Assembly (NCBI GenBank): GCA_030649895.1
Contig: JAUSEX010000058.1
Location: 1-32,902 of the forward strand
DNA length: 32,902 bases
Reading direction: 5' to 3'
Origin: Candidatus Omnitrophota bacterium
GTDB lineage: Bacteria > Omnitrophota > Gorgyraeia > Gorgyraeales > Gorgyraeaceae
Every line of letters begins with the position of its first letter. The first letter of the stretch is position 1. A program made the translations under genes and the position numbers. Positions 1-32,902 of the stretch are shown piece by piece. The notes beneath the pieces were generated by a model. It was not told where the DNA came from. It saw only the letters and a program-made list of their open reading frames with translations, and did no database searches.

Positions 1-2604
1 GCAGGAAATAGTACATCGAGAGCCTACAATAGCCTAACAGCTTTACTCAAATCAGGCCTAATCACAGAAACTAACTATGAGAAAGTATTAAAAGATTTTA
101 CTACTATCCTCAAGAAAATCCCCCAGTACGCAGGAAATAATGCATGGAACGCCTACGATAGCCTAAAAGCTTTATTAGAATCAGGCCTAATCACAGAAAC
201 TAACTATGAGAAAGTATTAAAAGATTTTACTACTATCCTCAAGGAAATCCCCCAGTACACAGGAATTACTACAGGGAGCGCCTACAATAGCCTAACAGCT
301 TTACTAGAATCAGGCCTAATCACAGAAACTATTCAGAAAGAAATATTTACTATCCTCAAGGAAATCCCCCAGTACGCAAGAAACGATACACATAATGCAT
401 ATAAATCTCTTCTAGATGTGCTAAAACTCATGAAACGAAAGAACTTAGTTTTAGACCAAGATACTTTAGGTATAATCTTAGATATGATAAGACAAGGCGA
501 TAATGATTCAGGCGTAACAGATACGTTAAATGTAATAAGGGATTTTATCCTAGCCAGGGTAAAAGACCCGGCACCAGAAGCAGTACCAGGATCTTCTGGT
601 AGCCTAAGCGCTCTATTAACCCCTATTAATACGCAAAAACCTTTAACCGTACTTAGCTCTAACCAGACAGTCTTCACAGATGAACAGAAAAAAGCAATCC
701 TTGAAGAGATAGAAAAATACTGCGGTGATTATATTCAAAAAGCAGTAGAATTCTTAGAAAAACTAGAACAATCTGGAGTCATAACTCCTCAAAATAGAGA
801 AGCTATCTTTACTATCCTCAAGGAAATTCCCCAACATACAAGAAAGTATACATATAGAGCTTATGATAGCCTAACAGCTTTACTCAAATCAGGCCTAATC
901 ACAGAAACTAACTATGAGAAAATATTAAAAGATTTTACTACTATCCTGAAGAAAATTAACCAGTATGCAGTAGACGGTACATGGTGGGATGCCTACTATA
1001 GTCTAGAAGCTTTATTAGGATCAAAATCAGGCCTAATCACAGAAACTAACCAGAAAGAAGTATTTGCTATCCTCAAGGAAATCCCCCAGTACGCAGGAGA
1101 GCATATTGGGGACGCCTACAATAGCCTAACAGTTTTACTCAAATCAGGCCTAATCACAGAAACTAACCAGAAAGAAGTATTTGCTATCCTCAAGGAAATC
1201 CCCCAGTACGCAGGAGTCTATGCAAACAATGCTTACGATAGCCTAAAAGCTTTACTCAAATCAGGCCTAATCACAGAAACTAACCAGAAAGAAGTAGTTG
1301 CTATCCTCAAGGAAATCCCCCAGTATGCAAGGGGCTATACGCCTAATGCATATAACTCTTTTCTAGATGTACTTAAACTCATGAAACAAAAGAACCTACC
1401 TCTAGACCAAGATTCTTTAAATGTGATTTTAGATATGATAAGACAAGGCGGCAATGACTCAGGCGTAAAAGATACATTAAATGCAATAAGAGGTTTTATA
1501 CTAGCCAGGGTAAAAGACCCTGCACCAGATACAGGATCGGGATTTCCTGGTAGTTTAAGCGCTCTATTAGACCCTATCAATACGCAGCAAGTAGCTTTAA
1601 CTGCTGCGTCCAGTTCTAACCAGATAGTTTTTACAGATGAACAGAAAAAAGTGATCCTTAGAGAGATAGAAGAATACTGTGGTAGTTATATTCAAAAAGC
1701 AAAAGAATCCTTAAGAGGACTAGAGCAATCAGGAGTTATAACTCCTCAAAATAGAGAAACTATCTTTACTATTATCAAGGAAATCCCACAGCATGCAGGA
1801 GACGATACACGCGATGTCTACAATACCCTAAAATATTTACTAGGATCAAGCTTAATCACAGAAACTAACCAGGAAGAAATATTTACCATTCTCAGGGAAA
1901 TTCCACAGTATGCAGGAGAGAATATATGGAGCGCATATAATAGCCTAAAAGCTTTACTCAAGACAGGCTTAATTACAGAAGCTAACTATGAGAAAGTATT
2001 AAAAGATTTTGTTGCTATTCTAAAGGAAATCCCTCAGCACGCGGAAGAGGATATATGGAGAATCTACGATAGCCTAAAAACTTTACTAGGATCAGGCTTA
2101 ATTACAGGAGCTAATTATGAAAAAGTATTAAAAGATTTTATTGCTATCTTCAAGGAAATTACCCAGTATGCAGAAAGTGATACATGGAGATCCTGCGATA
2201 ATCTAACAGCTTTACTTAAATCAGGCCTAATTACAGAAACTAATCAAAAAGAAATATTCGCTATCCTCAAAGAAATCCCTCAGCACGCAAATCGCGACAC
2301 GCATAAGGCATATGACTCTCTTCTAGATGTACTAAAACTCATGAAACGAAAGAACCTAGCTCTGGACCAAGACTCTCTAATAGTGATTTTAAATATGATA
2401 AAGCAGGGAGATAAGGACTTAGGCGTAACAGATACGTTAAATGTAATAAGAGACTTTATACTAACCAGGGTAAAAGACCCGGCACCAGAAGCAGAACCAG
2501 GATCTTCTGGTAGTTTAAGCACTCTATTAAGCCCTATACCAAGACAATTGCCTGCAATGAATATAATTAAAGGCGCATTAGGCTCAACTCGTTCAGGCTT
2601 ATAA
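1..2604 (+). CDS. Giant alpha-solenoid repeat protein, 3' part (5' end outside window)
   Basis: The reading frame is open from the first base, so the gene continues beyond the left edge; the first possible in-window start (GTG at 418) lies inside a repeat and is not a real start. The visible 867 residues are two-helix units of 39 or 43 residues that open with ITETN or ITPQN and contain ILKEIPQYA and AYDSLKALLKSGL. Units are grouped into a super-repeat of about 955 bp: a cap with FTDEQKK and EI(E)xYCG, five units, then a distinct end cap (LDxDxLxVILDMIRQG, IRxFILARVKDPAP, PGSLSALLxPI). Two complete super-repeats (about 630-1590 and 1590-2545) and the end of a third are present. The short C-terminal tail follows PIPRQLPAMN. 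There is one conserved Cys per cap and no membrane segment. Function is not recognised; a helical binding scaffold is the reasonable guess. Nucleotide identity between neighbouring units is very high, implying recent expansion. Confidence 0.85.
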   Translation, partial: AGNSTSRAYNSLTALLKSGLITETNYEKVLKDFTTILKKIPQYAGNNAWNAYDSLKALLESGLITETNYEKVLKDFTTILKEIPQYTGITTGSAYNSLTALLESGLITETIQKEIFTILKEIPQYARNDTHNAYKSLLDVLKLMKRKNLVLDQDTLGIILDMIRQGDNDSGVTDTLNVIRDFILARVKDPAPEAVPGSSGSLSALLTPINTQKPLTVLSSNQTVFTDEQKKAILEEIEKYCGDYIQKAVEFLEKLEQSGVITPQNREAIFTILKEIPQHTRKYTYRAYDSLTALLKSGLITETNYEKILKDFTTILKKINQYAVDGTWWDAYYSLEALLGSKSGLITETNQKEVFAILKEIPQYAGEHIGDAYNSLTVLLKSGLITETNQKEVFAILKEIPQYAGVYANNAYDSLKALLKSGLITETNQKEVVAILKEIPQYARGYTPNAYNSFLDVLKLMKQKNLPLDQDSLNVILDMIRQGGNDSGVKDTLNAIRGFILARVKDPAPDTGSGFPGSLSALLDPINTQQVALTAASSSNQIVFTDEQKKVILREIEEYCGSYIQKAKESLRGLEQSGVITPQNRETIFTIIKEIPQHAGDDTRDVYNTLKYLLGSSLITETNQEEIFTILREIPQYAGENIWSAYNSLKALLKTGLITEANYEKVLKDFVAILKEIPQHAEEDIWRIYDSLKTLLGSGLITGANYEKVLKDFIAIFKEITQYAESDTWRSCDNLTALLKSGLITETNQKEIFAILKEIPQHANRDTHKAYDSLLDVLKLMKRKNLALDQDSLIVILNMIKQGDKDLGVTDTLNVIRDFILTRVKDPAPEAEPGSSGSLSTLLSPIPRQLPAMNIIKGALGSTRSGL
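1024..1374 (+). repeat. Tandem 117-bp coding repeat, three copies
   Basis: Copies begin at 1024, 1141 and 1258 with a constant period of 117 bp (39 codons). The first half of each copy, from AAATCAGGCCTAATCACAGA to the CAGTAYGCA codons, is almost identical, and the second half varies. Diverged copies with a 12-bp (4-codon) insertion recur across 1-2330. This is the DNA-level signature of unequal recombination inside the giant repeat gene. Confidence 0.85.
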
Positions 2605-2831
2605 TTAATAGTTCGTAACTAATGAAGTGAGTTAAGCGAGAAGACTAGACGTTCATAGTTGATAAGCATCAATATTTCTTAGAGCGGTTACGAAAGTTTT
2701 TTACTTATATCTAGTTGGGAAGTGCGAACAGTAGAGGTTCTCGACTGGGTTCTCAAAGTAAGCTATTATGTCCGCTCGAACAATATTGACCCCTGTTGAT
2801 TCCCGTCACCCATCTCGATAATTAATATTTC
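2605..2831. other. Intergenic gap with possible terminator and MITE-like copy
   Basis: No gene is visible. TTCGTAAC at 2612-2619 can pair with GTTACGAA at 2687-2694, and a run of six T follows at about 2696, so a branched terminator for the repeat gene is possible but the intervening 67 bases make it weak. Most of the gap, 2671-2787, is one copy of the dispersed element described separately. Confidence 0.4.
2671..2787 (-). repeat. MITE-like intergenic element, copy A
   Basis: Read on the minus strand the element begins AATATTGTTCGAGCGGA and ends CCGCTCTAAGAAATATT, so its two ends are imperfect terminal inverted repeats of about 17 bp. The whole 117 bp aligns with the copy at 10235-10348, sharing the ends and the internal words TAGCTTA and GTCGAGA. 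No coding capacity and no clear target duplication are seen. Confidence 0.65.
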
Positions 2832-2861
2832 TTGCTTTAATCTGCTTCCTTCCTATATAAT
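2832..2861 (+). promoter_or_regulatory. Candidate sigma70 promoter of lpdA, near-leaderless
   Basis: A perfect TATAAT at 2856-2861 is preceded at 18 bp by TTGCTT (three of six consensus positions). Transcription would start near 2868, two bases before the lpdA ATG at 2870, and no Shine-Dalgarno sequence is present, so the transcript would be leaderless or nearly so. Confidence 0.5.
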
Positions 2862-2869
2862 AAAATAAT

Positions 2870-4189
2870 ATGAATAAATATGATTTAGCTATAATAGGAT
2901 CTGGGCCATGTGGATATGTGGCTGGAATTAGGGCGGCTCAGCTTGGCCTCAAGGCATGTATTTTTGAAAAAGACAACGTAGGCGGGGTATGCCTTAATTG
3001 GGGCTGTATACCCACCAAGGCTCTTTTAGCGTCGGCCAATACGCTTTACACGATAGAGCACGCAGCTGAGTTTGGAATAAATGTAAAGGGTTTTGACCTG
3101 GATTTCTTAAAGGTATATGAAAGAAAAGAGGCTATTGTAAAAAAGCTTTCGTCAGGTATAGAGATGCTGATGAAGGCGAGAAAGCTTGAAATAATAAAAG
3201 AAAAAGCGGAAATAAAAGATAGTGGGCGAATAAAAGCAGGCGATTTAGAGATAGAGGCCAAAAACATTCTCATCGCAGCAGGCTCGATTCCTTTTGAACT
3301 TCCGGGCTTAGCTTTTGACCATAGGGATATTTTATCCAGTACTGATATCCTGGGATTAAAAACCATCCCGAAAAACCTTATAATAGTAGGCGGCGGCGTG
3401 ATAGGATGCGAATTTGCGTCCATATTCAGGTCTTTCGGCTCAGAGATAACGATAATTGAGGCAATGCCGCAGCTTTTACCTGGCGAAGATGAAGAAATAT
3501 CCCGCAAGATAGAGCAGGTCTTTAAAAAAAGAGGCATAAAAGTATTAACTAATACTAAGATTGATAAAATAGATAAAGGCGATAAAGCGCTTATTGCTGT
3601 GGGCCGTTCTCCTAATTCAAAAGGCCTTGGCATTGAAGCGGTTGGGATAGAATGTAATAAAGGATGGATAAGAGTAGATGAGCGCTTCAGGACAAATGTA
3701 AACAATATTTATGCAGCTGGAGACATAAAAGGCGGAATGTTATTAGCTCATGTGGCTTCAAAAGAAGGCATATCCAGCGTAGAGGGTATTTGCGGAAATA
3801 GCCATGCTATTGATTACAATGTTGTGCCAAGTTGTATTTTTACCCTCCCGGAGATAGCGAGCGTTGGTTTGAATGAAAAGACTGCAAAGAATAAAGGCAT
3901 CAACGTAAAGGCAAGGAAGTTTTTATTCTCCGCCATTGGCAAATCTCACGTGCTAGGCGAGACAGACGGTTTTATAAAATTGATAGTTGATGGCTCTAGC
4001 GACAAAATTTTAGGCGCTCAGATCATAGGGCCGCACGCTACAGAGCTCATAGCGGAAATTTCTCCGTGCATTCAGTTCGGTATAACATCCGAGAAACTCG
4101 CAAGCGTAATCCACGCTCATCCAACGCTGTCAGAGATAATCTGCGAAGCAGCAGAGGCTGTGCATAATAAGGCGATACATTCGTTGTAA
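2870..4189 (+). CDS. lpdA: Dihydrolipoyl dehydrogenase (E3), shortened
   Basis: FAD-dependent oxidoreductase that reoxidises dihydrolipoamide in 2-oxoacid dehydrogenase or glycine cleavage complexes in the cytosol. Visible: N-terminal FAD motif GSGPCGYVAGIRAAQLG (10-26), redox disulfide C41-LNWG-C46, NAD-binding GGGVIGCEFAS (about 174-184), FAD-binding AAGDI, and the C-terminal catalytic H417-PTLS-E422. Length is 439 residues against 450-475 in the family. The loss is internal: between the TNTKIDKI segment and IAVGRSPN about 20 residues of the NAD-domain beta-meander are absent, and KIDKGDKALIAVGR follows directly, with the frame preserved. No E1, E2 or glycine-cleavage gene is next to it. 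The start is ATG 2870, with no ribosome-binding site but a TATAAT 9 bases upstream. The family call is firm; which complex it serves is unknown. Confidence 0.93.
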   Translation: MNKYDLAIIGSGPCGYVAGIRAAQLGLKACIFEKDNVGGVCLNWGCIPTKALLASANTLYTIEHAAEFGINVKGFDLDFLKVYERKEAIVKKLSSGIEMLMKARKLEIIKEKAEIKDSGRIKAGDLEIEAKNILIAAGSIPFELPGLAFDHRDILSSTDILGLKTIPKNLIIVGGGVIGCEFASIFRSFGSEITIIEAMPQLLPGEDEEISRKIEQVFKKRGIKVLTNTKIDKIDKGDKALIAVGRSPNSKGLGIEAVGIECNKGWIRVDERFRTNVNNIYAAGDIKGGMLLAHVASKEGISSVEGICGNSHAIDYNVVPSCIFTLPEIASVGLNEKTAKNKGINVKARKFLFSAIGKSHVLGETDGFIKLIVDGSSDKILGAQIIGPHATELIAEISPCIQFGITSEKLASVIHAHPTLSEIICEAAEAVHNKAIHSL

Positions 4190-4198
4190 ATAACGTGC

Positions 4199-4271
4199 GG
4201 CTCAAGGCTCCAGGCTCCAGGCTCAAGGCAAAATCCTTCAGACTTCAGCCTAGAGCCTAGAGCCTAGAGCC
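4199..4271. repeat. Heptanucleotide palindromic element, copy 1
   Basis: The left arm is four heptamers of the form GGCTCNA (GGCTCAA, GGCTCCA, GGCTCCA, GGCTCAA). After a short A-rich spacer the right arm is five complementary-type heptamers (CTTCAGA, CTTCAGC, then CTAGAGC three times). The arms are inverted relative to each other, so an imperfect hairpin forms. It fills the gap between lpdA and nadD and ends three bases before the nadD start. Confidence 0.8.
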
Positions 4272-4274
4272 AAT

Positions 4275-4850
4275 ATGATTACTCGAATTGGTGTATTAGG
4301 CGGAACGTTTGATCCAGTGCATGAGGGGCATATATACCTTGCTAGGAAGGTTTCGCAAAAATTAAAACTTTCCAGGATAATATTTATTCCGACATATAGC
4401 CCGCCCCATAAAAAAGGCATTAAAGTAACCCCGGCAAAGCACAGATACAGCATGCTCAAGCTGGCGATAACAGGCAATGAAAAATTCAAGATATCTGATA
4501 TGGAGATAAAAAGAAAAGGCAGGTCATATTCCGTAGAAACCCTGAGGCGCTTAAGAAAAAGATACGGCCATAAAACAGAATTTTTCTTTATAACAGGCTC
4601 AGATTCCTTAAGAGAGCTTGGTAAATGGAAAGCCCTGGAAGAGATACTGAAACTTTGCAAGTTCGTCGTCGTAGAAAGGCCTGGTTTTGAGATCAAGCAC
4701 TTGCCCGAAGATATCAGCTGTCTTAAGGTAAAAGCAAAAGATATATCTGCTACGGAAATCCGCAGGAGAATAAAAACAGGAAAAATATTGGCCGGCATGA
4801 TACCCGATAAAGTAGGGCGCTATATACGTAGAAATAAATTATATATTTGA
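4275..4850 (+). CDS. nadD: Nicotinate-nucleotide adenylyltransferase
   Basis: Transfers AMP from ATP to nicotinate mononucleotide, giving nicotinate adenine dinucleotide (NaAD) in NAD synthesis. The N-terminal nucleotidyltransferase motif GVLGGTFDPVHEGH (about 7-20) holds the GxFxPxHxGH signature. SPPHK follows at about 43-47, and ISATEIRRRI near residue 155 is the family C-terminal ISxTxIR motif. Length 191 is typical. The start ATG 4275 follows directly on the heptamer element with no Shine-Dalgarno sequence. It is upstream of rsfS, a common bacterial pairing, here with a small zinc-ribbon gene between. NaAD is also the substrate of LarB, encoded about 15 kb downstream. Confidence 0.93.
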   Translation: MITRIGVLGGTFDPVHEGHIYLARKVSQKLKLSRIIFIPTYSPPHKKGIKVTPAKHRYSMLKLAITGNEKFKISDMEIKRKGRSYSVETLRRLRKRYGHKTEFFFITGSDSLRELGKWKALEEILKLCKFVVVERPGFEIKHLPEDISCLKVKAKDISATEIRRRIKTGKILAGMIPDKVGRYIRRNKLYI

Positions 4851-4875
4851 CAATTTTGATTTATTGTGTTAAATT
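4847..4875 (+). promoter_or_regulatory. Candidate promoter upstream of the zinc-ribbon gene
   Basis: TTGACA at 4847-4852, a 17-bp spacer, and TAAATT at 4870-4875 (four of six). The -35 overlaps the last codon and stop of nadD. The inferred start is near 4882, giving a leader of about 43 bases before the gene at 4925. Confidence 0.5.
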
Positions 4876-4893
4876 TATCTCGTTTAACACAAT
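4863..4893. promoter_or_regulatory. Perfect inverted repeat over the -10 region, possible operator
   Basis: ATTGTGTTAAA (4863-4873) and TTTAACACAAT (4883-4893) form a perfect 11-bp inverted repeat with a 9-base centre. It covers the candidate -10 and start site. It could be a repressor operator, or in RNA a stem; there is no T-run, so it is not a typical terminator. Confidence 0.5.
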
Positions 4894-4924
4894 AGATATT
4901 ACTAGTTAACCAAGGAGGATGCAA

Positions 4925-5071
4925 ATGGCACAAGGTTATTGCGTGAAATGCAAGGCGAAGAAGGAAATGAAAGACGCAAAAGAAGTAACAATGAAGAACA
5001 AAAGAAAAGCAATGAAGGGCAAATGTCCTACCTGCGGTACAAATATGTTTTGTATCATGGGAAATAAGTAA
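4925..5071 (+). CDS. Small zinc-ribbon protein, DUF5679-like
   Basis: A 48-residue lysine-rich protein starting MAQGYCVKCKAKKEM. It has two Cys pairs, C6-x2-C9 near the N-terminus and C34-x2-C37 near the C-terminus, with the second in KCPTCGT. These would bind one zinc ion. The pattern and length match my recollection of DUF5679; its role is unknown. It has one of the clearest ribosome-binding sites in the window, AAGGAGG at 4912-4918, six bases before ATG. It sits between nadD and rsfS with its own candidate promoter and operator-like palindrome, suggesting high and regulated expression. RNA or ribosome binding is plausible from the charge but is inference. Confidence 0.8.
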   Translation: MAQGYCVKCKAKKEMKDAKEVTMKNKRKAMKGKCPTCGTNMFCIMGNK

Positions 5072-5085
5072 AATCATATCAATAC

Positions 5086-5472
5086 GTGAGATCTAAAGAA
5101 AAAGCGCTGCTTGTTGCGGAACTTGCGAAGGCAAAGTTAGCAGAGGATGTTGTAATACTGGACATGAGAAAGGTGTCCAGTATTACGGATTTTTTTGTCA
5201 TAGCGAACGCATCTTCGACAAAGCGGTGCCAGACAATAGCAGAAAATATAGAAATAGGCCTGTCTGAAAAAAAAGAGTTGGTTTCTAAAATAGAGGGCTA
5301 TAAAGAAGGCCTGTGGGTGTTGATAGATGCCTATGATGTCGTGGCCCATATATTTTACGGGGATATCAGGAAGTTTTACAATCTGGAAGGCTTATGGGGC
5401 GACGCTCCTAGAATCAAGTTATGCCACAAAAAGAAAAAAACTCGCTCAAAGAAGATCTTAAGAAAAAAATAG
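5086..5472 (+). CDS. rsfS: Ribosomal silencing factor RsfS
   Basis: RsfS binds ribosomal protein uL14 and blocks joining of the subunits when nutrients are short. The 128-residue protein shows the family signatures: ITDFFVIANASS (about 33-44), then GLWVLIDAYDVVAHIF (about 75-90), and R-x-FYNLEGLWGDAP (about 95-108). The start is GTG at 5086; there is no in-frame ATG nearby that would keep the N-terminal helix. The C-terminus is an unusual run of about 20 mostly basic residues (HKKKKTRSKKILRKK), and this extension overlaps the start of the next gene (5421-5472) in another frame. The overlap implies translational coupling, and the basic tail may add rRNA affinity (inference). Confidence 0.9.
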   Translation: MRSKEKALLVAELAKAKLAEDVVILDMRKVSSITDFFVIANASSTKRCQTIAENIEIGLSEKKELVSKIEGYKEGLWVLIDAYDVVAHIFYGDIRKFYNLEGLWGDAPRIKLCHKKKKTRSKKILRKK

Positions 5473-6536
5473 AAGAATTTTCCGCGCTTTACGAAGTAGG
5501 TAAATTCATAACCTCAACCCTTCATCTCGATGAAGTCCTGTCGCTTATAACAAAAAAAGCAGCAACTATAATGAAGGCTTCTGCCTGCTCTCTGAGGCTT
5601 TTAGATAAATCAGGGTGCGAACTTCTTTTGCGTTCTTCATACGGCTTTACAAATAAAAAGTTTCAAAAGATAAAGAAAAGCCTGAGGGTAGGCGAAAGCA
5701 TTGCCGGTAGAGTCGTTAAGAATGGGAAGCCTTATGTAATAAACGACCTGAGCGTAGAAAAAAAATACAAATACCCGCAGTTCCCTATAAAAATAGGGCT
5801 AAGGTCAATGGTGACAGTACCTCTTATACAAAAAGATAAAATTATAGGCGCTCTGAGTATCTACAACGTAAAGGTGGGAGAGTATACGCCTGAAGACGTA
5901 AAACTTTTATCAATGTTTGCCAGCCAGGCTGCGATAGCTATTGAAAACGCCAGGCTGTTTGAACAGGCGCAGACAGGTTATTTAAATACAATAAAGACGC
6001 TTTCAAATATCATAGACGCCAAAGACAGCCAGACCTTTGGGCATTCCGAACGCGTAATGGAACACTGTATGGATATCGCAGGGATTTTAAAGCTTCCTGA
6101 TTCACAAAAAGAGATATTGAAATACGCAGGGCTTTTGCATGATATAGGTAAGATAGGGATAGATGTAGGCATATTGAGGAAACCGTCTAATCTTACGAAG
6201 GACGAATGGAAAATCATGAATATGCATCCGGTGGTAGGTTCCGGGATTGTAGAGCAAATAGGATTTTTGGATGACCTTGCTCCTATTATATTGCATCATC
6301 ATGAGAGATATGACGGCAAAGGCTATCCGTCCGGGTTAAAGAAAGAAAAAATCCCTTTAGGCGCCAGGATACTTTCTGTTGTGGATGCGTACGAGGCCAT
6401 GGTTTCAGACAGGCCTTACAGGAAGGCGCTGTCTTTTAAGAAAATCAGGCAAGAATTATTAGAAGGCGCAGGCGCTCAATTTGACCCTGACATAGTGAAG
6501 GTTTTTTTAAAAATACTAGATAAGAAAAAAACGTAA
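5421..6536 (+). CDS. GAF / HD-GYP domain protein, probable cyclic-di-GMP phosphodiesterase
   Basis: 371 residues: a short coiled N-terminus, a GAF sensor domain (about 18-180) and an HD-GYP domain (about 185-370). HD-GYP hallmarks are visible: H208 in GHSERV, H240-D241 in LLHDIGKIGI, H269 in MHP, HHHE at 292-295 and DGKGYPSGL with GYP at 301-303. Such enzymes hydrolyse cyclic-di-GMP; the GAF domain would sense an unknown ligand. There is no signal peptide or membrane segment, so it is cytosolic. The start ATG 5421 lies inside the 3' end of rsfS. Cyclic-di-GMP signalling fits the two GspE/PilB ATPases further downstream, one of which has an MshEN-like N-terminus, but no direct link is shown. 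Confidence 0.88.
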   Translation: MPQKEKNSLKEDLKKKIEEFSALYEVGKFITSTLHLDEVLSLITKKAATIMKASACSLRLLDKSGCELLLRSSYGFTNKKFQKIKKSLRVGESIAGRVVKNGKPYVINDLSVEKKYKYPQFPIKIGLRSMVTVPLIQKDKIIGALSIYNVKVGEYTPEDVKLLSMFASQAAIAIENARLFEQAQTGYLNTIKTLSNIIDAKDSQTFGHSERVMEHCMDIAGILKLPDSQKEILKYAGLLHDIGKIGIDVGILRKPSNLTKDEWKIMNMHPVVGSGIVEQIGFLDDLAPIILHHHERYDGKGYPSGLKKEKIPLGARILSVVDAYEAMVSDRPYRKALSFKKIRQELLEGAGAQFDPDIVKVFLKILDKKKT

Positions 6537-6565
6537 AACCCAAAAAAAATCCCAATAACCCCGCC

Positions 6566-6586
6566 AAATCCGCCTAAGGCGGATTT
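6566..6586. terminator. Perfect 9-bp hairpin after the HD-GYP gene
   Basis: AAATCCGCC (6566-6574), loop TAA, GGCGGATTT (6578-6586). The stem is perfect and G+C-rich at its head, with only TTT inside its own 3' arm and no longer T-run, so it may be a weak terminator or a REP-like hairpin. It lies in the 116-bp gap before argS. Confidence 0.45.
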
Positions 6587-6652
6587 GATCCTTAGTATGC
6601 GACTGAGTAAGGAGCGTGCGAAGGACCTGTTCAAGGCTATTCTAATTAAATT

Positions 6653-8284
6653 ATGATCAAGATCGAGATAGACCTGATAGCAATAGTAAAAAAAGCCGCG
6701 AAAAAAGCGTTTCCTGAGATACCGGAAGGCGTTTTTGAAGGCCTTTTATTAGAGGTCCCGAAAGAGAAAAAGTTTGGGGATTTCTCCAGCAATATAGCTA
6801 TGAGATTATCCAGGGAGTTAAAAAAAGCCCCCATGGATATAGCGGCAGCCCTTATAAAGCATATTGAAAAATTAGAAATTATTCAGGATGTAAAAGTTGA
6901 AAAACCCGGGTTTATAAACTTTTATATTTTAAATAAGGCTGTCATAGCCACTCTCAAAGATATTATCAAGGAAGACGCTGGATTTGGAAGCTCTTCTCTG
7001 GGAAAAAATAAAAAGGTGCAGATAGAATTTGTAAGCGCGAATCCCACGGGCCCTTTAACGGTAGCGCACGGAAGGCAGGCGGCTATAGGGGATTCTCTTG
7101 CCAGGATTTTAAAGTTTTGCGGTTACGATGTGACTAGAGAGTATTATATAAATGACGAGGGCGTGCAGATACAGGCTCTCGGGAAATCGCTTAAAGCAAG
7201 GTTTATGGATTTGATGGGCGAGAAATCAGAATTTCCGGAAAATGGCTATAAAGGCGGTTATGTCTCTGATATAGCTCAGAGATTAAAAGATAGTAATCCT
7301 GGCGGGCCTTTGTCGGATGATTTTTTCATGGAATACGCCGCCAAAGAAATAATGGGCGCGATAATAAAAGACCTGGAAGATTTCGGGGTTCATTTTGACG
7401 TGTGGTACAGCCAGAAAAAGCTTGCCGCCTCAGGTAATGTGGAAAGGGCGATAGAAGATTTAAAGAAAAAGGAATTTTTATACGAGCAGGATGGCGCAAT
7501 CTGGTTCAGATCGATAGATTTTGGAGACGATAAAGACAGGGTTATTGTAAAAAGCGACGGGTCACATACATACCTTACCCCTGACATAGCTTACCACAGG
7601 GAAAAATTTGAAAAAGGGTACGAGAGGATAATAAATATCTGGGGGCCGGATCATCATGGATATATAAACCGGATAAAAGCAGCCTGCCAGGCGCTCGGTT
7701 ACGATAAAGAAAAGTTATCAATACTTATAGCCCAGCTTGTAACACTTTACAGGAGCGGTAAGCCCGTGAAGATGTCTACGAGAGAAGGCGAATTTATAAC
7801 ATTGCGCGAGGTTATGGATGAGGTAGGAAGGGACGCGGCAAGATTTTTCTTTATTATGAGGCGCGTAGAAAGCCATCTGGATTTTGACCTGGCGCTCGCA
7901 AAGGCCCAGACCCTTGACAACCCTGTTTATTACATACAATACGCCCATGCCAGGATTTCCAGCATTATTGAATTTTCTGAAAACACAAAACAAAACTTTG
8001 ATAACTTGGAGCTTCTGGATAAAGAGCAGGAGATGAATCTAATAAAAGCCCTGATGAATTATCCAAAGATAATAGAGGTAACAGCGTCTAATCTGGAACC
8101 TTCCATACTTTTAACATACCTGCAGGATCTAGCAGGCCTTTTCCATTCCTATTACAATGCTTATCGTATAGTCACAGATGATAAGCCTCTCACCGAGGCA
8201 AGGATCGTTCTTATTCATACAGTTAAAAAAGTTTTAGCAAGCGGGCTTGATTTACTGGGCGTAACTGCGCTTGAGAAAATGTAA
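6653..8284 (+). CDS. argS: Arginyl-tRNA synthetase
   Basis: Class I aminoacyl-tRNA synthetase that charges tRNA-Arg. At 543 residues the length is normal. An N-terminal Add-1-type domain (1-110) precedes the HIGH-type motif within NPTGPLTVAHGRQAAIGD (about 129-146). The Rossmann core includes YYINDEGVQ and the Arg-family segment LTPDIAYHREKF; the KMSK-equivalent is VKMSTREGEF. The C-terminal DALR anticodon-binding domain contains YIQYAHARISSI and ends LGVTALEKM. The start ATG 6653 has no good Shine-Dalgarno sequence; the upstream gap contains the hairpin at 6566. Confidence 0.95.
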   Translation: MIKIEIDLIAIVKKAAKKAFPEIPEGVFEGLLLEVPKEKKFGDFSSNIAMRLSRELKKAPMDIAAALIKHIEKLEIIQDVKVEKPGFINFYILNKAVIATLKDIIKEDAGFGSSSLGKNKKVQIEFVSANPTGPLTVAHGRQAAIGDSLARILKFCGYDVTREYYINDEGVQIQALGKSLKARFMDLMGEKSEFPENGYKGGYVSDIAQRLKDSNPGGPLSDDFFMEYAAKEIMGAIIKDLEDFGVHFDVWYSQKKLAASGNVERAIEDLKKKEFLYEQDGAIWFRSIDFGDDKDRVIVKSDGSHTYLTPDIAYHREKFEKGYERIINIWGPDHHGYINRIKAACQALGYDKEKLSILIAQLVTLYRSGKPVKMSTREGEFITLREVMDEVGRDAARFFFIMRRVESHLDFDLALAKAQTLDNPVYYIQYAHARISSIIEFSENTKQNFDNLELLDKEQEMNLIKALMNYPKIIEVTASNLEPSILLTYLQDLAGLFHSYYNAYRIVTDDKPLTEARIVLIHTVKKVLASGLDLLGVTALEKM

Positions 8285-8294
8285 ACAAGAATTT

Positions 8295-8337
8295 GGCTCT
8301 AGGTTGAAGGCATTATTTTCTCCTTGAGCCTTCAGTC
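8295..8337. repeat. Heptanucleotide palindromic element, copy 2
   Basis: The left arm GGCTCTA-GGTTGAA-GGC and, after an A+T-rich spacer, the right arm CCTTGAG-CCTTCAG are inverted heptamer arms of the same type as at 4199 and 24905. This is the shortest copy. It occupies almost all of the gap between argS and mfd, and an in-frame TGA within it (8325-8327) excludes extending mfd upstream. Confidence 0.65.
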
Positions 8338-8342
8338 TATTT

Positions 8343-10232
8343 ATGTTTGAATCAATTAAAATCTATAAAAGTGAAAAGCTGGATTATAAAGCGCTTGCCG
8401 CTCAATTAGTGGACTATGGCTATGAGAGGCGGGAGATGATTTCTGAAACAGGAGATTTCAGCATGCGAGGCGGCGTAATAGATATTTTCCCGCCTACATA
8501 TGAAGGCCCTGTCAGGATTGAATTATCAGGCAATATTGTGGAATCCATAAGAAGTTACAGCCTGCTTTCTTCGGAAACGCTTGAAGAGCACGCAATGGTT
8601 ATAATCCTTCCCAGGCTAGGCGTTTACCCAAAGAAGAGCAAAAAATATGACCTAGGGGAGAAGATCCCCATAACCTCATTTGTGGATATCCAGGTAAATG
8701 ATTATGTTGTCCATGTGGACCACGGCATAGGCGTATTCAGAGGCTTTAAGAAAATAAAATTCGGCGAAGAGGAAAAAGAAAACATAGTAATAGAATACGC
8801 TAACAGCGACAAGCTTTATGTTCCAATAGATGAGATGCATTTATTGCAGAAATATATTGCGTTTGAGCGCAGGCCGCCCAAGCTTTATAAACTCGGCTCT
8901 AAGATGTGGAAGGCGGTGAAGGAGAGGGTTAAAAAAGGCGTTCATTCCATGGCCTTTGAATTGCTGGAAATAAATGCGATGCGTTCCAAGGTGGAAGGTT
9001 TTCAGTTCTCGAAAGATACGGATTGGCAGGCGCAATTTGAGAGTAATTTTCCTTTTAAAGAGACCCCTGATCAGCTTCGCTCTACAGTTGAAGTAAAAAA
9101 GGATATGGAAGCTAAAAAGCCGATGGACAGGCTTTTGTGCGGAGACGTCGGATACGGCAAGACAGAGGTTGCGCTTCGCGCGGCTTTCAAGGCAGTCATG
9201 GACAATAAGCAGGTGGCGATACTTGTCCCGACCACGCTTCTTGCCGAGCAGCATTTTACGACATTTAAAAACAGGATGAAGGATTTCCCTGTAACAGTGG
9301 AGATGATCAGCCGTTTCAGGACGCGCGGTGAATCGAACAGGATATTAAAGCAGGCGGAAGAAGGCTCTTTGGATATCCTCATAGGCACGCACGCAATACT
9401 CAGGAAAAGTATAAAGTTCAAAGATCTTGGGCTTGTGATAATAGACGAAGAGCAGAGATTCGGGGTAAGGGATAAAGAGAAGCTTAAAAAAATCAGGCTT
9501 ACGGTAGATGTCCTGACTCTCACCGCTACGCCCATACCAAGGACTCTTTATATGTCTTTGATGGGAGTAAAAGACATGTCTATCATAGAAACGCCTCCTC
9601 AGGACAGGCTTCCCGTAGAAGTAGTTGTTTCAGAATACGACGACAATCTTGTAAAGAAGGCGATACTTTTTGAAAAGAAGAGGAATGGCCAGGTATTTTT
9701 TGTGCACAATAGAATAAAAGGTATTGATAAAATAGCCGAGAACCTCTCAGGCCTTGTCCCGGGCGTAAAGGTGGCTTTGGCGCATGGCAGGATGCATTCA
9801 AAAGAATTAGAAGGTATAATGAGAGGATTCATGAAAGGAAGTATTGACGTTTTAGTATCAACGGTTATAATAGAGTCAGGCATTGATATACCTAACGCCA
9901 ATACCCTTATAGTTAACCGCTCGGATATGTTTGGCCTTGCTGATTTGTATCAACTGAAAGGCAGGGTGGGCAGGTTCAAAAATAAGGCGCATGCGTATTT
10001 CTTTGTTCCCAGGGGAAGCGTATTGAGCAGGGAGTCGGAAAGAAGGCTCGATGCGCTGGAAAGGTATAAAGACCTGGGCTCCGGGTTTAAGATAGCGATG
10101 GAAGACCTGGAGATAAGAGGCGCGGGAAATTTGCTGGGTAAAGAACAGCATGGTTATATATCCGCGATAGGCTTTGATTTATATTGCAGGATTTTAAGAG
10201 AGGCGGCAGATGGGCTTAATAAGTTAAAATAA
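8343..10232 (+). CDS. mfd: Minimal transcription-repair coupling factor Mfd (D2-RID-translocase only)
   Basis: Mfd removes RNA polymerase stalled at DNA lesions and recruits UvrA. This version has 629 residues against about 1150 in E. coli. Order: a segment matching the UvrA-binding domain D2 (about 12-95, with SMRGGVIDIFPP), the RNA-polymerase-interacting CarD-like domain (VNDYVVHVDHGIGVFRG, 118-134), then the RecG-like translocase with Walker A GDVGYGKT (267-274), DEEQ (368-371), TATPIPRTL (394-402) and motifs V-VI (VSTVIIESGIDIPNAN, QLKGRVGRF). The TRG-type segment ends at GNLLGKEQHGYISAIGF. Absent are the UvrB-like D1a and D1b, the D3 linker domain and the whole C-terminal D7. A gapless alignment to the E. 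coli UvrA contacts keeps R165 (R42) and R181 (R58) but replaces F185 by S62. No upstream start is possible because argS and an in-frame stop intervene. Confidence 0.9.
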   Translation: MFESIKIYKSEKLDYKALAAQLVDYGYERREMISETGDFSMRGGVIDIFPPTYEGPVRIELSGNIVESIRSYSLLSSETLEEHAMVIILPRLGVYPKKSKKYDLGEKIPITSFVDIQVNDYVVHVDHGIGVFRGFKKIKFGEEEKENIVIEYANSDKLYVPIDEMHLLQKYIAFERRPPKLYKLGSKMWKAVKERVKKGVHSMAFELLEINAMRSKVEGFQFSKDTDWQAQFESNFPFKETPDQLRSTVEVKKDMEAKKPMDRLLCGDVGYGKTEVALRAAFKAVMDNKQVAILVPTTLLAEQHFTTFKNRMKDFPVTVEMISRFRTRGESNRILKQAEEGSLDILIGTHAILRKSIKFKDLGLVIIDEEQRFGVRDKEKLKKIRLTVDVLTLTATPIPRTLYMSLMGVKDMSIIETPPQDRLPVEVVVSEYDDNLVKKAILFEKKRNGQVFFVHNRIKGIDKIAENLSGLVPGVKVALAHGRMHSKELEGIMRGFMKGSIDVLVSTVIIESGIDIPNANTLIVNRSDMFGLADLYQLKGRVGRFKNKAHAYFFVPRGSVLSRESERRLDALERYKDLGSGFKIAMEDLEIRGAGNLLGKEQHGYISAIGFDLYCRILREAADGLNKLK

Positions 10233-10234
10233 GC

Positions 10235-10348
10235 AATAGTGTTCGAGCGGATGTTGTAGCTTATTTAGCAGGCCCGGTCGAGAGCTACTTATAGATTCTT
10301 CTCGACTCTTCTTACATGTTTTGCTCTCGTGACCGCTCAAAGAATATT
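10235..10348 (+). repeat. MITE-like intergenic element, copy B
   Basis: It begins AATAGTGTTCGAGCGGATG and ends GACCGCTCAAAGAATATT; the ends are imperfect inverted repeats. It aligns along its length with the reverse complement of 2671-2787. It fills the gap between mfd and surA and ends one base before the surA ATG, so it supplies the entire upstream region of that gene. Confidence 0.65.
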
Positions 10349-10349
10349 T

Positions 10350-11300
10350 ATGCGAAGAATTAAGATTAGTATAATTTCAATTGTTTTTTTTATGCTTGGT
10401 ACTTTGACGCAGGCAGCTACTATCAACAAATTCGTGGCTATTGTGAATGACGAAGTTGTAACCCAGCAGGATGTAGATCAATTACTGTCGGTATTATACG
10501 CCCAGTACAGCCAGGAATATAAAGGCGATGAACTATTGCAAAAGATGGAAGGGGTTAAAAAGGATATATTGAACCAGATAATAGAGGACAAGCTTGTCCT
10601 CAGCAAGGCGAAAGAACTGGGCATAAAGGTCACTGAATCGGAGATAAACGAAAGGCTGGATTACATCAAAAAAGGATTTTCTTCGGAGCAGGAATTTTAT
10701 AAAACCCTTGAGACCCAGGGCGTTACTATGGCTAATCTGAAAGACAGATACAGGGACCAGATAATGATGAAAAAACTCGTGGATTACGAGGTTAAATCAA
10801 AGATCTCTGTTTTGCCGTCAGAGGTAAGTGAGTATTACGAAAAACACAAAGACGAGTTCAGGGAAGCGGATAAATACAGAGTAAAAAATATACTGGTGAA
10901 GGCAAAAGACGATGTCGGCTTTGAACTGGCAAAGGTAGAGATAGATAATGTTTACGCTAAACTTAAGGAAGGAGAAAACTTTGATGATCTCGCTAGGCAA
11001 TATTCCAAAGGCCCTAACGCGGAAAATGGAGGGGATATGGGATATATTGAAAAAGGCCAGATGCTCGAGGTTTTGGATAAAGTTATATTTAAATTGAAAC
11101 CAGGCGAGTTTTCCGAGCCTGTTAAAAGCGAGATAGGATACCATATTTTTAAGGCAGAAGATATAAAATATGGAAAACAGGCAAGCCTCGAAGAAATGCA
11201 GAAAGATATTCAGATGGTTGTTTTTCAGTATAAATTTAAAGCAATGGTAAGCGAGTGGTTGTCAGGCCTTAAGGAAAAAGCGTATATTTCTATAAAATGA
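10350..11300 (+). CDS. surA: Periplasmic peptidyl-prolyl isomerase / chaperone, SurA-like
   Basis: Exported parvulin-type chaperone for outer-membrane proteins. 316 residues from ATG 10350; a GTG at 10329 would extend it by seven residues but lies inside the dispersed element and would displace the signal peptide. Signal peptide about 1-22 (MRRIKISIISIVFFMLGTLTQA). A SurA N-terminal domain follows (KFVAIVNDEVVTQQDVDQLL), with a helical region to about 165. There is one parvulin domain (about 168-270) with KYRVKNILVKA, FDDLARQYSKGPNAENGGDMG, and EIGYHIFKAEDI. E. coli SurA has two parvulin domains, so this is the single-domain form. pdxA overlaps its stop by four bases; surA-pdxA-rsmA is also the E. 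coli order, supporting the surA name. Confidence 0.85.
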   Translation: MRRIKISIISIVFFMLGTLTQAATINKFVAIVNDEVVTQQDVDQLLSVLYAQYSQEYKGDELLQKMEGVKKDILNQIIEDKLVLSKAKELGIKVTESEINERLDYIKKGFSSEQEFYKTLETQGVTMANLKDRYRDQIMMKKLVDYEVKSKISVLPSEVSEYYEKHKDEFREADKYRVKNILVKAKDDVGFELAKVEIDNVYAKLKEGENFDDLARQYSKGPNAENGGDMGYIEKGQMLEVLDKVIFKLKPGEFSEPVKSEIGYHIFKAEDIKYGKQASLEEMQKDIQMVVFQYKFKAMVSEWLSGLKEKAYISIK

Positions 11301-12133
11301 TCAAGCCTACCGCAATAATTACCGCAGGAGATCCCAAAGGCATAGGCCCGGAGATTACAAGGAAAGCGCTGGAGGATCCAGGAATAAAACGCCTGGCGGA
11401 TTTCTTTGTAATAGAGCCGGAGAGCGAAACCGGTTTTGACGCAATCGAAAAAGCCGTTAAGATCTTAAAAAAGCGAAAAGCATGCGCCCTGGTAACGGCC
11501 CCTGTAAATAAAGGAGCGATAAATAGATCCGGAGTACCTTTTCAGGGCCATACCGAATACCTGGCGGAAGTCACCGGTACGAAAAAATTTGCAATGATGC
11601 TTTGCGGCGGCCCGCTGAAGGTTACAACCGTTACCCGTCACGTGCCTTTAAAAAAAATTTCTAATATTCTCACGCAGGAAAAAATAATAGACGCCGCGAA
11701 ATTAACGGACTTCGCCTTGAAGAAGTATTTTGGGATTAAGAAGCCCAGGATAGGAATATGCGCATTAAATCCGCATTGTGGAGAAGGCGGAAAGATCGGC
11801 AGCGAAGAGCAGGATATAATTATACCAGCTATTAGAAAAATCAGGCGTTTTGCGCCTGGGGCCATGGGCCCGATTTCCGGAGACGTTATTTTTTATAAGG
11901 CTTTTCATGGAAAATTCGACGCTGTTATTTCAATGTATCACGATCAAGGCCTTGGGCCGTTAAAGATGGTGGCTTTCGAAAAAGGCGTGAACGTTACATT
12001 AGGACTTCCTTTTATCCGCACGTCTCCCGATCACGGCACAGCCTACGACATTGCAGGCAAAGACATTGCTGACCCAAGTTCCATGAAAGAAGCGATAAAG
12101 CTCGCTGTGAGGATGTGCCTTGAAAACAATTAA
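11297..12133 (+). CDS. pdxA: 4-hydroxythreonine-4-phosphate dehydrogenase, shortened
   Basis: NAD-dependent step of pyridoxal phosphate synthesis (DXP-dependent route). Visible: GDPKGIGPEI (about 11-20), the substrate/metal motif FQGHTEYLAE, NPHCGEGGKIGSEEQD, and MYHDQGLGPLKM, giving the three metal-ligand histidines (GHTE, NPHCGE, YHDQ). TLGLPFIRTSPDHGTA is the usual C-terminal block. Length is 278 against about 330. About 45 residues are missing near the N-terminus: after IGPEITRKALEDPGIK the sequence reaches LVTAPVNKG far sooner than in E. coli. The frame is intact and catalytic motifs are complete, so activity is likely. The ATG overlaps the surA stop by four bases (ATGA), indicating coupling. 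Confidence 0.92.
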   Translation: MIKPTAIITAGDPKGIGPEITRKALEDPGIKRLADFFVIEPESETGFDAIEKAVKILKKRKACALVTAPVNKGAINRSGVPFQGHTEYLAEVTGTKKFAMMLCGGPLKVTTVTRHVPLKKISNILTQEKIIDAAKLTDFALKKYFGIKKPRIGICALNPHCGEGGKIGSEEQDIIIPAIRKIRRFAPGAMGPISGDVIFYKAFHGKFDAVISMYHDQGLGPLKMVAFEKGVNVTLGLPFIRTSPDHGTAYDIAGKDIADPSSMKEAIKLAVRMCLENN

Positions 12134-12207
12134 TATTGTCCCAGCGAGCCTGCGCTTTTATCTTCTCGACAAGCTCGAAGAATAAAAGCGCAGGCAAGTC
12201 GAGAGCT
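12132..12207 (+). repeat. MITE-like family relative (copy D) with long hairpin
   Basis: It begins AATATTGTCCCAGCGAG, like the terminal repeat of copies A and B. It carries a perfect 14-bp inverted repeat GCCTGCGCTTTTAT (12148-12161) / ATAAAAGCGCAGGC (12182-12195), which can extend through CTTC/GAAG, and ends with GTCGAGAGCTA, also present in copy B at 10277. There is no T-run, so it is not a classic terminator. It lies between pdxA and rsmA and could act as an mRNA processing or stabilising hairpin. Confidence 0.6.
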
Positions 12208-13068
12208 ATGTTAAAATTAAATGAAGTTAAATCCATCCTCCGGGAATATAACATCCGCCCCAGTAAACGACTTGGCCAGAATTTTCTAATAGACCAGAAT
12301 ATTAAGAATAAAATAATTGAAGCTGTTGAACTGGACAGCGAAGATACGGTGCTTGAAATAGGGCCTGGCCTGGGCGCGTTGACGCAAGATTTATGCATAA
12401 AAGCGAAAAAAGTCATAGCCGTAGAAAAAGATAAGCGATTGTACGATTTTTTGCTAAACAAAATGGATATTTTATCCGTTCGCCGATCGGAATTAGAACT
12501 AATAAACGGCGACATATTAAAGTACCAATTTAAAGATATTTCTTCTAAATTAGTTGTTGTTGGAAACCTTCCGTATTCAATATCCAGCCCAATCCTTAAT
12601 CATATTATAAATAATAGGGGTCACGTAAAGTCTATTTATATCACTGTTCAAGCGGAATTCGGAGAAAGGCTTGTCGCATTGCCCGGATCAAAGGATTGCA
12701 GCTCTTTGTCTTGTTACGCCCAATTTTACGGAGACCCGAAGATTTTATTTAAAATCCCGAGAGGCGTATTTTTACCTACCCCTGAAGTTGACTCAAGTTT
12801 TTTAAATATAAACTTTGAGAAGCAGATAGACGAGTCCATTGACCAGGAAATGCTTTTTAAAATAATACGCTCATCTTTTGAGAAACGCAGGAAAACCATT
12901 CTTAATTCCCTGTCCTCTTCCGGCATATTTAAATCAAAAAAAGATGCGCTTATCTGCCTGACAAGGGCCGATATCCTACCTGCCCGAAGGCCGGAAACCA
13001 TATCATTGCAGGAATTTATAAACTTATCGCGCCAGCTAGCATTGCAATCTGACAATAGTAAGGCGTAA
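12208..13068 (+). CDS. rsmA: 16S rRNA (adenine1518/1519-N6)-dimethyltransferase
   Basis: KsgA/RsmA dimethylates two adenines in the 3'-terminal hairpin of 16S rRNA. 286 residues from ATG 12208 (MLKLNEVKSIL). A start at 12136 is open but would encode 24 residues across the hairpin element, with no match to the family, and is rejected. Motifs: KRLGQNFLIDQNI (about 20-32), SAM-binding VLEIGPGLGALTQD (about 48-61), the catalytic NLPY within VGNLPYSISSPIL, and a C-terminal helical domain with FEKRRKTILNSL. It follows pdxA as in the E. coli surA-pdxA-rsmA operon, but is separated by the 75-bp repeat. Confidence 0.94.
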   Translation: MLKLNEVKSILREYNIRPSKRLGQNFLIDQNIKNKIIEAVELDSEDTVLEIGPGLGALTQDLCIKAKKVIAVEKDKRLYDFLLNKMDILSVRRSELELINGDILKYQFKDISSKLVVVGNLPYSISSPILNHIINNRGHVKSIYITVQAEFGERLVALPGSKDCSSLSCYAQFYGDPKILFKIPRGVFLPTPEVDSSFLNINFEKQIDESIDQEMLFKIIRSSFEKRRKTILNSLSSSGIFKSKKDALICLTRADILPARRPETISLQEFINLSRQLALQSDNSKA

Positions 13069-13080
13069 AGTTGTTTAGCG

Positions 13081-13109
13081 TTGACAATAAGCTATATATA
13101 TGCTATTTT
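13081..13109 (+). promoter_or_regulatory. Candidate sigma70 promoter of the gatCAB cluster
   Basis: TTGACA at 13081-13086, a 17-bp spacer and TATTTT at 13104-13109 (four of six). The start would be near 13116, about four bases before the gatC ATG at 13120. No Shine-Dalgarno sequence is present, so this is a second case of a near-leaderless transcript after lpdA. Confidence 0.5.
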
Positions 13110-13119
13110 AATCTAAATT

Positions 13120-13416
13120 ATGGCTATAAATAAAGATACTGTCAAATATACGGCTAATCTTGCAAGGATAGAGCTGTCTGATGAGGAATTGGACCAATTT
13201 ACAGGGCAACTTGATAGGATTTTAGCTTATGTAGATAAGCTAGATACGCTGAAAGCCGATGATCTTAAACCCACAAGCCACGTCCTGAAGATGAAAAATG
13301 TTTACAGGGAAGATGTTGTTAAAAGTTCGCTTTCAGCTTCCGATGCTATAAAGAACGCCCCTCTTGCGGAAAATAATTTATTTAAAGTACCTAAGATCAT
13401 AGATATAGAGGCATGA
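13120..13416 (+). CDS. gatC: Asp/Glu-tRNA amidotransferase subunit C
   Basis: Small subunit of the GatCAB complex, which converts Glu-tRNA(Gln) and/or Asp-tRNA(Asn) to the amide form. 98 residues, the usual size, with the family features [15 protein letters not shown] (about 9-23), [11 protein letters not shown], and [19 protein letters not shown], plus the C-terminal FKVPKII. GatC wraps around GatA and stabilises the complex. The ATG is a few bases after the candidate promoter. Its stop overlaps the gatA start by four bases. The order gatC-gatA-gatB is the common bacterial operon. Confidence 0.93.
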
Positions 13417-14864
13417 TGGAACTGAATACCCTCACTGCGCATAATCTGGCGGATCTTTTAAAAAAAGGCGATATCAGCCCTATAGATATATGCAATAATA
13501 TCATTGATAAAATAGAGAAGACAGAGAATAAACTGTGCGCCCTGGCGCATTTTGATAAAGAAAAGGCCCTGGAAAGGTGCGGAAATCTCGATAAAGCTGC
13601 TGAAAAAAATCTTCTATGGGGCATTCCTTTTTTTATAAAAGATAATATCTGCGTTAAAGACGAGCTTACCACTTGTTCTTCAAGAATTCTTAAAAATTTC
13701 AAACCTCCTTACAATGCTACCGTAATAGGCAAGCTTACGGATCTCGGCGCAGTACTGATGGGCAAAACAAATATGGATGAGTTTGCTTTCGGTTCTTCTA
13801 CCGAGACGTCTTGTTATGGCCCTACCAGGAACCCCTGGGACACGGAAAGAATCCCGGGAGGCTCATCAGGAGGGTCTGCCGCAGCTGTGGCAGGAGATGA
13901 GGCGATATTCGCGCTTGGGTCAGATACAGGCGGATCAATAAGGCAGCCAGCCAGCCTTTGCGGGGTAGTGGGGCTTAAGCCTACATACGGAAGGGTTTCC
14001 AGATACGGCCTTATAGCGTTTGCCTCTTCCCTGGATCAGATAGGCCCGATCACGAAAGATGTAGAAGACGCAGCTATTTTATTAAAAGCTATATCAGGGC
14101 ACGATGAAATGGATTCAACCTCTGCTGACGTGCTTGTTCCGGATTACCTGTCCGGTATGAAAAAAAGCGTAAAAGGATTAAAGATTGGCGTTCCAAAAGA
14201 ATATTTTATTGAAGGCATGGATAAAGAAGTGAAAGATTCTCTCAAGATTGCCATAGACAAGCTGGAAAAATTAGGAGCTGTCTGTGAAGATATGAGCTTA
14301 CCTCATACGGAATACGCGGTAAGCGTGTACTATTTAGTTGCAACAGCTGAGGCTAGTTCGAACCTCGCAAGGTTTGACGGGGTTCAATACGGCCTTAGGG
14401 CGGATAATGTAAAGTCGATGATGGATATGTACAAGAAGACGCGCAAAGAAGGGTTCGGGGATGAGGCAAAACGCAGGATTATCCTCGGGACGTTCGCTCT
14501 TTCAAGCGGCTATTACGACGCTTATTATGCAAAGGCGTTAAAAGTCAGGACGCTGATAAAGACGGATTTTGACGAGGCGTTTCAAAAATTTGACGCCATA
14601 GTTACGCCTACTTCTCCCACAGCCGCTTTTAAAATAGGGGAGAAGACAAGGGATCCTCTTACCATGTATCTTTCGGATATATTTACAATTTCTGCGAATC
14701 TGGCAGGTATCCCGGGTATATCTATACCATGCGGGTTTACAAAAAATAATCTCCCGATAGGGCTTCAGATACTGGGAAAACCTTTTGACGAAGAGATGAT
14801 TTTAAGAATAGCGTACAATTACGAACAGAATACAGACTGGCACAAACGAAAACCAAAATTATAA
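13413..14864 (+). CDS. gatA: Asp/Glu-tRNA amidotransferase subunit A (amidase)
   Basis: Amidase-signature subunit that releases ammonia from glutamine for GatB. 483 residues, normal length. The Ser-cisSer-Lys triad is visible: Lys in [15 protein letters not shown] (about 111-125), the Gly/Ser-rich loop [16 protein letters not shown] (about 147-162) and the nucleophile region [15 protein letters not shown] (about 169-183) followed by [14 protein letters not shown]. The C-terminal block [16 protein letters not shown] is also typical. Two consecutive ATGs (13413, 13416) are possible starts; the first overlaps the gatC stop as ATGA. It acts in the cytosol with gatC and gatB. Confidence 0.95.
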
Positions 14865-14865
14865 T

Positions 14866-14890
14866 CTATCCCGTTCTCCGATCGGGATAG
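14866..14890. terminator. Hairpin between gatA and gatB
   Basis: CTATCCCG (14866-14873) and CGGGATAG (14883-14890) form a perfect 8-bp stem with a 9-base loop directly after the gatA stop. There is no T-run, so it is more likely an internal mRNA stem or attenuating structure than a full terminator. Confidence 0.4.
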
Positions 14891-14909
14891 GTCCAGCGGG
14901 ATCAATAAT

Positions 14910-16340
14910 ATGTCATACGAAATTGTAATCGGGTTAGAGGTTCACCTCCAGCTGAACACCAAGAGCAAAGTATTTTGCGGTTGCAGCACGGATTTTGGCT
15001 CTGCGCCCAACACCCAGACTTGTCCAGTGTGCCTTGGTTTTCCAGGGAGTTTACCTGTTTTAAACAGGCTTTCACTTGAACTTGGGGCAAGGGTTGCGAT
15101 TGCCTTAAATTGCCAGATCGCAAAAGAAATACGGTTTGACAGAAAAAATTATTTTTATCCGGATCTCCCGAAGGATTACCAGATTTCCCAGTTTGACCAG
15201 CCATTAGCCCAGCGCGGCGTATTAAATATTATTACAGATGAAGCAGAAAAAAAGATAAGGATAAGAAGGGTTCATCTGGAAGAAGATACTGGAAAGCTTT
15301 TTCATCAAAAGGACTCCAGCCTGATTGATTTTAACAGGTCAGGGATACCGTTGTTGGAAATAGTAAGCGAGCCGGATATGAATTCTCCGGAAGAGGCGTA
15401 TTTATATCTTACGGCTTTAAAGTCAGTGTTGGAATACCTGGATGTTTCTGACTGCAATATGGAAGAAGGCAGCCTTAGATGCGATGCGAATATATCTATA
15501 AGAAAAAAAGGCGACAAGGAGCTGGGAACGAAAACAGAGATAAAAAATATGAATTCATTTAAAGGCGTTAAGGCCGCGCTCGAATATGAATCGAAGCGCC
15601 AGATAGATTTACTGGAAGACGGGAAAAGAATTATCCAGGAAACCAGGCTTTATAATGTGGAAAGATGCATTACAGAGCCGATGAGGTCAAAGGAAGAGGC
15701 TCACGATTACAGGTATTTCCCGGAACCGGACCTTGTGCCTTTTTATTTTAAGGAAGATTTTTTAAGGGATATCGAGAAAGGCATACCTGAGCTTCCGGAA
15801 CCGAAAAGGAATAGATTTATAAAAGATTACCAGCTTTCAAATTACGACGCCGCCGTGATTGTTTCCGATAAAGATACCGCGGATTATTTTGAGAAATGCG
15901 CCAGGCTGCATGGTAATCCTAAAACAGTCGCTAATTGGCTTATGGGGGATATCTCTGCGTATATGAAAGAGAATGGCATAGTAATAAAAAATTTAAACTT
16001 GAAACCGGAGCGCCTCTCGGGTATGCTTAGAATGATCGATAGCGGGGTTATTACCGGGAAGATTGCTAAAACGCTTTTAATAGAAATTATCAAGACAGGC
16101 ACCGATCCCGAAGAACTGGTTAAAGAGAAAGGACTTGAGCAGATTTCCGATATAAATTTATTAGAAAATGCCGTAGACGAAGCAGTTGCTGAAAATCAAA
16201 AATCTGTGGTTGATTTTAAAAATGGAAAAGATAACGCTGTAATGTTTCTTGTAGGAAGGGTGATGCAAAAGACAAAAGGAAGAGCGAACCCGAATAAAGT
16301 AAATGAGATGCTGAGGGAAAAACTGAAAGGGGCAAAATGA
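14910..16340 (+). CDS. gatB: Asp/Glu-tRNA amidotransferase subunit B
   Basis: The subunit that binds the misacylated tRNA, activates its side chain with ATP and amidates it. 476 residues, normal. N-terminal EIVIGLEVHLQLNTKSKVFCGC (about 4-25), a CPVCLGFPGSLPVLN segment, KNYFYPDLPKDYQISQF, then RVHLEEDTGKL and the DFNRSGIPLLEIVSEPD and ALEY blocks typical of the catalytic cradle. Two Cys pairs (CGC near 23-25 and CPVC near 41-44) match the zinc site known in part of the family. The C-terminal YqeY-like tail domain ends LVGRVMQKTKGRANPNKV. The ctpA start overlaps its stop by four bases. Confidence 0.95.
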   Translation: MSYEIVIGLEVHLQLNTKSKVFCGCSTDFGSAPNTQTCPVCLGFPGSLPVLNRLSLELGARVAIALNCQIAKEIRFDRKNYFYPDLPKDYQISQFDQPLAQRGVLNIITDEAEKKIRIRRVHLEEDTGKLFHQKDSSLIDFNRSGIPLLEIVSEPDMNSPEEAYLYLTALKSVLEYLDVSDCNMEEGSLRCDANISIRKKGDKELGTKTEIKNMNSFKGVKAALEYESKRQIDLLEDGKRIIQETRLYNVERCITEPMRSKEEAHDYRYFPEPDLVPFYFKEDFLRDIEKGIPELPEPKRNRFIKDYQLSNYDAAVIVSDKDTADYFEKCARLHGNPKTVANWLMGDISAYMKENGIVIKNLNLKPERLSGMLRMIDSGVITGKIAKTLLIEIIKTGTDPEELVKEKGLEQISDINLLENAVDEAVAENQKSVVDFKNGKDNAVMFLVGRVMQKTKGRANPNKVNEMLREKLKGAK

Positions 16341-17623
16341 AAAAAAGAATAGTGATATTGCTGATTATAGCGAGTTTTGCAATAGGCGTCGCGGCGCACA
16401 ATATAAGTTTTGCGGAGAAGCAAGAGCAGCTACAAAAACAGAAAACAGATGACCTTTATAAAGAGCTGGAACTTTTTTCAGACGCTGTAAGCATAATCCG
16501 CGCGGATTATGTAGAAGATAAAAAATCAAAGGACCTCATATACGGCGCCCTGAAAGGAATGCTGGCTTCCCTGGATCCTTACAGCCAGTTCATGGACCCT
16601 GATATGTATAGCGAAATGAAGGTGGAGACGGAAGGGGAATTCGGAGGCATAGGCATAGAGATTACTATTAAGGATGACCTTTTGACGATAATATCCCCTA
16701 TTGACGATACGCCTGCGTATAAAGCCGGGCTCAAGGCAGGAGATAAGATTGTAAAAATAGAGGGTGACACTACAAAAGACCTCACGCTTATAGACGCTGT
16801 TAAAAAACTGAGAGGCAAGCCTGGCACGGATGTGAATATTATAGTGCTAAGAGAGTCTGAGAAAAAACTGCTGGAATTTAAAATAACAAGAGCCATAATC
16901 AAAATAGCCAGCATTAAAAAAGCAGAGATGATAGAGCCGGGCATTGGCTATATCAGGCTTTCTGAATTTCAGGAAAATACGCCAAAGGATTTAGCGGAGG
17001 CGCTAAAGAAATTAGAAGCAACGGGCTTAAAAGGGCTCGTATTGGACCTTAGAAATAATCCAGGCGGGCTTTTAGACGTGGCAGTTGACGTGGGAGGAAA
17101 ATTTCTTGAGGAAGGTAAGGTAGTCGTCAGCACAAAAGGCAGGATTGAATCTCAAAATCTGGAATTTAAATCCCGAAACAATAATAATCATTTAAAATAC
17201 CCGATGGTGGTAATGATAAACGGCGGGAGCGCGTCTGCGTCTGAAATCGTGGCAGGCGCTTTGCAGGATTACAAGAGGGCGATTCTTTTGGGCACAAAGA
17301 GTTTTGGCAAGGGCTCCGTGCAGACCGTTGTGCCTATGCTAGATGGCTCTGCAATAAGGCTTACCACAAGTAAATATTATACGCCAAAAGGCCGCTCGAT
17401 TCACGGGTTAGGCATAGTGCCCGATATTATAGTTGAATACGAAGAGAGGCCGGTAAAGGATAAGGAACTGGACAAGGAAGCGGCCTTGCTTGAAAAATTG
17501 ATAGAAGACAAAGAAAAGACAGAACAAGAAAAGGCGGATGAAAAAAATAAGAAAGAGCTGGATAATCAGATTTTAAGGGCGGTGGATGTGCTTAAGGGCA
17601 TTGTGATATATAGCGAGAGATAA
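16337..17623 (+). CDS. ctpA: C-terminal processing peptidase, S41 family, with PDZ domain
   Basis: Exported serine protease. 428 residues: an N-terminal signal or membrane anchor (about 1-26, RIVILLIIASFAIGVAAHNISFA), a cap/helical segment with LASLDPYSQFM, a PDZ domain (about 95-175, GGIGIEITIKDDLL to LKAGDKIVKIEGD) and the S41 core. The catalytic Ser lies in GGSASASEIVAGAL and the catalytic Lys four residues into TKSFGKGSVQ; Gln follows. The C-terminus carries a charged coiled segment rich in Lys and Glu (about 378-410). It overlaps gatB (ATGA) and has a reasonable ribosome-binding site AAAGGGG. tsaD starts three bases after its stop. Natural substrates are unknown here. Confidence 0.92.
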   Translation: MKKRIVILLIIASFAIGVAAHNISFAEKQEQLQKQKTDDLYKELELFSDAVSIIRADYVEDKKSKDLIYGALKGMLASLDPYSQFMDPDMYSEMKVETEGEFGGIGIEITIKDDLLTIISPIDDTPAYKAGLKAGDKIVKIEGDTTKDLTLIDAVKKLRGKPGTDVNIIVLRESEKKLLEFKITRAIIKIASIKKAEMIEPGIGYIRLSEFQENTPKDLAEALKKLEATGLKGLVLDLRNNPGGLLDVAVDVGGKFLEEGKVVVSTKGRIESQNLEFKSRNNNNHLKYPMVVMINGGSASASEIVAGALQDYKRAILLGTKSFGKGSVQTVVPMLDGSAIRLTTSKYYTPKGRSIHGLGIVPDIIVEYEERPVKDKELDKEAALLEKLIEDKEKTEQEKADEKNKKELDNQILRAVDVLKGIVIYSER

Positions 17624-17626
17624 AGC

Positions 17627-18622
17627 ATGTTAATTCTAGGCATAGAAACTTCCTGCGACGAGACAGCCGCGAGCGTTGTAAAAGACGGCGTGAAGATCCT
17701 ATCGAATGTAATTTCATCAAGCCTTGAATATCATAAGAAGTTTGGCGGGGTCGTGCCTGAGATAGCTACCAGGCATCATGTAGAAAATATAGACAAGGTA
17801 ATAAACAGCTCTTTACGCGAAGCAGGGCTTAACGTAGAAGACGTAGACGCCGTAGCTGTTACGGACGGGCCTGGACTGGTAGGCGCGCTTTTAACGGGTA
17901 TCTCGTGCGCTAAGGCTATAAGCTATAGCCTTAATAAGCCTCTTATCGCCGTAAACCATCTGAAGGCTCATATATATTCCGCCATAATGGTAAAAAATGC
18001 GCCCAAATTCCCTTTCGTGGGCCTGATTATTTCAGGGGGCCATACAAGGCTGTATCTTGTGGAAGATTTTAGCAATTTTAAATTACTCGGGGATACGGTT
18101 GACGATGCAATAGGTGAGGCGTACGACAAGGTCGCTAAGATCCTAGGGCTTGGTTACCCCGGAGGACCTGTTATTGACAGGCTTGCAAAAAAAGGAAACC
18201 CAAGCGCAATAAGATTTACATGCAAGGCCGTTAACGGCACCTTGGATTTCAGTTTTAGCGGAATAAAAACAGCGGTGCTGTATTATGTGAATAGTCACAG
18301 CGCTGAACTGGAGGTTAAAGGTTTTAAGTTCAAAGCGGATGTTTGCGCCAGCTTTCAGGAAGCGGCGCTAAGGGTTATCGTGGAAAATTCTATGAAGGCT
18401 TTAGAGAAGTATAAAATAAGATCTTTTGTTGTGGGCGGAGGAGTGAGCGCAAACTCCAGGTTTAGGGAAATGATGAAGAGGGAGGCGGTATATAGAAATT
18501 TTAAATTATATTTTCCGCCTCTAAATTTATGTTCGGATAATGCCGCGATGGTGGCAGGTCTTGGGTACAGGCTGTTTAAATCAGGTATAAAAGCAGCTCT
18601 AGATATAACAGCCAGGGTGTAA
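17627..18622 (+). CDS. tsaD: tRNA threonylcarbamoyladenosine (t6A37) transferase subunit TsaD
   Basis: Catalytic Kae1/TsaD subunit that moves the threonylcarbamoyl group onto A37 of ANN-decoding tRNAs. 331 residues, standard. ASKHA-fold motifs: GIETSCDETAASVV (about 4-17), the iron-binding HLKAHIYS (HxxxH, about 108-115), FVGLIISGGHTRLY, DDAIGEAYDKVAKILGLGYPGGP, and the C-terminal VGGGVSANSRFR with SDNAAMVAGLG. It is packed three bases behind ctpA. Its partners TsaB, TsaE and TsaC are not in the window. Confidence 0.95.
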   Translation: MLILGIETSCDETAASVVKDGVKILSNVISSSLEYHKKFGGVVPEIATRHHVENIDKVINSSLREAGLNVEDVDAVAVTDGPGLVGALLTGISCAKAISYSLNKPLIAVNHLKAHIYSAIMVKNAPKFPFVGLIISGGHTRLYLVEDFSNFKLLGDTVDDAIGEAYDKVAKILGLGYPGGPVIDRLAKKGNPSAIRFTCKAVNGTLDFSFSGIKTAVLYYVNSHSAELEVKGFKFKADVCASFQEAALRVIVENSMKALEKYKIRSFVVGGGVSANSRFREMMKREAVYRNFKLYFPPLNLCSDNAAMVAGLGYRLFKSGIKAALDITARV

Positions 18623-18663
18623 AAGGTCCTTCGGCTTTGCTTCGCAAATTTAGGAGGTTACGC

Positions 18664-19095
18664 ATGATTACAGACATTCAGGTTGCATCTCGATTATTTC
18701 TTGCTGCGGCGCTTGGCGGGATCATAGGTTTTGAAAGGCAGAAGCATAACAAAAGAATAGCCGGCCTAAGGACTCATATACTTGTAACCGTAGGCTCTGC
18801 CCTTATAATGCTTGTTTCGATATATCTATTTGAAGCCTATGCTGGAAAAGCGCCTGTGGATCCTGCGAGAATAGCCGCAGGAGTGGTGACTGGTATAGGA
18901 TTTTTAGGCGCAGGTACCATTATCCGTTCTGGTGAAAACGTGCAGGGGCTTACTACAGCGGCAAGTCTATGGACTGTCTCAGGCATAGGATTGGCAGTAG
19001 GATGCGGTTTTTATATAGCAGGCTGCACCGCCAGTATTATTACGCTCGCAACCTTGTATCTATTGAGAAAAATCCCGATAGAGGACAAGCAATAG
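18664..19095 (+). CDS. MgtC/SapB-family inner-membrane protein
   Basis: 143 residues from ATG 18664, chosen because AGGAGG lies at 18652-18657, six bases upstream. A TTG at 18637 would add nine basic residues and has no ribosome-binding site. Four hydrophobic segments: about 7-23, 38-55, 75-92 and 104-134. Family motifs GGIIGFERQ (about 18-26), AGLRTHILVTVGSALIMLVS and GIGFLGAGTIIRSGENVQGLTTAASLW are all present. MgtC proteins are linked to magnesium homeostasis and F-ATPase regulation; short forms without the cytosolic C-terminal domain, like this one, are common in environmental bacteria. It is followed 15 bases later by the bactofilin fusion, suggesting co-transcription. Confidence 0.9.
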   Translation: MITDIQVASRLFLAAALGGIIGFERQKHNKRIAGLRTHILVTVGSALIMLVSIYLFEAYAGKAPVDPARIAAGVVTGIGFLGAGTIIRSGENVQGLTTAASLWTVSGIGLAVGCGFYIAGCTASIITLATLYLLRKIPIEDKQ

Positions 19096-19110
19096 AGAGG
19101 AGGGAGATGT

Positions 19111-19620
19111 ATGCTAAGACGCGATAAGCAGGAAAAAAAGATTTTAGATGTTGATGCCAGCATGCAGGGAACTCTAACGTTCAAAGATCCTGTGAACCTA
19201 AGGATAAACGGCAGTTTCGAAGGCAGGCTTGACACAAAAGGCAGTCTGGTGATAGGCGAAGATGCTTCTATTCTCGCGGATATACATGGCGACGAAATGA
19301 TAATAGGCGGAAAACTTACAGGCAATATTGTTGCTTCAGGCAGCTTGAAAATTCTTTCTACGGCCCATATTGTAGGCGACATAACTACGCCTAGCCTAAG
19401 TGTTGATAAAGGCGCTGTTATTCACGGCAAGTGCCAGATGCTCACAGGCAAGGGTAATACTTTTAATATAGAAGAGCTCGCGAGATATTTGGAGGTAGAG
19501 GTCTCTAATATACTTGACTGGGCAAAATCAGGCAAGATCCCTGCTTTTAAAGAAGGCGATGACTGGAAATTCGAACGGCCAAAAATAGAAGAATGGATAG
19601 CTAAAGAAAAAACGAAGTAA
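19111..19620 (+). CDS. Bactofilin fused to excisionase-type helix-turn-helix
   Basis: 169 residues. About 10-112 is a bactofilin (polymer-forming cytoskeletal, right-handed beta-helix) with short repeats ending in G: MQGTLTF, INGSFEGRLD, GSLVIGEDASILADIHG, IIGGKLTGNIVASGSLKIL, AHIVGDITTPSLSVDKGAVIHGKCQM. About 117-165 is a MerR/excisionase-like winged HTH: FNIEELARYLEVEVSNILDW, then SGKIPAFKEGDDWKFERP and IEEWIAKEK, matching the form x-eeLAxyLxVsxxxVxxWxxxGkiPaxkxGxxWrFxxxxIexWi. Bactofilins form filaments, usually membrane-associated; the added domain predicts DNA or protein binding along the filament. The ribosome-binding site AGAGGAGGG is six bases before ATG 19111. The next gene encodes another HTH of the same type with a membrane anchor. 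Domain calls are firm; the joint function is inference. Confidence 0.87.
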   Translation: MLRRDKQEKKILDVDASMQGTLTFKDPVNLRINGSFEGRLDTKGSLVIGEDASILADIHGDEMIIGGKLTGNIVASGSLKILSTAHIVGDITTPSLSVDKGAVIHGKCQMLTGKGNTFNIEELARYLEVEVSNILDWAKSGKIPAFKEGDDWKFERPKIEEWIAKEKTK

Positions 19621-19628
19621 TAAACGAG

Positions 19629-19710
19629 ATTCTTCTAGACCGAAGAATAACATGACCTGAGCTTGTCTAAGGATATTGTTCGAGCGAGGTTCCGAATATA
19701 CCAGGTCGGG
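19629..19710 (+). repeat. MITE-like family relative (copy C), partial, with hairpin
   Basis: ATTCTTC (19629-19635) / GAAGAAT (19642-19648) is a perfect 7-bp hairpin. Downstream ATATTGTTCGAGCGAGG (19673-19689) matches the terminal repeat of the dispersed element, and AGATTCTTCT-GAC is shared with copy B. The full element is not intact here. It fills the gap in front of the tail-anchored HTH gene. Confidence 0.5.
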
Positions 19711-19723
19711 AAATGTTGAAGCT

Positions 19724-20023
19724 ATGATGAAACGATTTTTGACAATAAAAGAGGCGGCGGGTTACCTGGGTATTTCCGAGGAAGAGATGGGTAACCTGTC
19801 AAAGACCCGTCAGGTTATCGCTTACAAGATAGGAGGCATATATACCAGGTTTAAGGTAGACGACCTGGAGGCATATCGCAGGAAAGGCATAACCAAAGGC
19901 AATAAGGAGTATAATAAAAATATTTTTGACAGCGCCAAAGATTTTCTCTATTTTAATGATTTTTACATATATTCCAGTATCGCAATAGCCGTAATACTTT
20001 ATTTTATATTCAAAAAACCATAA
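19724..20023 (+). CDS. Tail-anchored excisionase-type HTH protein
   Basis: 99 residues from ATG 19724 (19727 is also possible). A TTG at 19676 would start inside the repeat element and is rejected. About 4-52 is a MerR/excisionase-like HTH: RFLTIKEAAGYLGISEEEMG, then TRQVIAYKIGGIYTRFKVDDLEAYRRKG. A charged linker (KGNKEYNKNIFDSAKDFLYF) leads to one hydrophobic segment at the extreme C-terminus (about 79-96, YIYSSIAIAVILYFIF) ending FKKP. This is the layout of a tail-anchored membrane protein with a cytosolic DNA-binding head. It directly follows the bactofilin-HTH gene and precedes larB by three bases. Function unknown; a role in tethering DNA or the bactofilin filament to the membrane is inference. 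Confidence 0.75.
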   Translation: MMKRFLTIKEAAGYLGISEEEMGNLSKTRQVIAYKIGGIYTRFKVDDLEAYRRKGITKGNKEYNKNIFDSAKDFLYFNDFYIYSSIAIAVILYFIFKKP

Positions 20024-20026
20024 AAA

Positions 20027-20770
20027 ATGCATTCCGCAAAATATTTAAAAAAAATACTGACAAGGCTTTACGCTAAAAAGATATCTGCGGCAGAGGCCTT
20101 TATAGAGCTTAAAAATCTGCCTTATCAAAATATGGAATTCGTCAGGCTGGATCACCACAGGGCTATCCGTAAAGGTTTTGGAGAGGTTATATATTGCGAA
20201 AATAAAACTCCGGAACAGGTAAAGAAGATAACAGAGGTCCTTTTGAGGCATAAGAACCCTCTTTTGCTCACGCGCGCCGCTAAACCTCTCTATGATTACT
20301 TGAAGAAGTATTTCCCGGTATTAAAATATAACGACGCAGGAAGGATTATATACTTAAAAAGAGGCGGATTGAAAAATAAGAAGATGGTTTTAATATTGAC
20401 GGCTGGCACAAGCGATATCCCCGTAGCTGAAGAAGCCAGGATTACCCTGGAGGTCATGGGGAACAGGGTGAAGGCTATTTACGACGTGGGCGTTGCCGGG
20501 ATACACCGCTTACTGGACAAGCTTCCTGAAATTTCAAAAGCCAATGTTATCATAGTGGTGGCAGGCATGGAAGGCGCGCTTGGAAGCGTGATAGGAGGCC
20601 TTACCGATAAGCCGGTTATTGCAGTGCCTACAAGCGTTGGCTATGGCTCCAGTTTCAAAGGTATTGCGCCTTTATTGACAATGATGAATTCCTGCTCGCC
20701 GGGAGTTACCGTGGTGAATATAGACAATGGATTCGGCGCCGGTTATTTCGCCAGTTTGATAAATAAATAA
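20027..20770 (+). CDS. larB: LarB, pyridinium-3,5-biscarboxylate mononucleotide synthase
   Basis: LarB carboxylates and hydrolyses NaAD in the first step of nickel-pincer nucleotide (NPN) cofactor synthesis, the cofactor of lactate racemase-like enzymes. 247 residues: an N-terminal LarB-specific part with LDHHRAIRKGFGEVIYCENKTPEQV (about 41-65) and a PurE-like C-terminal domain (about 115-247) with LTAGTSDIPVAEEA, YDVGVAGIHRLL, VVAGMEGALGSVIGGL and PVIAVPTSVGYGSSF. It could be misnamed AIR carboxylase, but the N-terminal block supports LarB. It starts three bases after the HTH gene and is followed by a LarC domain. LarE and a LarA-type enzyme are not in the window. Confidence 0.9.
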   Translation: MHSAKYLKKILTRLYAKKISAAEAFIELKNLPYQNMEFVRLDHHRAIRKGFGEVIYCENKTPEQVKKITEVLLRHKNPLLLTRAAKPLYDYLKKYFPVLKYNDAGRIIYLKRGGLKNKKMVLILTAGTSDIPVAEEARITLEVMGNRVKAIYDVGVAGIHRLLDKLPEISKANVIIVVAGMEGALGSVIGGLTDKPVIAVPTSVGYGSSFKGIAPLLTMMNSCSPGVTVVNIDNGFGAGYFASLINK

Positions 20771-20823
20771 ACCATATCCGACTCCGTGAGTCGCCGTAAG
20801 CCGCTTTCGGAGTCTAGGACGCT

Positions 20824-21246
20824 ATGAAAAATAAATTTTTGAAAGACGCCATATACGTTGTAGAGACTAATATTGACGATATGAGCCCTGTTATATACGA
20901 GACGGTTTTTGAGCAATTATACGGGGCTGGCGCGTTAGAGGTGTTTCTTACGCCTGTCCAGATGAAAAAAATAAGGCCGGGGATTTTACTTACGGTGCTG
21001 ACCCCAAAAAATAAATTGGCGAAAATAGCAGAAGTGATTTTCAGGGAAACAACCAGTTTCGGCATCAGATACCATGAAACCGGCAGATTGAAGTTGATTA
21101 GAAAAACAGAGGTCAATAGCGCGCGCTGCGGAATAAATATGAACAAGGGTTATATCGGAAAAGAGCTTGTCAGGGTTTCTCCTGAATATAGCGATTGTCG
21201 TAAAATAGCCGCCAAGAAAAAAACCTCGCTTAAGAATATTATATGA
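20824..21246 (+). CDS. larC: Stand-alone C-terminal domain of LarC (LarC2-like)
   Basis: LarC is the CTP-dependent nickel insertase that completes the NPN cofactor. The 140 residues match only the C-terminal half of the family: VVETNIDDMSPVIYETVFEQLYGAGALEVFLTPVQMKKIRPG (about 12-53), then VIFRETTSFGIRYHE, the LIRKTEV strand, and the C-terminal VRVSPEYSDCRKIA. The N-terminal half is absent: only 53 bases separate it from larB. In Lactobacillus plantarum larC is split in two ORFs joined by ribosomal frameshifting; here no first half is near. The start ATG 20824 has no Shine-Dalgarno sequence. The upstream gap holds GACTCCG/CGGAGTC (20780-20786, 20808-20814). It overlaps the next gene by four bases. 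Confidence 0.82.
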   Translation: MKNKFLKDAIYVVETNIDDMSPVIYETVFEQLYGAGALEVFLTPVQMKKIRPGILLTVLTPKNKLAKIAEVIFRETTSFGIRYHETGRLKLIRKTEVNSARCGINMNKGYIGKELVRVSPEYSDCRKIAAKKKTSLKNII

Positions 21247-22910
21247 TAAAGCAAGCCGAGATCGTAAAAGAGGTTGTAAAAAATATAGGGCTTCTCGACG
21301 ATCAAAAGATCCAAAAAGCGCTTAACGAGCAATTGGATACCAAGGAACGGTTGACGAAAATACTTGTCAGGTTCGGCTATATAGCAAGCGAAAACGCCGG
21401 AGGCGCTTTAATCTCTCAGTTAGGGATATTTCCTGTTGCGATTAAGATAGAAGATGTAGACTTAAATGCGATCAATATCATCCATCCCCAGATTGCCGTC
21501 AGTCACAGGATAATCCCTTTTAAGGTCCAGGCAAAAACAGTTTTTCTGGCTACAGACGATCCTCTTAATTTTCTTTCAAGCGGGTTTTTTGAAAAGATAA
21601 CAAACCTTAACGTGGATATGGCGCTTTCCAGTCAGGCTGATGTGGACAAGGCCTTATCTGAATTCTATTTATCTAAACATAGCGAAAAAGCGCCTGTTGA
21701 CTTAAGCAAATTAGCTGAAGAGATCAAGGATGTAAAAGGCGATGATGACGCGCCTGTTATAAAATTGGTGAACATGCTCATAGAAGAAGCATTGAAAAGA
21801 AGGGCGAGCGATATACACGTGGAACCGTTAGAGAATAAATTCCGTATCAGATACAGGATTGACGGGGTATTGCATGAGATCCAGGGCCCGCCTAAAAGAC
21901 TGCAGGGCTCAATCATAAGCAGGTTAAAGATAATGGCAGGTATGGATATAGCGGAAAAGAGGCTTCCCCAGGATGGCAGGATAAAGCTTCGGCTGGAAAA
22001 CAAAGAACTGGACCTCAGGGTCTCTACTCTGCCCGCGATACACGGGGAAAGCGTCGTGATGAGGATCCTTGATAAAAGCGGGTTTATGGTAGGCTTGGAA
22101 GATATGGGGTTGTTGCCTGAAAACAAGAAAGATTTTGAAAGATTGATAAATCTTCCGAATGGGATGATCTTAGTTACCGGCCCTACCGGAAGCGGAAAAA
22201 CTACAACCCTGTACGCAACGCTCAGCCATATAAATCAAAAAGAGAGAAAGGTTATTACTATTGAAGACCCTGTGGAATATCAGTTAGACGGGATAAACCA
22301 GGTTCAGGTGAAACCGCAGATAAATCTTACTTTTGCCAGCGGCCTGCGTTCGATGTTAAGACAGGCGCCTGATATTATAATGGTGGGAGAAATAAGAGAC
22401 CTTGAGACAGCTGAGATAGCGGTGCAATCAGCGCTTACGGGCCATCTTATTTTCAGTACCCTTCACACAAATGATGCGGCAGGGGCTGTAACAAGATTGG
22501 TGGATATGGGTATAAAACCTTACCTCGTAGCTTCAACGGTCCAGTGCGTAATGGCCCAGAGGCTGGTAAGGACAGTATGCCCGTCCTGCAGAGAGGCGCA
22601 TAAGCCTTCAGAGGAAGAGATTGCCGTGCTCTCTCTTGATCCCAGTCAATCAGCAGATCTTGAGCTCTATAAAGGCAAAGGATGCCCTGTCTGCAGCAAC
22701 ACAGGCTTTAAAGGTAGGATGGGCATCTACGAGCTCTTGGTTTTGAACGATAAGTTAAGAGAATTGATATTGGAAAACGTACCAAGCACTGTCCTGTGTA
22801 AAAGGGCTGTAGAATTCGGGATGAGGACATTAAAAGAAGATGGCGTAGAAAAAGTAAAACGCGGGTACACAACCATTGAAGAAGTTTTGAGGGTGACTCA
22901 AGATGTCTGA
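21243..22910 (+). CDS. gspE: GspE/PilB-type secretion ATPase, with MshEN-like N-terminus
   Basis: Hexameric motor that drives pseudopilus or type IV pilus extension from the cytosolic face. 555 residues. N-terminal MshEN-like region (about 1-145; ERLTKILVRFGYIASE, a sort of sequence that can bind cyclic-di-GMP or ATP), N2 domain with SDIHVEPLENKFRIRYRIDG (about 189-208), Walker A GPTGSGKTT (313-321), Asp box, Walker B DIIMVGEIRD (377-386) and His box HLIFSTLHTND. A zinc site is C446-x2-C449 and C481-x2-C484, followed by GRMGIYELL. It overlaps larC by four and the second ATPase by eight bases. GspE and PilB cannot be told apart from sequence alone. Confidence 0.9.
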   Translation: MIKQAEIVKEVVKNIGLLDDQKIQKALNEQLDTKERLTKILVRFGYIASENAGGALISQLGIFPVAIKIEDVDLNAINIIHPQIAVSHRIIPFKVQAKTVFLATDDPLNFLSSGFFEKITNLNVDMALSSQADVDKALSEFYLSKHSEKAPVDLSKLAEEIKDVKGDDDAPVIKLVNMLIEEALKRRASDIHVEPLENKFRIRYRIDGVLHEIQGPPKRLQGSIISRLKIMAGMDIAEKRLPQDGRIKLRLENKELDLRVSTLPAIHGESVVMRILDKSGFMVGLEDMGLLPENKKDFERLINLPNGMILVTGPTGSGKTTTLYATLSHINQKERKVITIEDPVEYQLDGINQVQVKPQINLTFASGLRSMLRQAPDIIMVGEIRDLETAEIAVQSALTGHLIFSTLHTNDAAGAVTRLVDMGIKPYLVASTVQCVMAQRLVRTVCPSCREAHKPSEEEIAVLSLDPSQSADLELYKGKGCPVCSNTGFKGRMGIYELLVLNDKLRELILENVPSTVLCKRAVEFGMRTLKEDGVEKVKRGYTTIEEVLRVTQDV

Positions 22911-24441
22911 AGACAAAGAAACAGTAGATTTATCAAAAATAACCATAGAAAAAAGCGTTATAAATAAGGTCTCGGCTTCTACCGCAAGATTTTACAATAT
23001 AATGCCTATTAAGATAGAAAGGGATTCTGTTGTAGTAGCTGCCCATGATCCTTCCGATACGAAGCTTTTGGATGACCTGCGTTTTGCGTCAGGACTGATC
23101 ATCAGGATGGTAGCTGCGAAAGAGGATGACATCAGGAAGGCTATAGAAAAATATTACGGCAAAGAAGAGGAATCTCTCGGAGAGGTCATAGATGAAGCTG
23201 AAAAAATAACACGCAAGATACCTGGGGCAGGCAAAGCAGAAAGCGCAGCTGATAAATTAAAAGAGATAGCTTTATCCGCGCCTGTGGTAAAGCTTTTAAA
23301 TATGATCCTTTTGCGGGCTGTAAGAGAAAAGGCGTCTGACGTGCACTTTGAGCCTTTTGAAAAAGACTATAAGATACGCTACAGGATAGACGGCATATGT
23401 TACGACGCAGCGCATCCTCCAAAGGACCTGAGCCTTGCCATCAGCTCGAGGATTAAAGTCATGGCGAATCTGGATGTAGCGGAAAACAGGCTTCCTCAGG
23501 ATGGTAGGATTATGATGGATATAGAGGGCAAGGCAGTGGACCTCAGGGTTTCCACATTGCCTACGCTCTACGGAGAAAGTATTGTAATGAGGGTCCTGGA
23601 TAAGAGCGTTGTGAGTTTATCGCTTGACCAGATAGGAATGGACGAAGATATTAAATTAAAAATCAGGGAGATAATAAAAAGGCCTAACGGCATATTTCTC
23701 ACAACAGGCCCTACAGGGAGCGGTAAAACTACCACGTTGTATTCCTGTCTGCGCGAGATAAATAAAATCGATTACAAGATAATAACTACCGAGGACCCTG
23801 TTGAGTATGATATAGAAGGTATAATTCAGGTCGCTATTAATACGAAGATAGATCTCTCTTTCGCCAGGACGTTAAGGCATATATTAAGGCAGGATCCTGA
23901 TATCATAATGGTGGGAGAGATAAGAGACGCTGAAACAGCGGAGATAGCTATCCAGTCAGCGCTTACGGGCCATCTTGTGTTCAGCACTTTGCATACTAAC
24001 GATTCTCCTGGAGCTGTTACGAGATTATTAGATATGGGCGTAGAGCCATTTTTAATAACATCCACTGTCAGGGCGATTCTAGCTCAGAGGCTTGTCAGAA
24101 AAATCTGCGTTAAATGCAGAAAAAAATACAAGCCTTCGGAAAGCGAGCTGTCAGAGTTTTGCATGTCAAAAGAAAAGATAAAAGGTATGGAATTTTATAA
24201 AGGGGAAGGATGCTCAGAGTGCAATAGCTCCGGCTATAAAGGCAGGACAGGTTTATATGAGCTGCTTTTGGTAGACGATAAAATCAGAGATCTGGTAGTA
24301 AAGCATGAAAGTTTGTCTACTATAAGAGACGCAGCGCGTGAGGCGGGGATGAAAACCTTGCGGGAAAACGGCCTGAAAAAAGTTGTGGAAGGGATTACGA
24401 CCATAGAAGAGGTTTTGAGGGAAACCAAGGAATATATTTAG
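22903..24441 (+). CDS. Second GspE/PilB-type secretion ATPase
   Basis: 512 residues, paralogous to the preceding gene and overlapping it by eight bases. It lacks the first part of the MshEN-like domain: it starts VDLSKITIEKSVINKVSASTARFYNIMPIKIERDSVVVA, equivalent to the middle of the other protein. It keeps the motor: ASDVHFEPFEKDYKIRYRIDG (about 144-164), Walker A GPTGSGKTT (269-277), Walker B DIIMVGEIRD, and HLVFSTLHTND. The two Cys pairs CVKC and CSEC precede GRTGLYELL. All catalytic residues look intact, so it is not a dead copy. The pair may form a mixed motor or serve extension in two assemblies. An AGGAGGGGG ribosome-binding site for gspG lies right at its stop. Confidence 0.9.
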   Translation: MSEDKETVDLSKITIEKSVINKVSASTARFYNIMPIKIERDSVVVAAHDPSDTKLLDDLRFASGLIIRMVAAKEDDIRKAIEKYYGKEEESLGEVIDEAEKITRKIPGAGKAESAADKLKEIALSAPVVKLLNMILLRAVREKASDVHFEPFEKDYKIRYRIDGICYDAAHPPKDLSLAISSRIKVMANLDVAENRLPQDGRIMMDIEGKAVDLRVSTLPTLYGESIVMRVLDKSVVSLSLDQIGMDEDIKLKIREIIKRPNGIFLTTGPTGSGKTTTLYSCLREINKIDYKIITTEDPVEYDIEGIIQVAINTKIDLSFARTLRHILRQDPDIIMVGEIRDAETAEIAIQSALTGHLVFSTLHTNDSPGAVTRLLDMGVEPFLITSTVRAILAQRLVRKICVKCRKKYKPSESELSEFCMSKEKIKGMEFYKGEGCSECNSSGYKGRTGLYELLLVDDKIRDLVVKHESLSTIRDAAREAGMKTLRENGLKKVVEGITTIEEVLRETKEYI

Positions 24442-24453
24442 GAGGGGGATACC

Positions 24454-24888
24454 ATGAAAAGAAAAGGCTTTACCTTAATTGAACTTTTAGTTGTCATCGC
24501 TATTATATCAATACTCGGAGGCATGGTGATTAGCGGCGCTCAACAGGCAAGAAAGCGCGGCGCAATTACTAAAACAAAAGCTCAAGTGGCAAGCCTGGAG
24601 ACGGCTATAAGCATGTATGAAACAGATATGGGAAGCTATCCAGGCGTTGATAACAAGACCCTTGTAGAAGCCCTTACAGTAGGTCCTGAAGATCCGGATT
24701 GGAGTGGGCCCTATGTCAATATCAAGAAAGATGAACTGGACGCAAACGGAGAATATTCCGATGCGTGGGGCAATGCGTTTGTATATGTGAACCCAGGCAA
24801 AAATAATGCATCTTTTTATGACCTTTATTCCAAGGGCCCGAATGGCGTAGGCGAAGGAGAAGATAAAGATGATGTTAGAAACTGGTAA
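24454..24888 (+). CDS. gspG: Type II secretion major pseudopilin, GspG-like
   Basis: 144 residues. Class III (type IV pilin) leader MKRKG followed by FTLIELLVVIAIISILGGMVI: cleavage after Gly5 leaves Phe1 and Glu5 in the mature protein. The long helix is followed by LETAISMYETDMGSYPG and a C-terminal half with SGPYVNIKKDELD, DAWGNAFVYVNPG, and the GspG-type calcium-loop ending YDLYSKGPNGVGEGEDKDDVRNW. These support GspG rather than a pilin. AGGAGGGGG at about 24441-24449 precedes ATG 24454. It follows two motor ATPases; gspF, gspD and prepilin peptidase genes are not in the window. Confidence 0.9.
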   Translation: MKRKGFTLIELLVVIAIISILGGMVISGAQQARKRGAITKTKAQVASLETAISMYETDMGSYPGVDNKTLVEALTVGPEDPDWSGPYVNIKKDELDANGEYSDAWGNAFVYVNPGKNNASFYDLYSKGPNGVGEGEDKDDVRNW

Positions 24889-24904
24889 CAATAACTTGTC
24901 TCGA

Positions 24905-24980
24905 GGTTCAAGGCTCAAGGGTATGGATTTCAGACTGGGTTTTTCCCTTCAGCCTTCAGCCTTCAGCCTTCAGCCTAGAG
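24905..24980. repeat. Heptanucleotide palindromic element, copy 3
   Basis: The left arm is GGTTCAA-GGCTCAA-GGG. The right arm is four perfect CTTCAGC heptamers ending CTAGAG, the reverse complement of the GGCTGAA type. The spacer is about 27 bases. It is the same architecture as at 4199 and 8295 and lies between gspG and gspH, ending two bases before the gspH ATG. Confidence 0.8.
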
Positions 24981-24982
24981 AT

Positions 24983-25438
24983 ATGCGCGCGTTTACTCTG
25001 GTTGAGATGTTAATAGTGCTGGCGATAGTAGGGATGATTATGGCTATATCAGTGCCATTTACTTCAGGTTTTGGGAAAGGCCTCAGAATAAAAACAGCTA
25101 CCAGGGCTGTTGCGGGAATTATAAACGTGGCAAAAAGTAACGCTGTAACGTTTAGAAAGAATTATTCAGTTGTATTTGATGTTAAAAATAGCCAGTATTG
25201 GATAGAGGATGACGCTGGCCGGATTTACGAAAAAAAATATTCTCTTCCAGGCTCTATAGCGTTTAAAGTAGAAGGCGAAGAAGAAATAGACCCGGTTACT
25301 TTTGAAAACGACAGGGTAACGTTTAATGCTTCAGGATCAGCTGGCGGGGTTAGCGGCTCAGTTGCTTTGACTGACAAACAAGGCGATTCCAAGGTCATCT
25401 CTGTAGCGGGGGCTACAGGTAAAGTTGCTATAAATTAA
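24983..25438 (+). CDS. Minor pseudopilin, GspH-like
   Basis: 152 residues from ATG 24983. A start at 24869 is open but would place 38 residues, translated from the heptamer repeat (FSLQPSAFSLQP), before the prepilin signal and is rejected. The signal MRA-FTLVEMLIVLAIVGMIMAISVP has Ala rather than Gly before the cleavage site and keeps Glu5. The rest (KTATRAVAGIINVAKSNAVTFRKNYSVVFD, then a beta-rich C-terminus with VTFENDRVTFNASGSAGGVSGSVAL) matches the GspH/FimT layout. It forms the pseudopilus tip with other minor pilins. There is no ribosome-binding site apart from the element sequence. Confidence 0.83.
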   Translation: MRAFTLVEMLIVLAIVGMIMAISVPFTSGFGKGLRIKTATRAVAGIINVAKSNAVTFRKNYSVVFDVKNSQYWIEDDAGRIYEKKYSLPGSIAFKVEGEEEIDPVTFENDRVTFNASGSAGGVSGSVALTDKQGDSKVISVAGATGKVAIN

Positions 25439-25441
25439 TAT

Positions 25442-26488
25442 ATGAACGATAATAGCAATAAAGCCATAGAAAGAAAACGCTTTATTCGGATAAAAATAAA
25501 GCTTTTAGTTGCCGTGTGTTTATTTTTAGGATTTTTTGCAGGATTATTTCTAGGAATTAATTATTACAGGATACCTACCAGGAACGAGGGGCTTGGGATG
25601 ATACGCTTGAGGGGATATAAATTCATAAGCCCGTTACTTGACTATGAGGCAAAATCTGAATTAGGAAATAAAGAGCTAGTTATTTTAAAGGTAACTCTTG
25701 AAAAACTTGTAAATGCTAAAATCGAAGAAAATGAAGCTATTTATGTTTCTGTATATTTTCGCGATCTGCTTAACGGGCCATGGTTTGGAATCAATGAACA
25801 CGATAATTTTGCGCCTGCCAGTCTTTTAAAAGTGCCTGTAATGATCGCATATCTTAAGCAGGCTGAACAAAACCCTGAAACACTGCAACGTAATATTGTT
25901 TATAATAAACTAATAGATGATATAAGTCAAAATATACATCCGGATAAGACGCTAAAATTTGAAGAGTCTTATAGCATTGAAGAGTTGATCCACAGGATGA
26001 TAACGTATTCTGACAATCTAGCGAAAGACCTGCTTATGAAAAATATTAACGAAGACGCTATTGATAAAGTGTATACCGATATGGGAATGATTATTCCCGG
26101 TATCAGAAAAGAAACAGACTTTATTTCCGCGAAGGAGTATGCTTCTTTATTCAGAATACTTTTTAATGCATCTTATTTGAATAGAGAAATGTCTGAAAAG
26201 GCGCTGGATATTTTAAGCAAAAAGTCTGATTTTGAGCTGGGGATACCGTCTGGAGTGCCTAAAGATGTAGTTATTGCCCATAAATTTGGAGAAAGAAGAA
26301 ATCTGGAAAACGGAACGGTTCAATTCCATGACTGCGGTATTGTGTATTATAAAGAAAGACCGTATTTATTATGCGTAATGACCTATGGCAGGGATCTTAA
26401 GGAGCTAAACGCTATTGTTGAACAAATCTCAGAGATTACTTACGAAACAATAGACAGATACTATAAAAGCGGCTGCTATAAAGTCTGA
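25442..26488 (+). CDS. Membrane-anchored serine hydrolase, class A beta-lactamase fold
   Basis: 348 residues: a basic N-terminus, one membrane segment (about 21-39, LLVAVCLFLGFFAGLFLGI) and an exported domain (about 80-340). The penicillin-interacting motifs are S127-LLK130 (in APASLLKVPVMIAYLK), S190-DN192 (in MITYSDNLAKDLL) and K281-FG283 in place of KTG. The ExxxN omega-loop glutamate needed by class A beta-lactamases is not seen between SDN and KFG, so a peptidoglycan peptidase or another hydrolase is more likely than antibiotic resistance. It starts three bases after gspH. Real substrates are unknown. Confidence 0.8.
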   Translation: MNDNSNKAIERKRFIRIKIKLLVAVCLFLGFFAGLFLGINYYRIPTRNEGLGMIRLRGYKFISPLLDYEAKSELGNKELVILKVTLEKLVNAKIEENEAIYVSVYFRDLLNGPWFGINEHDNFAPASLLKVPVMIAYLKQAEQNPETLQRNIVYNKLIDDISQNIHPDKTLKFEESYSIEELIHRMITYSDNLAKDLLMKNINEDAIDKVYTDMGMIIPGIRKETDFISAKEYASLFRILFNASYLNREMSEKALDILSKKSDFELGIPSGVPKDVVIAHKFGERRNLENGTVQFHDCGIVYYKERPYLLCVMTYGRDLKELNAIVEQISEITYETIDRYYKSGCYKV

Positions 26489-26501
26489 GCACTAATCTTT
26501 T

Positions 26502-26530
26502 TTGACATAAGCGCGGCTTAGTGTTAAAAT
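26502..26530 (+). promoter_or_regulatory. Strong candidate sigma70 promoter
   Basis: TTGACA (26502-26507), a 17-bp spacer and TAAAAT (26525-26530, five of six). It lies in the 91-bp gap after the serine hydrolase and would drive the coiled-coil gene and probably the aldolase gene. The leader of about 43 bases contains AAAGGAGG. Confidence 0.65.
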
Positions 26531-26579
26531 GATTAAAATGAAATTTTTTACATTGGGACAAAAGGAGGGTTTGGTTTAA

Positions 26580-27152
26580 ATGAAAGGTAATTTAAAGTTT
26601 ACGATACTTACGATAGGAATAGTAGCGATATTTTTTATTATGGGAAGAGAAATAGTAGAGACCAGGGTAAAACTCAAAAATACCCAGTACCAGATAGTTC
26701 AGGAGAAAAAAGAAAAGGTATGGCTAACGGATGAATTGAACGCTGCCAGGGCAGGGCTTACAAGAGCGGATAGAGATCTGAGAGCAGCTAACAGCAAATT
26801 AGCTTTTGTAAACAGAAAAATTCTCAGTATCAAGGATGGAAACCATGAGTTGGCAATGGAAAAACAAGGGCTTGAATACAAGATAGCTTTATTGCAGGAA
26901 GAAAAAAGAACCATGGAAACAAGGCTTCATTCTTTAAGCGAGCTTAAAGAGGCGATACGGCAGGTCAAGATAGAGATGAGAGATAATAAGATAAGCCAGC
27001 GCCTGGAACATATCAGGCAGCAGAAAGAGATAGACAAGTGGGAAACAGCCCTTGGTAACCGCGGCTTTTTCACAAAAGACGGGCAGGATTATTATAAGCC
27101 TAAAGTAAACGTAGAAGTAAGGTCTGCGAACATAAGCTTGAACAAAAAATAA
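26580..27152 (+). CDS. Membrane-anchored coiled-coil protein, function unknown
   Basis: 190 residues. One N-terminal hydrophobic segment (about 7-21, FTILTIGIVAIFFIM) without a clear cleavage site. Residues about 27-150 are rich in Glu, Lys, Arg and Leu with heptad spacing (VKLKNTQYQIVQEKKEKVWL, LRAANSKLAFVNRKILSI, LEYKIALLQEEKRTMETRL), i.e. a long coiled coil. The C-terminus (WETALGNRGFFTKDGQDYY to VNVEVRSANISLNKK) is short and probably beta. No family was recognised. It would project into the periplasm as an elongated rod. AAAGGAGG at 26561-26568 is a rather distant 11 bases from ATG 26580; a nearer in-frame start is excluded by a stop. Driven by the strong promoter at 26502. Confidence 0.75.
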   Translation: MKGNLKFTILTIGIVAIFFIMGREIVETRVKLKNTQYQIVQEKKEKVWLTDELNAARAGLTRADRDLRAANSKLAFVNRKILSIKDGNHELAMEKQGLEYKIALLQEEKRTMETRLHSLSELKEAIRQVKIEMRDNKISQRLEHIRQQKEIDKWETALGNRGFFTKDGQDYYKPKVNVEVRSANISLNKK

Positions 27153-27198
27153 AAACTTATGGAAAGCGTTCCCATTTGTTTCTGAGGGGGGAGTAGAT

Positions 27199-28149
27199 AT
27201 GTTTAGAGAAAAAATTAAAGTGCTAGATTGCACTATTCGCGACGGCGGGTTGATGAATAACCATAATTTTGATTTCAGGTTTGTGCGGGAGGTATACAAG
27301 GCGGTATCAGGGGCTGGCATCGATTATATGGAAATAGGATACAAGAACTCCAAGGAGCTTTTTTCTCCAAAGGAATACGGGGCGTGGAAATTCTGCGACG
27401 ATGAAGACATTAGAAAGGTAATAGAGGGGGTTGAGTCTAAAACAAAGATATCTGTCATGGTGGATATAGGCCGAGTGAACATAGATGATGTGAAGCCAGC
27501 AAGCGAAAGCCCTGTGCGAATGATACGTGTTGCCGCATACGTCAAGGATATTGACAAGGCCATATTTATGGTAAATCACTTTGCTGAAAAAGGCTATGAG
27601 ACCACTATCAATATCATGGCTATTTCCAGAGACCAGGGCGTTGAGTTGGACGAAGCGCTGCGGCAGATAGAAGGGGAAAGTAAAGTAAACGTGGTTTATA
27701 TAGTGGATAGTTTCGGGAATCTTTACCAGGAGACCGTTGAGATTTTAGTGAAGCGCTTTAAAGCGATCTTAAAAACGAGAGAGGTTGGTTTTCATGGCCA
27801 CAATAACCAGCAGCTTGCGTTTAGCAATACCATAGAAGCAATAATACACAATGCAAATTATCTGGACGCCACTATATATGGAATCGGCAGGGCCGCAGGA
27901 AATTGCCCCCTGGAGCTGTTGATAGGGTTTTTAAAGAACCCTAAGTTCGATCTCAGGCCGATTCTAGATATTATTTCTCAAGAGTTTATTTCTCTAAGCG
28001 GTAAAATAGAATGGGGCTATGTCATACCTTACGCCATAGCAGGCATGATGAACGAACACCCAAAGGCAGCTATGGCCCTGCGCGACAGCGCCAAAAAAGA
28101 AGATTACAGGAATTTTTACGAAAGCATTAAAAATACCGACCTTGATTAA
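27199..28149 (+). CDS. HMGL-like (DRE-TIM) aldolase family protein
   Basis: 316 residues of a TIM-barrel metallolyase. The DRE-type metal/catalytic motif is LDCTIRDGG (D10, R14, D15); the later metal-binding pair is H199-G-H201 in VGFHGHNNQQLAF. Also visible are IDYMEIGYKNS, VVYIVDSFGNLY and ATIYGIGRAAGNCPLELL. This resembles 4-hydroxy-2-oxovalerate aldolases and HMG-CoA lyases, but the C-terminal part is short, and no acylating aldehyde dehydrogenase partner is adjacent, so aromatic degradation is unlikely. Members of this type are often found among surface polysaccharide genes; the substrate here is unknown. GAGGGGGG precedes ATG 27199. Last gene of the block before the exported GT5 protein. 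Confidence 0.82.
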   Translation: MFREKIKVLDCTIRDGGLMNNHNFDFRFVREVYKAVSGAGIDYMEIGYKNSKELFSPKEYGAWKFCDDEDIRKVIEGVESKTKISVMVDIGRVNIDDVKPASESPVRMIRVAAYVKDIDKAIFMVNHFAEKGYETTINIMAISRDQGVELDEALRQIEGESKVNVVYIVDSFGNLYQETVEILVKRFKAILKTREVGFHGHNNQQLAFSNTIEAIIHNANYLDATIYGIGRAAGNCPLELLIGFLKNPKFDLRPILDIISQEFISLSGKIEWGYVIPYAIAGMMNEHPKAAMALRDSAKKEDYRNFYESIKNTDLD

Positions 28150-28300
28150 ATAGCCCAAACTTTTATAGGAGGGCGCGCATAATTTGAGCTGCTTGTATTC
28201 GGTATCCTGGCAGGTAGGAGTTATCGACCAGAGATATTTTTAGGTAGAAGAAAAGATATAAGCATCAAAAGTAGCCAGTACTTGTAACTTCAAGGTTTGC

Positions 28301-28329
28301 TTGACTTATAGCCTGCAACAAGGTATACT
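28301..28329 (+). promoter_or_regulatory. Strong candidate sigma70 promoter of the GT5/cupin gene
   Basis: TTGACT (28301-28306), a 17-bp spacer and TATACT (28324-28329); five of six consensus positions in both boxes. The expected start is near 28336, giving a long leader to the ATG at 28451. Confidence 0.7.
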
Positions 28330-28337
28330 ACTTAACA

Positions 28338-28352
28338 ATACATAATATGTAT
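28338..28352. promoter_or_regulatory. Perfect 15-bp palindrome at the transcription start, possible operator
   Basis: ATACATA-A-TATGTAT is a perfect inverted repeat centred at 28345, about ten bases after the predicted start of transcription. Its position suits a repressor operator. The A+T-rich content means chance occurrence is not negligible. Confidence 0.4.
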
Positions 28353-28359
28353 ACAAAAT

Positions 28360-28385
28360 AGGGCCATGGGAGAAATGGTCTTTTT
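28360..28385 (+). terminator. Possible weak attenuator hairpin in the leader
   Basis: AGGGCCAT (28360-28367) pairs with ATGGTCTT (28375-28382), with two G-U pairs and a 7-base loop, and a TTTTT run (28381-28385) follows and partly joins the stem. It has the form of an intrinsic terminator in front of the gene, but the stem is weak. Confidence 0.3.
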
Positions 28386-28450
28386 CTGTCTATTGATAAG
28401 CAATACTTTTTAAAGGAGTTTAGTAGGTAAAATTAAGGACAAAAAGAAGT

Positions 28451-31400
28451 ATGCATAAAAAAATAATCAATTATTTCCTAATATTTATATTTTTTTTCTG
28501 TAGCGCGAGCTACGCGGAAAATCTCCAGCTAAGGGTTCCCATAGGCGATTATTTGCGCATAGAGGAAACCTTGCGCTCAGAAGATGCCTCACAGTCTCTA
28601 TCGGAGAGGCGTTTTAAAGAAGCGATGGGCGCTGATTTCAGCGGCATCAGAAATTTTTATATTGATGAAAAAGCTGGCAGGTATGTCTTCCAGAAAGAAT
28701 TAAAATCCAAAAAAGACGCAAGGATAACATATTATTATGAAAATTCACTGCCTGTTGAATTAGATGGAAACATTGATGATCTTTTAGTGCTTTATAACGA
28801 GACTTTAAGAGAAGACGAGAACAGCGTGGAAACCAGATATTTGGTATTCAAGAGACTGGCCAGATATAGGGAAAGCGCTTTTCGCGTAAAACTAAACCTT
28901 GAGTGGTTATTAAAAAATGAGAGGTCCGAAAAAGTTTTGGGTGAAATACAGGTTGCCATAAATATGGTGTCCGGCAATGCTGTTGATGGCGGAAAAAGAT
29001 TAAAGACAGCGTATGTTTTTTATGAGCTTTCTCCTTTTGTCGCAAAAGGCGGGGTTAAAGATGTGGCAAAAGAGCTTCCAAGGACTTTTCGTAATAAGCG
29101 GGGGCATGAAGCCAGTGTTTTTATGCCTTATTGGCAAGGTATTGTAGATACAGCAGTGAAGGAAAATAATGGAGGTGTCAAGATAGAGGAGGTAGAAGAA
29201 GGGTCTTTTGAACTGGATGGAGAAAAGGTGCAACTGTATTCCATTGTTGCGTTTAATAGACTTACAGGTAAATTTGAGCCCATAGACGGAGTGCCTATAT
29301 ATTTAATAAAATGCGACAAGTACTTTTCAAATATAGATAAAGGGGATATTTACAGGCAGGATCTCGATAGGAGCATGCCTGCCGGCTCCCATTTAGTGCA
29401 TCCTGAAAATGCTATGACCGCCATATTTTTCTCAAAGGCTGCTTTAGAAGCAATGAAGGTAATGAAATTGAAGCCGGATGTTATCAGCACAGCTGATTGG
29501 CAGACAGCGCACGTTTCTACATTGTTAAAAAAATCAAAAAATCCGGATGCCTACAGATTTTTTGAAAACACAAGAACTCTGCACACTATACATAATATAG
29601 GCCCAAAAGGGCTGGTTTCAGCTTCTCCTTATGCAGCCAGCGCTAGCGACGCTAAAAGGATGTGGGATTTTATGGGCATCACCGATGACGCGTATCAGCT
29701 GCCCGATCAGAATGGCGTAGAATTTCATGGCAACGCGTCTTTGCAAAAAGGGGGCATTGTTTATGCGGACAAAGTTAGTACGGTAAGTATGAGCTACGCG
29801 ACTGAGCTGAAGACAAGGGTTTTTGGCTCCGGATTTGAGGGAATAAACGCGGCTTTCAATGTCATTGGCGTACCTAACGGTATATCGTTAAGGGAATGGA
29901 ATTCAGCAACTAGTTCTTCTATAAGCCATAGATTCGCGAATAGCCCTTCGGAAAAAGATAGAAGATTAGGTGTTTTGGATATAAGGGAGGGCAAGAGGGA
30001 AAACAAAAAATCTATGGTAATGATGATAAATGAAATCAGAAGGCAAAAAACAGAATTACAGGAATTTACCTGCGATGAAGATACTCCTATTTTTTGTTTT
30101 TTAGGCAGATTTGATGATCAGAAAGGCTTGAATGTATTATTGGCTGTATTGGAAAATGAGCAGAAAATTAAAGGCTTGCTGAAAGGAGGCCGAATAAAGA
30201 TAATTTTTGCCGGGACAGGAAATATTCAATATATGTCAAGGGTAAAAAAGCTTGAAAAGACATATCCTGGTAGCGTTGCGTATCTAGGCTGGGTAGATGA
30301 GACAGCAGTAAAAAAGTTATTTGCAGGGGTAGATGTAAATATAATGCCGTCTATATTTGAACCAAAAGGCATAGTTCAGATGCAGGCAGCGCGCTTTGGA
30401 GTTGTAAATTTGGTAAATAAAGTAGGTGGCTTAAAGGATGATATAACAGATTTTTTAGAAGGAGAAAATGGAAACGGCTATGCAGTAGATTTTGCTCAGG
30501 GAGAACCTGTTGGATTATTGCGGGATGCCATGATTCGTGCAATAGGCGATTTTGACGGAAGAGACAAGGTGGGCTGGGATACTAAGGTCAGAAGGGTTTT
30601 AGCTGATTCTGAAAAATACGGGTGGGATCTTTCTTGCTTAAAATATGAGCTTTTATTTAATGCATTAACCGGAAACTATGCTGATTTATTTATCCCGCAT
30701 AGGGTAGATCACTTTGAGATGAGCGATGCGGCTTTTGCAAATATAATGACAGAAATAGGCATTGGGCAATTACAATCCGGTATTGCCACTAATCCAGCAA
30801 GACTGGCTAGCAATGCAAGTTTAACTTATGGAGATTATTTACTTAAAGGCAGGGAGATAGACTCTATAACGAAGACAGTTATGTTAACAGGCAGTGATGC
30901 AAAAGAATTTCTGGTTAATACAGCCCAATTTTATCACGAGACAACTGTTTGTAATATTGGTCCAAGCCGCCTAACAGTAGAAATAGACGGAACTTCAGTA
31001 GAACTTGATGACATAGGTATTGTGGTAATAAGGCCTCAATCCAAAGTATCTTTTAAAGAAATACCAGAAAATATAGTGGTAATAGTAACACAAAATCCGG
31101 AAACAGTCAGTAATTGGTATAGGCCTTACAACCCAGAGAATTTTCCAAATTTATTTGCAGATAAAAGATATAATGAATCAGGAATAATTTCTCCGTTTGA
31201 ATGGCGCCTAAAGGGAGTGACAGTTATAGATTATAAAGCGAGAATCAATCAATGGACTCTTCAGCATGAGCCAGAGTGGTTAGTTGATTCAATGGCTTTT
31301 GGGTCCAACTTGGTAGGGGTTTCAATAGTGAGATCTAACATAGATACCGGTGACAAGTGGATCAATTTTAATCAGATAAGGCCGCAGGAGGCTTATCATC

Positions 31401-31729
31401 GCCATCCAAATAAACCTAATGGCAATTTTATAGAAGTTTATTATATAGCTGAAGGCATGGCAGCATTGGCATTTGAGGAAGAAAGTTCGCCAAGAATAAA
31501 TATACTGAGAGCAGGGGGTATGTTGATAGCAAAAGACGGGGTGCCTCATACAATATTAGCAGCCAAAGGGCCATATAAGCATTTGGCCATACAGATACCT
31601 AGCACGTTTCAATACGGCTTTGAATACAAGCAGAACTTAACAGCACCCCCAGTTATACAGAAAATAAGCGATTCTGCCTACCTTAACGAAATCCTCAATC
31701 AAGAATGTGAAGCAGCTTGTAGTATATAA
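28451..31729 (+). CDS. Exported glycogen/starch synthase-like GT5 protein with C-terminal cupin
   Basis: 1092 residues. A signal peptide (about 1-22, FLIFIFFFCSASYA) is followed by LRVPIG (27-32) and a helical N-terminal region to about 183. Residues 186-745 form a GT5 glycosyltransferase with its key sites: K199-GG (KxGGL type), D349-WQT, H381 in TIHN, GVPNGI, R553 and K558 in GRFDDQKG, and E637 in PSIFEPKG; the Cys after EP is Lys639. Residues about 750-900 look beta-rich and unassigned. A cupin follows (about 970-1060) with H983-x-H985, E995 and H1033. GT5 enzymes normally use cytosolic ADP- or UDP-glucose, so an exported version is unexpected. The cupin may bind or isomerise a sugar. LRVPIG after the signal recurs in the minus-strand protein at 32129. 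A strong hairpin terminator follows. Confidence 0.85.
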   Translation: MHKKIINYFLIFIFFFCSASYAENLQLRVPIGDYLRIEETLRSEDASQSLSERRFKEAMGADFSGIRNFYIDEKAGRYVFQKELKSKKDARITYYYENSLPVELDGNIDDLLVLYNETLREDENSVETRYLVFKRLARYRESAFRVKLNLEWLLKNERSEKVLGEIQVAINMVSGNAVDGGKRLKTAYVFYELSPFVAKGGVKDVAKELPRTFRNKRGHEASVFMPYWQGIVDTAVKENNGGVKIEEVEEGSFELDGEKVQLYSIVAFNRLTGKFEPIDGVPIYLIKCDKYFSNIDKGDIYRQDLDRSMPAGSHLVHPENAMTAIFFSKAALEAMKVMKLKPDVISTADWQTAHVSTLLKKSKNPDAYRFFENTRTLHTIHNIGPKGLVSASPYAASASDAKRMWDFMGITDDAYQLPDQNGVEFHGNASLQKGGIVYADKVSTVSMSYATELKTRVFGSGFEGINAAFNVIGVPNGISLREWNSATSSSISHRFANSPSEKDRRLGVLDIREGKRENKKSMVMMINEIRRQKTELQEFTCDEDTPIFCFLGRFDDQKGLNVLLAVLENEQKIKGLLKGGRIKIIFAGTGNIQYMSRVKKLEKTYPGSVAYLGWVDETAVKKLFAGVDVNIMPSIFEPKGIVQMQAARFGVVNLVNKVGGLKDDITDFLEGENGNGYAVDFAQGEPVGLLRDAMIRAIGDFDGRDKVGWDTKVRRVLADSEKYGWDLSCLKYELLFNALTGNYADLFIPHRVDHFEMSDAAFANIMTEIGIGQLQSGIATNPARLASNASLTYGDYLLKGREIDSITKTVMLTGSDAKEFLVNTAQFYHETTVCNIGPSRLTVEIDGTSVELDDIGIVVIRPQSKVSFKEIPENIVVIVTQNPETVSNWYRPYNPENFPNLFADKRYNESGIISPFEWRLKGVTVIDYKARINQWTLQHEPEWLVDSMAFGSNLVGVSIVRSNIDTGDKWINFNQIRPQEAYHRHPNKPNGNFIEVYYIAEGMAALAFEEESSPRINILRAGGMLIAKDGVPHTILAAKGPYKHLAIQIPSTFQYGFEYKQNLTAPPVIQKISDSAYLNEILNQECEAACSI

Positions 31730-31961
31730 GCAATAACCAGAAATTCAACAGTGTTGATTTTCTGGTTATTTGAGGCCAAAACCATATAAACCGGTCTATT
31801 TGAGGCAAAGCCAAAGCGCCTATAATGTATCTTATGTTAACTTGGCTATATTTGAAAATAAGCCATAAGTATATATGGCTCAACGAGTTACGTCGTTTTG
31901 TGTAAATGCTGTTGATAACTATTATCTTTGATTTCCATCCCCTGCCAGAAACAAACTTGTA
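31730..31961. other. Intergenic region with terminator and short repeats
   Basis: After the terminator at 31732 there is a short direct repeat TATTTGAGGC at about 31767 and 31796, and a small hairpin AGCCATA (31861-31867) / TATGGCT (31874-31880). No gene is visible. The following stretch to 32125 is the decayed ORF6N-type gene described separately. Confidence 0.5.
31732..31770. terminator. Strong hairpin terminator after the GT5/cupin gene
   Basis: AATAACCAGAAA (31732-31743) pairs perfectly with TTTCTGGTTATT (31759-31770), and inside it TCAAC (31745-31749) pairs with GTTGA (31753-31757) with a 3-base loop. The structure begins two bases after the stop codon. A+T at both ends allows bidirectional function, which would suit the convergent minus-strand gene. 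Confidence 0.7.
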
Positions 31962-32125
31962 TTAATCATCATACTTGATAAACCCTATCTGCGGTTTTGG
32001 CTTTGGCGGCGATATTAGTGCCGGCGGAGTTGCTTAATAATCTCGAATATCTCTATTATTAGCTTATTATGTTTACCAACTTCGCCCTCAAGTTCTTTTA
32101 TAGCTCGTTCGCTATTAAGAATCGA
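31962..32125 (-). pseudogene. Decayed 3' end of an ORF6N-domain (phage antirepressor-like) gene
   Basis: On the minus strand, 32125 to 32015 reads SILNSERAIKELEGEVGKHN followed by KLIIEIFEIIKQL, then a stop. Shifting frame at that point, 32027 to 31962 reads PPALISPPKPKPQIGFIKYD-D and ends at TAA. Together they match the typical C-terminus of ORF6N/KilA-N family proteins: a helix of the form LExxVxxHDxxIxxIFxxIxQL, then a proline/lysine linker and IGF. The N-terminal DNA-binding part is absent and one frameshift separates the parts, so this is a remnant. It lies directly downstream of the transglutaminase-like gene. The match is from memory of the family, not a search. Confidence 0.6.
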
Positions 32126-32128
32126 TTA

Positions 32129-32854
32129 TTAGTTATTAGTTAGTAGTGTTAGTAGTGCCCTATAGGTCTCTTTAAAAGCTCGTTTCAATGTAATTATATC
32201 TGCCCATTTCATCCACTCTGAATCCAGGATTATCTTTCCATTATCATAACGAGAGCCCCCTTTTATTGCTAAAATTATCCCGCCTTCTTCTTCTAATCCT
32301 TCTGGAAAGCAATCTACATAAATACCGCTATCGGTCAATACATAAGCATGTCCTGTAAGGTTATCTCCTACTAAAAAATTCTTTCCCACAACTTCGCAAT
32401 CTATCCCATTAGCTCTTAACTTTATCGCCAATGTAGAAGCATAGCCATAACACTCGTTTTCGAGGTTTATTATGTTTCTTACTTCTTGACCTAGGGCATA
32501 TATAAGAGCTTCCTCGTTTACAGCGGCTATTTTTTTCTTAAGGTTTTCAATGAAGTCCTTATTTTTTCTAACCGAGAAAGTGGACTCACCTATATTGAAC
32601 AACACAAGCTCATAATCCATATAACCCAAAGGAAGTTTCTGTATGCCTAGATACTCTACACCATAGGATTTGCATATCTGCCTGTAATAGGCTTCTTCTG
32701 CTCTTTCTTCTGACACACCCATTGGAATACGCAAAGCCTGTGCTATATCAATGTCATTAAAATCTATACCATATGCGATATTGGTTAGTAAGAATACGCA
32801 GGCTAGTATTGATGAGATAATTCTTAGATTGAATACTTTGTTAAACTTTATCAT
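32129..32854 (-). CDS. Exported transglutaminase-like cysteine-fold protein
   Basis: 241 residues. Signal peptide about 1-29 (ISSILACVFLLTNIAYG) followed by QALRIPMG (39-46), the same kind of LRxPxG motif as in the GT5/cupin protein, and a variable segment to about 125. Residues 130-185 carry a probable Cys-His-Asp triad of the transglutaminase/papain-like fold: C135 in NECYGYASTLAIKLRANGI, H169 in TGHAYV and D181 in GIYVDCFP. The C-terminal ALLTLLTNN comes from a low-complexity stretch (CTAACACTACTAACTAATAA). The protein may be a periplasmic or surface protease or crosslinking enzyme; this is inference from three residues and spacing. No Shine-Dalgarno sequence is seen, and an intrinsic terminator lies 10 bases upstream of the ATG. 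Confidence 0.75.
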   Translation of the reverse strand: MIKFNKVFNLRIISSILACVFLLTNIAYGIDFNDIDIAQALRIPMGVSEERAEEAYYRQICKSYGVEYLGIQKLPLGYMDYELVLFNIGESTFSVRKNKDFIENLKKKIAAVNEEALIYALGQEVRNIINLENECYGYASTLAIKLRANGIDCEVVGKNFLVGDNLTGHAYVLTDSGIYVDCFPEGLEEEGGIILAIKGGSRYDNGKIILDSEWMKWADIITLKRAFKETYRALLTLLTNN

Positions 32855-32863
32855 AATATAAGC

Positions 32864-32896
32864 AAAAAAATAGCCTTTCCTCTTTGGTTAAAGGCT
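32864..32896 (-). terminator. Intrinsic terminator or attenuator just upstream of the minus-strand gene
   Basis: On the minus strand AGCCTTT, an 11-base loop, AAAGGCT, then A and seven T. It is a textbook intrinsic terminator, nine bases before the ATG at 32854. Because no promoter fits between, it is either an attenuator in that gene's leader or the end of an upstream gene with which it is co-transcribed by readthrough. Confidence 0.7.
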
Positions 32897-32902
32897 TATA
32901 TA

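Follow-up and report, generated by a model that had tools for sequence, protein, structure and literature searches.

A bactofilin fused to a C-terminal helix-turn-helix (HTH) domain and a small, tail-anchored HTH protein encoded by the adjacent gene constitute a module that extends throughout the phylum Omnitrophota, and the two genes are paired far beyond chance. When anchors were counted at E-values up to 1e-6 (255 genomes) and bactofilin-HTH proteins at E-values up to 1e-15 (243 genomes), thresholds whose difference leaves the resulting table approximate at its edges, 241 of 286 Omnitrophota genomes carried both genes, 14 the anchor only, two the bactofilin only, and 29 neither. Therefore, the bactofilin-HTH protein hardly ever occurs without the anchor. 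We propose that the pair is a RodZ-like membrane-cytoskeleton module, in which a bactofilin polymer is served by a dedicated tail-anchored membrane adaptor, and we give this proposal about an even chance of being correct.

The pair described here lies on the plus strand of a 32,902-nucleotide stretch of DNA from a Candidatus Omnitrophota bacterium (the window). An earlier note on this DNA had described a bactofilin beta-helix carrying an excisionase-like HTH at its C-terminus, an assignment borne out by profile and structure searches alike. The protein of 169 residues (positions 19111..19620) is the sole bactofilin above cut-off in the genome. Its core (19141..19437) matches Pfam family PF04519 over residues 11-109 (E=6e-25, 87.8 bits versus a family cut-off of 27.9), and its C-terminal domain (19459..19617), whose acidic recognition helix is EVSNILDWAKSG, matches HTH_17 over residues 118-166 (E=1.4e-9, 38.5 bits, above the cut-off of 27) as well as the NCBIfam excisionase domain TIGR01764 (9e-8). 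The NCBIfam model NF047737 (MADS MAD1 defense HTH) gives 46.9 bits, which is under its cut-off of 80 and so does not indicate membership in that family. An AlphaFold2 model built with 77 relatives (mean pLDDT 86) displays a beta-rich core followed by strand-helix-helix-strand-strand-helix. Among solved structures, the best Foldseek matches of the core are BacA (2n3d) and a Thermus bactofilin (6rib), in alignments that reach the C-terminal end of the core, and those of the HTH are BldC (6ama/6amk), RacA (5i44) and Xis (4j2n); the matches to 2n3d, 6rib and 6ama have weak E-values and probabilities of 1.00. CbpM is also among the fold matches. The N-terminal peptide MLRRDKQE (19111..19134) is possibly membrane-targeting, comparable to the MFSKKKK of other bactofilins (consensus from PMC12448750). 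By a cut-off of our own choosing, an N-terminal hydrophobic residue with at least two K/R, such a candidate peptide is present in 126 of 177 bactofilins (MLRRDKQEKK in the window).

The downstream gene (19724..20023) encodes a protein of 99 residues that combines an HTH of this type with a membrane segment at its C-terminus, again as the note had stated. It begins at ATG 19724, with an alternative start at 19727. Because its relatives have their N-terminus at the M of (M)MKRFLT, the 115-residue version with a TTG start in the list of open reading frames is not needed. The HTH_17 domain (19736..19885, residues 5-54; 2.9e-7, 31.1 bits versus a cut-off of 27) combines an acidic, variable recognition helix, the least conserved portion of the domain, with the invariant basic wing YKIGGxYxRFK. 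The C-terminal hydrophobic segment NDFYIYSSIAIAVILYFIF has a Kyte-Doolittle value of 1.58, and the C-terminal 19-mer is above 1.6 in 174 of 177 relatives; AlphaFold and hydrophobicity together place a transmembrane helix at 19955..20020, with few residues beyond it. Immediately before this tail anchor is the conserved juxtamembrane motif KDFLYFNDFYI (19934..19966), located where a short predicted helix meets the membrane helix. Its consensus is DFFYFNDFYI in most classes and DFWRFNNFYI in others, and among 157 distinct sequences its strict form is found in 116 and its generalized form in 149. A search of the genome for a second copy of FYFNDFYI yielded none with up to one mismatch, and matches with two mismatches were not clearly more numerous than those of a reversed-pattern control.

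The note's view that the two genes belong together, and its expectation that they would remain neighbors in related genomes, hold across the phylum. Specifically, 177 of 181 examined loci are adjacent same-strand pairs, and all 157 pairs that are distinct in sequence are adjacent, the smaller number arising because some genomes occur in both collections. The remaining four loci comprise two at a contig edge, one with adjacent genes that was caught by the overlapped-ORF filter (L271), and one with separated genes, in which the anchor still adjoins a larB-like gene (G292). In the GTDB family to which the window belongs, each gene is present in 18 of 19 genomes, and the genes are neighbors in all 17 genomes that have both on a contig. 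Among the bactofilin matches listed across the phylum, nearly all cover the HTH, which is kept over its full length. Of the two genomes scored as carrying the bactofilin only (G173 and G204), the first turns out, when searched with a more sensitive model, to encode an anchor-type HTH immediately downstream of the bactofilin, in a stretch that stops before any membrane helix. In a scan of the genome collection that used exact peptide patterns taken from Omnitrophota, the 80 best loci were titled Omnitrophota or merely 'bacterium', and they include the complete genome of Velamenicoccus archaeovorus. One entire family (f33; G167, G180, G207, G239, G256, G264, G281) has no anchor, and the six members tested also lack any bactofilin, possibly a natural loss that can be compared with cell shape.

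The genes are typically close together, with a median intergenic distance of 24 nt, gaps of 0-249 nt in relatives, and overlap at 10 loci. In the window the gap is 103 nt and includes a single copy of CCTGAGCTTGTCTAAGG (19656..19672), which resembles a common dispersed bacterial intergenic repeat and is probably an insertion that widened the gap relative to the phylum median. At loci where bactofilin and anchor share one frame, they are separated by in-frame stops. Readthrough to a fusion protein was considered and rejected because the linker sequence is not conserved.

Clustering of neighboring open reading frames in 64 indexable loci, with gene names taken from the genes of the window and from profile matches, yields a conserved same-strand block: (gatA) gatB - ctpA (S41 peptidase) - tsaD - mgtC - bactofilin-HTH - anchor - larB. 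The pair usually lies between tsaD-mgtC and larB, and in the window it is flanked by an mgtC-like gene (18637..19095, plus strand) and larB (20027..20770, plus strand). At some loci mgtC has been lost or replaced, and the pair stays together. The earlier note correctly placed the pair near mgtC and larB/larC, whereas the secretion ATPases that it also listed as context are not a general feature. Type II/IV secretion ATPases lie downstream in only 13 loci from close relatives (L085 and L089, for example), and for this reason we rejected them as part of the module; the proposed link to secretion or surface machinery is likewise not conserved.

Several other features of the window were noted. Downstream of larB, the reading frame at 20824-21246 covers just the C-terminus of LarC (profile positions 239-374 of 375), and no sequence for the N-terminal portion was noticed in the space separating this frame from larB, although locus L189 has a frame of 394 codons at this place. 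A serine hydrolase-like protein of the Beta-lactamase2 family (25442-26488; Pfam E 1e-42) adjoins a type II secretion G-like pseudopilin. At the opposite end (1-2604; ORF 418-2604), a frame open from the window edge encodes a tandem-repeat protein with repeats of about 39-43 residues, nucleotide spacings of 117 and 129, and a 45-nt core in 11 copies. Its Pfam matches (DED, SHOCT, others) include no significant single stretch and look spurious.

Does the filament carry DNA-binding heads, as the note had proposed? In BldC, bases are read by Lys26 and Arg30, phosphates are contacted by Thr27, Thr29, Trp31 and Lys33, the wing contains His46, Arg47 and Arg48, and the mutation R30A abolishes DNA binding (PMC5859096). 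Both sets of HTH domains were aligned to BldC along with 30 other HTH_17 proteins from Omnitrophota genomes as controls. The net charge of the recognition helix (BldC residues 24-35), averaged over the 157 distinct pairs, is -1.69 for the bactofilin (positive in 1 of 157) and -1.80 for the anchor (positive in 11 of 157), versus +2.43 for the controls (97% of 30 positive), which lean canonical because they were chosen as top-scoring HTH_17 matches. These differences from the controls have p-values of about 1e-17 or less, computed ignoring relatedness. The position of BldC Arg30 is occupied by Glu or Asp in 138 of 157 bactofilin HTHs and mostly by D/E in the anchors (K/R in 47 of 157). Controls keep Tyr29 in 29 of 30 cases and Arg/Lys30 in 25 of 30; the bactofilin HTH has lost both, and the mean charge of the whole domain is -3.3. 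This loss parallels that of CbpM, a MerR-fold protein that no longer has the DNA-binding Tyr/Arg and whose ligand is a J-domain (PMC4063869).

In this alignment, neither protein typically has the basic recognition helix and base-reading Arg/Lys of DNA-binding HTH_17/MerR-like domains. As far as sequence can show, the proposal of DNA-binding heads is therefore unsupported on the very point that the note had named as refuting it, the lack of a positively charged recognition surface, because the recognition helices of both HTHs are negatively charged on average. Neither domain looks like a DNA binder, and the data favor repurposing for protein binding. Since the charges needed to grip DNA are lost in both HTHs, attachment of the filament to the membrane is a likelier function of the pair than attachment to the chromosome. 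The wing of the anchor is basic (+3.5, the same as controls), such that weak, non-specific contact of the anchor with DNA or lipid may occur.

The residues that have been conserved instead suggest a possible contact between the two domains. In the head-tail dimer of BldC, residues F21, R22, V23 and W31 of the head pack on L11', E16', I40', T42', L43' and G44' of the tail (PMC5859096). By the same numbering, the bactofilin HTH conserves L21 (157/157), E22 (151/157), W31 (153/157), E/D42 (142/157) and E/D50 (126/157), and the anchor HTH conserves R48 (157/157), Y40 (151/157), I/V42 (145/157), G44 (147/157) and K/R50 (149/157). The bactofilin has thus kept a head of altered charge, and the anchor a tail that bears a basic wing. 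These faces are complementary, and on this basis the two HTHs may dock head-to-tail. A tandem AlphaFold model, read through the intergenic stops at loci with a shared frame (32 paired rows), folds the individual domains well and gives no confident arrangement between them (pTM 0.43). Mutual information with APC correction over 177 pairs (effective 128) places its top pairs in linkers, and linkers and phylogeny dominate the signal; the share falling in the bactofilin HTH is 0.36, versus 0.31 expected.

If the anchor serves the bactofilin, then why is it retained where the bactofilin is missing? The 14 anchor-only genomes (G025, G039, G046, G099, G161, G168, G185, G189, G203, G225, G260, G272, G273, G277) include representatives of two separate Omnitrophota families, f2 (genus g9) and f7. 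By gene names assigned from position and inspection, the first retains tsaD - mgtC - anchor - larB - larC with the bactofilin gone (L189, G039:C4:48400-54400), and the second has the anchor between tsaD and polA, with the bactofilin missing (L190, G272:C4:12400-18400). No bactofilin of any kind was detected in any of the 10 anchor-only genomes tested, and a search of anchor-only genomes for a substitute acidic HTH protein returned only matches with ordinary basic recognition helices. The anchor HTH keeps the same features in genomes without the bactofilin, and thus its conserved wing face is not explicable by the bactofilin alone. Because the anchor survives where the bactofilin is absent, it probably performs a separate task or has a second partner, and of the two proteins it is the bactofilin that seems to depend on the other.

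We hypothesize that the bactofilin core self-assembles into filaments, as is expected from its family and is true of all characterized bactofilins, such that each subunit would display an HTH-fold domain that binds protein and no longer DNA. Judging from a C-terminal helix with almost nothing after it, the anchor would be inserted in the inner membrane, leaving its HTH on the cytoplasmic side, and would be an adaptor dedicated to linking the filament to the membrane through direct contact. The simplest contact would be HTH-to-HTH docking, head-to-tail as in BldC dimers, with the acidic bactofilin face L21/E22/V23/W31 set against the basic wing face Y40, I/V42, G43, G44, R48 and K/R50 of the anchor (BldC numbering). 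The anchor would then resemble RodZ in its mode of action, the HTH of RodZ recognizing the MreB filament rather than DNA, and the system would presumably function in envelope or cell-shape organization. A RodZ-like arrangement of a filament and a matching membrane HTH seems the most economical reading of these observations. A bolder formulation, which we advance tentatively and think somewhat likelier to be wrong than right, is that a DNA-binding fold was duplicated and recharged into plug and socket, with acidic bactofilin HTHs docking on the basic wing of the anchor to form the first dedicated bactofilin membrane receptor and a phylum-defining system. In the 126 of 177 bactofilins that may have their own N-terminal membrane peptide, this peptide could bind the membrane without the anchor, and hence the anchor may localize or regulate the filament instead of being its sole attachment.

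The persistence of the anchor on its own lends some weight to an alternative that we regard as unlikely, in which each protein binds a third conserved component (for example, a protein of the envelope or of division) instead of the other, and the bactofilin is an optional extra in an assembly that was first built around the anchor. The anchor-only genomes retain the same gene block, and the juxtamembrane DFFYFNDFYI motif points to a further binding surface. However, no third gene is tied as closely to the pair, given that mgtC, tsaD and larB have metabolic or tRNA functions and can be separated from it. The order gatB-ctpA-tsaD-mgtC-bac-anchor-larB is conserved in full, which might instead mean that the two genes are functionally unrelated neighbors within a frozen block. 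This we judge improbable: the pair outlasts mgtC where mgtC is lost or replaced, the HTH charge has changed in the same way in both proteins, and the bactofilin is almost never without the anchor.

Hardly less improbable is the original idea of a filament with DNA-binding heads whose neighbor tethers either DNA or the filament itself to the membrane, thereby organizing the chromosome. HTH_17 is usually a DNA-binding domain, BldC and RacA, the latter a chromosome anchor, are among the closest solved HTH structures, the Omnitrophota anchor retains a control-like basic wing, and Myxococcus bactofilins scaffold ParABS via the DNA-binding adaptor PadC (PMC5703909). Against this stand the acidic recognition helices of both proteins, the lost Tyr29 and Arg/Lys30 and negative charge of the bactofilin HTH, and the poor conservation of the anchor recognition helix. 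The membrane-linked bactofilin polymer of that idea is plausible, and its DNA role is unsupported. We consider it very improbable that the anchor is a membrane-bound transcription regulator of the CadC/ToxR type, with the bactofilin HTH as a leftover. An HTH joined to one membrane helix is indeed the layout of one-component membrane regulators, but no sensory domain lies beyond the membrane in the anchor, whose recognition helix is both acidic and variable, and conservation as strong as that of the bactofilin HTH would not be expected of a leftover.

To our knowledge, very few Omnitrophota have been cultured and their cell biology is almost unknown. The two-gene module is present in about 84% of the sampled genomes of this phylum and is small enough to be rebuilt in E. 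coli. The note knew of no described system with this pairing, and we found none in the open-access literature, where searches of 5.39 million papers combining Omnitrophota with bactofilin or bactofilin with excisionase returned nothing. Likewise, no such fusion appears in the titles and abstracts of open literature on bactofilin, helix-turn-helix and DNA-binding. Little is understood of the way in which bactofilin filaments recruit their membrane partners (PMC12448750).

The closest parallel is the MreB-RodZ system, in which a filament protein is joined by a single-pass membrane protein whose cytoplasmic HTH fold binds MreB and itself, not DNA (PMC6946637); in the Omnitrophota pair this contact is inferred. 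Here, however, the filament protein is not an actin homologue and itself carries an HTH. Membership of the anchor in the RodZ family was considered and rejected: instead of the XRE-type HTH_25 and outer domain of RodZ, it has a MerR-like HTH_17 domain and ends at a membrane helix located at the extreme C-terminus. The anchor is a RodZ analogue, not a RodZ member. In Caulobacter, membrane-bound BacA is also accompanied by a membrane protein able to help with anchoring, PbpC, which replaces the membrane peptide of BacA when overproduced (PMC12448750). Yet BacA has no HTH and PbpC binds by a cytoplasmic tail, whereas the Omnitrophota proteins have related folded domains and adjacent genes. The BacNOP-PadC-ParAB system of Myxococcus resembles the pair in that a bactofilin lies adjacent to a gene for a protein with an HTH-like element, but PadC is soluble and binds DNA and ParA (PMC5703909), and the Omnitrophota proteins lack a basic recognition helix.

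The winged HTH proteins BldC, Xis and RacA share the fold by sequence and structure search, and the BldC interface serves as our docking template, although their basic recognition helices bind DNA and those of the Omnitrophota pair are acidic. CbpM illustrates how a MerR-like fold becomes protein-binding through loss of the DNA-contacting Tyr/Arg (PMC4063869), but its ligand is a J-domain and it lacks a membrane helix. What is new here is a module spread over a whole phylum, in which a bactofilin bears a fused HTH, repurposed on our reading, and has a tail-anchored protein as its proposed dedicated partner. After RodZ and CbpM, this pair offers a further, testable case of an HTH fold turned from DNA binding to protein binding.
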